Virus record (IMG/VR): IMGVR_UViG_3300032245_000237
Span: 1-41,727 of that record
DNA length: 41,727 bases
Source: a virus
Reading direction: 5' to 3' (one strand)
In this document: piece by piece, positions 1 to 41,727 of the stretch
Numbering within the stretch: position 1 is the first letter of the stretch
Layout of the letters: every line of letters begins with the position of its first letter
Made by a program: the position numbers and the translations under genes
Notes under the pieces: model-generated
Told to the model about the DNA's origin: nothing
Seen by the model: only the letters and a program-made list of their open reading frames with translations
Database searches by the model: none

Positions 1-123
1 AAAGAATAAACGCTCGCGTTCGCCGCAGAGCAATTCAAATTAATACTGATTATTCATCAGGTCGCGCAACCGTAATGTATGAATTCTTTTGCCCAGACCC
101 ACGCTATTACGATGACCAATTAA
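1..123. repeat. Terminal direct repeat (contig overlap), left copy
   Basis: Bases 1-123 are identical to bases 41605-41727. The repeat lies inside an uninterrupted reading frame that runs off one end and resumes at the other. This is the signature of an assembler closing a circular (circularly permuted) phage genome rather than of a functional terminal repeat. Unit length is then about 41,604 bp. Confidence 0.93.
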
Positions 124-572
124 AGACAACAGATTTAACTAATGCTATAAATGTTGCAGGTCGTACTTACAACCGCGTTTATACAAGTACCGCTACTAAT
201 CCAGCCAACCCTAATGCAACAGGTATGTCTTACGGTGCTGGTTCATCATCGGCTAACTTAATTACTAATGACGGTTGGACTACTACTTATCCAACCATAA
301 CCATTACTGGCCCTGCAATTAATCCTAAAGTAACAGATGTAACTAATGGTTATTTCTTGTTAATTGACGGAACAATTGGAACTAATGACACACTTATATT
401 TAACACCGATTATCGAACAGTTACATTAAATGGTGTTAATAGAAGGTCATTACTAAATAACTCATCAACATGGTTTGCGGCTCCACCAGGAACCTCATAC
501 TATACTTTCCTTGCTACTGGAACAGATGGAGATACTTCATGTGTTGTCAGTTGGCGGAATGCTTACATTTAG
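3..572 (+). CDS. Dit-like distal tail protein, C-terminal part (split by contig ends)
   Basis: This is the 3' part of the gene that begins at 41280. The frame is open from base 3, and the ATG at base 75 is internal (the same codon is at 41679). Joined across the overlap the protein is 298 aa, a usual size for siphovirus distal tail (Dit-like) proteins. The C-terminal part is rich in beta strand, Thr, Asn and Gly, like the galectin-like C-terminal domains of Dit proteins. It follows the tape measure gene, the normal position for Dit, and the tail fibre genes follow it. Family assignment rests on position, size and the N-terminal part, not on a diagnostic motif. Confidence 0.75.
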   Translation, partial: RINARVRRRAIQINTDYSSGRATVMYEFFCPDPRYYDDQLKTTDLTNAINVAGRTYNRVYTSTATNPANPNATGMSYGAGSSSANLITNDGWTTTYPTITITGPAINPKVTDVTNGYFLLIDGTIGTNDTLIFNTDYRTVTLNGVNRRSLLNNSSTWFAAPPGTSYYTFLATGTDGDTSCVVSWRNAYI

Positions 573-580
573 GAGAATAA

Positions 581-1591
581 ATGGCATTAAGAACCCCACC
601 CTCATGGTTACAAAACGGTTCCCATCCTGCGGAAAATGATCGCTTAACTACAACAGGTATTTTGTGGAAATCACAAGGTGTTGCAGATGATGGCGCTATG
701 GTTGTTTCCCAATCAGGTACTCCTGCTATGTCTGTATCTATTGCGGCAGGTCACGCGCTAATTGCTGGAACACAAACTTCTAATCAAGGTTTTTATATTG
801 CTTTTAATGATGCGGCTACAACAGTTGCTATTGCTACCGCATCTCCTACCCTTCCACGCATAGATAGAATTGTTGTAACTGTACAAGATTCATATTATGG
901 CGGAACTGCTAACAACCAAGTAATTTTTCAATCATTAACAGGAACTCCTAACGCATCCCCTGTACCACCAGCCGTACCTGCTAACTCTATTAGCCTTGCA
1001 CTTATCGCAGTTGCCGCTAATCAAACAACTGTTGTAAATGGAAACATTACAGACACACGCGAAACTGCTCAATTTAGCGAAAGCGCATTTACCGCAGGAA
1101 CTACTACTGCTAATACTATTGTTGCTAATCAATTAACTAGCCAAACAGGTAAAGCGCTAAGAATTAACAACACAGCAGGTTCACAAAAATTTGCTATTGC
1201 ATTTGACGGAACCCTTACATTCCAAGATGGTTCTACTCAAACGACTGCTGCAACCTATGACCCTAATCTAACTATCAACACACAAACAGGTACTACTTAT
1301 ACTGTTTTATCTGGTGATGCGCAAAAACTTATTACATTAAATAACGCAAGTGCAATTACTTTAACTATTGCATCTAACTCAGTTCAAGCACTACCTGTTG
1401 GAACTCAAGTAAGTATCGCTCAATATGGTGCAGGACAAGTAACAGTAGTTGGCGCATCTAGTCCTGTTGCAGTAACAGTTGTATCAACTGGTGCAACTGC
1501 TAACTCACCAAAACTTCGCGCTCAGTATTCAACTGCTACACTTATACAAACCAGCACCGATAACTGGTTATGCGTGGGGGATATACAATAA
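581..1591 (+). CDS. Tail fibre / baseplate-type minor tail protein
   Basis: 336 aa, with AGGAGAA upstream. The N-terminal half (about residues 1-165) has the pattern of tail-tip proteins in which a short start segment leads into a beta-sandwich ending IDRIVVTVQDSYY...ISLALIAVAA, then NGNITDTRE, common in phage tail appendage proteins. Residues about 228-336 form a separate beta-rich module (GTTYTVLSGDAQKLITLNNASAITL ... LRAQYSTATLI ... WLCVGDI). A clear homologue of this module is encoded at 26335-26637. The stop overlaps the next start (TAATG). Probable adsorption-apparatus structural protein. Confidence 0.6.
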   Translation: MALRTPPSWLQNGSHPAENDRLTTTGILWKSQGVADDGAMVVSQSGTPAMSVSIAAGHALIAGTQTSNQGFYIAFNDAATTVAIATASPTLPRIDRIVVTVQDSYYGGTANNQVIFQSLTGTPNASPVPPAVPANSISLALIAVAANQTTVVNGNITDTRETAQFSESAFTAGTTTANTIVANQLTSQTGKALRINNTAGSQKFAIAFDGTLTFQDGSTQTTAATYDPNLTINTQTGTTYTVLSGDAQKLITLNNASAITLTIASNSVQALPVGTQVSIAQYGAGQVTVVGASSPVAVTVVSTGATANSPKLRAQYSTATLIQTSTDNWLCVGDIQ

Positions 1592-2157
1592 TGCCAATAT
1601 TAGGAATTGTTGCTTCATCTACTCGTCAAGGTCAGGCTACCGACACAGGTTCTTATTTTCCTCTTGGTGCAGTAACCGTAGGTTCTGCTGGTGCTTCATC
1701 AATTACATTTAGTTCAATACCTTCTACCTATAAACATTTACAAATAAGAGGAATTATCCGTCAATCAGCAGTTGGCTTTGATCAAGCACTTGCTCAATTT
1801 AATAGTGATACAGGTAATAATTACTCAAGGCATAATCTTCTTGGTGATGGCTCAACTGCTTCTGCCGAATCGGGTGTTTCAGTTAATAAAGTAAGTTTTG
1901 CAGTAATTCCAGGGTCTAACCAAAGTGCTAGCGTGTTTGGTGCAACTGTTGTAGATATTTTGGATTACGCAAACACAAATAAATATAAAACTACTCGGAC
2001 ACTTGCAGGAGTAGATAATAATGGTAGTGGTTATGATTGGTTTTCTAGTGGTTTATGGCAAAATACCGCCGCTATAACTACAATTACTATAACTCCTGGG
2101 TCTGGTAATTTTGTTCAATACACTCAACTCGCCCTATACGGAATTAAGGGAGCCTAA
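1591..2157 (+). CDS. Tail adhesin paralogue, short (no Gly-rich domain)
   Basis: 188 aa. I chose the ATG at 1591, which overlaps the upstream stop (TAATG), over an in-frame ATG at 1570. After a 30-residue lead the protein has VGSAGASSITFSSIPSTYKH, homologous to the N-terminal domains of the next two genes (VGSSITTVTFTSIPQNFTD and VGSGGASSIQFTSIPQTYTD). It ends in a strand pattern ITTITI...YTQLALYGI also found in both. It lacks their glycine-rich C-terminal domain, so it looks like the bare beta-sandwich module. Probable virion tail appendage. Confidence 0.6.
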   Translation: MPILGIVASSTRQGQATDTGSYFPLGAVTVGSAGASSITFSSIPSTYKHLQIRGIIRQSAVGFDQALAQFNSDTGNNYSRHNLLGDGSTASAESGVSVNKVSFAVIPGSNQSASVFGATVVDILDYANTNKYKTTRTLAGVDNNGSGYDWFSSGLWQNTAAITTITITPGSGNFVQYTQLALYGIKGA

Positions 2158-3444
2158 ATGAGTACATATAGTCCAATAGCCTCACAGACAGTTGGCAGTT
2201 CTATTACAACAGTTACTTTCACTAGTATCCCACAAAACTTTACTGATTTAGTTGTAGTATCAAATGGTGGTTTAGCAAATAATGGTGGCTATGCCATCAG
2301 TTTTAATGGTGATACTGCTACCAATTATTCACGAACTATCCTTCAAGGTAACGGTACATCTGCTACATCAGGTAGAGGTTCAAATGAATATCCACTTTAT
2401 GTAACTGCAAATGGCGCAAACCAAGTTAATATATTTAACATAATGAACTATTCAAATACAACTACTTTTAAAACATTTCTTAGTAGAGGTAATGGCGCAG
2501 CAAATAACACTCTTGCTTTTGCTTGTTTATGGCGTTCAACTGCTGCTATTAATCAAATAGATATAATTTGCCCAGGAACAACTTTTACTAGCGGTACTAC
2601 TTTTAACCTTTACGGTATTGCTTCTGGTTCACCTAAAGCATTTGGTGGAAATACAGTATCAACAGATGGTACTTACTGGTATCACACATTTACATCATCA
2701 GGTGTATTCACTCCTGCTACATCTTTAACTGCTGATTATTTAGTAGTCGCTGGAGGTGGTTCAGGTGGTGCATATAATGGTTATTCTGGCGGTGGTGGTG
2801 CTGGAGGACTTCGTTGCTCAGTTGGTGCAACTGGTGGTGGTGGAAGTTTAGAATCTCCATTATCACTTACAGCACAGGCTTACACAGTTACTATAGGTGC
2901 TGGCGGTTCAGGTTCAAATGGTAGCAATTCTGTATTTAGTACAATTACTGCAACAGGTGGTGGCTTAGGCGGTTACTTCAATGGTTCAGCCTATGTAACT
3001 GGTGCAAGTGGTGGTTCTGGTGGTGGACAAAATGCTAATGCTAACGGAACTACTATTGCAGGTGGTTCTGGTACGAGTAACCAAGGTTACGCAGGTGGTG
3101 GAAGTACAGGTCAATCACGAGGCGGAGGCGGAGGCGGTGCTGGAGCAGCAGGTGGTTCTGGTGGTGCTAGCACTCCTGGTAATGGTGGTAATGGTGTTGC
3201 AACATCAATTAGTGGCAGTTCTGTAACTTACGCAGGTGGTGGCGGCGGAAGTAGTCAAGCAAATGGCGTTGCTGGTGGTACAGGTGGTACTGGTGGTGGC
3301 GGCGCAGGTGCAATTGGAAATAATACAACCGTAGGAACTGCGGGTACTGCAAATACAGGCGGAGGCGGTGGAGGTTCTGCTGCTATTGCTGCTAATGGTG
3401 GCACAGGCGGCTCAGGTATTGTAATCATTCGGTATGCGGTCTAA
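2158..3444 (+). CDS. Gly-rich receptor-binding tail adhesin 1
   Basis: 428 aa in two parts. Residues about 1-155 are the beta-sandwich domain shared with the two neighbours and end in FNLYGIASG. Residues about 165-428 begin YWYHTFTSSGVFTPATSLTADYLVVAGGG and continue as glycine-rich sequence with repeated GGGGAGG, an AYTVTIGAGGSG strand, and the terminal GTGGSGIVIIRYAV. This matches the glycine-rich phage adhesin domain (Gly_rich_2 type, a polyglycine-II fold in T4-like gp38 adhesins). Likely host receptor recognition at the tail tip. The function is inferred from the family; the domain order is visible. Confidence 0.7.
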   Translation: MSTYSPIASQTVGSSITTVTFTSIPQNFTDLVVVSNGGLANNGGYAISFNGDTATNYSRTILQGNGTSATSGRGSNEYPLYVTANGANQVNIFNIMNYSNTTTFKTFLSRGNGAANNTLAFACLWRSTAAINQIDIICPGTTFTSGTTFNLYGIASGSPKAFGGNTVSTDGTYWYHTFTSSGVFTPATSLTADYLVVAGGGSGGAYNGYSGGGGAGGLRCSVGATGGGGSLESPLSLTAQAYTVTIGAGGSGSNGSNSVFSTITATGGGLGGYFNGSAYVTGASGGSGGGQNANANGTTIAGGSGTSNQGYAGGGSTGQSRGGGGGGAGAAGGSGGASTPGNGGNGVATSISGSSVTYAGGGGGSSQANGVAGGTGGTGGGGAGAIGNNTTVGTAGTANTGGGGGGSAAIAANGGTGGSGIVIIRYAV

Positions 3445-3456
3445 GGGAGATAAATA

Positions 3457-4809
3457 ATGGCTAATATGACTTTAATTTCTAGTGTAACAGTAGGCTCTGG
3501 TGGAGCATCAAGCATACAATTTACTAGCATCCCTCAAACCTATACTGATTTGTGTATAGTGCATAGCGTTAGAACTTCAAGAAGCGCTTATCAAGAATCT
3601 TTAACATTATCATTTAATGGCCTTACTACAAACCGTACAAATAGGCGTTTATACGGTGATGGTAGTAGTGCTGCTTCAACAAACGATACTTTAATGTATG
3701 GTGGTCAAGCATCAGGCGCAACTGCTACTTCAAACACTTTTGGTAATTCAAGTATCTATATTCCAAATTATACTTCTAGTAATAATAAATCTTCAAGTGA
3801 AGATGGTGCATCTGAAAACAATGCTACAAACGCACTTTTTGATATGAACGCAAATCTTTGGTCTAGTACGGCTGCTATTACTTCAGTTACTTTAACACCT
3901 GAAAACGGTGGAACAATTCAGCAATACTCAACCGCTTATCTATACGGTGTAGCCTCTGCTGCTGCTGGCGCTAAAGCAACTGGTGGAATTATTACATCTG
4001 ATAGTTCTTATTTCTATCATACATTTTTATCAAGCGGAACATTTACACCAACTCAATCACTTACTGCTGACTACTTAGTTGTAGCGGGTGGTGCTGGAGG
4101 TGGAGGCAGTCGCGGTGGTGGAGGCGGTGCTGGTGGTTACCGTTATTTTACATCTCAATCATTATCTGCAACTGGATATGCCGTTACAATAGGTGCTGGC
4201 GGGGCTGGTGGTGTTAGTTCTGCAACTGGTACTTCAGGATCAAACTCTGTATTTTCATCTTCAACTTCAACTGGTGGAGGTGCTGGCGCTGGTGGTGGTC
4301 AAGTAGGTACAAGTGGCGGTTCAGGTGGTGGTGGTTCTGATGGTTACCCAACTCCTAAAGCAGGTGGCGCAGGTAATTCAGGTTCTTATTCACCAGTAGA
4401 AGGTTATGCTGGTGGTTCAGGCCCAAACGATAATATTAACGCAGGTTCTGGCGGTGGCGGTGGTGGTTCTAGCGCAGTCGGTGTTAACGGAAGTGCAACC
4501 GCACCTACTAGTTATTCAGGCGGTGCAGGTGGCGCTGGTACAGCAAATTCAATTTCAGGTTTATCTGTAACTTATGCAGGTGGCGGCGGTGGTGGTGGAG
4601 GAAATGTTAGTCCTTCAACTGGTGGTACAGGTGGTGCAGGTGGTGGTGGTAATGGTGGAACTTGGAGTTCTGGTGGTTCTACTACACCTACTACTGGTAC
4701 TGCAAACACAGGTGGCGGCGGTGGTGGTGGAACTTTAACTGCTGCTTATGGTGCGATGGCGGGTGCAGCAGGTGGTTCAGGAATTGTAATAGTAAGATAC
4801 GCGGTATAA
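3457..4809 (+). CDS. Gly-rich receptor-binding tail adhesin 2
   Basis: 450 aa, AGGGAGA site upstream. Same architecture as the preceding gene. There is an N-terminal beta-sandwich (VGSGGASSIQFTSIPQTYTD, ending STAYLYGVASA). A segment FYHTFLSSGTFTPTQSLTADYLVVAGGAGGG then leads into a glycine-rich domain of about 260 residues that ends GGSGIVIVRYAV. Paralogous but diverged in the middle, as expected if the two genes recognise different receptor variants or assort by recombination. Role in adsorption inferred. Confidence 0.7.
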   Translation: MANMTLISSVTVGSGGASSIQFTSIPQTYTDLCIVHSVRTSRSAYQESLTLSFNGLTTNRTNRRLYGDGSSAASTNDTLMYGGQASGATATSNTFGNSSIYIPNYTSSNNKSSSEDGASENNATNALFDMNANLWSSTAAITSVTLTPENGGTIQQYSTAYLYGVASAAAGAKATGGIITSDSSYFYHTFLSSGTFTPTQSLTADYLVVAGGAGGGGSRGGGGGAGGYRYFTSQSLSATGYAVTIGAGGAGGVSSATGTSGSNSVFSSSTSTGGGAGAGGGQVGTSGGSGGGGSDGYPTPKAGGAGNSGSYSPVEGYAGGSGPNDNINAGSGGGGGGSSAVGVNGSATAPTSYSGGAGGAGTANSISGLSVTYAGGGGGGGGNVSPSTGGTGGAGGGGNGGTWSSGGSTTPTTGTANTGGGGGGGTLTAAYGAMAGAAGGSGIVIVRYAV

Positions 4810-4825
4810 AGGAGAAATGACAAAT

Positions 4826-5134
4826 ATGGCGCACTTTGCAGAAATAGATAAAGACGGAACTGTACTTAGAGTTCTAGTAGTAGGAGATGACCAAGAATAT
4901 AGAGGTCAAGACTTTCTTGCTAATGATTTAGGACTTGGTGGTACATGGGTACAAACTTCATACAATGGCAAAATCCGTAAACGATTTGCTGGTATTGGGT
5001 ATAAGTATGACAAAGACCTAGATGCTTTTATTGCACCTAAATGCCATAAAGAAGCAGTATTAAATACAGATAATGCCGATTGGTCTTGTACAAATAAAGA
5101 CCACACTAAGGAGATAACAAATGTCGCTGAATAA
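4826..5134 (+). CDS. Small tail-associated conserved protein
   Basis: 102 aa. The start at 4826 (MAHFAEIDKDG) is preferred because GGAG at 4811-4814 is then 11 nt away; the ATG at 4817 lies only 2 nt from it. The sequence pattern MAHFA.ID..G.V..VLVV, GTW.QTSYNGK.RK.FAGIGY.YD...DAF..PK resembles a small protein common beside tail fibre genes in cyanophages and other aquatic phages. Its function is not established. It ends in a Cys-containing tail and overlaps the next gene by 14 nt. Confidence 0.6.
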   Translation: MAHFAEIDKDGTVLRVLVVGDDQEYRGQDFLANDLGLGGTWVQTSYNGKIRKRFAGIGYKYDKDLDAFIAPKCHKEAVLNTDNADWSCTNKDHTKEITNVAE

Positions 5135-5351
5135 AATTGTTGTAGATTGCGCTAAAGGAACTCAAACTGTTGTGCCTTTGACCGCAGCCGAGATTGCTGA
5201 AAGAGATCAAGCGGCAGCCAAGTATGCTCAAGAAAAAGCAAAGGCTGATGCTGAAGCACAAGAATTAAAAGCATTAAAAGATTCTGCTAAAGCAAAACTT
5301 ATTGCTGGCGAGAAACTAACTGATAAAGAAGCAGCAGCAATAGTAATCTAA
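5121..5351 (+). CDS. Small Ala/Lys-rich tail-region protein
   Basis: 76 aa, ATG at 5121 with AAGGAG upstream. A short beta start (VVDCAKGTQTVVPLTAAE) is followed by a charged helix rich in Ala, Lys and Glu, predicted coiled coil, ending LTDKEAAAIVI. The layout (PLT..E...R.......) resembles small tail-fibre accessory or chaperone-like proteins, but I do not recognise a named family. The stop overlaps the next start (TAATG). Confidence 0.55.
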   Translation: MSLNKIVVDCAKGTQTVVPLTAAEIAERDQAAAKYAQEKAKADAEAQELKALKDSAKAKLIAGEKLTDKEAAAIVI

Positions 5352-6484
5352 TGGCTACTCAATATCGGTATTTATTTGCCGATTTGGTAACCAATGACAT
5401 TCTTGCTGAAATACCTTTAACTAATGTTAGTTTTACCCAATCACTAAATACCCCAGGTAGTTTTACAGGTACCATTCTTGGTTCAGATGTTAATGAAGCA
5501 GGATATGATATACCAGGTAGCACTATTCCTGCCCGAACTGCTATTTATGTAGATCGTGACGGTGTATTGATTTGGGGCGGAATTATATGGCTTCGTACTT
5601 GGGATACTGACACTCAACACTATACATTTCAAGCGCGTGAGTTTGGTTCATATTTTGAACGCCGAAGAATTACTGGCGACTTTATGGACTTTAATCAAGC
5701 CTTAGTTTATGACAATGAAGATCAATTATTTATAGCCCAAGATTTAATGTTCCTAGCCCAACAACTTGCAGGTGGGGATATAGGTATTGTCATTCCAAAC
5801 AATACTTCAGGCGTTGATGTAACCCGCGTTTATTATGATTATGAATTCAAAGATGTATGGGGTGCTATTAAAGACCTTTCAAATCAGCAAAATGGATTTG
5901 ATTTCAATATAGATGTTGCCTACGATGCAAACCTAGAACCACGCAAATATGCTCAAACCGCTTATCCTCAGCGCGGTGTTCCTTATGTATCAACTAGCCC
6001 TAGCGCATTAGTATTTGAATTTCCAGGCAACATAGTTCTTTATGAATGGCCTGATGATGGTTCAGTAGTTGCCAACACAATGTATGGAATTGGCCCTAAC
6101 TCTAATGAGGCTAAAATTCGTGCATTAGCAGTTTCGCCAACAGATCAAATTGCTGCGGGTTGGCCATTATTAGAAGATACAGTTTCTTATACCGACCAAT
6201 ACGACCCTAATATTTTATATCAACAAACACTAGGTGAAGTAACTGCTAAACAAGTTCCTGTTGTAACTCCTAAAATTGTAGTTCCTGCTTATGCTTCTCC
6301 AGTTCTAGGCTCATATAAAACTGGTGATGAATGTTTGCTTAGAATTACAGATGATAGATTTCCAAATAACGGTAGCGGATATGGATTAGCCGTTGTTAAA
6401 AGAATTGTTGCTATCTCCGTACAGCCTGGTGAAGATGGCCCAGAGCGCGTAACATTAACTTTGACTGACCCTACAACAGCATAG
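5351..6484 (+). CDS. Hub-like minor tail protein
   Basis: 377 aa. It begins YRYLFADLVTNDILAEIPLTNVSF, then LNTPGSFTGTI, then RTAIYVDRDGVLIWGGIIWLR and a YTFQAREFGSYFERRRI stretch. This is the pattern of siphovirus minor tail proteins with a gp27-like hub fold (ReqiPepy6 Gp37-like family) in actinophages. The C-terminal part ends in a strand-rich region (VVKRIVAISVQPGEDGPERVTLTL). Expected to form the hub of the tail tip under Dit. Family call is from pattern and context. Confidence 0.65.
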   Translation: MATQYRYLFADLVTNDILAEIPLTNVSFTQSLNTPGSFTGTILGSDVNEAGYDIPGSTIPARTAIYVDRDGVLIWGGIIWLRTWDTDTQHYTFQAREFGSYFERRRITGDFMDFNQALVYDNEDQLFIAQDLMFLAQQLAGGDIGIVIPNNTSGVDVTRVYYDYEFKDVWGAIKDLSNQQNGFDFNIDVAYDANLEPRKYAQTAYPQRGVPYVSTSPSALVFEFPGNIVLYEWPDDGSVVANTMYGIGPNSNEAKIRALAVSPTDQIAAGWPLLEDTVSYTDQYDPNILYQQTLGEVTAKQVPVVTPKIVVPAYASPVLGSYKTGDECLLRITDDRFPNNGSGYGLAVVKRIVAISVQPGEDGPERVTLTLTDPTTA

Positions 6485-6490
6485 GAAGCC

Positions 6491-6718
6491 ATGCCATTTA
6501 TTAACTTACCTCCAGTTGTATCTGAAATGTTTTGGGATTTAGATAGGCGCATTCGTTCATTAGAAACAGCCTTTAGATTCAACGCACCCAATATAGATTT
6601 TGCTACAAACGAACCAACCAACCCTCGCGCTGGTGATATTTACTACGATACCGATTCCCAAAGATTAGTTTATTGGGATGGAACAGCGTGGTACAAACTC
6701 ACGCAAACCGCACTATAA
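6491..6718 (+). CDS. Small tail-tip protein with fibre-tip motif
   Basis: 75 aa. The N-terminal half is an amphipathic helix (FWDLDRRIRSLETAF). The C-terminal half NPRAGDIYYDTDSQRLVYWDGTAWYKL is the small beta motif often found at the ends of phage fibre proteins. It closes the tail operon just before the lysis genes. Probably a trimeric virion accessory; function unproven. Confidence 0.6.
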   Translation: MPFINLPPVVSEMFWDLDRRIRSLETAFRFNAPNIDFATNEPTNPRAGDIYYDTDSQRLVYWDGTAWYKLTQTAL

Positions 6719-6731
6719 AAGAAAGATAAAT

Positions 6732-6992
6732 ATGAATTTATTAAATAGCAATTTAGGTATCACTATGCTTTGGGCGGCTTTAGACAGTATTGTAATTATT
6801 GGTGGTGGCATTAGATTCTTTTATACTATGAACAAACGCTTAGATCGTATTGAATATCAACTTTACAACAATGGGGGCGAGAGTATGAAAGATGCCGTTG
6901 ATCGTATTGAGATGGATTTAGTTATTCTTAAAACACAATTTGGGCAAAAGCCAAGCAAAAGGAAGTCTAAAAATGAATCAGAAGGTAGTTAA
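6732..6992 (+). CDS. Small membrane protein with coiled coil, lysis-region
   Basis: 86 aa. The ATG at 6732 has a purine-rich site upstream. Residues about 8-30 (ITMLWAALDSIVIIGGGIRFFY) form one membrane segment. A charged helix RLDRIEYQL..GGESMKDAVDRIEMDLVILK, likely coiled coil, and a basic tail follow. It overlaps the endolysin start by 20 nt. Position suggests a lysis role (second holin or spanin-like accessory), but no family is recognised. Confidence 0.5.
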   Translation: MNLLNSNLGITMLWAALDSIVIIGGGIRFFYTMNKRLDRIEYQLYNNGGESMKDAVDRIEMDLVILKTQFGQKPSKRKSKNESEGS

Positions 6993-7431
6993 TATAGCCC
7001 AAGCCGAACTCGGCTATGTAGAAACACCAACCAATAACACCAAGTACGGTAAATGGTATGGACTAAACAATGTCAGTTGGTGCGCAATATTTGTATCATG
7101 GTGTTTTGATAAGGCAGGATTATCGGGAGCAGTAGCAGCGCAGAACCGTAAAGGATTTGCTTCTTGTGATGCAGGACTTAAATGGTATGCCAAGAACAAT
7201 AAATTAGTTCCAGTCGGACAAGCACAGGCGGGTGACATAGTTTTCTTCCAATTCGACAAAGATGCTGAACCAGATCATGTCGGAATTGTGGTTAGTAACG
7301 ATGGCAAAAAATATTTATCTACCATTGAGGGTAATACTTCAAGCGGTGATAAAGGCTCACAGTCCAACGGTGATGGTGTGTTTGCTAGAAAACGCGCTTA
7401 CTCACTTGTCATGGGTGTGGCTAGACCCTAA
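6973..7431 (+). CDS. CHAP-domain endolysin
   Basis: 152 aa. The ATG at 6973 has AGGAAG at a good spacing, and an upstream in-frame start at 6940 is less likely. The whole protein is a single CHAP cysteine amidohydrolase/peptidase domain. Visible catalytic elements are Cys37 in VSWCAIFVSWC, His102 in DHVGIV and the acidic/Asn pair in TIEGN (Glu119, Asn121). The segment AGDIVFF is also typical. No separate wall-binding domain and no signal peptide are present, so export would depend on a holin. It cuts peptidoglycan cross-links or the amide bond at the end of infection; exact bond unknown. Confidence 0.85.
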   Translation: MNQKVVNIAQAELGYVETPTNNTKYGKWYGLNNVSWCAIFVSWCFDKAGLSGAVAAQNRKGFASCDAGLKWYAKNNKLVPVGQAQAGDIVFFQFDKDAEPDHVGIVVSNDGKKYLSTIEGNTSSGDKGSQSNGDGVFARKRAYSLVMGVARP

Positions 7432-7440
7432 AGGAGAAAA

Positions 7441-7662
7441 ATGAAAGCAATAACAGATAAGATCAAAGACCCAAAAACTAAGGCAATCTTGAAATCTTAT
7501 GCACGCGCTGTATTAGCATCTGCTGTAACAATGGCGATGGCCCTATCTGCCAACCTAGACCCTCAATACGCGGTTCTAATTGGCTCATTGACGGCCCCAT
7601 TAGTTAAGTGGGCTGATAAGGCTGAAAAAGAATTTGGATTAGTGGCTAAGAAAAAGAAGTAA
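7441..7662 (+). CDS. Holin candidate
   Basis: 73 aa, AAAGGAG directly after the endolysin stop. After a charged N terminus there are two short hydrophobic segments (about residues 21-38, ARAVLASAVTMAMALSAN, and 42-57, YAVLIGSLTAPLVKWA). The tail is strongly basic and ends in KKKK. Size, position after the endolysin and basic C terminus fit a holin. The family (r1t-like or other) cannot be fixed from sequence alone. Confidence 0.6.
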   Translation: MKAITDKIKDPKTKAILKSYARAVLASAVTMAMALSANLDPQYAVLIGSLTAPLVKWADKAEKEFGLVAKKKK

Positions 7663-7686
7663 ACACGCCGTAAATCAATCCACACA

Positions 7687-7751
7687 AAGCCCCTGTTCTT
7701 CGTGTAACCTATTCCTAACCATTGGAGGGTTACATGACAGAGCAGGGGCTT
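7687..7751 (+). repeat. Inverted repeat around RBS and start of HTH gene
   Basis: AAGCCCCTG (7687-7695) and CAGGGGCTT (7743-7751) form a perfect 9-bp inverted repeat. Its 47-nt loop holds the GGAGGG site and the ATG at 7734. It could act as a weak terminator for the lysis genes or expose and hide the start site. Confidence 0.5.
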
Positions 7752-8003
7752 CTTTCTGCTTTACAGGCAGTTAAATACCAGTCTGCCCAAGACAATAATG
7801 TCTGTGGGGTTGCTAGGTTTTTACGGACATTAGATGATAAAGAAAAGGCAGAGTACGAAGAAATATTAGATAACGCCAACATCAATTCTGCGCGTTTATC
7901 CAAAGTATTTTTTGATAATGGACATAGGATAAGTTCTTATATGATCCGTTATCACCGCAATAGATTAGAGGGGCGGGGCTGCAAATGCCCAATAATTAAA
8001 TGA
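7734..8003 (+). CDS. Small HTH DNA-binding protein, actinophage type
   Basis: 89 aa. The ATG at 7734 follows GGAGGG at ideal distance; a TTG at 7722 is rejected. The layout is RFLRTLDDKEKAEYEEILDN, then INSARLSKVFFDNGHRISSYMIRYHR, ending in GCKCP. It matches a small family frequent in actinophages in which a helical part and an HTH-like part (..l...G..vs...v.rHR) end in a short Cys motif. Probable DNA-binding regulator or packaging accessory. Translationally coupled (ATGA) to the phosphoesterase. Confidence 0.6.
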   Translation: MTEQGLLSALQAVKYQSAQDNNVCGVARFLRTLDDKEKAEYEEILDNANINSARLSKVFFDNGHRISSYMIRYHRNRLEGRGCKCPIIK

Positions 8004-9031
8004 GTTTAGCGGATGATTTATCTAATCTAAAAAAGGAAACCGATCCAGAGATTGCTGAATTGCGTAAGGCGTTAATCAACACCCAAAAGCAATTACAAAA
8101 ACAAAAACAAAAGACCGATGAACTTGTAGAGGCTACCTTCCGAGCCGCGTATGAAGCAACACTTTCAATGGGTGCAATATCCGTAATTGCACCTGTTGAA
8201 ATAGATAAGCGTAAAGCAAAAGCCGAGGTTGCATTAATACATGCAACTGATTGGCAAGGTGCTAAGCGAACAACAAGTTACAATTCAGAAGTTATGCGCA
8301 AGCGCGTAATGGAGTTTGCAACTAAGGCTGTACGCATTACCGAGATTCAACGCAACGATCACCCAGTTAAAGATTGTGTGGTTATGTTTGGTGGTGATAT
8401 GGTTGAAGGTTTGTTTAATTTCCCAGGTCAAGTGTTTGAAATTGATTCAACACTCTTTGAACAATATGTAACTGTATCTAGGTTGTGTGTTGATTTCATT
8501 CGCTTCATGTTATCTAACTTTGAAAAAGTAACTGTTGTTGCCGAATGGGGTAATCATGGTCGCATAGGTTCAAAACGCGACAATGTTCCAAGATCAGATA
8601 ATTTTGATCGAATGTGTTATGAACTTGCTCGCCAATTATTACAAGGTGAGAAAAGATTAATTTGGGAAGATTGTCCAGAAGATATACAAAGATTAGAAAT
8701 TGGAAACTATCGCGCATTATTAATTCATGGTGATGAAGTAGGTCGTAATGGATTTGCTTCTCCTGCTGCAATTGTTCAACATGCTAATCGTTGGCGTTCT
8801 GGTTCATATCCTTGGGAGTTTAGAGATGTTTATATTGGGCATTACCACACCCATGCTGAATGGCCTATGGCAAACGGTCTAGGAAGTGTTTATCAAACAG
8901 GTTCTACCGAATCTGATAATAGATATGCCCGCGACCTTCTGGCAGCCTCAGCGACCCCTTCTCAGCGCCTTCACTTCATTGATCCCCTCAAGGGCCGCGT
9001 AACCGCCGCGTATAAGGTCTGGTTGGACTAG
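8000..9031 (+). CDS. MRE11/SbcD-like metallophosphoesterase
   Basis: 343 aa. Residues about 1-65 hold a Gln/Lys-rich coiled coil. A calcineurin-like phosphoesterase domain follows, with its metal motifs in order: HATDWQ (Asp84), GGDMVEG (Asp133), WGNHGR (Asn185, His186), IHGDEVG (His243) and GHYHTHAEW (His281, His283). Actinophage homologues are annotated as MRE11-like exo/endonucleases. No SbcC/Rad50 partner ATPase is visible here. Probably processes DNA ends for recombination-linked replication; nuclease activity is inferred. Confidence 0.75.
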   Translation: MSLADDLSNLKKETDPEIAELRKALINTQKQLQKQKQKTDELVEATFRAAYEATLSMGAISVIAPVEIDKRKAKAEVALIHATDWQGAKRTTSYNSEVMRKRVMEFATKAVRITEIQRNDHPVKDCVVMFGGDMVEGLFNFPGQVFEIDSTLFEQYVTVSRLCVDFIRFMLSNFEKVTVVAEWGNHGRIGSKRDNVPRSDNFDRMCYELARQLLQGEKRLIWEDCPEDIQRLEIGNYRALLIHGDEVGRNGFASPAAIVQHANRWRSGSYPWEFRDVYIGHYHTHAEWPMANGLGSVYQTGSTESDNRYARDLLAASATPSQRLHFIDPLKGRVTAAYKVWLD

Positions 9032-9064
9032 GCGCGACACGCCTAAAAGCCAAATTTGGGGTAC

Positions 9065-9143
9065 TTGCAATACCTTACGGTTTCTGATTAAATTCTCTTA
9101 TTGACGAACCGAACGGCGGTTCCGAAAGTAGGAGGCAAAAGTG
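9065..9143 (+). promoter_or_regulatory. Early leader A: promoter, hairpin, strong RBS, GTG start
   Basis: TTGCAA (9065-9070), 17 nt, AT-rich -10-like TTAAAT (9088-9093); CCTTACGG at 9073-9080; a 6-bp inverted repeat GAACCG-aacgg-CGGTTC at 9106-9122; then GGAGGCAAAA and the GTG at 9141. Almost the same block recurs at 14533-14608. The conservation runs through the start codon and stops there, so it is regulatory. Confidence 0.7.
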
Positions 9144-9380
9144 AAATTAGTAGCAACAACAGAAAAAGTACAAATTCAATGGTTTGCTGTTTTGCATGAC
9201 GGATCAAAAATGCGCAACAACAAAGGTTTTCAACATAACGCTTGGGATGTTAAATGTTCATGTGGTTGGGAATCAAGAACTGGTGGAGCAATTAAGGCTT
9301 GTGTAACAAGAGAAGTAGAAGCACACAAATGGCATGAACATAATTATTCTTGGACTACTTCAAACAAGGAGGCCAAATAA
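9141..9380 (+). CDS. Hypothetical small protein with Cys/His cluster
   Basis: 79 aa, GTG start set by the GGAGGCAAAA of leader A. A WDVKCSCGWESRTGG motif, a further Cys, and C-terminal histidines (EAHKWHEHNY) could bind zinc. No named family recognised. Its last codons contain the GGAGGC that serves as ribosome site for the next gene. Confidence 0.6.
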   Translation: MKLVATTEKVQIQWFAVLHDGSKMRNNKGFQHNAWDVKCSCGWESRTGGAIKACVTREVEAHKWHEHNYSWTTSNKEAK

Positions 9381-9682
9381 TGAACGCAGTAAAAGAAATT
9401 CAATGTGGTGGTTTTGGCGCACATGCTTGGTACGATAAAAATGTTAAACATTGTAAAAATATTGGTGCAACTTTATGGTGTTCACATTGTCATAAACCAA
9501 TGGATGAAAATTCAGGTTGGTATGTAAATTTTTCAGCAGGTAATGATTCTTTGTTTCCAATGGATTATGAAATTGTTGAAACAGGTTCATATAGTGGAAT
9601 CAGATTAATTGGCAACGAATGTATTAAGCATTTTTTAACAAAAGATCAATATTCAATTTATGCAAAGAAAGTAAACGCTTAA
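9380..9682 (+). CDS. Hypothetical zinc-ribbon-like protein
   Basis: 100 aa. The ATG at 9380 overlaps the upstream TAA (TAATG), with GGAGG 8 nt before. The motif HCKNIGATLWCSHCHKPM has one CxxC plus nearby Cys/His, and a further Cys occurs near the C terminus (GNECIKHF). The pattern fits a small zinc-binding fold. Function unknown. It is the last gene of the short operon headed by leader A and is followed by a terminator-like hairpin. Confidence 0.6.
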   Translation: MNAVKEIQCGGFGAHAWYDKNVKHCKNIGATLWCSHCHKPMDENSGWYVNFSAGNDSLFPMDYEIVETGSYSGIRLIGNECIKHFLTKDQYSIYAKKVNA

Positions 9683-9691
9683 TTACGCAAA

Positions 9692-9738
9692 CAAATACCC
9701 TCACCTGACCTAGCGGGTGGGGGTTATTTGTGTTTTCT
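9692..9738 (+). terminator. Terminator-like hairpin after leader-A operon
   Basis: CAAATA-CCC-TCACC pairs with GGGTG-GGGG-TTATTTG (9692-9730) with one bulge, followed by TGTTTTCT. It lies between the + operon end (9682) and the stop of the converging minus-strand gene (9779), so it could act in both directions. Confidence 0.6.
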
Positions 9739-9778
9739 AAATACTTCTGACAAAAATAAAGCAATACGCATTAAAAAA

Positions 9779-9970
9779 TTATTCATCTATTTCTTCGTTG
9801 TCAGGTTGATAAATATTAAATAAATCTATACTGTTGCTTTTCATAGTAGTTACAGCCATTACAAAAGTAGCGCTTGCCCGATTACAAAGGTCAGATACCG
9901 CATCAGGGTAAGTTTCACTTGATTGCAGTTCTACAACTAATTCATAGGCTTGGATTTTTATACTTATCAT
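9779..9970 (-). CDS. Hypothetical small protein, lone minus-strand gene
   Basis: 63 aa from the ATG at 9970; a TTG at 9991 would add 7 residues. Upstream on the minus strand is AGAAAGAG, and a GATAAT-like -10 lies at 9994-9999. The protein is mostly helix (MISIKIQAYELVVELQSS, then AVSDLCNRASATFVMAVTTM) with an acidic C terminus. No family recognised. It opposes the surrounding operons, so it may have its own regulation. A chance ORF cannot be excluded, but the region has no competing + gene. Confidence 0.45.
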   Translation of the reverse strand: MISIKIQAYELVVELQSSETYPDAVSDLCNRASATFVMAVTTMKSNSIDLFNIYQPDNEEIDE

Positions 9971-10022
9971 ATTGGCTCTTTCTCTAGCCAAGGATTATCC
10001 CACAACACGCCCAAAGCGGTAC

Positions 10023-10097
10023 TTGATTTTTAATAGCCTCATCCCCTACCTTTACCTTACGGATTACGGATACACCGTAAACGCGAAGGAGGCAATA
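10023..10097 (+). promoter_or_regulatory. Early leader C: CCTTACGG plus hairpin before RBS
   Basis: Possible TTGATT (10023-10028) and TACCTT (10047-10052), spacer 18. CCTTACGG follows at 10055-10062, then a perfect 6-bp hairpin TTACGG-ATACA-CCGTAA (10064-10080), then AAGGAGGCAATA before the ATG at 10098. Same order of parts as leaders A and B, but a different hairpin sequence. Confidence 0.5.
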
Positions 10098-10280
10098 ATG
10101 GCTAAATGGATTAACAAAAACGGTGACACTATTGAAACTAATGGTGCTATTTATACAGTTACAAAAAATGGTACATCTACAACAACTGATATATCTAAGT
10201 GGACATACAACGCAGAGGCATGGATAAACAATGACATCAAGGCTGGTTATTACAACGGCTATAAAAAATTGGAGGCATAG
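10098..10280 (+). CDS. Hypothetical 60-aa protein
   Basis: ATG at 10098 chosen because GAAGGAGGC lies 5-10 nt upstream; the frame is open further up but without a good site. The protein is Asn-, Thr- and Lys-rich with beta pattern (GDTIETNGAIYTVTKNG) and a helical end (AEAWINNDIKAGYYNGY). No family recognised. First gene of the operon carrying the annealing protein and nuclease. Confidence 0.6.
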   Translation: MAKWINKNGDTIETNGAIYTVTKNGTSTTTDISKWTYNAEAWINNDIKAGYYNGYKKLEA

Positions 10281-10283
10281 TTA

Positions 10284-10871
10284 ATGGCATTCAATTTAGA
10301 CAATTACACAACAGTTGCCGAACGATTAAAAGCAGCGTTGGACAAACATGAAAAAGATAACATCCGTATTCTTACGGATTTATTACATGTTGAAAGAGAT
10401 AACACAGGTAAGCCAATTCAATACATTTGCCGAACACAGATTTATTTTGGTGATGTATTAAAGGCTCAAGACTTAGCCGAAGAAATGGTTGGGTCATCAA
10501 ATGTAAATAAATACAGCGCGTTGGAAAATTGTTCTACAAGTTCTTGTGGAAGAAGTCTGAGCCTAATTGGCTTCATGGGAACCGATCCTGTAAGTAAAAA
10601 ACCTATTAGACCAACAAGGGAAGAAATGGAAAAAGTTGCTCGCGGAGAAGCAAACGCACAAGCAGAAACAATTAACAAGGTTGTTTATAGCCAAGATCAA
10701 ATTGATATGGCAGCCGAAGGCATAGAGCAAGTTTCATCTGTTGTAGATTTAGCAGAACTTAAACTCCTTTATACAGGTGCGCAACAAGCAGGGCTATTAC
10801 ATATTCCTGTTAGTGGCAAAACGCTTAACACAGTTATCAATACTAAAAAGAAAGAGTTGGAGGCAAAGTAA
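10284..10871 (+). CDS. Candidate single-strand annealing (Erf/Rad52-like) protein
   Basis: 195 aa. The segment VNKYSALENCSTSSCGRSLSLIGFMG matches the motif (ALENCETSA.GRALA..G) of a phage family annotated as Erf-like or recombination-associated ssDNA-binding proteins. A charged linker (PTREEMEKVARGEANAQAE) and a small helical C-terminal domain follow. Its neighbours are a Cas4/RecB-like nuclease, RusA and SSB, which supports a recombination role. It would anneal single strands made by the exonuclease. Assignment from one motif, so moderate. Confidence 0.55.
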   Translation: MAFNLDNYTTVAERLKAALDKHEKDNIRILTDLLHVERDNTGKPIQYICRTQIYFGDVLKAQDLAEEMVGSSNVNKYSALENCSTSSCGRSLSLIGFMGTDPVSKKPIRPTREEMEKVARGEANAQAETINKVVYSQDQIDMAAEGIEQVSSVVDLAELKLLYTGAQQAGLLHIPVSGKTLNTVINTKKKELEAK

Positions 10872-10975
10872 TGAAATCAGAAATTTATTACACAATTAGA
10901 GCCATTGTGCGTGGAGTATTTTGGACTGGACTTATTTGGCTAACACTTGCGCTATTGGCTGCGGCGGTGGGCTAA
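10871..10975 (+). CDS. Tiny single-pass membrane protein (34 aa)
   Basis: ATG at 10871 overlaps the upstream stop (TAATG) and has GGAGGCAAAG before it. After a short polar start (MKSEIYYTIRAIVRG) about 19 residues form a membrane helix (VFWTGLIWLTLALLAAAVG). The stop overlaps the next ATG at 10975. Its coupling on both sides and good ribosome site make it a real gene. Function unknown. Confidence 0.6.
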   Translation: MKSEIYYTIRAIVRGVFWTGLIWLTLALLAAAVG

Positions 10976-11211
10976 TGCAACATCCAGAAGGCAGAATAAT
11001 TGCTATACAAGAGCAGATTCATTTAGCCGAGTTAGCATCTAAAAACTTTGACATGGCTTCTATTTATTTATTAGCCTGTTTAAGTAAAAGTGGAATGAGG
11101 CTTGTTCCTGATGAAAATGAGATTGCGGTTGATGCTGCAAATTTAATGCAACAGATTTCTGACACTAAACCATTAAAGGTGGTGAAAAATGATAACTCCA
11201 GTCAAAATTGA
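10975..11211 (+). CDS. Hypothetical helical protein
   Basis: 78 aa. The ATG at 10975 overlaps the stop of the membrane microprotein (TAATG). Helical sequence (GRIIAIQEQIHLAELASKNFDMASIYLLACL) with an acidic middle. No family recognised. Overlaps the next gene by 23 nt, and a GGTGG site for that gene lies inside it. Confidence 0.55.
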   Translation: MQHPEGRIIAIQEQIHLAELASKNFDMASIYLLACLSKSGMRLVPDENEIAVDAANLMQQISDTKPLKVVKNDNSSQN

Positions 11212-11533
11212 ACAACGGCTATATGAATTATCAAAAGAGATTGATATTTCACATGGCGAATTGATTAATGCTGAAAACGAATATCATATTTCTAAAGCGG
11301 CATTTGAAATTAATATGGCTAAATCAAGAATGAAGAATAGCCAAATTGATATGAAGATGACCGCAGTACAAAGAGAAGATCAAGCATTAATTGAGAACTC
11401 AGAAGCCCACATGAAGTTGGCTATTGCTGAAGCAACAGTTAAGGCTGCTCGCGGTAATGTGACACGAATCCGCACCCAAGTAGATATTGCTCGATCTATT
11501 GGTACAAGCGTTCGTACCAGCATGGAGATGTAA
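11189..11533 (+). CDS. Coiled-coil protein of recombination operon
   Basis: 114 aa, nearly all helix: IEQRLYELSKEIDISHGELINAENEYHISKAAFE, then two further charged helices. The pattern E.EYH..KA.FE......L..A.A.. occurs in small phage proteins often next to recombinase genes. No activity is known. Stop overlaps the next ATG (TAATG). Confidence 0.55.
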   Translation: MITPVKIEQRLYELSKEIDISHGELINAENEYHISKAAFEINMAKSRMKNSQIDMKMTAVQREDQALIENSEAHMKLAIAEATVKAARGNVTRIRTQVDIARSIGTSVRTSMEM

Positions 11534-12177
11534 TGAAAAACAAAATATTAGTTTTGGCATTGAGTTTATTATTTATTACGCCAATTGCCCAAGCAGATGT
11601 ATATGTAAAAGTAGATGCAAGCGGTAATGCTATTGGTGGCGCGATTATGTGTGATTCTGGAACTTGTGGCGCAGGTTCACAATATTCGCAATTAACTTTG
11701 CAAGCAGGTGAACAGTATGTATTGCAAGGAACTGGTCAAGCAGGTATTGGAAACAACAACCCAAACACCCAAGTTAAAGTTGATATAGCAACTAATGAAT
11801 GGACAGTAACTAGGCAAAACACAATTACTCCTGCCGAACCAGTTGTAATAAATAATCAACAAGTTATTTCTTATACCGTTCAAACAGTTGAAACTTTTAC
11901 ACCTGCTACTAGCCCTGGAAATGATAGACCTGCTCCAGTTGCGCCAGTTATTGAACCAACACCTACGCCTTCACCAACCGTTGCAACTACGCCAACAATT
12001 ACTCCAGGCTCGGTAGCAACTGCAACAGCAACCACATTAACTGTGGGGTCATTAAAAAGCACATTTGCAATAAAGCCTGTTGTTAAAAAATCTACTGTAA
12101 TTATGGCTACAAAAAATGGAGTAAAAGTAATTAAGAAGGAAGATGCAAAAGCGTTAATTAGAAAAAAGAAGAAATAG
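11533..12177 (+). CDS. Secreted Pro/Thr-rich protein
   Basis: 214 aa. A clear Sec signal peptide is present: MKNK, hydrophobic ILVLALSLLFITPIA, cleavage site AQA-DV after residue 21. Next comes a small beta-rich domain with one Cys pair (MCDSGTCGAG), a Pro/Thr linker (PTPTPSPTVATTPT) and a basic C terminus ending in KKKK. A host-wall, superinfection-exclusion or lysis-related role is possible but unproven. Secreted proteins are unusual in the middle of a recombination operon. Confidence 0.6.
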   Translation: MKNKILVLALSLLFITPIAQADVYVKVDASGNAIGGAIMCDSGTCGAGSQYSQLTLQAGEQYVLQGTGQAGIGNNNPNTQVKVDIATNEWTVTRQNTITPAEPVVINNQQVISYTVQTVETFTPATSPGNDRPAPVAPVIEPTPTPSPTVATTPTITPGSVATATATTLTVGSLKSTFAIKPVVKKSTVIMATKNGVKVIKKEDAKALIRKKKK

Positions 12178-12839
12178 TGAATATACAAAATCTACTCAAA
12201 AGCGCTTTAGTTGAAAATGACAAAGCGAGAGATAGATCGCAACAAACAGAACTTGGTGCTTCTAGTGTGGGTGGTTGTCGCAGACAAGCGTGGCAAATCA
12301 TCCACCAGAAGCCCAAGACTAACTTTGAAACCGAATCGTTAGCAGCAATTATTGGTACAGCCTTACATGCCACAATTGCTGAATCTATGAAAAATATAGA
12401 CCCATTTGGTGATGACTTTCTTATTGAAGAAGGTTTTTCAACACCTGATCTAAAAGGGCATGTAGATTTGTATATTAAATCAACTAAAACTGTTGTAGAT
12501 TGGAAGACATCAACTAAAAAGAAATTGGCTCAATTCCCTAGTGAACAACAAGTTATGCAAGTGAATTTGTATGGACATCTACTTACAGCCAATGGATATG
12601 AAGTAGATACTGTTTCCTTGGTTTGTATTCCCCGCGATGGCATGATGTCAGATGTAAAAGTTTGGCAAGCGCCATTTAGCCAAGAACTTGCTAATCAAGG
12701 TTTAGCATGGGTTCGAGATTTACAAGAAACGATTTCCCCGCCAGCACCAGAAAAACATCGCAGATTTTGTGCAAGTTTCTGTGAGTATTACAACTCAAAT
12801 GCAATAACGGAAGGAATCGGATGCGCAGGGATGATGTAG
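12177..12839 (+). CDS. Cas4/RecB-like PD-(D/E)XK nuclease with Fe-S cysteines
   Basis: 220 aa, GTG start overlapping the upstream stop. Nuclease motifs are in order: GTALH (His64), GHVDLY (Asp97), VVDWKTS (Asp108, Lys110) and QVNLYGHLL (the Q...Y motif). Cys34 plus Cys198, Cys202 and Cys216 match the four-cysteine Fe-S cluster layout of Cas4 and AddB-type nucleases. Likely a 5'-3' or end-resecting exonuclease feeding the annealing protein. Overlaps whiB by 19 nt. No CRISPR array or other cas gene is present, so CRISPR function is unlikely. Confidence 0.8.
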   Translation: MNIQNLLKSALVENDKARDRSQQTELGASSVGGCRRQAWQIIHQKPKTNFETESLAAIIGTALHATIAESMKNIDPFGDDFLIEEGFSTPDLKGHVDLYIKSTKTVVDWKTSTKKKLAQFPSEQQVMQVNLYGHLLTANGYEVDTVSLVCIPRDGMMSDVKVWQAPFSQELANQGLAWVRDLQETISPPAPEKHRRFCASFCEYYNSNAITEGIGCAGMM

Positions 12840-13165
12840 ATTGGGAAAAAGCATCTTGTAGGGGATTAGACACAGACATCTTTTATATGCACGAAGCGGA
12901 GTTAGTTCAAAAAGAAGGAATTGACTTTATGACTTTACGCAAACTATGTTTCCGATGTCCGATTTGGAAAGAGTGTTTGACCATAGGATTCAAATATGAA
13001 CGCTATGGATTTTGGGGCGGCATATCAGCAGAGGAAAGAGATCACATGGTTAGAGGCATAATCAGTCGTAAGCATTCAAGGCTTTTAATTCAGTTAAAAG
13101 GATTAGGTTTAGATTTTGAAGAAATTTACAGAATCAGCAAAGTAGAAAGGCAGTTAATCTGGTAA
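12821..13165 (+). CDS. whiB: WhiB-family Fe-S transcription regulator
   Basis: 114 aa. The four cluster cysteines are Cys13, Cys43, Cys46 and Cys52, in the pattern ASCRG ... LCFRCPIWKEC. The G(F/Y)WGG turn (YGFWGGISAEER) follows. WhiB proteins bind a 4Fe-4S cluster and the region 4 of the primary sigma factor, and occur only in Actinobacteria and their phages. Phage WhiB proteins can reprogramme host promoters. The C-terminal part (HSRLLIQLKGLGLDFEEIYRISKVERQ) is an extra helical, HTH-like tail. Strong host indicator. Confidence 0.92.
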   Translation: MRRDDVDWEKASCRGLDTDIFYMHEAELVQKEGIDFMTLRKLCFRCPIWKECLTIGFKYERYGFWGGISAEERDHMVRGIISRKHSRLLIQLKGLGLDFEEIYRISKVERQLIW

Positions 13166-13896
13166 TGGCATCTCTACCTTATATGCAACTTTATGTGTCG
13201 GACTATCTTGCCGATACAGCACATTTATCAGCCGAGCAACATGGGGCTTACATGCTTTTACTTATGAACTATTGGCAAAAAGGCAAGCCATTAGATAACG
13301 CCAATGACCGACTTAAACATGTCGCCAGATTGTCAGATGAGGCTTGGGTCAGCAACAAAGAGATACTTGCCGAGTTCTTTTTGATTGAAGGCGAAATTTG
13401 GACACACCCAAGAATTGAAGATGATTTAGCCAAAGTACGCGAGAAATCTATAAAGGCTTCAGCAAACGGTAAGCGTTCGTTCAGCGTTCGTTCAACGCCC
13501 GTTGAGCAATCGTTGAACCATAAAGATAAAGATAAAGATAAAGAAAAAGATACGAAGCCTGACGGCTCGACAATTGCTGAATTAACAAAACTTTATTTTG
13601 ACAATCTAAAGACAGATGGGATGAAACCTTCGGGCGGAATGATTGCTGGACAGATTCAAAGCGCACTTAAACAGGTTACGGTTGATAGGTTACGAAAGAT
13701 GATTCCAGTTGTAGCCTTAGCAGGAATGCCATTAACACCTAACACTTTAATGGTTGCTGAATCTCGATCTAAAGCACCTGAAGCAAAACCAACTTGGGTA
13801 CCACCAGCCTTCGATCATGCCGAAGAAGAAAACCGTAAGGCAAGAGCAGTTGCTCCACCAAAGGAGTTAAAAGAACTGTTCAAACGAATTCCGTAA
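13165..13896 (+). CDS. DUF1376 replication-initiation-like protein
   Basis: 243 aa. The N-terminal domain (residues about 5-85) reads LPYMQLYVSDYLADTAHLSAEQHGAYMLLLMNYW and is a clear DUF1376 (YdaU-like) winged-helix domain. A Lys/Asp linker (KDKDKDKEKD, encoded by an AAAGAT repeat) joins a C-terminal helical part. Phage DUF1376 proteins occupy the place of the replication initiator or helicase-loader. It is the only candidate initiator in the window. The TAATG start overlaps the whiB stop. Confidence 0.75.
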   Translation: MASLPYMQLYVSDYLADTAHLSAEQHGAYMLLLMNYWQKGKPLDNANDRLKHVARLSDEAWVSNKEILAEFFLIEGEIWTHPRIEDDLAKVREKSIKASANGKRSFSVRSTPVEQSLNHKDKDKDKEKDTKPDGSTIAELTKLYFDNLKTDGMKPSGGMIAGQIQSALKQVTVDRLRKMIPVVALAGMPLTPNTLMVAESRSKAPEAKPTWVPPAFDHAEEENRKARAVAPPKELKELFKRIP

Positions 13897-13928
13897 GTAA
13901 GTAATCTATGGCATACTTAAACCTTACG
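13892..13928 (+). promoter_or_regulatory. CTTACG inverted repeat before gene at 13940
   Basis: CGTAAG (13892-13897) and CTTACG (13923-13928) form an inverted pair across the short gap, followed by AAAGGAG. The right arm is part of CCTTACG, which also marks leaders A, B and C. Confidence 0.35.
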
Positions 13929-13939
13929 AAAGGAGTTAT

Positions 13940-14134
13940 ATGAGCCTTACATTAAAAGTTATTGAAGTAGATAAACTTGAAATCAATAACACAATTTTAA
14001 TTGGTCGTAGAATTTACAATGTTTTAGATATTGAAAAAGATTCTTTTGGTTTCAGATTAAAGTTACGCGATTTGAATGGCAACTATAAATTCTATTTTGC
14101 AAACAACTATGAAACTGTCACAATAGAGTTGTGA
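13940..14134 (+). CDS. Hypothetical small beta-rich protein
   Basis: 64 aa with AAAGGAGTTAT before the ATG. Alternating strand pattern (LTLKVIEVDKLEINNTILI, then YNVLDIEKDSFGFRLKL), like a small SH3-like barrel. No family recognised. Overlaps the RusA start (GTGA). Confidence 0.6.
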   Translation: MSLTLKVIEVDKLEINNTILIGRRIYNVLDIEKDSFGFRLKLRDLNGNYKFYFANNYETVTIEL

Positions 14135-14526
14135 TTTATTTTTCTGTGGATGGCAAGCCCATTCCACAAGGGTCTATGAAATTTATTAGACCAGGAGTTA
14201 TGATTCACTCCAGAGCCGCCGAATTAGCCCTCTGGAGGGCCATGGTGGCGCAAGAAGCAAAAAAACACATAAAGGTACCCTTTCAAGATAGCATGGTCTT
14301 AGAAGCCAATTTTAGGCTGATTAGGGGCAAGTCTGTAAAGCGCCCTTTTCCAACTGTTCCACCCGACCTCGATAAACTGCTTAGAGCCGTTATGGATGCG
14401 GGAACAGGGGTGATTTGGCTTGATGATGCGCAGGTAACCCAGATTTCATGCTCAAAAACCTACGCTGACACGCCTGGGGTAGATATAGGGGTGCGGCCCA
14501 TAGGATTATTTGACGACACGCCGTAG
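14131..14526 (+). CDS. rusA: RusA-like Holliday junction resolvase
   Basis: 131 aa, GTG start at 14131 overlapping the upstream TGA. RusA fold features: an N-terminal FSVDGKPIPQGSMKF strand region, the metal-binding PPDLDKLLRAVMDAG motif (Asp79, Asp81) and the WLDDAQV motif (Asp98). RusA cuts four-way junctions made during recombination and clears them before packaging. Length is normal for the family (about 120-140 aa). Confidence 0.85.
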   Translation: MIYFSVDGKPIPQGSMKFIRPGVMIHSRAAELALWRAMVAQEAKKHIKVPFQDSMVLEANFRLIRGKSVKRPFPTVPPDLDKLLRAVMDAGTGVIWLDDAQVTQISCSKTYADTPGVDIGVRPIGLFDDTP

Positions 14527-14532
14527 CAGGTC

Positions 14533-14608
14533 TTGACATACCTTACGGTTTTCTATAAATTTATCTTATTGAACCGAACGGCGGTTCTAAAGTACGGAGG
14601 CAAAAGTG
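14533..14608 (+). promoter_or_regulatory. Early leader B: promoter, hairpin, strong RBS, GTG start
   Basis: TTGACA (14533-14538), CCTTACGG (14541-14548), TATAAAT (14554-14560, spacer 15) or TAAATT (spacer 17), hairpin GAACCG-aacgg-CGGTTC (14571-14587), then GGAGGCAAAA and GTG at 14606. Near-copy of leader A, though the proteins that follow are unrelated. Confidence 0.75.
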
Positions 14609-14902
14609 AACGCAAAGAAAGTAACACCAAGTCAAAAAATTGCATTTGTCGAAAAGATAATTGCATCAGATATTTTTAATTCATCTGAAGTTGCAGCAGT
14701 AGCAATTCTTCAACAATTAGTTGATTCTGCTAAAAAAGAAATGGCTGCAAATCATGTTAAGAAATTAGATAAGAAATTCCGTCAAGAAGGCAAAATGATT
14801 GCTGACAAAAACAAAGTTATGGAAATGGCAATTCGCGCTTTAGATTTTGACACAGATACAGTTTTTGGCGCTTATGCTCGCGAGTTGGGAGTGAAACTAT
14901 AA
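14606..14902 (+). CDS. Hypothetical helical protein
   Basis: 98 aa, GTG start fixed by the conserved leader B. All-helical and Lys-rich (SQKIAFVEKIIAS, VAAVAILQQLVDSAKKEMAANHVKKLDKKF). No family recognised. First gene of the second early operon; its stop overlaps the next ATG. Confidence 0.6.
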   Translation: MNAKKVTPSQKIAFVEKIIASDIFNSSEVAAVAILQQLVDSAKKEMAANHVKKLDKKFRQEGKMIADKNKVMEMAIRALDFDTDTVFGAYARELGVKL

Positions 14903-15267
14903 TGTTAGAAATAACAAGTAATAAATCAGTAACAACTTGTTTCAATATAGTCATACATGATGATTGGTCTATTGAAGATAATCAATTAATTGTAGAAATA
15001 AATGACAAAAAATATTTCTGTATGTATGCGGTTATTGATAAAGACTGGAATTCAGATATAACAGAAAACCAATTACAAAGAGTAAAAAATCCAATAGGTA
15101 AAGCATCATTTGTTTCTGTTCTAAAAAATGGTAAGGCTGGTAATACCTACAAAGATGAAATGATTTACAATGCTAATTCTTTCAATGGCATTTTTGCTCA
15201 TTTATTTGATGCCTACAATAAAGAATTAACAAAATTACAATCAGATCAGTTAGTAGGTGCAAACTAA
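14902..15267 (+). CDS. Hypothetical protein
   Basis: 121 aa. Mixed strand/helix protein (CFNIVIHDDWSIEDNQLIVEI, then NSFNGIFAHLFDAYNKEL). No family recognised. Its TAA overlaps the next ATG (TAATG). Confidence 0.6.
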   Translation: MLEITSNKSVTTCFNIVIHDDWSIEDNQLIVEINDKKYFCMYAVIDKDWNSDITENQLQRVKNPIGKASFVSVLKNGKAGNTYKDEMIYNANSFNGIFAHLFDAYNKELTKLQSDQLVGAN

Positions 15268-15413
15268 TGTCTGAACTTGCTTGCATGTTTTGTGGCAACA
15301 AAGGCGGTTGGCTTAATCGCCTTCAGATTCATCGCGTAGGTGATGATGCAATATTTGAATGCGATTGGTGCAGATTAACTTTTGAACACGCACTTAAGAA
15401 GCAGCAACAATGA
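15267..15413 (+). CDS. Zinc-ribbon microprotein (48 aa)
   Basis: Starts MSELACMFCGNKGG and has a second pair FECDWCRLTF, giving a two-knuckle C-x2-C ... C-x2-C zinc ribbon. ATG overlaps the upstream stop (TAATG), and TGA overlaps the next ATG. Probably nucleic-acid or protein binding; function unknown. Confidence 0.6.
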   Translation: MSELACMFCGNKGGWLNRLQIHRVGDDAIFECDWCRLTFEHALKKQQQ

Positions 15414-15511
15414 CCTGTTCAGTATGTTTTGATAAAGGCTTTGTTTATCATGGTGATAACGAAGAATACGACATTGAGATTTGTCAATGTCAGAAGGAGG
15501 CAAACAAATGA
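15410..15511 (+). CDS. Cys-rich microprotein (33 aa)
   Basis: MTCSVCFDKGFVYHGD ... EICQCQKEANK: C-x2-C and C-x-C pairs around a beta hairpin. It is coupled on both sides (ATGA overlaps), and its end carries the GGAGGCAAA for the next gene. The pattern resembles small phage zinc fingers beside DNA-metabolism genes. Confidence 0.5.
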   Translation: MTCSVCFDKGFVYHGDNEEYDIEICQCQKEANK

Positions 15512-15747
15512 GTATGGAAGAATATTACAAAATGCGTGAGAAATTTTCTCGATTAGTTTGGGTAGAAACTGCTTGCGAAAACGATCAATGCAGTCAGTTC
15601 CAAATATTTCAAGAAAAACCTACACTTGCTAATATGAACGGTAGGGGCTTTTATATGTGTCCTGAATGTCAGGACATATCAATTTATAGCGAAGATGAAA
15701 CCGATTGGGAGGCAGTAAATGAAACTAAACAGAAGTCAAAAGCGTAA
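15508..15747 (+). CDS. Zinc-ribbon-like small protein
   Basis: 79 aa. ATG at 15508 chosen because GGAGGCAAAC precedes it; the TTG at 15481 is rejected. Cysteines form TACENDQC and YMCPEC pairs, consistent with one zinc site. Acidic C terminus (YSEDETDWEAVNE). Function unknown. Confidence 0.55.
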   Translation: MSMEEYYKMREKFSRLVWVETACENDQCSQFQIFQEKPTLANMNGRGFYMCPECQDISIYSEDETDWEAVNETKQKSKA

Positions 15748-15985
15748 GGCTGTAAAGGCTGGAATTCCTATGCAGCGCACAATTGATCTTAAGAATGAGA
15801 TTACAGGTGCAACAGTTCAAGCCATCGTTATTTTCAGCCAAGATTTAGAGCCAACTTTAACTTTTGTTGAAAATGATAAAGATGTTATTTTCAAAGTACC
15901 AGCGCTTGAGTTTATGCAAGTAATTAATCTTCAGGTGCATGAAGCATTAACTAGATTAAAGGAAGCGCTGACCGCTAATGATTGA
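15719..15985 (+). CDS. Hypothetical protein
   Basis: 88 aa with GGAGGCAGT upstream. Basic N terminus (MKLNRSQKRKAVKAG), a beta middle (ATVQAIVIFSQDLEPTLTFV) and a C-terminal amphipathic helix (ALEFMQVINLQVHEALTRLKEAL). No family recognised. Overlaps both neighbours. Confidence 0.55.
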   Translation: MKLNRSQKRKAVKAGIPMQRTIDLKNEITGATVQAIVIFSQDLEPTLTFVENDKDVIFKVPALEFMQVINLQVHEALTRLKEALTAND

Positions 15986-16289
15986 CCGTAATGTAATGTT
16001 GTTAGCGCATGATGCAAGGCCAACATCTATTAAGGCTGCGGAAAAAGCGTTACCAAAATCAGGAACACTTCGCCGATTAATATTTGAAACTGTTAAAACC
16101 AATGGCGGATTGACTGATTATGAATTAGAGCGCATTCTTAATGGCAAGCACCAAAGCGTAAGCGCCAGCAGAAGGTCATTAGTTCTTGATGGCTATTTGG
16201 TAGATTCAGGTGCAACACGCAAAAACGAAGTTAGTAATGATTGCATAGTTTGGGTAACACCTGATTATGAACAGGGGGCTTTGTTCTAA
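15978..16289 (+). CDS. Winged-helix DNA-binding protein
   Basis: 103 aa. Residues about 15-85 show the pattern ARPTS..AAEKA......TLRRLIFETVKTNGGLTDYELERIL, then SVSASRRSLVLDGYLVDSGATRKN and IVWV. This is the winged-helix protein frequent in phage replication operons. Likely sequence-specific DNA binding. Its stop overlaps the FmdB-like ATG. Confidence 0.7.
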   Translation: MIDRNVMLLAHDARPTSIKAAEKALPKSGTLRRLIFETVKTNGGLTDYELERILNGKHQSVSASRRSLVLDGYLVDSGATRKNEVSNDCIVWVTPDYEQGALF

Positions 16290-16456
16290 TGCCAACTTAT
16301 CAATTTAGATGCGGTACAGATAAATCTTTTGTTGAAATTCAACAAGGGTTTTATGACAATGAAATTCCTAATTGCCCGCTATGTGGCAAAGAGATGAATA
16401 AAGTTATTGCAGCAACGCCAGCAATATTTAGAGGAAGCGGATGGGGCAAATCGTGA
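16289..16456 (+). CDS. FmdB-like zinc-ribbon microprotein
   Basis: 55 aa: MPTYQFRCGTDKSFVEIQQG ... NCPLCGKEMNKVIAATPAIFRGSGWGKS. This is the FmdB/CxxC_CxxC_SSSS regulatory-protein pattern: Y.F.C start, CPxCG pair, and the terminal F.GSGW.K. The first knuckle has one Cys rather than two, so zinc binding may be partial. Overlaps the kinase by 16 nt. Confidence 0.7.
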   Translation: MPTYQFRCGTDKSFVEIQQGFYDNEIPNCPLCGKEMNKVIAATPAIFRGSGWGKS

Positions 16457-16986
16457 TTATAGGTTTATCAGGTTATGCAAGTGCTGGTAAAGATTCAGTA
16501 GCCCAGATTCTTGTTGAGAAGTTTGGCTACAAGCGCATGGCTTTTGCTGATGCAATCCGCGACATTCTTTATACGCTTGATCCATTAACCAATAATGGTT
16601 TGCACTTAAAAACAGTAGTTGATGATTATGGTTGGGATTTGGCTAAACAAGATACCGAGATTCGCAGATTGCTTCAAGTATTAGGAACTGAAGTTGGCAG
16701 AAATGTATTTGGCGATGATGTCTGGGTTGATGTTTTAATTAGCAAACTAGAGCCAATGGACAAAGTTGTTATTACAGATGTGCGTTTTCCAAACGAAGGG
16801 CGTGAAATCCATAATTTAGCAGGAGAAATATGGCGCGTTAATCGAGATGGTATTAGCGCAGTCAATGAACACATATCTGAAACACAAATGGATGATTACA
16901 ATTTTGATGAAATAATTAATAATGATGGCTCATTAGAAGATTTAGAACATGTAATTGTTGAATTAATTGAGGCTAAAAATGAGTGA
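16441..16986 (+). CDS. Deoxynucleoside monophosphate kinase
   Basis: 181 aa. P-loop at residues 8-19 (GLSGYASAGKDS, Lys17), then FADAIRDILYTLDP. Further on are LLQVLGTEVGRNVFGDDVWVD and VVITDVRFPNEG, the pattern of the T4 gp1-like dNMP kinase family. It phosphorylates dNMPs to feed phage DNA synthesis. AGAGGAAG precedes the ATG; a GTG at 16453 is a less likely start. Confidence 0.8.
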   Translation: MGQIVIIGLSGYASAGKDSVAQILVEKFGYKRMAFADAIRDILYTLDPLTNNGLHLKTVVDDYGWDLAKQDTEIRRLLQVLGTEVGRNVFGDDVWVDVLISKLEPMDKVVITDVRFPNEGREIHNLAGEIWRVNRDGISAVNEHISETQMDDYNFDEIINNDGSLEDLEHVIVELIEAKNE

Positions 16987-17167
16987 AGGTATAGTTAGAT
17001 GTAAAGGATGCGGCAAATTATTGCCCATAAACGATTTGACATGCTTGTGTTGGGCATACGGTAAAATAGATTCACCCAAAACCAATGAAGGGAGTGTCAG
17101 AGATGACATCAACCAACAACGGAAAGGCACACCGATGAGAACTGCGAATAGAGGAGAGATTGGCTAG
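16979..17167 (+). CDS. Small Cys-motif protein
   Basis: 62 aa from the ATG at 16979, overlapping the kinase stop. Contains VRCKGCGKLLPINDLTCLC, a one- or two-knuckle zinc site, and then a polar tail (NEGSVRDDINQQRKG). Function unknown. Its last bases contain the GAGGAGAGA that would serve the following gene. Confidence 0.55.
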   Translation: MSEGIVRCKGCGKLLPINDLTCLCWAYGKIDSPKTNEGSVRDDINQQRKGTPMRTANRGEIG

Positions 17168-17601
17168 ATACGAAGTTATCTGTTCGATTTCTTTTAGTAG
17201 CCGCGCTCGCGGTAGGAATCGGAGTAGCAACTCCAGCAGTTGCGCAATCGCCACAAAAGCATAAACCGTTTTTAACTGCTCGAACACCAGATGCAGCAAA
17301 ACAACATGCTCAACGGCAATTAGCACTTTACAGTTGGAATGCTAAACAATGGGGATGTTTGGAAACGCTCTGGCAGAAAGAAAGCAATTGGCGACCAGCA
17401 GCGCAAAATAAACAATCCGTTACTATAACTAAAAATGGAAAGAAAGTTAAAGTTCATGCAGGAGGAATACCACAAATACTTGGTATGTCACCAGCATTGA
17501 GCGTTGAGAGCCAAGTAGGACAAGGATTGAAATACATCCAAACCCGCTACGGTTCCCCATGTTCCGCTTTGAAGTTTCATCTAAAGCGAAACTACTACTA
17601 G
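17160..17601 (+). CDS. Secreted lytic transglycosylase-like protein, apparent frameshift at start
   Basis: The main frame (to the stop at 17601) reads KLSVRFLLVAALAVGIGVAT then PAVA-QS, a textbook signal peptide. The mature domain follows: LYSWNAKQWGCLETLWQKES (probable catalytic Glu in the KES motif), GGIPQILGM, then GLKYIQTRYGSPCSALKFH. This is the actinobacterial transglycosylase-like fold with its usual Cys pair. No ATG, GTG or TTG lies in this frame between the stop at 17149-17151 and TTG 17359, which is inside the domain. A TTG at 17160 after GAGGAGAGA is in another frame. Dropping one base near 17172 (TACGAAG to TACAAG) joins them as MARYKLSVRFLL. Either an assembly indel or a damaged gene. 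Confidence 0.6.
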
Positions 17602-17602
17602 A

Positions 17603-17628
17603 TTTCTTGGTGCCGTTCACCAAGGAAA
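17603..17628 (+). terminator. Hairpin after transglycosylase-like gene
   Basis: CTTGGTG-ccgtt-CACCAAG (17606-17624), extended by TTT/AAA with one bulge. It sits directly after the stop at 17601 and just before a second, stronger terminator. There is no T-run of its own. Confidence 0.45.
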
Positions 17629-17634
17629 ACGAAG

Positions 17635-17679
17635 CCCGACACCTGAGATTGCCTCCCAAGTGTCGGGTTTCACTTTTTT
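17635..17679 (+). terminator. Rho-independent terminator
   Basis: Perfect 8-bp stem CCCGACAC (17635-17642) / GTGTCGGG (17660-17667) with a 17-nt loop, followed by TTTCAC and six T (17674-17679). It ends the second early operon. Confidence 0.8.
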
Positions 17680-17680
17680 A

Positions 17681-17830
17681 CAACTCCACCACCGCCGCCA
17701 CCACCGCCTAAGTGCGCAAATCGCCGCCACCACCGCCTAAGTTTTGGCTTCCCACCACCGCCGCCACCGCCGCCTGAGTTTGCAATTTGCTGAGTTTTAC
17801 AACTCCACCACCGCCGCCTAAGTTGAGCAA
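17681..17830. repeat. GC-rich CCACCGCCG repeat in intergenic gap
   Basis: Four imperfect units. Each has a pure C/G-rich tract built of CCACC and CCGCC, then TAAGT or TGAGT, then an AT-containing spacer. Units 1 (17681) and 4 (17800) begin with the same 19 bases, CAACTCCACCACCGCCGCC. The minus strand has repeated GG runs (GGCGGCGGTGGTGG) that could form a two-tier G-quadruplex. No plausible gene crosses it. Composition is unlike the AT-rich surroundings. Confidence 0.85.
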
Positions 17831-17838
17831 TTTGATTA

Positions 17839-17851
17839 CTTACGGTGTAAG
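17839..17851 (+). promoter_or_regulatory. CTTAC-GGT-GTAAG inverted repeat before small basic gene
   Basis: Five-base arms with a 3-base loop lie 8 nt before the ATG at 17860, and contain the CTTACGG word of leaders A-C. TTGATT (17832) and TACGAT (17854) are promoter-like, but the latter touches the start codon. Confidence 0.35.
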
Positions 17852-17859
17852 GTTACGAT

Positions 17860-18027
17860 ATGGCAAAAGGCAAAAGTCGCGGAGAGCGCAATTCAGAACG
17901 AAAAAACGGTAAGGCTCCAAAAAAACATATAAAAGTTCAAAAGAAAACTGGTCGTACAATTGGTGGTTATTCCCCTGCCAAATTAGCGATTCGGGCGGAA
18001 AAGCGTAAACAAACCGTTGGAGAGTAA
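17860..18027 (+). CDS. Lys-rich basic microprotein (55 aa)
   Basis: MAKGKSRGERNSERKNGKAP ... KVQKKTGRTIGGYSPAKLAI, ending KRKQTVGE. About one residue in three is Lys or Arg, with few hydrophobics, so probably disordered or nucleic-acid binding. Its stop overlaps the ATG of the HslV-like gene (TAATG), and both follow the GC-rich repeat as a new transcription unit. Ribosome site weak (GTAAGG). Family not recognised. Confidence 0.6.
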   Translation: MAKGKSRGERNSERKNGKAPKKHIKVQKKTGRTIGGYSPAKLAIRAEKRKQTVGE

Positions 18028-18572
18028 TGACCACAATAATTGCATTACAAAAACCTGACTGCGTAATTATTGCGGCAGATAATCAAGTTACTTCAACGCG
18101 AAAATACCGCCATCCCAAAATGGCAAAGATTACAAAACGCGGTCAATATTTAATTGCAGGAAGCGGCGAGGTTGCTGCTTGCGATATAACTCAACACATA
18201 TTTGTACCACCCAAACCAAACCTAGAAGATAAAAAAGATTTGTACCATTTTATGATTGCTAAATTTGTACCAGCATTAAAAAAATGTTTTAAGGAACAAG
18301 AATATAAATGGCAACCAACTGTTGATGATGATGAATATGAAACCAAGTTCATGTTCTTAATTGCGATATGTGGGGAGGTGTTTGAAATTGCAGACGATCT
18401 TGCAGTTACTTTGGATGATTCGGGTATCTATGGAGTCGGTTCTGGGAGTGATATTGCTATTGGTGCATTACACGCAGGGGCTTCTTTAGATAAAGCATTA
18501 AAAATTGCAGCAAAAATTGATCCATTTACTTCTGCTCCGTTTATTAAGATGGAGCAAAAGAAAAATGGATAA
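18027..18572 (+). CDS. HslV/proteasome-like Ntn-hydrolase peptidase
   Basis: 181 aa, close to HslV length. It begins MTTIIALQKPDCVIIAADNQ. Removing Met leaves an N-terminal Thr. In mature numbering Asp17 (AAD) and Lys33 (KMAK) fall exactly where the proteasome/HslV catalytic residues are. The C-terminal YGVGSGSDIAIGALHAG matches the conserved G.GS..A.GAL segment. No propeptide, as in HslV. Members are self-compartmentalising rings that degrade unfolded substrates fed by an ATPase (HslU, ARC/Mpa). No ATPase is encoded here, so it would act alone, borrow a host ATPase, or poison host rings. Overlaps the HNH gene by 8 nt. Confidence 0.82.
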   Translation: MTTIIALQKPDCVIIAADNQVTSTRKYRHPKMAKITKRGQYLIAGSGEVAACDITQHIFVPPKPNLEDKKDLYHFMIAKFVPALKKCFKEQEYKWQPTVDDDEYETKFMFLIAICGEVFEIADDLAVTLDDSGIYGVGSGSDIAIGALHAGASLDKALKIAAKIDPFTSAPFIKMEQKKNG

Positions 18573-18885
18573 AGATGTTGCAAACAAAGTTATTGCTAGG
18601 GCAAAAGGCTATTGTGAAAAGTGTGGGTTACCAGGTGACCTACAACTTCATCATAGAAAATTGCGCTCGCAAGGCGGCAAAGATGAACCAGCAAACTTAA
18701 TTGCAATTCATCCAAGTTGTCACATACAACATAAAAACTCAATACACGACAACCCTAAGACCTCAAAAGTTAAAGGGTACATAGTTCCAAGTTGGGGCGA
18801 TCCCTTGGAATATCCGTTTCATCAAGTAGATGGAACAGTAGTTAAACTAGACAATGAAGGCACATATACAAGAATAGAGGCATAG
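18565..18885 (+). CDS. HNH endonuclease
   Basis: 106 aa from the ATG at 18565 (GGAGC upstream). Zinc pair YCEKCG, the LQLHHRKLRSQGG core (His-His of the HNH motif), ANLIAIHPSCHIQHKN. The C-terminal part (VKGYIVPSWGDPLEYPFH) is short. Phage HNH proteins of this size often assist terminase cleavage; this one lies two kilobases before the terminase genes. Could also act in DNA processing. Confidence 0.8.
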   Translation: MDKDVANKVIARAKGYCEKCGLPGDLQLHHRKLRSQGGKDEPANLIAIHPSCHIQHKNSIHDNPKTSKVKGYIVPSWGDPLEYPFHQVDGTVVKLDNEGTYTRIEA

Positions 18886-18887
18886 GA

Positions 18888-19274
18888 ATGGCACAAATAA
18901 CGGTAGTAGGTAATGTAGGAACAGAACCAGAATTAAAGTTTTTTACTGGCAAAAATGGTGACTTTGGTGTTACCAACTTTTCATTAGCATATACACCACG
19001 CGAACGAAAAGGCACAGAATTTGTAGATGGAGAAACTGTTTGGTTTCGCATATCTGTTTTAGGCAAACAGGCTGAAACAGCAACCGAAATTAAAAAAGGC
19101 GACAAAGTAATTGTAATGGGCGCGTTTAAGCAATCAACTTATCAAGCCAAAGACGGTACTATGAAAACTGGATTAGAAATTAAGGCTGATAGTTTTGGAA
19201 TAGTTCCACGCCCAATGGAACGCAAAAAGGTAGAAAAGAAAGAAGAAGATGGGGGTTGGTCTTCATGGACTTAA
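18888..19274 (+). CDS. ssb: Single-stranded DNA-binding protein
   Basis: 128 aa OB-fold SSB: ITVVGNVGTEPELKFF, VTNFSLAYTPRER, TVWFRISVLGKQAE, KKGDKVIVMGAFKQSTYQAKDG. The acidic tail ends DGGWSSWT, lacking the usual DDDIPF tip, so docking to host SSB partners may differ. Works with the annealing protein, nuclease and RusA. Confidence 0.88.
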   Translation: MAQITVVGNVGTEPELKFFTGKNGDFGVTNFSLAYTPRERKGTEFVDGETVWFRISVLGKQAETATEIKKGDKVIVMGAFKQSTYQAKDGTMKTGLEIKADSFGIVPRPMERKKVEKKEEDGGWSSWT

Positions 19275-19444
19275 TGAGTACCGCAGATGTCAGGGCTTTA
19301 TTGAATGTGAATGAAAATAATCTTCATCAGATTCAATATCGTGGACATATCAAATGGGTTAAAAAAGAAGGCAAAAATGTTTTCTATAACCGCGTTGATG
19401 TAGAAGCGTATAAAGCCAAACGCGACAAGCGCGGTAAGAAGTGA
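19274..19444 (+). CDS. Small HTH (excisionase/MerR-like) protein
   Basis: 56 aa from the ATG at 19274, which overlaps the ssb stop (TAATG); ATGs further up lie inside ssb. MSTADVRALLNVNENNLHQIQYRGHI then VFYNRVDVEAYKAKR is the HTH_17 winged-helix pattern. Basic tail. No integrase is present, so a role as a local transcription regulator is more likely than excision. Confidence 0.65.
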   Translation: MSTADVRALLNVNENNLHQIQYRGHIKWVKKEGKNVFYNRVDVEAYKAKRDKRGKK

Positions 19445-19611
19445 TTTGGTTTGTGCTTAGTGTTATAGGCGCACAACAACTTATTCACGCTTGGGAGATT
19501 CGCAAAATCAAACAAGAATCGCATTTGATGTTTCATTCTATTTTGAATGTTTCAAAGACGGCTGATACCGTATTGGAAATGTGGATTGAACATAAGAAAG
19601 AACACATGTAA
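19441..19611 (+). CDS. Small membrane-anchored protein (56 aa)
   Basis: GTG at 19441 overlaps the previous stop (GTGA). An N-terminal hydrophobic helix (MIWFVLSVIGAQQLIHAW) is followed by a charged helical tail (EIRKIKQESHLMFHSIL ... EMWIEHKKEHM). Stop overlaps the next ATG (TAATG). Function unknown. Confidence 0.5.
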   Translation: MIWFVLSVIGAQQLIHAWEIRKIKQESHLMFHSILNVSKTADTVLEMWIEHKKEHM

Positions 19612-20258
19612 TGAAATGTTTATTTTGCCGCAAAAATAACGACCAAATAGTTTGTATCAATTGCTGGCAATTTGCGCTTTCACAATTAAGAAAATTCCCC
19701 GAAAAGTACAATTTATTAGAGGATGAATTACAACCGTCTAAAGGTTATGGCGAACGCGTAAGCGGAACTAAAACCCCACCATTACCTGTACGGCTAGAAA
19801 CTTTATATTTACGAACAGGCGGGATAAGTCATAATCTTATGTTACACGAACAACAGATACGCATTAAATTGGAACATACTAAAATTACTTGGCGCGGGGA
19901 AGAAATTAATCGCATAACTAAAACATGCGAATACATTTATACACATGAAGAATGGATATACAAGAAATACGATGACATAGATCAATTGACTAAAGACATC
20001 CAAGACATATCAGGCAGAATTAATTTTGTATTAGGTAATAAATCAGAAGAAGTAACAATTGGAACTTGCCCTAGCACCGATGATAAAAATGAAATATGTG
20101 GGGCTATCTTGCGAATTAATCCTAACATTCTTACAACATATTCAGAAATCAAATGCAGGGCTTGTGATACAACATGGACTTCCGATAAGTGGAGATTATT
20201 AGGAAGGATTATAGAAAGTGCCACAAATAAAGCCGAATCAAGCAGCCAAATTATTTAA
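19611..20258 (+). CDS. Actinophage-type double zinc-ribbon protein
   Basis: 215 aa. N-terminal pairs C3-x2-C6 and C15-x2-C18 (MKCLFCRKN...VCINCW), then a helical middle with GTKTPPLPVRLETL. A C-terminal ribbon follows (GTCPSTDDKNEICGAIL ... IKCRACDTTW), ending WRLLGRII. Proteins with this order (two ribbons, LP.R.., WLL end) are common in actinophages next to a small HTH gene. DNA binding inferred. Confidence 0.65.
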   Translation: MKCLFCRKNNDQIVCINCWQFALSQLRKFPEKYNLLEDELQPSKGYGERVSGTKTPPLPVRLETLYLRTGGISHNLMLHEQQIRIKLEHTKITWRGEEINRITKTCEYIYTHEEWIYKKYDDIDQLTKDIQDISGRINFVLGNKSEEVTIGTCPSTDDKNEICGAILRINPNILTTYSEIKCRACDTTWTSDKWRLLGRIIESATNKAESSSQII

Positions 20259-20394
20259 GGTTACGGAACGCACTATTTTTAATTGGATTAAATTAGATTC
20301 CATAAAAGGCAAACAGGGTTTATATTTTGTAGATGATTTACAAAAAGCGTATGACAAACGGCGTAGGAGAAAGCCTAGATTTCGCCATAAGTAA
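20218..20394 (+). CDS. Small HTH DNA-binding protein (58 aa)
   Basis: GTG at 20218 with AGGAAGGA upstream; overlaps the zinc-ribbon gene by 41 nt. PQIKPNQAAKLFKVTERTIF then NWIKLD.I, GLYFVDDLQKAY, ending RRRRKPRFRHK: a MerR/excisionase-type HTH with a strongly basic tail. In actinophages this gene regularly follows the zinc-ribbon gene. It sits directly before the promoter at 20396 and could regulate it. Confidence 0.65.
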   Translation: MPQIKPNQAAKLFKVTERTIFNWIKLDSIKGKQGLYFVDDLQKAYDKRRRRKPRFRHK

Positions 20395-20395
20395 T

Positions 20396-20424
20396 TTGAC
20401 AGTTGCGCTTATTTTCAGTATTCT
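20396..20424 (+). promoter_or_regulatory. Sigma70-like promoter of terminase operon
   Basis: TTGACA (20396-20401), 17-nt spacer, TATTCT (20419-20424). It lies in the only gap between the early genes and the terminase genes, about 36 nt before the next ATG. Confidence 0.65.
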
Positions 20425-20460
20425 CTCTCACAATGGATGGCTTGTGCCTAATAGGAAGCC

Positions 20461-20673
20461 ATGTTAATTGTGACCGAAGAAATTACTCTTGCAGAGATTG
20501 ATGAAGCGCTATTTCACATGCGCGACAAAGTAACAGATCGCTATGGAAATCGCCTGACCTATAAACAAAAAGAACTTTATTGGGCAAGCATTGATGACCT
20601 ATTGGAAGCAAGATTAAACCTTACGAAAATGAAGGCGGAAGGCTCATTGTTACTCGAATCCAGTAACATCTAG
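20461..20673 (+). CDS. Hypothetical helical protein before terminase
   Basis: 70 aa, AGGAAG site. Helical (ITLAEIDEALFHMRDKVTDR, YKQKELYWASIDDLLEARLNL). No family recognised; the position suggests a packaging accessory or first late gene. Confidence 0.6.
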   Translation: MLIVTEEITLAEIDEALFHMRDKVTDRYGNRLTYKQKELYWASIDDLLEARLNLTKMKAEGSLLLESSNI

Positions 20674-20683
20674 GGAGTAACAA

Positions 20684-21160
20684 TTGTCATTACCAGAACC
20701 AGAACAACTCGATAAAGAGAACAAAGTTTTAGAATTGCGCCGCCTAGGATTAACTTGGAGCGAGATCGCAGATCAGACAGGCTACGCAACTCATGTAGGT
20801 GCTATGAAAGCCTATAAGCGCGTAATGGAGCGATACCAAAAAGAACCACGCGAAGACCTACAAACAATTGAGGTCGAACGCCTAAATAAAATTCAATCAG
20901 TATTTATGGAAAAAGCATTTGCCGATCAAGATGTTAGATCAGCAGCAATCGCATTAAAGGCAATAGAAATTCGCACCAAATTGCTAGGGTTGAATGAGCC
21001 AACTAGAATTCAACAGGACATAACAACTTGGGATGGCGATGAATCAATTGATAGAGCAGTCAAAGACCTCGCGGCTTTACTCACCTCAAACGATGAAGTA
21101 CGCCCAAGCGAGGGTTCAATGGCAGACGGTTCAGGCCAGAGCGAGCCAACTTCCTCCTGA
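20684..21160 (+). CDS. terS: Terminase small subunit (HTH)
   Basis: 158 aa, TTG start with GGGAG upstream. N-terminal HTH (ELRRLGLTWSEIADQTGYAT then AMKAYKRVMERY), a helical oligomerisation part (EVERLNKIQSVFMEKAFADQDVRSAAIALKAIEIRTKLLGL) and a polar tail. It recognises the packaging site and recruits the large subunit. Overlaps terL by about 128 nt. Confidence 0.75.
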   Translation: MSLPEPEQLDKENKVLELRRLGLTWSEIADQTGYATHVGAMKAYKRVMERYQKEPREDLQTIEVERLNKIQSVFMEKAFADQDVRSAAIALKAIEIRTKLLGLNEPTRIQQDITTWDGDESIDRAVKDLAALLTSNDEVRPSEGSMADGSGQSEPTSS

Positions 21161-22391
21161 AGATGAATGGCAGACTTGGCTAATTCTTTCTGGCCGAGGA
21201 TGGGGTAAGACTAGAACTGGCGCTGAATGGTTAGCGTATAAAGCAATTCAAACTCCTAAAAGCCGTTGGGCTATTGTTGCTAAGACTTTCGCAGATGCGA
21301 GAGATACTTGTGCTGAAGGTGATTCAGGCATAGTTAATATTCTTAATCGCTATGATGCTATACACACATATAACCGTTCAATCGGTGAGATCATTCTTAA
21401 AAACAAATCGCGCATTAAGTTATTTAGCGCCGAAGAACCAGATAGATTACGCGGGCCTCAACATCATGGCGTTTGGTGTGATGAGTTAGCCGCTTGGGAT
21501 AAACCTGATGCTTATGACCAATTACAATTTGGCTTACGGTTAGGCCAACACCCACAGACTGTAATCACTACAACACCAAGGCCAACAAAACTAATTAAAG
21601 ATTTATTAACCCGCGATACAACAGTTGTTACACGCGGTAGCACATTTGAAAACTCAGATAACTTAGCACCATCGGCTTTAATAGAATTACAGAATAGATA
21701 CTCAGGTACTCGCATAGGTCGCCAAGAACTATTTGGTGAAATCCTTGATGATAACCCTGGTGCATTATGGAATCGCACCATGATAGAGCGCAACCGAATA
21801 AAAGAATCTGATCTTCCTCCACTAATGAGAATTGTGGTTGGTATTGACCCTGCCGTAACAAGCAACGAAAATTCCGACTTCACAGGCATCGTTACTGCGG
21901 GTATGACAGCAGACGGTCACTACTACATATTGTCGGATGACACGATCAAGGCTTCCCCGCAGGAATGGGCTACAAAAGCAATTGCCGCTTATGATAAATA
22001 TAAAGCGGATCGAATGATTGCCGAAGTAAATAACGGTGGAGATTTAGTTATACATTTATTACAACAGGTTAATCCAAACATACCTGTTAAAAAGGTTACG
22101 GCTACTAGAGGCAAGCGAGTGCGAGCCGAACCTATTGCCGCTTTAATGGAACAAAGCAGATGCCACATGGTTGGCTACTTCGCAGAACTAGAAGAACAGA
22201 TGTGCGAGTGGACACCTGATGCAGCAGAATCCCCAGACCGCTTAGATGCGATGGTATGGGCTTTAACAGAATTAAGTGAAGCGTCTGGCACCATGACGGC
22301 CCTAGGACTTATGGCTAAGTTCTGTCCTAGTTGCAGGATGCCAAACCCATCACGCAATTCGCATTGTGATAAATGCGCTACTTTACTCTAG
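21033..22391 (+). CDS. terL: Terminase large subunit with C-terminal zinc ribbon
   Basis: 452 aa from 21033; ATG 21093 is an alternative start. ATPase: Walker A SGRGWGKT (residues 53-60), Walker B HGVWCDELAAW and the coupling TTTPRPT. Nuclease: VVGIDPAVTSNENSDFTGI, AEVNNGGD and DRLDAMVWALTEL. The last 22 residues carry CPSC ... CDKC (Cys431, 434, 445, 448), a zinc-ribbon knuckle not part of the usual terminase. It pumps DNA into proheads and cuts it. Confidence 0.9.
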   Translation: MAMNQLIEQSKTSRLYSPQTMKYAQARVQWQTVQARASQLPPEDEWQTWLILSGRGWGKTRTGAEWLAYKAIQTPKSRWAIVAKTFADARDTCAEGDSGIVNILNRYDAIHTYNRSIGEIILKNKSRIKLFSAEEPDRLRGPQHHGVWCDELAAWDKPDAYDQLQFGLRLGQHPQTVITTTPRPTKLIKDLLTRDTTVVTRGSTFENSDNLAPSALIELQNRYSGTRIGRQELFGEILDDNPGALWNRTMIERNRIKESDLPPLMRIVVGIDPAVTSNENSDFTGIVTAGMTADGHYYILSDDTIKASPQEWATKAIAAYDKYKADRMIAEVNNGGDLVIHLLQQVNPNIPVKKVTATRGKRVRAEPIAALMEQSRCHMVGYFAELEEQMCEWTPDAAESPDRLDAMVWALTELSEASGTMTALGLMAKFCPSCRMPNPSRNSHCDKCATLL

Positions 22392-22472
22392 TTCATCGCA
22401 TTTTGGATTAGTGCAAACTAAACCTTTAGTTACACTCCAATCCAAATCACTTTTGCACAAAAGGCATTTCAT
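22383..22472 (-). CDS. Zinc-knuckle microprotein (29 aa), minus strand
   Basis: ATG at 22472 with AAGGA upstream. MKCLLCKSDLDWSVTKGLVC then TNPKCDELE: two Cys pairs around a hairpin. It overlaps the end of terL by 9 nt, convergently, and overlaps its upstream neighbour by 26 nt in another frame. Very short, so moderate confidence; the Cys spacing and ribosome site support it. Confidence 0.45.
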   Translation of the reverse strand: MKCLLCKSDLDWSVTKGLVCTNPKCDELE

Positions 22473-22584
22473 ATTTACATCCTTTCCAGTCAGAGCAGAA
22501 CCAATGTTTAGGCGCTGGCCCTTTCTGACTTAAATTAATGCGATAGCCTTCGTTCATTGTTTTACCGCACTTTGGACATTTCAT
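22447..22584 (-). CDS. Zinc-ribbon microprotein (45 aa), minus strand
   Basis: ATG at 22584 preceded by AAAGGAGGCAAT, the same ribosome-site style as the early + genes. MKCPKCGKTMNEGYRINLSQ ... HWFCSDWKGCKYEMPFVQK: C-x2-C and C-x5-C pairs of a zinc ribbon (topoisomerase-like knuckle). Opposite to terL and the structural genes. Function unknown. Confidence 0.6.
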   Translation of the reverse strand: MKCPKCGKTMNEGYRINLSQKGPAPKHWFCSDWKGCKYEMPFVQK

Positions 22585-22625
22585 ATTGCCTCCTTTGTGA
22601 TTAAGTATTTCCTAACCACAAACCA

Positions 22626-22631
22626 ATTATA
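22626..22631 (-). promoter_or_regulatory. Minus-strand TATAAT -10 for the two microproteins
   Basis: A consensus TATAAT on the minus strand lies 42 nt before the ATG at 22584. No good -35 is seen at 17 nt, so promoter strength is uncertain. Confidence 0.45.
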
Positions 22632-22743
22632 CTTTTGGCACTTTTTACATTTACTAAAACTATCATTTATCCCGCGTAACAAATGTTCAAATTAAAGCAA
22701 CACGCCATAATTTGACAAATGATTTCAACAATTTAGGAGAACA

Positions 22744-23100
22744 ATGGCCAGTACATACAACACCGTTATTGACCAAGGAGCAGACTGGTTCCTAAATGTA
22801 ACTTGGGAAAATGTTGCTGGCGACCCAATTGATATAACTGGTTATACAGCAGCGCTTCAACTGCGTACTTCTCCATTGGCTAGAGTTGTATCACTAAACC
22901 TTACAACCGAAAATGACGGTCTTGCTATTAACGGCCCATTGGGTTTAGTAAGTGTTCACGCAACTAATGAGCAAACAGCATTACTTACACCACAAAGATA
23001 TACATACGATTTAGAACTTTATTCTCCTACCGATCCAGTTGTTGTTACCCGATTAATTCAGGGAACAATCGAAGTGTCTGCGAATACAACGCGTGAGTAA
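22744..23100 (+). CDS. BppU-like N-terminal-domain virion protein
   Basis: 118 aa, start signal GGAGAACAATG. YNTVIDQGADWFLNVTWENV then GDPIDITGYTAALQLR is the pattern of the beta-sandwich N-terminal domain of phage BppU-type baseplate and appendage proteins. It stands alone here, directly before the collagen-like gene, and overlaps its start by 8 nt. Probably the anchoring module for the fibre. Confidence 0.6.
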   Translation: MASTYNTVIDQGADWFLNVTWENVAGDPIDITGYTAALQLRTSPLARVVSLNLTTENDGLAINGPLGLVSVHATNEQTALLTPQRYTYDLELYSPTDPVVVTRLIQGTIEVSANTTRE

Positions 23101-25873
23101 TTGTAACTGCGCAGATTGCTGCGACAACATTGTTGTAGTTAGAGAACCAACAACCACCATAGCAATAACTGGTGGTGGCCCTGCTGGCCCACAAGGAACT
23201 ACTGGTGCGCAAGGTATTCAAGGTTTTGAAGGCCCACAAGGAATACAAGGCGTTCAAGGACTTGATGGTATTCAGGGTGCGCAAGGTACTGATGGCTTAC
23301 AAGGTGTGCAAGGAATTATTGGCGCACAAGGTCAAACAGGAATCCAAGGCGAAACTGGAATACAAGGCTTAGTTGGTAATCAAGGTACAACAGGTAGCCA
23401 AGGAACTTTAGGTACACAAGGTGCAACAGGTACTCAAGGTTTAATCGGAATCCAAGGTGTTGAAGGAATACAAGGAGTTCAGGGATTAGACGGAATCCAA
23501 GGAACACAAGGTATCCAAGGCGATGGCACACAAGGTACTGAAGGTGCGCAAGGTGCTACTGGTACTCAGGGCTTAATTGGTATTCAAGGTGAAATCGGAA
23601 TCCAAGGAATTCAAGGCTTTGATGGTTTACAAGGCTTAGAAGGATTGCAAGGTGTACAAGGCACCGATGGCATTCAAGGTTTTGATGGCACACAAGGCAC
23701 ACAAGGTTTAGAAGGATTACAAGGCGTTGAAGGTTTGCAAGGCATTCAAGGTACTAATGGTGTTCAAGGTTTTGACGGAACACAAGGCACACAAGGTCTT
23801 GAAGGCTTACAAGGTTTGCAAGGAGTTCAAGGAATTGAACCAGCCCAAGGCATCCAAGGTCTTATTGGTATTCAGGGAGAAACTGGATCACAAGGTTTAG
23901 ATGGAATTCAAGGTTTTGAGGGTTTACAAGGAACCCAAGGAATTCAGGGTTTTGACGGAACACAGGGCGTTGAAGGTTTGCAAGGAATTACTGGAACTCA
24001 AGGTGTTCAAGGAATTCAAGGACATGACGGAATTCAAGGACTTGAAGGATTACAAGGTTTAGAGGGTGCGCAAGGAACTCAAGGCATCCAAGGCAATAAT
24101 GGAATTCAAGGTCTAAACGGTATTCAAGGCGAAACAGGTTCTCAAGGATTAGAAGGAATCCAAGGACATGATGGCATCCAGGGTATTAATGGAATCCAGG
24201 GAACAACTGGCGCACAAGGTTTAGACGGCATTCAAGGCGAAATTGGTCTTCAAGGCATTTATGGAACACAGGGTGTTCAAGGCATAATTGGTTCTCAAGG
24301 AACCCAAGGTTTAATTGGTATTCAAGGACTTGATGGCATTCAAGGAGTTCAAGGTAATACAGGTGCTAGTGGAACCTCATCTTCTATTTTTGATTACCAA
24401 GCAAGAACTAACTCACAAACTCCACCACCTAATGCTGGCGACATTAAATGGAATAATGCAGTACAAATTCTTGCAACAAACATTTATGTATCTCACTTAA
24501 CAGCGCCAAATGTAGATATAGATGTTTTATTAGCAAACATAAAAAATGGCGACATCTTCTTTGTTCAAGATAGAAATAACTCTACTAATTATCAAGAATG
24601 GCAAGTAAACGGAACACCTACGACCGTTCCCAATGATTATTGGACTTATCCTGTAACACTTTTAACATCAAGTGGAACAGGTACAACAGGTTTTGCAAAT
24701 GGTCACAATATTTCTCTTATTACACAAAGCGTTGGTGTTCAAGGCGTTACTGGTGCGCAAGGAACAAATGGCGCTCAGGGAACTGTTGGCGCGCAAGGGT
24801 TACAAGGGTTGCAAGGAATTCTTGGCATACAAGGTGAAACAGGAACTCAAGGTTTAACTGGATCACAGGGTATTATTGGAATTCAAGGGGCAATTGGATC
24901 ACAAGGACTTCAAGGGCTGCAAGGACATGAAGGTAGCCAAGGTCTTGACGGAATTCAAGGCATAACTGGCGCACAAGGTTTAGACGGTATTCAGGGTCAG
25001 CGCGGATTACAAGGCGTTACAGGAACTCAAGGCGCTGAAGGATTACAAGGTACTCAAGGTTTACAAGGCCACGAAGGTATCCAAGGACAAATTGGATTAC
25101 AGGGTTTAACTGGCAGCCAAGGCACTCAGGGCTTACAAGGTGTTACAGGTAGCCAAGGTTTAGAAGGAATCCAAGGAACTCAAGGCGTACAAGGTTCTCG
25201 CGGCTTACAAGGAATGACTGGTAGCCAAGGAACTATTGGTGAAACTGGTGCGCAAGGAACACAAGGTGTTACAGGTTCTCAAGGAACTAATGGATTAAAT
25301 GGTTCTCAAGGAACACAAGGCATTCAAGGTAATCAAGGTTTAGTTGGTAGCCAAGGCACCAACGGATTAAACGGAAGCCAAGGAACTACTGGTAGTCAAG
25401 GATTAACTGGTAATCAAGGCTTAACAGGTTCGCAAGGTTTAACAGGTTCTCAAGGTTTGACTGGTAGCCAAGGATTAACTGGCATACAAGGAAATCAAGG
25501 AACTACTGGATCACAAGGTTTGACTGGTACTCAAGGCACACAGGGTGTACAAGGCACAACTGGAGTTCAAGGTACAACAGGTACTCAAGGATTTACTGGG
25601 TCGCAAGGTACAACTGGAACACAAGGTGTTCAGGGCTTAACTGGAATACAAGGTACAACTGGTAATACTGGTTCTCAAGGAACTCAAGGTACAACTGGTG
25701 TGCAAGGTTTAGTTGGAACTCAAGGTACACAAGGTATCCAAGGATTACTTGGTTTGCAAGGAACCCAAGGAATTCAAAGCACCCAAGGAACTACTGGAAT
25801 TCAAGGTGCGCAAGGAACTATTGGAACAACTGCAACAGCATTACCAGACATTTTAATGCTCGGTGGAATGTAA
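23093..25873 (+). CDS. Giant collagen-like fibre protein
   Basis: 926 aa, GTG start overlapping the upstream gene. Residues 1-25 are Cys-rich (SNCNCADCCDN). Two Gly-X-Y collagen arms (about 27-425 and 548-912) flank a globular domain of about 120 residues (SSIFDYQARTNSQTPPPNAG ... WQVNGTPTTVPNDYWTYPVT). It ends ALPDILMLGGM. Gln is in almost every second Y position, and Pro is nearly absent. Breaks in the triplets occur at GIEPAQG and GIQSTQG. Phage collagen-like proteins form trimeric fibres or capsid fibres. Its place between terL and portal suggests a head decoration or long adhesion fibre; which one is unknown. Confidence 0.8.
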   Translation: MSNCNCADCCDNIVVVREPTTTIAITGGGPAGPQGTTGAQGIQGFEGPQGIQGVQGLDGIQGAQGTDGLQGVQGIIGAQGQTGIQGETGIQGLVGNQGTTGSQGTLGTQGATGTQGLIGIQGVEGIQGVQGLDGIQGTQGIQGDGTQGTEGAQGATGTQGLIGIQGEIGIQGIQGFDGLQGLEGLQGVQGTDGIQGFDGTQGTQGLEGLQGVEGLQGIQGTNGVQGFDGTQGTQGLEGLQGLQGVQGIEPAQGIQGLIGIQGETGSQGLDGIQGFEGLQGTQGIQGFDGTQGVEGLQGITGTQGVQGIQGHDGIQGLEGLQGLEGAQGTQGIQGNNGIQGLNGIQGETGSQGLEGIQGHDGIQGINGIQGTTGAQGLDGIQGEIGLQGIYGTQGVQGIIGSQGTQGLIGIQGLDGIQGVQGNTGASGTSSSIFDYQARTNSQTPPPNAGDIKWNNAVQILATNIYVSHLTAPNVDIDVLLANIKNGDIFFVQDRNNSTNYQEWQVNGTPTTVPNDYWTYPVTLLTSSGTGTTGFANGHNISLITQSVGVQGVTGAQGTNGAQGTVGAQGLQGLQGILGIQGETGTQGLTGSQGIIGIQGAIGSQGLQGLQGHEGSQGLDGIQGITGAQGLDGIQGQRGLQGVTGTQGAEGLQGTQGLQGHEGIQGQIGLQGLTGSQGTQGLQGVTGSQGLEGIQGTQGVQGSRGLQGMTGSQGTIGETGAQGTQGVTGSQGTNGLNGSQGTQGIQGNQGLVGSQGTNGLNGSQGTTGSQGLTGNQGLTGSQGLTGSQGLTGSQGLTGIQGNQGTTGSQGLTGTQGTQGVQGTTGVQGTTGTQGFTGSQGTTGTQGVQGLTGIQGTTGNTGSQGTQGTTGVQGLVGTQGTQGIQGLLGLQGTQGIQSTQGTTGIQGAQGTIGTTATALPDILMLGGM
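23180..25830 (+). repeat. Coding repeat: collagen Gly-X-Y DNA
   Basis: Degenerate 9- and 18-base periodic repeats (CAAGG...) in two blocks around a unique segment (about 24371-24735). Codons vary between units (GGT, GGA, GGC; CAA, CAG), so selection holds the protein pattern rather than the DNA. Reading-frame shadows in this block are not genes. Confidence 0.85.
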
Positions 25874-25888
25874 AGAAAATGGAGAACA

Positions 25889-26221
25889 ATGCCAACAACA
25901 TATAAAGTTTTAGGGCAGTCAGCGCCAGCAGCGACTACTGCTACAACTCTTTACACAGTACCAGCAGCAACGCAAAGTATAATCTCTAGCATCAATACTG
26001 TTAATACACATGCCTCAACAGCAGACACAATTCGTATTGCTGTAAGACCAGCAGGTGCAACTTTGGCTAATCAACATTACATAGTTTATGGATTATCTTT
26101 AGCCGCAGGTGCAACTTTTACTTATACAGGCGGTATAACAATGGGCGCAACAGATGTTTTAACAATTTACTCAACAACTGGTACAAGTTCATTCAATGCG
26201 TATGGAAGCGAGATTTCATAA
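25889..26221 (+). CDS. Small beta-rich virion protein
   Basis: 110 aa with GGAGAACAATG at its start. YKVLGQSAPAATTATTLYTV leads into PAATQSIISSINTVN, RIAVRPAGA, and HYIVYGLSLAAGATFTYTGG. This pattern occurs in small phage structural proteins near head and fibre genes. Probable decoration or fibre component. The TAATG overlap links it to the next gene. Confidence 0.6.
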   Translation: MPTTYKVLGQSAPAATTATTLYTVPAATQSIISSINTVNTHASTADTIRIAVRPAGATLANQHYIVYGLSLAAGATFTYTGGITMGATDVLTIYSTTGTSSFNAYGSEIS

Positions 26222-26637
26222 TGACCGTAGGTATAACCCCTAATCCAACAACAGTAGGCCCAACAGGCGCTCAAGGTACGACAGGCGCTCAAGGCACAAC
26301 AGGTTCTACTGGCGCAGCAGGTGGCGGTATTTCAGGTTTTAACGCTCAAACAGGAACTACATATACATTTGTTTCTGGCGATGTAAACAAACTTGTAACT
26401 GCAAGCAACGCGAGCGCAATAACCGTAACTGTTCCACCTTCTGTATTCGCCGCTAATGATGTAATCAACATTCAGCAAATAGGAGCAGGTCAAGTAACTT
26501 TTGCAGCAGGAGCAGGTGTGACTATTACATCAACTGGTGCAACCGCAGCAGCGCCTAAATTAAGAGCGCAGTATTCATCTGCCAGCGTTATTTGTTCAGC
26601 AAGTAATACATTTACAATCGTTGGCGATATTAGTTAA
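26221..26637 (+). CDS. Short collagen-stalk protein with shared tail-module
   Basis: 138 aa. A short collagen run (GPTGAQGTTGAQGTTGSTG) is followed from residue about 38 by the same beta-rich module as the C terminus of the tail protein at 581-1591 (GTTYTFVSGDVNKLVTASNA, then SAITVTV and LRAQYSSASVI, ending VGDI). It looks like a head- or fibre-tip made of stalk plus knob. Confidence 0.6.
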   Translation: MTVGITPNPTTVGPTGAQGTTGAQGTTGSTGAAGGGISGFNAQTGTTYTFVSGDVNKLVTASNASAITVTVPPSVFAANDVINIQQIGAGQVTFAAGAGVTITSTGATAAAPKLRAQYSSASVICSASNTFTIVGDIS

Positions 26638-26656
26638 TTACCTATAAGTTTACCCA

Positions 26657-27658
26657 ATGAACTTAGTGCAACAGGCGGTAGCACATGGGGGCAAGTTAGC
26701 CCCTTTAATAATCGAAAAGGGATTAACTTCAGGCACAGGGTTAATGAACCCATCGGTGTTTATAGATGATGATGGCGACATATTAGTTAATTTGCGCCAT
26801 GTTAATTACACGCTATATCACGCAGAGAATGAACAAAAGTTTCCTAGCCGCTATGGCCCATTATCTTATCTACATCCCGAAAAGGATCATAGATTAATTA
26901 CGGTTAATTACATTTGCCGATTAGATGAAAACCTAAGCATGACTAATTATGCAAAGGTTGATACATCGGCATTAGATGTAGAACCAATATGGGAATTTGT
27001 TGGCGAAGAAGATTGTCGCCTAATGAAATGGGATGGCAATTATTATCTTGTAGGCGTTCGCCGCGATACAACAACTAACGGCGTTGGTCGTATGGAATAC
27101 AGCAAAATAGAGATAGACAAAAGCAATTGGGTTGTAAAAGAAGTAAATAGGTTACGCATACCTGCGCCTGATCCTGATTCTTCTTATTGCGAAAAGAATT
27201 GGGTTCCAGTAATGGATAAGCCCTATCATTTTATCAAATGGTCAATGCCAACTGAGTTAGTTTATGCAAACCCAAATAAAGCCCAATGCGAACAGGTGTT
27301 TGTAAAGCAGACAATACCTGCACCCGCAGATCAGCGTGGTAGTTCCCAAGTAGTTCGTTGGGGCAATATGTATATCAGCATTACCCACGAAGTTAATCTG
27401 TTTAAGAACTACCTCAAGCAAAAGGATGCGATTTATCGCCATCGCTTATTGCTATGGGATGACCAGTTAAACCTAGTTGGACTATCTAAAGCCTTCTCCT
27501 TTTTAGATGCTCGCGTAGAGTTCTGCGTGGGAGCGGCGGTGTCAAAAGGTGACCTTTTGTTGTCTTTTGGTTTTCAAGATAATGCAGCCTTTGTATTGCG
27601 TGTTCCTAAGTTAGTTGTAGAGGACATGATTTTGGAGGCGCTGGCTTATGAAGATTGA
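26657..27658 (+). CDS. Beta-propeller glycosidase/phosphorylase-like protein
   Basis: 333 aa. Repeated strand blocks (LMNPSVFIDDDGDILVNLRH, EDCRLMKWDGNYYLVGVRRD, ISITHEV, RVEFCVGAAVSKGDLLLSFG) suggest a five-bladed propeller related to GH43/GH130-like proteins that pair with glycosyltransferases in surface-glycan clusters. Active-site residues cannot be assigned safely. No signal peptide. Weak ribosome site. Likely acts on a sugar or glycan in the cytoplasm, perhaps on the phage fibre. Confidence 0.5.
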   Translation: MNLVQQAVAHGGKLAPLIIEKGLTSGTGLMNPSVFIDDDGDILVNLRHVNYTLYHAENEQKFPSRYGPLSYLHPEKDHRLITVNYICRLDENLSMTNYAKVDTSALDVEPIWEFVGEEDCRLMKWDGNYYLVGVRRDTTTNGVGRMEYSKIEIDKSNWVVKEVNRLRIPAPDPDSSYCEKNWVPVMDKPYHFIKWSMPTELVYANPNKAQCEQVFVKQTIPAPADQRGSSQVVRWGNMYISITHEVNLFKNYLKQKDAIYRHRLLLWDDQLNLVGLSKAFSFLDARVEFCVGAAVSKGDLLLSFGFQDNAAFVLRVPKLVVEDMILEALAYED

Positions 27659-28211
27659 AACATTAATCTTTGACCTATCAAAGAAGCCATTTGACCCAGA
27701 GTTAAATTTTGCAGTAGCCGTTGAGTATGAACAACTTAACCAAACTGCATCAGCCGTATCGTTTTATTTAAGAACGGTTGAATATAGCAACAAAGTAAAT
27801 GACCCTATGGTTTATGCCTCATTACTTAAAATGGCGTATTGTTTTAACGACCAGACCGATAGGTTACATACCGTAAGCAATTGTTTACTTCAGGCAATTG
27901 CATATTGGCCAGAAAGACCTGAAGGATATTTTTTATTATCGCAATTCCATGAACGCCAATCTCAATGGCAAGAATGTTATACACACGCCAAGATCGGATT
28001 ACATCGCGCCACATACCCTGCACTTCCTGTTGAAGTCGGTTACTATGGTGCTTACTGCTTAGAGTTTGAGAAGGCTGTAAGCGCTTATTGGGTAGGGCGT
28101 AAAAAGGAAAGCGTGGAACTTTTGAATAAGTTGCTTGGCATGGATATTGCACCTGAATATAAAGCAACGGTCAAACATAATCTTGATCGGATTAAAGATG
28201 CTGCTATTTGA
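27648..28211 (+). CDS. TPR-like helical repeat protein
   Basis: 187 aa with GGAGG upstream. Paired helices resemble TPR units: ELNFAVAVEYEQLNQTASAV then SFYLRTVEY; YASLLKMAYCFND; LLQAIAYWPERPEGYFLLSQ; LNKLLGMDIAPEYKATVKHN. This layout matches TPR segments found beside or fused to glycosyltransferases. Overlaps both neighbours, so the three genes are one translational unit. Confidence 0.6.
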   Translation: MKIETLIFDLSKKPFDPELNFAVAVEYEQLNQTASAVSFYLRTVEYSNKVNDPMVYASLLKMAYCFNDQTDRLHTVSNCLLQAIAYWPERPEGYFLLSQFHERQSQWQECYTHAKIGLHRATYPALPVEVGYYGAYCLEFEKAVSAYWVGRKKESVELLNKLLGMDIAPEYKATVKHNLDRIKDAAI

Positions 28212-28869
28212 TATAGGAGCAAACCGAGGCGATGCTACTTATGCAGGTTTAGATAAGGGCTATAAGGTAATAGCGGTGGAACCAGCACCGCGCACATATA
28301 AAGAGTTAGTTAAAAACTTTGTTTACAGCGATAATGTAATACCACTTCGATATGCAATATCTGATAAAGATGGCGAGCGCATAAAGTTTTATGAATGCGT
28401 AGAAGATGGATTATCTACTACAAACAAAGAATGGCTAACTAATGAAACAATGCCTTATGCGGGCAAAGAGTTTCGTGAAATAGAAGTAAATACAATAACC
28501 ATAGATAAATTGGCGAAAATCTATGGAGAACCTGATTTAATTAAAATAGATGTAGAAGGCGCTGAATGGTCTGTCTTTAATGGCATGACAAAGAAATATG
28601 GAACCATAACCTTTGAATGGACATTTGAAACCATCAAAGAACATGAGAAACAACTAAACTATTTATATTCATTAGGATATAGAGAAGTTGGCCCTCAGTA
28701 CATAGTTCAACACCTAGAACAACCTAGGGTTTGGCTTGGATTACATGAGGACAATACAAATAAACTTTACGCTTGGCATCAAGAAACATCTGACATGTGG
28801 ATTGAGGGCGGTTGGAAAATAGCAAACCTGCGACCAACAGCCGATGTTGGAATGATTTGGGTTCGTTAA
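28198..28869 (+). CDS. FkbM-family methyltransferase
   Basis: 223 aa from the ATG at 28198, 14 nt inside the TPR gene; an ATG at 28135 would add residues without homology. SAM-binding motif I LLFDIGANRGDATYAG, then VIAVEPAPRTYKELV, YAISDKDGERIKFYE, and DLIKIDVEGAEW: the standard FkbM signature. FkbM enzymes put a methyl group on hydroxyls of sugars or other small molecules. Likely modifies a glycan. Confidence 0.8.
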   Translation: MLLFDIGANRGDATYAGLDKGYKVIAVEPAPRTYKELVKNFVYSDNVIPLRYAISDKDGERIKFYECVEDGLSTTNKEWLTNETMPYAGKEFREIEVNTITIDKLAKIYGEPDLIKIDVEGAEWSVFNGMTKKYGTITFEWTFETIKEHEKQLNYLYSLGYREVGPQYIVQHLEQPRVWLGLHEDNTNKLYAWHQETSDMWIEGGWKIANLRPTADVGMIWVR

Positions 28870-28884
28870 TAATTAAGGAGAACA

Positions 28885-30759
28885 ATGGGCTTACTAGATA
28901 GGTTCGCATCGCTAGTTGCGAGAGAAATTAATAAAGCACCTAATCTCCCTGCGGGTTCTATAACCATGACTGAACAAGAAATGGTAAATAGAAACGGAAT
29001 TATGAATCAGCAATATGGTCAATCTACATCCCTGCCTAGAAACCCTCTTTGGCCTAATGTTCCTTTTGCCCCTGGCAATCCTTTAATTCCAGGTGCGATT
29101 AACCCTGTTCGTGCAGATGGTCGCGCTGATCCACGCCGTTATGAATACCAAGTTGCGCAAAACATCAACATCACGCCAACTAAACTTATACCTTTTTCTA
29201 CCCTGCGTTCTACCGCAGATCAAGTAGATATTATTCGCCGATGTTTAGAAGTTGTTAAAAACAAACTAAGCGCTATGGACTGGGATATTACTTTCTCAGA
29301 TGATGCTTCTGAAAGAATCATGGCTGAATCTGGCAAAGACCATGTTCGCGCTATGTCTGAAGCAAGAGAAAAATATACAAGCGAAATTGCTCGCCTTCGT
29401 AATTTTTGGGAACAACCTGATAAGGCTAATGGTTATACATGGCAAGACTGGTTAAATGTTTCATTAGAAGATATTTTAGTTTTAGATGCTTGGTCAATAT
29501 GGCCACAAAAATCTGTTAATGGAGATTTGTTTGGTTTCCAAGTTCTTGATGCTTCAACCATTAAGCCATTAATTGATGATCGCGGTATGCGCCCAATGGC
29601 ACCATTTCCTGCTTTCCAACAAATCTTATTTGGCTTTCCTCGATCTGAATTTATGGCAACAAGTGAAATAGAAGATGCCGATGGTGAATTTACCGCAGAT
29701 GAATTGGCTTATCTTGTTCGCAATCGTAGAACTTGGACAGTTTATGGATTTAGTCCAGTAGAGCGAGCGCTGCCTTTGGCTGACATCTACTTGCGCCGCC
29801 AACAATGGATACGCGCTGAATATACAGATGGTGTATTGCCTGAATTACTATTTACTACTGATGCTACCTTTGGTAATAATCCAGAGTTACTTCGTGCTTA
29901 TGAAAACATTTTCAATGATGACTTATCAGGACAAACAGCACAGCGTAAACGCGCTCGCTTACTTCCTGCTGGTATGAACCCAGTCCAATTTGATGGATAT
30001 GGTGAGAAGTTTAAGGATGTATTAGATAATTATTTAATTACATCTATCTGCGGTCACTTTGGCGTATTGCCTAGTGAAATTGGATTTAGTGGCTCAGGCT
30101 CATTAGGTGCAAGTGGATTACAACAAGGTGAAACAATGTCAGGTGAGGCAATTGGTATTGCGCCATTAGCCCATTGGGTAAGCAAGCAAGTTACCAACCT
30201 TTGCTACACATTCTTAGGAATGCCACGCGAACTAGAGTTTAAGATTATGTTTGAATCAAGACTTAACACCGAATCCGAAGCGCGTAAGATGGATATTGAA
30301 ATGAAGAACGGTGGTCGTACCGTTAATGAAGCGCGTAGCGAAATGGGCTTACCTGTTATAGATACACCAGAAGCAGATATGCCAATGTTAATGTCAGGCA
30401 AATCACTTTACTTCCTATCTCCTGATGGAATAGTTGATGCTTCAACAATGAATTTAGGAATGGGTGTTGTAAGTTCATCTGATGTAGAACAAACACAAGA
30501 TGATTTAACAATTGGTGAAAAGCCATTAACTGAAACAGGCAAACCAAAACCTGATGCAAAAGAAATAATGAATGAAGATGCAAGCAAATCAGTTAAAGAG
30601 ATTAAATCTTTTCTAAAATGGATACGCAAAGGAAACTTTAAGCGTTCATTTAACTTTGAAATAGTCGAAGCAGATTACGCTGAAGTTCTAAACAAGTATG
30701 TTGGAATTGGCGATGTTGAATCTGCTAGATGGTATGCGGAGAGATATTTGGGGTTGTAA
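28885..30759 (+). CDS. Portal protein
   Basis: 624 aa, start GGAGAACAATG. MGLLDRFA start, then RYEYQVAQNINITPTKLIPF, ILRRCLEV-like VDIIRRCLEVVKNKLSAMDW, and YGFSPVERALPLADIYLRRQ. It follows terL in order and precedes MuF. The 12-mer forms the DNA channel and tail-attachment site. The C-terminal 130 residues are variable and Lys-rich. Confidence 0.85.
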   Translation: MGLLDRFASLVAREINKAPNLPAGSITMTEQEMVNRNGIMNQQYGQSTSLPRNPLWPNVPFAPGNPLIPGAINPVRADGRADPRRYEYQVAQNINITPTKLIPFSTLRSTADQVDIIRRCLEVVKNKLSAMDWDITFSDDASERIMAESGKDHVRAMSEAREKYTSEIARLRNFWEQPDKANGYTWQDWLNVSLEDILVLDAWSIWPQKSVNGDLFGFQVLDASTIKPLIDDRGMRPMAPFPAFQQILFGFPRSEFMATSEIEDADGEFTADELAYLVRNRRTWTVYGFSPVERALPLADIYLRRQQWIRAEYTDGVLPELLFTTDATFGNNPELLRAYENIFNDDLSGQTAQRKRARLLPAGMNPVQFDGYGEKFKDVLDNYLITSICGHFGVLPSEIGFSGSGSLGASGLQQGETMSGEAIGIAPLAHWVSKQVTNLCYTFLGMPRELEFKIMFESRLNTESEARKMDIEMKNGGRTVNEARSEMGLPVIDTPEADMPMLMSGKSLYFLSPDGIVDASTMNLGMGVVSSSDVEQTQDDLTIGEKPLTETGKPKPDAKEIMNEDASKSVKEIKSFLKWIRKGNFKRSFNFEIVEADYAEVLNKYVGIGDVESARWYAERYLGL

Positions 30760-31604
30760 TGAAACCCAATAGAACGCGGCTAAAGGTACAACTAGCCACA
30801 AAGCATGTCCGTTCTATTAAACTCGGTATCGAGGATATGTTCTCACCCGATGACATAGTAGATTTTTGGTTTGCTTCTAATCATCCTGTTGGTAATACAG
30901 AAACTAACGACCCTTACAAGTTAGCACCTGTACTAGCAAGGGATTGGGCAAAGATTCACATAAATTCTAAGAGTTCAGAAAAACTCTATAACGCATTAGG
31001 TAGAGTTTATGCAGATGCTTACATACTAGGTGAGGATTTAACCACCTACGAAATAGCAAGAGCCATAGGTTTAAGGAAAGCCGCGCTTAGTAAAAATAAG
31101 TTGCAGCGAGCCTTAAAGACTGACTGGAATGAATGGAAACCTGGTAACCGCGCTGCGGCTGCTTTAGTTAAACCACCTGGTGCATTACAAAGTTTGTTAG
31201 ATCAAAGAAGGATAGTAATTCAAGGTTTAACAAATACAACCTTAAGTCGAATTGGCACAGCCTTGGCTTACGGTTTAGATAAAGGCGATTCAAAGACTAC
31301 TATCGCTAATGATATTTCATCAATAATTGATGATACTGAAAGAGCATTAACTATCGCTGGTACAGAAATGAGCCGAGCAGTAGTTGAAGCAAGTAAACAA
31401 CTTTATGCCGATAGTGGTGTAGAAAAGATTGAATACTTAGTCGCAGACCCTTGTGATGAGTGTCAAGAAAACTATGATGCTTCACCAATTGATATTGGGG
31501 AGCAATTCCCAAATGGCGATCCACCAGTTCATCCGAACTGCATGTGTGATATTGCACCTTATGTTGTAGATACACAAGGTTTATTTGATAACCAAACAGA
31601 GTAA
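30759..31604 (+). CDS. MuF-like minor head protein
   Basis: 281 aa from the ATG at 30759, which overlaps the portal stop (TAATG); an in-frame start at 30729 lies inside the portal. Helical body, ending in the MuF zinc-like motif DPCDECQENYDASP ... PPVHPNCMCDI. MuF proteins sit by the portal and may be ejected. No toxin domain is fused. Confidence 0.8.
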   Translation: MKPNRTRLKVQLATKHVRSIKLGIEDMFSPDDIVDFWFASNHPVGNTETNDPYKLAPVLARDWAKIHINSKSSEKLYNALGRVYADAYILGEDLTTYEIARAIGLRKAALSKNKLQRALKTDWNEWKPGNRAAAALVKPPGALQSLLDQRRIVIQGLTNTTLSRIGTALAYGLDKGDSKTTIANDISSIIDDTERALTIAGTEMSRAVVEASKQLYADSGVEKIEYLVADPCDECQENYDASPIDIGEQFPNGDPPVHPNCMCDIAPYVVDTQGLFDNQTE

Positions 31605-31613
31605 AGGACTAAC

Positions 31614-32951
31614 ATGACCGAAACAACAAATGTCTATGCCGACATTATTAAGATGGATGATAACGGCGATGGAACACTTACCGTTTACGGAAAGGCAACT
31701 GATAGCGGATTAGACATTGACCAACAGATTTGTGATCCTGTGTGGCTTGATACTGCGATGCCAGAATGGTTCATGTCAGGTGGCAATATCCGCGAACAAC
31801 ACAGCAATATCGCTGCTGGTGTGGCTAAGGAATACGAAGCAAAGGCAGATGGACACTACATCAGCGCATTGGTAGTTGATCCTGTTTCAGTTAAGAAAGT
31901 TCAGAATCGCGTACTAAGAGGTTTCAGCATCGGTATTAAATCACCGCGTGTTGTTAAAGATACAAAGGCAGTAAATGGTCGAATCATTGATGGACAGATC
32001 GTAGAGGTCAGTTTAGTTGATAGACCAGCAAATCCAAGTTGCCAATTAGTTTTGGCAAAATCAATTAATGGTGAGAAAACACTAACGAAAGTAGAGGAAC
32101 TCTTGGAAACCAACATAGAAAAAGAAATAGCGGGAGAGCCAATGGCTATGAGTGGTGAAACCAAGACCATTCCTTCTCGTGAAGAAATGATTAGTCGTTA
32201 CGCATCTGCTCGCAAAGCAGTAGATGAGTTAATGATGGAGTGCAAGTCATACGGTTACGATGATATTGCAAAACAATATGGCGAAACAGCCGAAGAAGAA
32301 TCAATTGAAGGCCCTGCTGGTAGCGGTGCCGAACATGAACTAGGTGAAGTCAAAAAAGAAATGGTAGATCAGAACGATGATGAAACTGATCTAGCCGCTA
32401 AGTCAGCAACTCACAAATGCTTAGAATGTGGATGTAATATCCCACAAGCAACACATGGTCTAACACAGGTAGAAGTAACTGGCGCAACACCAAATAACGA
32501 AATAGCAAATGTTTCTACCGCCGTTATCTTTTCCCCAGATCAGACACCAAAGAGTGCTGAACCAGATGAGAATTCTGTTGAAGAAATATCAACAGATAAA
32601 CCCCTGCTCGCTGATGTTGATTTAATTGACATCGTTGAGAAAGCCGTAAAGAGTGCTATGAGTTCGGTAGAAGCCGAGGTCGCATTGTTAAAATCTGCAA
32701 AAGAGGCAGTAGAGAACAAGGCAATTTCACTTGAAACTGAATTAGCAACGGCAAAATCTCTCGCAATAGGTGGTGGCCCTAAACGGACAACCATAGCGAC
32801 AGGTGCTAATAAAACAAATGAATGGAAAGCCAAAGCAGATTTATACTTTGCAAAGGCCTCCTCAACAACCGATCAGATTCTTGCTAAGGGATACCGCGAT
32901 ATGGCAAAAGATTTTCTTGCCAAGTCCGAGCCTGAAGTAGAATCTAAATAA
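31614..32951 (+). CDS. Prohead protease with long scaffold-like extension
   Basis: 445 aa. The protease domain (about 1-145) has NIREQHS (catalytic His), VLRGFSIGIK (probable Ser) and IVEVSLVDRPANP, the U35/S78-like phage prohead protease pattern. After it come 300 residues: an acidic linker, a CLECGC knuckle with nearby His, and a long coiled coil (VEKAVKSAMSSVEAEVALLK then KEAVENKAISLETELATAKS). No separate scaffold gene precedes the capsid gene, so the extension probably acts as scaffold and is self-removed. Confidence 0.75.
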   Translation: MTETTNVYADIIKMDDNGDGTLTVYGKATDSGLDIDQQICDPVWLDTAMPEWFMSGGNIREQHSNIAAGVAKEYEAKADGHYISALVVDPVSVKKVQNRVLRGFSIGIKSPRVVKDTKAVNGRIIDGQIVEVSLVDRPANPSCQLVLAKSINGEKTLTKVEELLETNIEKEIAGEPMAMSGETKTIPSREEMISRYASARKAVDELMMECKSYGYDDIAKQYGETAEEESIEGPAGSGAEHELGEVKKEMVDQNDDETDLAAKSATHKCLECGCNIPQATHGLTQVEVTGATPNNEIANVSTAVIFSPDQTPKSAEPDENSVEEISTDKPLLADVDLIDIVEKAVKSAMSSVEAEVALLKSAKEAVENKAISLETELATAKSLAIGGGPKRTTIATGANKTNEWKAKADLYFAKASSTTDQILAKGYRDMAKDFLAKSEPEVESK

Positions 32952-32974
32952 CTCTTTACAGGAGAAACAAATAA

Positions 32975-34636
32975 ATGGAAAACTTAAAAGTTAAGGACTT
33001 GTTCAACGAGTCCAACCCTAAAGTTGCCGCAGAGCGCCACGAAGAATATCTTGGAGAATTAAGCAAGTCGCTTTCTTCACCACGATCATTTATGAATGGC
33101 GAAATGAGCCAAGACCCAGTTCAGGCGTTAGAAACACTTGTTGCTAACAAGTCACTAACACCAGATGCTCTTGCTTCACTACAAACTGCGCTAACTACAC
33201 AACGCGGCGTTGCAGGTGAAATCAATAAAGAAATCACCCTAACAAGTCCGTTATCAACATCATTTGCTGCTTTCGATTTGGAAGCACCAGCAAAGATGCT
33301 TACACCTCGCCCAACCCCACTTCGTAACAAGATTCCTCGTAAAAAGGGAATTGGTACTTCACGCCGCGTTAAGCGTATTACTGCTTACACAGGTACAGGT
33401 ACAGGAGTAGGAAACCTATGGCCAGGTATTACTGAAACAACACAAAACAACTTCGCTCCTGGTGCGGTTACTCCGTTCAAGTTAGAGCGCGGCCCTCAGA
33501 TTTCTTACATCGCTGATGACCTTGTGTTGCCTTACAACTCTTACTCACTATCTGACCAAGTTTCATTCGATGCAAACTTCTCAGGTTTGGGATACCAAGA
33601 CCTACGCCAACTTTCTTCAACCTCAACACTTTATGCAACAATGTTGATGGAAGAAAGAATGATGTTGTTCGCACGCGGTACTGCATCACCTTATTCTGGT
33701 TTACTCGCTGCTCCTGGAACACCTGTTCTAACTGCTCGCGCTGCTACTGGAACTGAAACAGCAATCTCAGGTGCAACTAGCAAAGTATGGGTACAAGTAA
33801 CTGCTTCTGCTGGCGCATTCGGTGAATCTGCTATGTCAGCAACAGCAAATGTCGCCGTATCTGGTGGCGATGTTGTTGCAGTAACTATTCCAGCCGTATC
33901 AGGCGCAGTTGGATACAATGTCTATGTTGGAACAGGATCATCTGAACCAGCACAAGGCGCAATCTGGTTTGATGGAACAACAGCACCTCGTACATTTGTA
34001 ATTCAAGGAGCGCTTCCTACTTCAGGTAAGAGCGCACTTGCAGTTGCTACTTTACAGGCTGCTGGAGATGACCTTTCTGCATACGCAACTGGTTATGATG
34101 GAATTCTTCCAACAGTTCTTGGTGCTAATACTGGTTACAACAACTATATTGGTACTACATTCAGCACCAGCAACCCTGGCGTTGAGTATCAGACTGTGTT
34201 CTACAACTTGTACAACAATGTTAAGGCTGACCCTGATGAGATTCTTATCAACGGTTCAGACCGTAAGCAATTGTCTGATGCAATTAAGAATGGTTCAACT
34301 GCTAACTACCGTATTAATCTACAACAGAATGATGTTGGAGATTATGTAGGTGGAGCAACTATCGGTGCCTTAAACAACGAAATTACAGGCAAGATGGTTC
34401 CAATTACCGTTCACCCATGGCTAACACAAGGTGTTTCACCTGTTATGTCATACACACTTCCAATCCCTGATACAGAGGTATCAGATGTTTGGGCAGCGAT
34501 CAATGTTCAGGATTACATGGGTATTCAATGGCCAGTAGTTCAGTTCACATACGACTTCTCAACATACTTCCGAGGAACTTTCTTCTGCTACGCACCAGCG
34601 TGGAATGGAGCAGTTTCAGGAATTCAGAATGTGTAA
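32975..34636 (+). CDS. Major capsid protein with Ig/FN3-like insertion
   Basis: 553 aa. HK97-fold features: LSTSFAAFDLEAPAKMLTPR then PTPLRNKIPR, MLMEERMMLFA, and a C-terminal PVMSYTLPIPDTEVSDVWAA then QDYMGIQWPVV. Residues about 248-350 form an inserted beta domain (GTPVLTARAATGTETAISGA ... VAVTIPAVSGAVGYNVYVGT ... FVIQGALPTSG) with FN3/Ig character, making the protein longer than most in the family. It would project from the capsid surface. Confidence 0.8.
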   Translation: MENLKVKDLFNESNPKVAAERHEEYLGELSKSLSSPRSFMNGEMSQDPVQALETLVANKSLTPDALASLQTALTTQRGVAGEINKEITLTSPLSTSFAAFDLEAPAKMLTPRPTPLRNKIPRKKGIGTSRRVKRITAYTGTGTGVGNLWPGITETTQNNFAPGAVTPFKLERGPQISYIADDLVLPYNSYSLSDQVSFDANFSGLGYQDLRQLSSTSTLYATMLMEERMMLFARGTASPYSGLLAAPGTPVLTARAATGTETAISGATSKVWVQVTASAGAFGESAMSATANVAVSGGDVVAVTIPAVSGAVGYNVYVGTGSSEPAQGAIWFDGTTAPRTFVIQGALPTSGKSALAVATLQAAGDDLSAYATGYDGILPTVLGANTGYNNYIGTTFSTSNPGVEYQTVFYNLYNNVKADPDEILINGSDRKQLSDAIKNGSTANYRINLQQNDVGDYVGGATIGALNNEITGKMVPITVHPWLTQGVSPVMSYTLPIPDTEVSDVWAAINVQDYMGIQWPVVQFTYDFSTYFRGTFFCYAPAWNGAVSGIQNV

Positions 34637-34653
34637 TAAGTAATTAACTAAAT

Positions 34654-34687
34654 AAGGGTGTGTCTATAAACGGCACACCCTTGTTTC
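34654..34687 (+). terminator. Hairpin after major capsid gene
   Basis: Perfect 9-bp stem AAGGGTGTG (34654-34662) / CACACCCTT (34674-34682), then GTTTC. Little T-run, so partial termination or RNA stabilisation of the capsid message is likely. Confidence 0.6.
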
Positions 34688-34700
34688 GAAGGAGGGTAAT

Positions 34701-34991
34701 ATGTCAAGAATAATTCCACCACAAGGCTTAAAAGAAATATCAGTAGAAACAAAGCGAGGCACAAGAGTAATCAGGGCGGGCAAAGACGGTTTATTTAATG
34801 TAGAAAACCCAAAGTTAGCAAAGAAATTAAAGGCAGAAGGCTTAGGCGAAGCAGGATTAAATGGATACAGCACTAGCGGCGGATTCCCATGTTCAAGTTG
34901 TGGATTCGGCAGTTGGTTTAAGAAATGTTCGCGCTGCGGGCATGATAACGAACGAATAGAGATGGATGGATCAAGTGTCACAAGCGATTAA
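34701..34991 (+). CDS. Small head protein with zinc ribbon
   Basis: 96 aa, AAGGAGGG before the ATG. The N-terminal part ISVETKRGTRVIRAGKDGLF then NVENPKLAKKLKAEG is the pattern of small actinophage proteins directly after the capsid gene. The C-terminal FPCSSCGFGSWFKKCSRCGH is a zinc ribbon. Probable head-completion or capsid-associated protein. Overlaps the next start by 26 nt. Confidence 0.6.
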   Translation: MSRIIPPQGLKEISVETKRGTRVIRAGKDGLFNVENPKLAKKLKAEGLGEAGLNGYSTSGGFPCSSCGFGSWFKKCSRCGHDNERIEMDGSSVTSD

Positions 34992-35874
34992 TCCCACAAC
35001 ACAACAGTTCTCAACGCCTTACTTGACCCTTCAAGAATACAAAGATGCGCCTACTGCAATTGATATTAATAACCTTGTTTTTAATTCTCAAGACCCATTA
35101 GCGCAAGATAACGAATTAAGTAATGTTATTGCTCGCGCTTCCTCATGGGTAGATACTTATTGCAATCAGGTATTAGGTGCTACACACGAAACAGAAACCC
35201 AACGCGCTCGCATTAGTTCAGATGGTTATATTAAATTCCACCCACGCTACAACCCTATTATTGCTTTAACCGATCTATGGTTTGGTAATCCATCAACTAA
35301 TCTTGTTCAAGCGCAAAATGTACAAAGTGCATGGCTTGAGAACCAACAAGTTCTTTATCCTTATGCTTTCCAAAGTTCTCTTTATACTTCCCAAGGCCCA
35401 TTACAATTTGGAGCGCCTACAACATCTGATAATTTAGTTTATCTAAAATATACTTATGTAAATGGTTATGCTAATACCTTAATTGCAACCGCCGTTGAAA
35501 CAGATTCAAGCCTTACGGTTGTAGATGGAACAGGCATTACCGCAGGACTACACCTAAAAATTTATGATGGCATTTATAGTGAGAATGTAACTGTTGATGA
35601 TACTTATGTGTTTGGATCAACGACTGTTCCGCTAACAAGACCTTTGTTCTATTCCCATAATGCAGGTGCATCTATTTCAGCATTACCACCAGCAATTAAA
35701 GAAGCAACAATTCTTGCTACAACTGGAATGCTTAAAATTCGCGGAGATGCTTCAATGACTATGGCTATTGGAACTCAACCAAGTAGCGCAGGTGCAGCAG
35801 ATGTATCTCAAAATATTGGTAATGATATGGCTATGGCGATGGATTTACTGAAACCATACCGCAGGATTAGATAA
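34966..35874 (+). CDS. Head-tail connector/adaptor
   Basis: 302 aa. Helical N-terminal part (TLQEYKDAPTAI ... LSNVIARASSWVDTYCNQVL) and strand-rich middle (YIKFHPRYNPIIALTDLWFG). The ending helix ATILATTGMLKIRGDASM fits the adaptor (gp6/gp15-like) group. A middle domain (ATAVETDSSLTVVDGTGITA) is an extra beta insertion. Start ATG at 34966; a GTG at 34975 is possible. Confidence 0.65.
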   Translation: MDQVSQAINPTTQQFSTPYLTLQEYKDAPTAIDINNLVFNSQDPLAQDNELSNVIARASSWVDTYCNQVLGATHETETQRARISSDGYIKFHPRYNPIIALTDLWFGNPSTNLVQAQNVQSAWLENQQVLYPYAFQSSLYTSQGPLQFGAPTTSDNLVYLKYTYVNGYANTLIATAVETDSSLTVVDGTGITAGLHLKIYDGIYSENVTVDDTYVFGSTTVPLTRPLFYSHNAGASISALPPAIKEATILATTGMLKIRGDASMTMAIGTQPSSAGAADVSQNIGNDMAMAMDLLKPYRRIR

Positions 35875-36386
35875 TGTCACGCTCCACCGTTCGAGAAGCG
35901 GTGCGAAACTGGATCGCAACTGCACAATTAGATACTTTGAATCAAACACTATCTTCCTTCCCAAAGCGTATAAATTTTCAAGTAAACGCCTTTCCAGGAC
36001 AAAGTTCACGCGCAGCAGCCGTAGTCTTTATTGAAAACGAACAAGAAATGCGTATTGCTATTGGTGGAGTTTCGCCAATGAATACAGGTGGCGCTGGTAA
36101 AGGTTGGAAGCGCGTTGATTATGGAATTGCTCTACAAGTATTCCACCATTCACTTCAGAGAAATGCTGAAGATGCTATGGCGGATTTTGACTGCTTAGTA
36201 GATGCGATAAAAGAAAGATTAAGGGCGGGTCAGCATACTCTTGGAGTAGAAAACCCAAACATAATCTGGCAAGCAGCAGAACCAGGAATAGATGTCCAAT
36301 ACGGTGAACCACTAACTAACGAAGGTGGAGCAACTGAAACTTGGGCTGCTATTCGTTTTACAGTAACCGAAATGATTGAATCATAG
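35874..36386 (+). CDS. Head-tail completion / tail terminator-like protein
   Basis: 170 aa, TAATG start. Strand and helix order (INFQVNAFPGQSSRAAAVVF then IENEQEMRIAI; WKRVDYGIALQVFHHSLQRN then AEDAMADFDCLVDAIKERL) matches tail terminator proteins (gpU-like) that cap the tail tube. Assignment by position and pattern. Confidence 0.6.
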   Translation: MSRSTVREAVRNWIATAQLDTLNQTLSSFPKRINFQVNAFPGQSSRAAAVVFIENEQEMRIAIGGVSPMNTGGAGKGWKRVDYGIALQVFHHSLQRNAEDAMADFDCLVDAIKERLRAGQHTLGVENPNIIWQAAEPGIDVQYGEPLTNEGGATETWAAIRFTVTEMIES

Positions 36387-36394
36387 GAGAATCC

Positions 36395-36643
36395 ATGGCC
36401 CGTTATACATACAACGGTGAAGGAAGTAGAACATTTCCATCACTAGGTATTACCGTCAAAAAGGGTGAATCATTTGATGGCCCAGAAGGATTAAGGGCTA
36501 GAGGATTATCTCTTGCTCAATCTGCGCCTAAAGCCGCACCTGCGGTATCAGAAGCACCAAAAGAAGCGGTAAAAGAAAAAGCAAAAGAAATAATTAAAGA
36601 AGACAAACCGTCAGCCTCGACTGACATTACAGCAGGAGCGTGA
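36395..36643 (+). CDS. Small Ala/Lys-rich head-tail protein
   Basis: 82 aa, AGGAG site. Residues 1-40 hold a small beta segment (YTYNGEGSRTFPSLGITVKK then GESFDGPEGL), and the rest is an Ala/Pro/Lys tail (PKAAPAVSEAPKEAVKEKAK). The N-terminal pattern is seen in small connector-region proteins; function unknown. Confidence 0.55.
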   Translation: MARYTYNGEGSRTFPSLGITVKKGESFDGPEGLRARGLSLAQSAPKAAPAVSEAPKEAVKEKAKEIIKEDKPSASTDITAGA

Positions 36644-36648
36644 AATAA

Positions 36649-37638
36649 ATGGCATCAGCAAAACCATCAGTACGCAGTTATGTGGGCGTTGCTTTAGAAG
36701 TAACACCAGGCACCCCAGTAGCAGCAACAGATTTTATTCCTTTAATGAAAGATTCATTAAAGCCAGTAGATATTATCGCACCACTCTATGACACAGGGTT
36801 ACGCGGTTCAATGGCTACTAATTACAATTACATCCAAGGTCGCCGTCATACTGAAATTGATCTTGGTGGCCCAGTATTCGCTGACACAGTTGGATATTGG
36901 CTAGGTGGAATTATGGGTTCAGTTGCTACAACTGGCGTAACCGCACCTTATACACACACAATTACCTTAAAGAACGCAACAGGTATTGGCGCAGATGCAC
37001 AACCTACATCTTTCACTATTGAAGATATGTATGTTGCTAACAACCGCGAATATCCAGGTTGCAAAGTAACAAACTTTACCCTTACCTTTAATTCAGAAGG
37101 TATGTTGGAATACACCGCTAAATTAATGGGTTGGCCTTCAGTTACAACCTCAGTTGCTACACCAACATTTAGTGATGTTGTTCCTACTCCAGTATGGCGT
37201 GGTGAAGTATCAGTAGGTGGCGATGTTATTGGTTATACAACCGATGGTTCAGTTACTTGCACACGCGCAGCCGAAGCAATCTTTGGAATTAACACAGAAC
37301 AAGGCCCATACGAAATATTTGTAGGCGCTTTAGATTCAACTGGTAATTTCACTTTTGTTATGGAAAATGATGACCAACTCCTAGAGTTCTTAAACAATAC
37401 TCAACCTGAATTAATTGTTACCTTTACTCAAGGTGCTGGCGCTACACAAACAAGTATCATATTCCATGTTGGAAAAGGTGCTTACACAACCGCAGCAATT
37501 GATCGTTCAGGCGACCATGTTGCAATCGCAGTTGATTTTGCAGCAATCGCTACAACTGGTGATGCTGGTGCAACTGGCGGATATAGCCCAATTACTTGGG
37601 TACTAGAGAATGCTGTTGTTGCTGACACATATCAGTAA
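36649..37638 (+). CDS. Major tail (tube) protein
   Basis: 329 aa. ASAKPSVRSYVGVALEVTPG then TPVAATDFIPL opens as many actinophage major tail proteins do. After it come GRRHTEIDLGGPVFADTVGY, NNREYPGCKVTNFTLTFNSE and LEYTAKLMGWPS, typical of the tube fold. Position before the chaperone pair and tape measure supports it. The C-terminal 100 residues are a second beta domain. Confidence 0.8.
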   Translation: MASAKPSVRSYVGVALEVTPGTPVAATDFIPLMKDSLKPVDIIAPLYDTGLRGSMATNYNYIQGRRHTEIDLGGPVFADTVGYWLGGIMGSVATTGVTAPYTHTITLKNATGIGADAQPTSFTIEDMYVANNREYPGCKVTNFTLTFNSEGMLEYTAKLMGWPSVTTSVATPTFSDVVPTPVWRGEVSVGGDVIGYTTDGSVTCTRAAEAIFGINTEQGPYEIFVGALDSTGNFTFVMENDDQLLEFLNNTQPELIVTFTQGAGATQTSIIFHVGKGAYTTAAIDRSGDHVAIAVDFAAIATTGDAGATGGYSPITWVLENAVVADTYQ

Positions 37639-37653
37639 CTAATAGCGCAGAAC

Positions 37654-37717
37654 GGTAAGTGGGGATTTGTTGTAGTGGTAATACCGCCTTCCTATTATCA
37701 CTCCAGCCCCACTTACC
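37654..37717 (+). ncRNA. Long structured element between tail tube and chaperone genes
   Basis: Outer perfect 11-bp stem GGTAAGTGGGG (37654-37664) / CCCCACTTACC (37707-37717). Inner 10-bp stem AGTGGTAATA (37674-37683) / TATTATCACT (37693-37702) with one G-T pair and a 9-nt loop CCGCCTTCC. No T-run follows; a TATAAT lies at 37719-37724. Could be an RNA processing or attenuation element, or part of a promoter region. Confidence 0.55.
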
Positions 37718-37718
37718 C

Positions 37719-37724
37719 TATAAT
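37719..37724 (+). promoter_or_regulatory. TATAAT -10-like box before tail chaperone gene
   Basis: Consensus TATAAT lies 30 nt before the ATG at 37754, directly after the structured stem. The -35 is weak (TTATCA at 18 nt), and it would sit inside the stem, so folding and promoter use may compete. Confidence 0.35.
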
Positions 37725-37753
37725 CAGCGAAGGCAAACTATGGAAGGAAAACC

Positions 37754-38110
37754 ATGTCAGAAAAGAAAAAGGTAGAATTACCTTCAGGCGGTTGGGCAAC
37801 ATTTAAGGATGCTTCAACTCTTAGAGTTAAAGATCGTAAGAAAGTATTGCGTAACGCAAATACTGAAGAAGGCTTGATGCAAGCACTATCTATTGTTGAT
37901 GGATTAATTGCTGTTCTTATTGAAGAATGGTCATTTGAAATGTTAATCCCTGCATTAAAAATGAGTAATTTAGAAGAATTAACAATGGCTGATTACGATG
38001 TATTAGCCGAAGAAGCGGGCAAAGCCCAGTCAATGCTATTTCCAGCACTAGCCAAAACAGAAGAAACCGAGGCTGATGTTGAAAGCCCTTTCGAAAACTC
38101 CAACGCTTAA
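37754..38110 (+). CDS. Tail assembly chaperone (G-like)
   Basis: 118 aa, GGAAGG site. VELPSGGWATFKDASTLRVK then DRKKVLRNA, LIEEWSFEMLIPA, and LEELTMADYDVLAEEAG are typical of actinophage tail chaperones. It coats the tape measure during tail assembly. The last codons contain the slippery CCCTTTC, giving a longer product by frameshift. Confidence 0.75.
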   Translation: MSEKKKVELPSGGWATFKDASTLRVKDRKKVLRNANTEEGLMQALSIVDGLIAVLIEEWSFEMLIPALKMSNLEELTMADYDVLAEEAGKAQSMLFPALAKTEETEADVESPFENSNA

Positions 38111-38307
38111 AATGGATACTTGAAGGCAGAGAACGCCACGAAGCATTCTCTTATCCTGATGAAGAATGGTTTTACTATTCTGCGGCGGAACGATTTGGTT
38201 GGACACCAGGTCAAGTAGATGAGCAACCCGCTTATTTAATGGATTGGTTATTATCTATCGGTTCAGCAGTAGATGAAGTGAAAGCGAAAAAAATTGATAA
38301 CCAGTAA
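37754..38307 (+). CDS. Tail assembly chaperone GT fusion (-1 frameshift)
   Basis: The zero frame stops at 38110. A -1 shift at CCCTTTC (38086-38092; codons CCT TTC) continues as RKLQRLKWILEGRERHEAFS, then YPDEEWFYYSAAERFGWTPG, to the stop at 38307 (about 184 aa). The second part has no start codon of its own, and its LKWILEG and WTP motifs are those of T-domain chaperones. The shift is conserved in nearly all siphoviruses. Confidence 0.75.
38086..38092 (+). promoter_or_regulatory. -1 ribosomal slippery site CCCTTTC
   Basis: X XXY YYZ heptamer in the correct phase (AGC CCT TTC), 18 nt before the zero-frame stop. The -1 frame is open from 38083 to 38307. Confidence 0.75.
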
Positions 38308-38710
38308 CCTTAAACTTGTTAAAAAAATATGGGAAAACACAACTAATAAAGTTGATGTTGCCACCCGCGAAGCCCGCGATGAAATGATGACTGCCCTTAT
38401 TCAATTATCAAAAGAGCAGATTCAAGGCGTAAGGCCAAAAGGTCAAGTTGCTTGGCGAGGTCATCCAGAACCACCTATGAATAGAACTGGTAATTTGCGC
38501 CGTTCTATTAGAGGTGAAAAATTTAGAACAGGTTTTGCTTCCTATGAAGCCATAATTGGCCCAACAATTATCTATGGTCGCAAGGTTGAACTAGGTGGGC
38601 CTAACTGGAAAACAGGCGTTCAGTTCCCTTATATGGAACCTGCTTATCGAATTTATAGAACACAAGTCCACCAACAAATAATTAACAAATACTTTAGGAG
38701 GTTCAGATGA
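38294..38710 (+). CDS. HK97 gp10-like protein
   Basis: 138 aa, TTG start at 38294 inside the chaperone end; no ATG fits. Pattern: helix VKKIWENTTNKVDVATREAR then DEMMTALIQLSK, next GNLRRSIRG and YEAIIGPTIIYGRKVELGGP, then PYMEPAYR, as in HK97 gp10-type tail-completion proteins. It lies after the chaperones, not before the tail tube as usual. Start codon uncertain. Confidence 0.65.
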   Translation: MITSNLKLVKKIWENTTNKVDVATREARDEMMTALIQLSKEQIQGVRPKGQVAWRGHPEPPMNRTGNLRRSIRGEKFRTGFASYEAIIGPTIIYGRKVELGGPNWKTGVQFPYMEPAYRIYRTQVHQQIINKYFRRFR

Positions 38711-41280
38711 ATGGTTTTCTACCACCTGTAATCTTTGAAGTAAAGGCTAAAGCAACAGAGGCTATTGCTGAATTCAAAAAAGTAAATGCTGAAATGTCCA
38801 AGATGGAAAAGAATGCTGATAAAACAGCGCTTGGCATGATGAAAATGGAAAAGGCAGCCAAACTTACTAAAGTTGCTTTATTTGGTGTTGCAACAGCATT
38901 TGGTGTACTTGCCGTTGCTGGCGTTAAAGCCGCGATGGATCAAGAAAAAGCGATGGCATTATTACAAACAGCCGTTAAAAACACAGGTCAAAATTTTCAA
39001 GCAGCCACACCTTACATAAATGAAGTTAGCAATTCTTTAATTAAACTTGGTTTTCACGATGAAGAAACTGTTGGTGTTCTAGCCAAATTAACTGCTGCAA
39101 CTGGTGATGTTAAAGTTGCTATGGATTCTATGGGTGTTGCTGCTGACCTAGCAAGATTCAAACAAATTTCTTTAGCCGATGCTGGCGATTTAATAGCAAG
39201 AGCATCTACTGGTCAAGCAAAAGGATTGCGTGATTTAGGTATTGCTTTAGGCAAAAACATTGACAAGAATGCAACCTTGGCAGATGTATTAAAAGCCGTT
39301 GAGGACAGAACTAAAGGCGCTGCTGATGCGTTTGCTAAAACCTCAGCAGGTAAATTACAGGTATTTAACGCGCAAGTAGATCAATTAAAAGAAAATATTG
39401 GTAAGGGATTATTACCAGCATTTAATAAGTTTATTGATTACATGAATAAAACAGGCTTACCTGCATTAGAAAAATTCTTTAAGTTTATAGATGATAATAA
39501 AACAACAATTGCTACTCTTGGTATTTTATTAGGTGGCATTTGGACTACTAATAAAATTGTTAAAGGTATTGAAGCAACTATCCTTCTTTTTGGAAAATTA
39601 CGCAAAGGAATTAATTTAGTAAAAGATTCCGTTATTGCTTTGCGAATTGCGATGTTAGCATCAAATCCTTTGGGTTGGTTAGTTGCAGCAGCAACGGCGG
39701 CAACAGCAGGATTAGTATGGATTCATAATAAATTCTTCAAAACAAAAACATCTAAATCAGTATCTACTTTTGGAGATTTAAGTAATTCCAACGAAGGTGT
39801 TAGCGGTATTGGTCAAGGCGCGGATTGGGCTGGCAAACAAGTAAACGCATTATCAGATGCTCTTATTAATGCTAGACAAAAAGTAAAAGACTTTAACGAT
39901 CAAGTTAAAAGTACGGCTGCCGACTTAAAGGGTAGTTGGGCTGCCATAGCAGGTAAAGACTTTAACGCCGCAATTCAAGAAGGATTACTAAATCCTGTTG
40001 ATAAACTTGTAACTAAAACACGAACTGCCGTATCTGCTTATCAAGCAGCATCAGGTCAATATCAAGGCTCATTAACTCAATTAACATCTGCTCAAGATGC
40101 TTATACCAAGGCCGTAGCAGGTGGCAATAAAACATTAATTGCTTCCACTACAAGCGCTCTTAAAAAAGCCGAAGATTTAGTTAGTGGTTTACAAAAAAGC
40201 ATGGAAACTGCTTTAGGCGATATTAAGCAATTGCAAGATGACATGATTGCTGCTGTTGTAGAAGCACAAACTAAGATTAATGATCTTGAGGCTGAAAAGA
40301 AAACTATATTAGCCGATGCGTTAAAAGAAGAATTAGCCTTACAAAAAGATTACAACGCTAAGGTATTATCATTACGACAAGATGCCGCCAAGCGTAGCGC
40401 CGAGATTGTAAAGACTTCAGTAGATCAAATGCGCGGTATATTCAAAGGCGCAACTTCTAAAGGAATTGGCGACATATTCTCAGGATTAACTTTTGAAGGT
40501 AAATACCTTAAGGGTGGATCATTAGAAGCCATTACTAATGCGTTAGCAACACAAGCACAAAAGGCTACTACGCTTGCTGATAAAGCAGGAAAACTTCAAG
40601 CATTAGGATTTACACAAACCTTTATTGAAGAAGTAATTGCACAAGGCCCTGATGTTGGCGGAGCATTGGCAGATACCATTCTTGCTGGAAGCCCAGAAGC
40701 CGTAACTCAATTAAACGCTTATTGGTTAGCCTTAGAAAAAGTATCATCTCATGGCGTAGATACAATAGCCAAACAATTAAATTCAGGTATTACTCTTGCT
40801 ACCGAAGAACTAACTGCCCAATTAGCGCAGGTTCAAACAGATTTAACTGTTGCTTTGTCAGATGCCTATAAAGAATATTCTGAATCATTAGATGCTATTC
40901 GTGCTAAGACAGCAGAACAAATTAAAGTAATTGATGACCAAATTACTGAACTTATTAAGAAAATTCAGCAATTAAAAGATGCTTTAGCCGAATTAGCATT
41001 ATTAAATGCACCAGGAACTCAAACAACTCCTACCGTTAAAATTCCAGGCGGTACTGGTAATTATCCAACTGGCACCAATGCTGCTGCTTGGAGAGATTAC
41101 AGAGCGGGTGAAAGAGGCACTACTATAAACTTTACGCAAAATAATAGTTCTAATGCTAGTCCTGAAGTTATTGCCGCAAGCACCGCTTGGGCTATTAGAA
41201 GTTCAGGCGACTTAAACTTTACCGCTACTAGGGCGATGGAAAGATCAGGTACAACAACTAATAGTGGAATGGGTAATTAA
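38707..41280 (+). CDS. Tape measure protein
   Basis: 857 aa. Charged helix (residues 9-50), then hydrophobic KVALFGVATAFGVLAVAGVK; two further membrane-like segments at about 264-298 and 321-338; long coiled coils after 380 and again near 700-780; a Pro/Gly linker and polar C terminus. At about 1.5 angstrom per residue it predicts a tail near 130 nm. It sets tail length and probably helps DNA enter the cell. No lytic domain is visible. Confidence 0.85.
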   Translation: MNGFLPPVIFEVKAKATEAIAEFKKVNAEMSKMEKNADKTALGMMKMEKAAKLTKVALFGVATAFGVLAVAGVKAAMDQEKAMALLQTAVKNTGQNFQAATPYINEVSNSLIKLGFHDEETVGVLAKLTAATGDVKVAMDSMGVAADLARFKQISLADAGDLIARASTGQAKGLRDLGIALGKNIDKNATLADVLKAVEDRTKGAADAFAKTSAGKLQVFNAQVDQLKENIGKGLLPAFNKFIDYMNKTGLPALEKFFKFIDDNKTTIATLGILLGGIWTTNKIVKGIEATILLFGKLRKGINLVKDSVIALRIAMLASNPLGWLVAAATAATAGLVWIHNKFFKTKTSKSVSTFGDLSNSNEGVSGIGQGADWAGKQVNALSDALINARQKVKDFNDQVKSTAADLKGSWAAIAGKDFNAAIQEGLLNPVDKLVTKTRTAVSAYQAASGQYQGSLTQLTSAQDAYTKAVAGGNKTLIASTTSALKKAEDLVSGLQKSMETALGDIKQLQDDMIAAVVEAQTKINDLEAEKKTILADALKEELALQKDYNAKVLSLRQDAAKRSAEIVKTSVDQMRGIFKGATSKGIGDIFSGLTFEGKYLKGGSLEAITNALATQAQKATTLADKAGKLQALGFTQTFIEEVIAQGPDVGGALADTILAGSPEAVTQLNAYWLALEKVSSHGVDTIAKQLNSGITLATEELTAQLAQVQTDLTVALSDAYKEYSESLDAIRAKTAEQIKVIDDQITELIKKIQQLKDALAELALLNAPGTQTTPTVKIPGGTGNYPTGTNAAAWRDYRAGERGTTINFTQNNSSNASPEVIAASTAWAIRSSGDLNFTATRAMERSGTTTNSGMGN

Positions 41281-41727
41281 TGTCTGTTGCATCATTACTT
41301 AATTATCGTTTTGCTTTTAATGACTTTGAATTTGGTGGCGGTAATTCCGTTTATCAAATTATGACTTTAGATGGATTAGAAGATTTACCTGTAATCCGCA
41401 GCCAAGACGATAACCGAGGTTATCAAGATGGTATGTGGACAGGTAGAGATTTCTTATCAGGTCGCACACTTACATTTACTATTATGGTGTTTGGCGATGC
41501 TAACCACTCAATGCAAGAAAATCTAAACTCATTACAAGCAGCCCTTGTGCCACAACAACAAGGAACTGGATTACTACAATTTCAATTGCCAGGTGATGAT
41601 TTACAAAGAATAAACGCTCGCGTTCGCCGCAGAGCAATTCAAATTAATACTGATTATTCATCAGGTCGCGCAACCGTAATGTATGAATTCTTTTGCCCAG
41701 ACCCACGCTATTACGATGACCAATTAA
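41280..41727 (+). CDS. Dit-like distal tail protein, N-terminal part
   Basis: The ATG at 41280 overlaps the tape measure stop (TAATG). The first residues read MSVASLLNYRFAFNDFEFGG, a start style common in siphovirus tail-component (Dit) proteins. Next comes a region with the pattern IRSQDDNRGYQDG..TGRDFLSGRTLTFTIMVFGD, typical of the Dit N-terminal domain that forms the hexameric ring at the tail tip. The gene runs off the right end and continues at base 3 of the window. Expected role: it links the tail tube to the tip complex and carries the receptor-binding proteins. Confidence 0.75.
   Translation, partial: MSVASLLNYRFAFNDFEFGGGNSVYQIMTLDGLEDLPVIRSQDDNRGYQDGMWTGRDFLSGRTLTFTIMVFGDANHSMQENLNSLQAALVPQQQGTGLLQFQLPGDDLQRINARVRRRAIQINTDYSSGRATVMYEFFCPDPRYYDDQL
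41605..41727. repeat. Terminal direct repeat (contig overlap), right copy
   Basis: Exact second copy of bases 1-123. Joining the two copies restores one continuous tail gene of 298 codons that starts at 41280 and ends at 572. Confidence 0.93.

Follow-up and report, generated by a model that had tools for sequence, protein, structure and literature searches.

The virus record IMGVR_UViG_3300032245_000237, analysed here over its whole length of 41,727 bases (hereafter the window), carries a short GC-rich repeat in a non-coding gap of an AT-rich phage genome. What this repeat is, where it came from, and which part of the gap matters to the phage are the questions raised by the locus. The gap and its neighbours contain the following features.

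17170–17601, plus strand: transglycosylase-like gene, the neighbour upstream of the predicted RNA in most lineages
17603–17627, plus strand: first hairpin (hairpin 1) of the predicted RNA regulator, with CCGTT as its apical loop (17613–17617); the arms covary and the loop is conserved
17631–17671, plus strand: second, terminator-like hairpin (hairpin 2) of the same predicted RNA; its loop has TTGCCTCC (17649–17656), antisense to GGAGGCAA
17676–17834, plus strand: insertion read as a GC-rich, non-coding minisatellite, about 159 bp, sense strand C-rich, with blocks of 24, 15, 24 and 15 nt
17686–17709, plus strand: C-rich block 1, 24 nt
17724–17738, plus strand: C-rich block 2, 15 nt
17752–17775, plus strand: C-rich block 3, 24 nt
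17805–17819, plus strand: C-rich block 4, 15 nt
17848–17859, plus strand: −10 box of a leaderless promoter (TAAGGT) and 6 nt, before the ATG at 17860
17860–18027, plus strand: small basic ORF of 55 aa, first gene after the insertion, with 50 relatives
18027–18572, plus strand: phage-encoded proteasome/HslV-like Ntn-hydrolase gene, the downstream neighbour, with at least 98 viral relatives

Composition and setting of the GC-rich repeat

A sequence-only reading had described four GC-rich units in a non-coding gap, and position, composition, shuffles and the list of open reading frames all agreed with it. The blocks consist of CCN triplets (15 or 24 nt); after each of them comes TAAGT or TGAGT, then an AT-richer spacer. 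The units are in tandem but diverged, their spacing varies (29 and 37 nt in a single family), and the linker between blocks 3 and 4 (17776–17804) resembles that of an array in another viral contig, L300, described below. Over 150 bp the repeat reaches 60.7% GC, the maximum of the window, whose mean is 40.4% (sd 5.2); the second-highest stretch (58%) lies within a Gly-rich gene. The C content of the same 150 bp is 42.7%, and elsewhere in the window it is at most 34%. In 160 nt of repeat, CCNCCNCCNCC occurred 14 times, compared to a mean of 0.07 in base shuffles, and a two-block pattern derived from the repeat was found 3 times in the window and never in 100 dinucleotide shuffles. No ORF of at least 70 aa in the window covers the repeat, no inverted repeats were found in the insert, and its sense-strand RNA is predicted to be unstructured (fold z 0.7).

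The repeat had also been placed between a strong terminator and a new operon, and this setting held on both sides. On the left, the “strong terminator” (17603–17671) is part of a two-hairpin element with a fold z of −5.7. On the right begins a new transcription unit, with TANNNT, 6 nt and an ATG. Of 35 distinct sequences upstream of the peptidase gene in relatives, 26 have TANNNT at a distance of exactly 6 nt from the ATG, and the small ORF of the window also has TANNNT just before its ATG. Since a TANNNT −10 box a few nucleotides before the start is the motif of leaderless actinobacterial promoters (PMC3898074), this arrangement suggests that the host is actinobacterial. Further downstream, adjoining the terminase gene, positions 20684–21160 match a PHROG named RNase E, which could bear on RNA regulation.

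Relatives were gathered via the downstream peptidase gene, the small ORF and the terminase. The closest sequences have the same terminator as the window, and also the box behind it and the next gene. In L006, L007/L209, L226 and L227, the two flanks are joined directly, without an insert (CACTTTGGTTACTTACGG, CACTTATATTACTTACGG, CACTTAGATTACTTATGG). Among the closest sequences compared, the approximately 159 extra bp at the terminator-to-promoter junction were found in the window only, and a scan of phage relatives with TRF gave no comparable GC-rich intergenic array outside ORFs. As the insert is missing from the closest relatives, any function it may have is not conserved.

Origin and possible roles of the repeat

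Arrays of a similar kind were found in two unrelated viral contigs, L300 (4382–4562, 3.4 copies) and L093 (7717–7872, 2.9 copies), both incomplete. These intergenic arrays have a perfect 54-nt period, made of a 24-nt GGY core and a 30-nt linker, and both reach the end of their contig immediately ahead of an operon, whose sense strand is the C-rich one. The linker of L300 is similar to that of the window (AAAACTCAGCAAATTG-CAAACTCA against AAAACTCCGCTAATTGCCGAACTCA): none of 5000 shuffles was as good, and a value of 0.004 was obtained for the part outside the search pattern. The L093 linker had no significant similarity to the main window linker (0.13), while a value of 0.007 was obtained with a shorter linker of the window. 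Searches of phage records and plasmids gave short GGY matches only, mostly under annotated genes, and Agrobacterium plasmid matches to the repeat also lay outside listed genes. Among genome contigs with a two-copy pattern, 33 matches were inspected by eye and none had the same build. One match, in MW202801, seemed intergenic and turned out to lie in an unannotated Gly-rich ORF of this public phage genome (L342, 1793–2668).

That comparable arrays run into contig ends would fit an error of metagenome assembly. We consider such an error very unlikely in the window, where both flanks continue the syntenic order of the relatives and where the longest exact internal repeat found in the insert is 24 nt, far below a usual read, with diverged copies.

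Could the repeat be debris of Gly-rich adhesin DNA, as had been proposed? The minus strand of the insert does read as Gly-rich coding DNA, N(S/L)GGGGG(GGG). Moreover, among the viral matches listed for a pattern made from the insert, 117 of 119 fall within open frames 120 aa long or longer, mostly Gly-rich and nearly all on the opposite strand. The window has two Gly_rich_2 (PF21722) genes of its own, which share 17-nt exact matches with the insert. The blocks, however, alternate between two frames, so that no single open frame of the Gly_rich_2 type runs through all of them, and no parent gene was found, the window's own Gly-rich genes scoring 35.6 bits against 46.4 for unrelated ones. The linker similar to that of the window is, in addition, found in the intergenic array of L300. 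Capture of rearranged Gly-rich tail or adhesin coding debris, in antisense and by illegitimate recombination, is thus somewhat unlikely in our opinion. The proposal was only half right: the GGY idiom on the minus strand stands, and the best structural parallels are the intergenic 54-nt arrays. The window also encodes, at 23093–25873, a 926-aa collagen-like protein of GxQ/GTQ repeats.

A role as a G-quadruplex, a replication origin or a packaging element had been suggested as well. The G-runs of the minus strand allow six quadruplex motifs, all of them two-tetrad. No canonical motif (four runs of at least 3 G) was present in the repeat, and its best G4Hunter score of 1.32 was nothing special, as other places in the window also pass 1.2; the quadruplex potential is ordinary. 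GC skew did not reverse at the repeat, and relatives with the same terminase gene lack the repeat, which argues against a packaging or origin role. We regard all three roles as extremely improbable.

The insert might instead act as a Rho-loading (rut) insulator, its C-rich, G-poor and unstructured sense RNA recruiting Rho and stopping read-through into the peptidase operon. The plus-strand maximum of C minus G per 78 nt lies here (26, compared to 20 elsewhere), the published rule (78 nt, C/G above 1, a C every 11–13 nt) is satisfied at a C/G of 3.3, and the lack of structure (z 0.7) and of an ORF of at least 70 aa fits such a role. The L300 and L093 arrays are likewise C-rich on the sense strand ahead of an operon. 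The rules are loose, however, since 25 plus-strand regions have a C/G of at least 2; a hairpin terminator already stands upstream; and close relatives without the insert keep the same operon. Rho loading by the insert is a possible role, not a conserved one, and we find it quite doubtful.

We read the repeat as a lineage-specific, phage-specific GC-rich minisatellite, perhaps ultimately of Gly-coding origin. It consists of tandem units, is non-coding and varies between close relatives; short diverged units, variable unit length and restriction to one lineage are shared with minisatellites and tandem intergenic repeats in general. It differs from usual minisatellites by its GC-rich core in an AT-rich phage, and by the fact that similar 54-nt arrays were found in two other contigs only. 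Repeated short elements near gene starts exist in actinophages, namely the start-associated sequences of Cluster K mycobacteriophages; to our knowledge these have a different sequence and no GGY core. The minisatellite, with its GGY core of 24 or 15 nt (minus strand) and AT-richer linkers, probably grew by slippage and recombination. Its neighbours are hairpin 2 of the predicted small RNA on the left and the leaderless promoter with its −10 box on the right; in this place it would be mostly neutral, with perhaps a slight effect on transcription across the gap.

By itself the repeat is ordinary, and the conserved and functional part of the gap would be the adjoining RNA. Taken together, we find it fairly probable that the locus combines a phage-specific minisatellite with a conserved two-hairpin RNA that probably represses phage leaders.

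A two-hairpin RNA predicted next to the repeat

Several lineages carry the two-hairpin element in the same syntenic position, ahead of the HslV-like peptidase gene. The transglycosylase gene (in some cases plus one further gene) precedes it and the peptidase gene follows it in G002, G005, G006, G011, G014, G015, L016 and L275. In G003 and L012 the peptidase gene follows the element, and no transglycosylase match was found within about 1.5 kb. The stems differ between lineages, and the loops read CCGTT(C/T) in hairpin 1 and a C-rich anti-Shine-Dalgarno sequence in hairpin 2. A terminator hairpin with a T-run was seen in G006, G014, L275 and L015.

The arms of hairpin 1 were compared among 12 phages, which have 11 distinct stems, and 86 of 88 cells were paired. 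When arms were swapped between phages, a mean of 56 cells paired, and none of 10000 swaps was as high as 86. Such covarying arms provide the conserved secondary structure expected of a trans-acting, base-pairing small RNA. The element had no Rfam match above the gathering score, the window contains no tRNA or Rfam match, and no published description of the element was found in a literature search of partial coverage.

Predicted target leaders and their co-variation with the loops

Both loops have counterparts elsewhere in the same phage. Other genes have 5′ leaders with AACGG hairpin loops, to which loop 1, CCGTT, is complementary; loop 2, TTGCCTCC, is antisense to the Shine-Dalgarno region of those leaders, GGAGGCAA. 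This design, an AACGG-loop hairpin followed by a Shine-Dalgarno sequence and a start, occurs twice in the window and also in relatives. The two predicted targets in the window are the following.

9106–9140, plus strand: predicted target leader 1, an AACGG-loop hairpin followed by GGAGGCAA; the gene starts with GTG at 9141
14571–14605, plus strand: predicted target leader 2, an AACGG-loop hairpin followed by GGAGGCAA; the gene starts with GTG at 14606

Both genes are small and of unknown function, in a region that also has exonuclease and nucleotide-kinase genes. In several phages, a ACCTTACGG box lies a few tens of bases upstream of the AACGG leaders (about 9070–9111 and 14540–14576, also in G002, G006 and L275), which is possibly a shared phage promoter.

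Loops and leaders change together across lineages. Most phages have CCGTTC as loop 1; in G006 and G014 it is CCGTTT, and the leader loops there are AAACGG. Loop 2 reads TTGCCTCC in phages with GGAGGCAA leaders, TTTGCCTCTC with leader GAGAGGCAAA in L275, CCTCCAGTAA with leader TTACTGGAGG in L012, and CTCCAGTT with leaders AACTGGAG in G011 and G015. For G015 and G011, the RNA was predicted from the leader sequences, then found with the expected loop 1. In G011, G015 and L275 the RNA was searched with the expected loop-2 letters, and the loop-2 complementarity there is partly by selection; independent of that search are the synteny in all three and loop 1 in G011 and G015. Over seven lineages, the true pairing of loop 2 with leaders scored 60.2; permutations averaged 47.2, and 12 of the 5040 equalled the true pairing, a contrast that lies mainly between two loop-2 classes and not strictly phage by phage. 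If only the five lineages detected by their loop 1 are kept, the number is 2 of 120 permutations (counted by hand from the permutation table). At the level of classes, the complementarity thus changes with the leaders, as expected for a small RNA and its targets.

The match is less regular in places. In L275, loop 2 is present and a CCGTT loop is missing, and in G002, as in one of the two G003 leaders, only 5 nt are common with loop 1. Counted over all loci, AACGG hairpin leaders (52) did not clearly exceed every permuted-letter control, the highest of which, with letters overlapping the motif, reached 57; it is among the true relatives that the signal is seen. Among 251 leaders of the window, the two hairpin leaders rank 4 and 5 in pairing with loop 2. 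Several other leaders of the window carry Shine-Dalgarno sequences of the GGAGGCA type. Two of these, which have no AACGG hairpin (15719 and 10098, with 21039 set aside as a probably spurious start), pair more strongly with loop 2, which means that the target set may be wider, or that loop 1 may add specificity.

An alternative is that the hairpins are tandem terminators only, the likeness of the loops being coincidental or reflecting a shared protein-binding site rather than RNA-RNA pairing. Hairpin 2 is indeed terminator-like, with a T-run in several phages, and the loop complementarity includes the universal Shine-Dalgarno core, GGAGG, which the ribosome keeps fixed in leaders anyway. Yet the loops are complementary to the leader loops, not identical to them; matching changes occur on both sides across lineages; and the arms change while the loops stay conserved. 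We hold terminators alone to be an unlikely explanation.

The two-hairpin element is probably a phage-encoded RNA repressing the leader genes. From the sequences, their synteny, the structural covariation and the lineage-specific complementarity, we infer that the RNA would be made, would pair with the leaders and would repress them. It would be encoded upstream of the HslV-like peptidase gene, mostly just after the transglycosylase gene. Loop 1 (CCGTT) would make a loop-loop contact with the AACGG hairpin loop of a leader, and loop 2 (TTGCCTCC) would pair with the Shine-Dalgarno region (GGAGGCAA). Because this region would be masked by the loop, translation should be repressed; the likeliest outcome is that ribosome binding is blocked, and expression of the target genes would then fall after transcription has reached the transglycosylase region. 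For these uncultured, probably actinobacterial phages, we lean towards a dedicated RNA regulon, in which a single small RNA would shut several genes by two contacts made at once, a loop-loop kiss and an anti-Shine-Dalgarno loop, both co-evolving with the targets.

C-rich loops pairing with Shine-Dalgarno sequences are known from bacterial small RNAs, for example staphylococcal RNAs. The predicted RNA shares with them a C-rich loop aimed at the Shine-Dalgarno sequence. It differs in being phage-encoded and aimed at phage leaders, in carrying the anti-Shine-Dalgarno sequence in a terminator-like loop, and in having a second conserved loop that matches the leader hairpin. Within phages, a recent review lists P22 sar, a small trans-acting RNA that pairs with ant mRNA and blocks its translation (PMC12197685). 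Like sar, the RNA of the window would be a small phage RNA pairing with phage mRNA near the translation start and repressing it. For sar one target is listed there (PMC12197685), whereas several leaders per phage, a hairpin-plus-Shine-Dalgarno design and two separate loop contacts are predicted here. In the accessible part of that review, RNAs by which phages act on phage genes are mostly antisense or single-target, and none is described that has several targets and two loops, one fitting a leader hairpin and the other its Shine-Dalgarno sequence (PMC12197685).

If the prediction is true, such phages would control their own genes with a conserved regulatory RNA that has several targets, an element found by comparison of phage genomes alone. 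It would suggest a way for them to silence some of their genes at the level of translation.

Follow-up and report, generated by a model that had tools for sequence, protein, structure and literature searches.

The window analyzed here is the entire stretch of 41,727 nucleotides of the IMG/VR virus record IMGVR_UViG_3300032245_000237. At positions 18027-18572 (+) it encodes a proteasome-like threonine peptidase of 181 residues, assigned to group I (HslV/BPH/AAH-like) and carrying Met, Thr1, Asp17 and Lys33. Directly upstream, a small ORF (17860-18027, +) codes for a very basic protein of 55 residues. Its stop codon overlaps the start codon of the peptidase gene (TAATG), and the two are likely co-translated. 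This ORF is kept in the relatives L001 and L002, and L048 has a similar one; as it occurs only in the nearest relatives and in L048, we rejected it as a general partner of the peptidase. In L003 and L004 it is replaced by an ORF of 227 residues, GNAT acetyltransferase-like by eye, which overlaps the peptidase start. On the downstream side, an HNH endonuclease gene (PF01844; 18565-18885, +) starts within the final bases of the peptidase gene; this HNH gene is the conserved downstream neighbor of the peptidase in window-type phages. It is followed by a gene for a single-strand DNA-binding protein (18888-19274, +), identified by a match to the profile PF00436. GC-rich repeats of the type CCGCCACCACCGCCTAAGT lie at positions 17683-17830, downstream of a lysin-like gene and upstream of the small basic ORF; the rest of the genome has 40% GC.

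Other parts of the window characterize the virus. A gene for a WhiB-family transcription factor (PF02467, 43.9 bits; 12821-13165, +) is a marker of an actinobacterial host. Because this gene is present, the host is considered to be an actinobacterium, as the preliminary description had supposed, and the window virus infects a freshwater actinobacterium. WhiB genes were also detected in 30 of the 33 records of phages that carry the peptidase or its linked neighbors, and among 14 control genomes in Corynebacterium only. Positions 31614-32951 (+) code for a probable prohead (head maturation) protease whose C-terminal part is scaffold-like. It is separate from the peptidase and was recognized by phrog_80 (7e-9), by a weak PF04586 match below the cut-off and by a motif pattern seen by eye. 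Near the head genes, a protein of 926 residues (23093-25873) contains long collagen-like Gly-X-Y repeats. The window begins with a distal-tail gene (1-572) and has a tape-measure gene at its end (38707-41280), which suggests a circularly permuted, nearly complete genome opened within the tail module. A megablast comparison of window positions 1-25000 with annotated phages produced no match.

The features of the peptidase given in the preliminary description were all confirmed in the ORF at 18027-18572 (+). The protein starts with MTTIIALQ, so that Thr immediately follows the initiator Met, and numbering from this Thr puts the catalytic Asp at 17 and the catalytic Lys at 33. The segment GSGSDIAIGAL occupies residues 138-148 (counted from Met), and neither sequence nor model contains a propeptide. 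All 38 aligned homologs have Thr1, Asp17 and Lys33 without exception. To avoid selecting homologs by their own conservation, we collected 150 further ones through neighbor genes rather than through the peptidase itself (72 at loci found with a histone-deacetylase-like gene and 78 at loci found with a portal gene, among the matches listed). Each of these 150 listed matches has Thr1 and Asp17, and at least 98% have Lys33. The gene is protein-coding and under strong purifying selection: the closest twin, L001, differs from it by 39 synonymous and 0 non-synonymous codons out of 181, and L003 by 71 synonymous and 31 non-synonymous ones.

To place the protein among proteasome homologs, we combined profile searches, structure prediction and phylogenetic analysis. 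A PF00227 search and a structure prediction for the single chain had both been proposed as checks. The former gave 25.6 bits over residues 2-53, above the curated cut-off of 22.4, and phrog_1040 ('peptidase HslV family') matches the protein along its full length (E 1.3e-28), a resemblance well beyond chance. The latter, an AlphaFold2 model based on the alignment of 38 homologs (pLDDT 89, pTM 0.87), has the alpha-beta-beta-alpha proteasome fold, and is compact with both helix pairs kept, including helices 49-58 and 72-90. In a Foldseek search of the PDB, the best matches of the model are BPH structures (5ovs, 5ovt and 5ovu; TM 0.68-0.76), followed by HslV, with 20S subunits also among the top ones; in the viral library its matches are other phage HslV-like proteins. 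When the PDB was searched with the profile of the 38 homologs, BPH again ranked first, followed by 20S beta subunits and HslV. Neither a lack of a PF00227 match nor a lack of this fold, two outcomes named beforehand as refuting the observation, was seen. Thus, of the original label 'HslV/proteasome-like', the assignment to the superfamily holds (PF00227, fold, intact catalytic residues), but HslV proper does not, since the TIGR03692 score lies far below its cut-off (23.9 versus 157.75 bits). PRK05456 gives the same picture (24 versus 137 bits), the nearest solved structure being BPH. The bacterial 20S beta subunit was also rejected (TIGR03690, 12.4 bits versus a cut-off of 191.9), as was PPH, a phage homolog of about 140 residues in which helix H2 is missing (PMC8665760): the window protein has 181 residues, and because its model shows both helices it is not a PPH.

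The nearest cellular homologs are plasmid genes of Rhizobium, Sinorhizobium, Mesorhizobium, Streptomyces, Bacillus and Paraburkholderia. The presence of Rhizobium, Sinorhizobium, Streptomyces and Bacillus among them matches the distribution of AAH, whose cellular carriers are expected in alpha-proteobacteria and actinobacteria. In the phylogenetic tree, the clade of the window protein (15 rows, support 84/87) does not join the group of plasmid genes (support 99/97), while BPH, HslV and several other phage proteins are left at an open fork with long branches. Judged by sequence, we place the window peptidase in a phage-borne, AAH-like clade of group I proteasome homologs; because the tree sets this clade apart from the plasmid genes, we do not claim membership in AAH itself. 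Cyanobacterial homologs (L155, L156 and L157) form a separate clade, carry Ser in place of Thr at residue 1 and are probably CPH. Two scans of contigs for cellular homologs returned none in the first case and L100 alone in the second (peptidase 49% identical). L100 is a 110-kb contig (CAINGU010000031.1) binned as a cyanobacterium, with WhiB-, GroES-, thioredoxin- and ThyX-like ORFs recognized by eye; it is probably a misbinned large actinophage, so that its peptidase is probably not a cyanobacterial gene.

We also considered whether the window protein might be a true chamber of the HslV type. It would dock on an AAA+ unfoldase of the host (ClpX, ClpC, HslU or the proteasomal ATPase) and thereby turn host proteolysis toward substrates chosen by the phage. 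Fold and catalytic triad are the same as in HslV, and the phage brings no unfoldase of its own, so that the cutting of native proteins would require one from the host. PF07724 (HslU/ClpX-type AAA_2) has no match in the window record or in 14 related phage records. PF00004 is absent from the window, from G000 and from the IMG/VR records, and was detected only in W01 (DSL-LC01) and W02 (Planktophila phage E7). The preliminary description had stated that no ATPase gene is present; this holds for both of these families in the window, but the phage does have a terminase. Host ClpX, ClpC or the proteasomal ATPase could still be a partner. However, both HslV equivalog cut-offs are missed widely, and the stretch from helix 2 to the following strand has a net charge of -4 in the window protein, -6 in BPH and on average -3.3 over the 38 homologs. 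Such an acidic loop resembles that of BPH, for which no unfoldase partner is known, rather than the short linker of HslV (PMC5777263). On balance, we find a docking chamber quite unlikely.

The fold also bears on a different possibility, namely that the protein is a protease or ligase of narrow specificity, either monomeric or forming small oligomers, which like connectase processes a single host or phage protein. Non-degradative proteasome homologs such as connectase do exist (PMC8665760), and in another lineage the peptidase is linked to a histone-deacetylase-like gene (see below), which suggests a protein-modification setting. Yet no long insertion of the connectase type is seen, and the compact model with both helix pairs is like the ring-forming members of the superfamily. 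An enzyme of this kind appears improbable to us.

Across phages, the peptidase gene was found in three recurring genomic settings. Setting A is that of the window, with a small lysin-like gene, the peptidase, the overlapping HNH gene and the SSB gene in this order. When used as search seeds, the HNH gene and the gene at 19611-20258 had too few relatives for measuring their linkage to the peptidase. In setting B, a histone-deacetylase-like gene (PF00850, E 6.7e-54) lies upstream of the peptidase, as observed in 72 of the 76 loci collected with the deacetylase as seed. In two of the exceptions, L187 and L204, the sequence stops no more than about 100 bases from the match, and in a third, L195, 409 bases after it; the fourth, L237, is a distant deacetylase (36%). 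The deacetylase-like gene, exemplified by L024:5083-5976, has no match among PHROGs. In setting C, the gene order is terminase, portal (phrog_104), peptidase, a small protein, a giant protein and, further along, a scaffold-like protein and the capsid protein (phrog_1357). Here the peptidase gene lies downstream of the portal gene, nearly always directly, in 78 of the 80 portal-seeded loci among the matches listed; the two others, L280 and L316, end about 80-120 bases past the portal match. Since the portal search matched at least 600 stretches, setting C is common in IMG/VR. It is also the setting in Planktophila phage E7 (OX376640), which together with phage F5 (OX376641) carries a homolog 33-34% identical to the window protein. 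Both phages were isolated on 'Ca. Planktophila' LanE-43, and the main text of the paper describing them makes no mention of HslV, protease or peptidase (PMC10202952). Much of the synteny within each phage group is shared ancestry and alone is no evidence of function. Moreover, because the genomic setting differs between lineages, a single shared biological role is not certain.

The peptidase varies within setting C. The peptidases found there fall into two groups that are only 24-37% identical to each other (mean 32%, among the matches listed), whereas the portals of the same two phage groups are on average 83% identical (78-94%, also among the matches listed). The pair L290 and L275 illustrates this: the terminases are 95%, the portals 94%, the following genes 79% and the giant proteins 83% identical, but the peptidases only 34%. 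The nucleotide alignment of the two breaks across the peptidase gene and then resumes. It follows that the peptidase was swapped for a very different version in the same slot. As both versions retain the catalytic residues, this pattern argues that the portal slot needs this peptidase activity, as far as can be judged from sequences. The swap also argues for shifting demands on the enzyme's sequence. Recombination from a diverse pool accounts for the way in which such a swap takes place, but gives no reason for it. That divergent versions replace each other at a single locus is compatible with a role in conflict without proving it. The suggestions of the preliminary description that the peptidase may degrade regulators or defense proteins of the host, or may join host rings, are to be taken as conjecture.

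The position next to the portal raises the question of virion assembly. According to this explanation, the peptidase of the portal-linked lineage would trim or clear one of the head proteins or the scaffold, with a relocated copy now found in the window. The place directly after the portal (the 78 of 80 listed loci noted above) is a usual one for a head maturation protease, and because neither a phrog_80 nor a ClpP-type protease was found in 12 setting C genomes, an assembly role is possible for the peptidase of this setting. Against it, the capsid protein of setting C is of the PF13252 type and is accompanied by a separate DUF4355-like scaffold (below the cut-off); heads of this type are not known to require proteolysis. 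In addition, two peptidases about 32% identical share one slot beside closely similar portals. As for the window phage and its close relatives, they have a separate match to a head maturation protease, and their peptidase gene lies in a region of DNA metabolism. Owing to the separate probable prohead protease, head maturation is unlikely to be the task of the window gene, and its phage probably relies on another enzyme than the window peptidase for that step. We thus give an assembly protease with a relocated window copy a low probability. A broader formulation is that in a large group of freshwater actinophages a proteasome-type peptidase has become fixed in the head module after the portal, either as a new assembly protease or as an exchangeable cassette, and that the window gene is a relative residing in the DNA-metabolism region; we regard it as rather unlikely.

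Considering the above, we think it likely that the window gene codes for an active Ntn threonine peptidase of group I, from a phage-borne clade near BPH, AAH and HslV, which forms rings and has no dedicated ATPase. Its role is best matched by that of an unfoldase-independent ring peptidase, with ring formation and ATP independence inferred from the sequence and the single-chain model. Removal of the initiator Met is expected to expose the catalytic Thr1. The subunits would assemble, as a single or double ring, around a central cavity that encloses the active sites. The long acidic loop is located where BPH has its pore loop. Such a peptidase may work without a dedicated ATPase on proteins that are unfolded, small or specifically recognized during infection of the actinobacterium. 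Removal of particular host proteins or of by-products of phage assembly would be examples of its tasks.

The enzyme class itself has already been published in phages; what is new is the setting. The phage proteasome homologs PPH and AAH were described by Fuchs, Alva and Lupas in 2021 (PMC8665760), and a stand-alone HslV-like gene is less noteworthy than it seemed initially, given 85 annotated phage records, a PHROG family and these two published groups (PMC8665760). New are the actinophage carriers (30 of the 33 tested with WhiB) and the homologs in two cultured Planktophila phages. Many such viruses have strongly conserved the peptidase, and their hosts rank among the most abundant freshwater bacteria. 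With E7 and F5 growing on 'Ca. Planktophila' LanE-43, the gene can be followed directly. Fixed neighborhoods, the swap, the distribution among actinophages and the cultured phages together make the role of phage proteasome homologs directly testable.

Compared with known systems, the window protein shares with PPH, the proteasome homolog of phages and their hosts, that it is encoded by a phage and has no ATPase partner. The likeness to HslV extends to Thr1, Asp17, Lys33, the Gly-Ser-Gly segment, length and fold, but the scores fall far below the equivalog cut-offs and hslU is neither adjacent nor present elsewhere in the phage. Besides the phrog_1040 match, homologs are annotated in Escherichia, Microbacterium, Arthrobacter and Tenacibaculum phages; a PHROG is, however, a broad bin, and the window protein is only about 26-35% identical to the proteins of those annotated phages. 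BPH, the beta-proteobacterial proteasome homolog, is the best solved relative by both sequence and fold. It has a long acidic pore loop and no known unfoldase partner, and it assembled yet was inactive in standard assays (PMC5777263). The window protein shares the acidic loop between helix 2 and the strand as well as the lack of an unfoldase partner, but is only about 21% identical, is phage-borne and is known here from its sequence and a single-chain model. With AAH it has in common group I membership, a compact subunit without a propeptide, the catalytic triad, occurrence in phages and the absence of a partner AAA+ protein. The 2021 survey found AAH in phages, though in no Actinobacteria-specific one, reported no gene context or AAA+ partner hinting at its function, and named phages as central to the spread of proteasome homologs (PMC8665760). 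The carrier of the window protein, in contrast, is an actinophage, and the actinophage set described here fills this gap of the survey with many actinophage genomes, two fixed gene neighborhoods and a natural swap.
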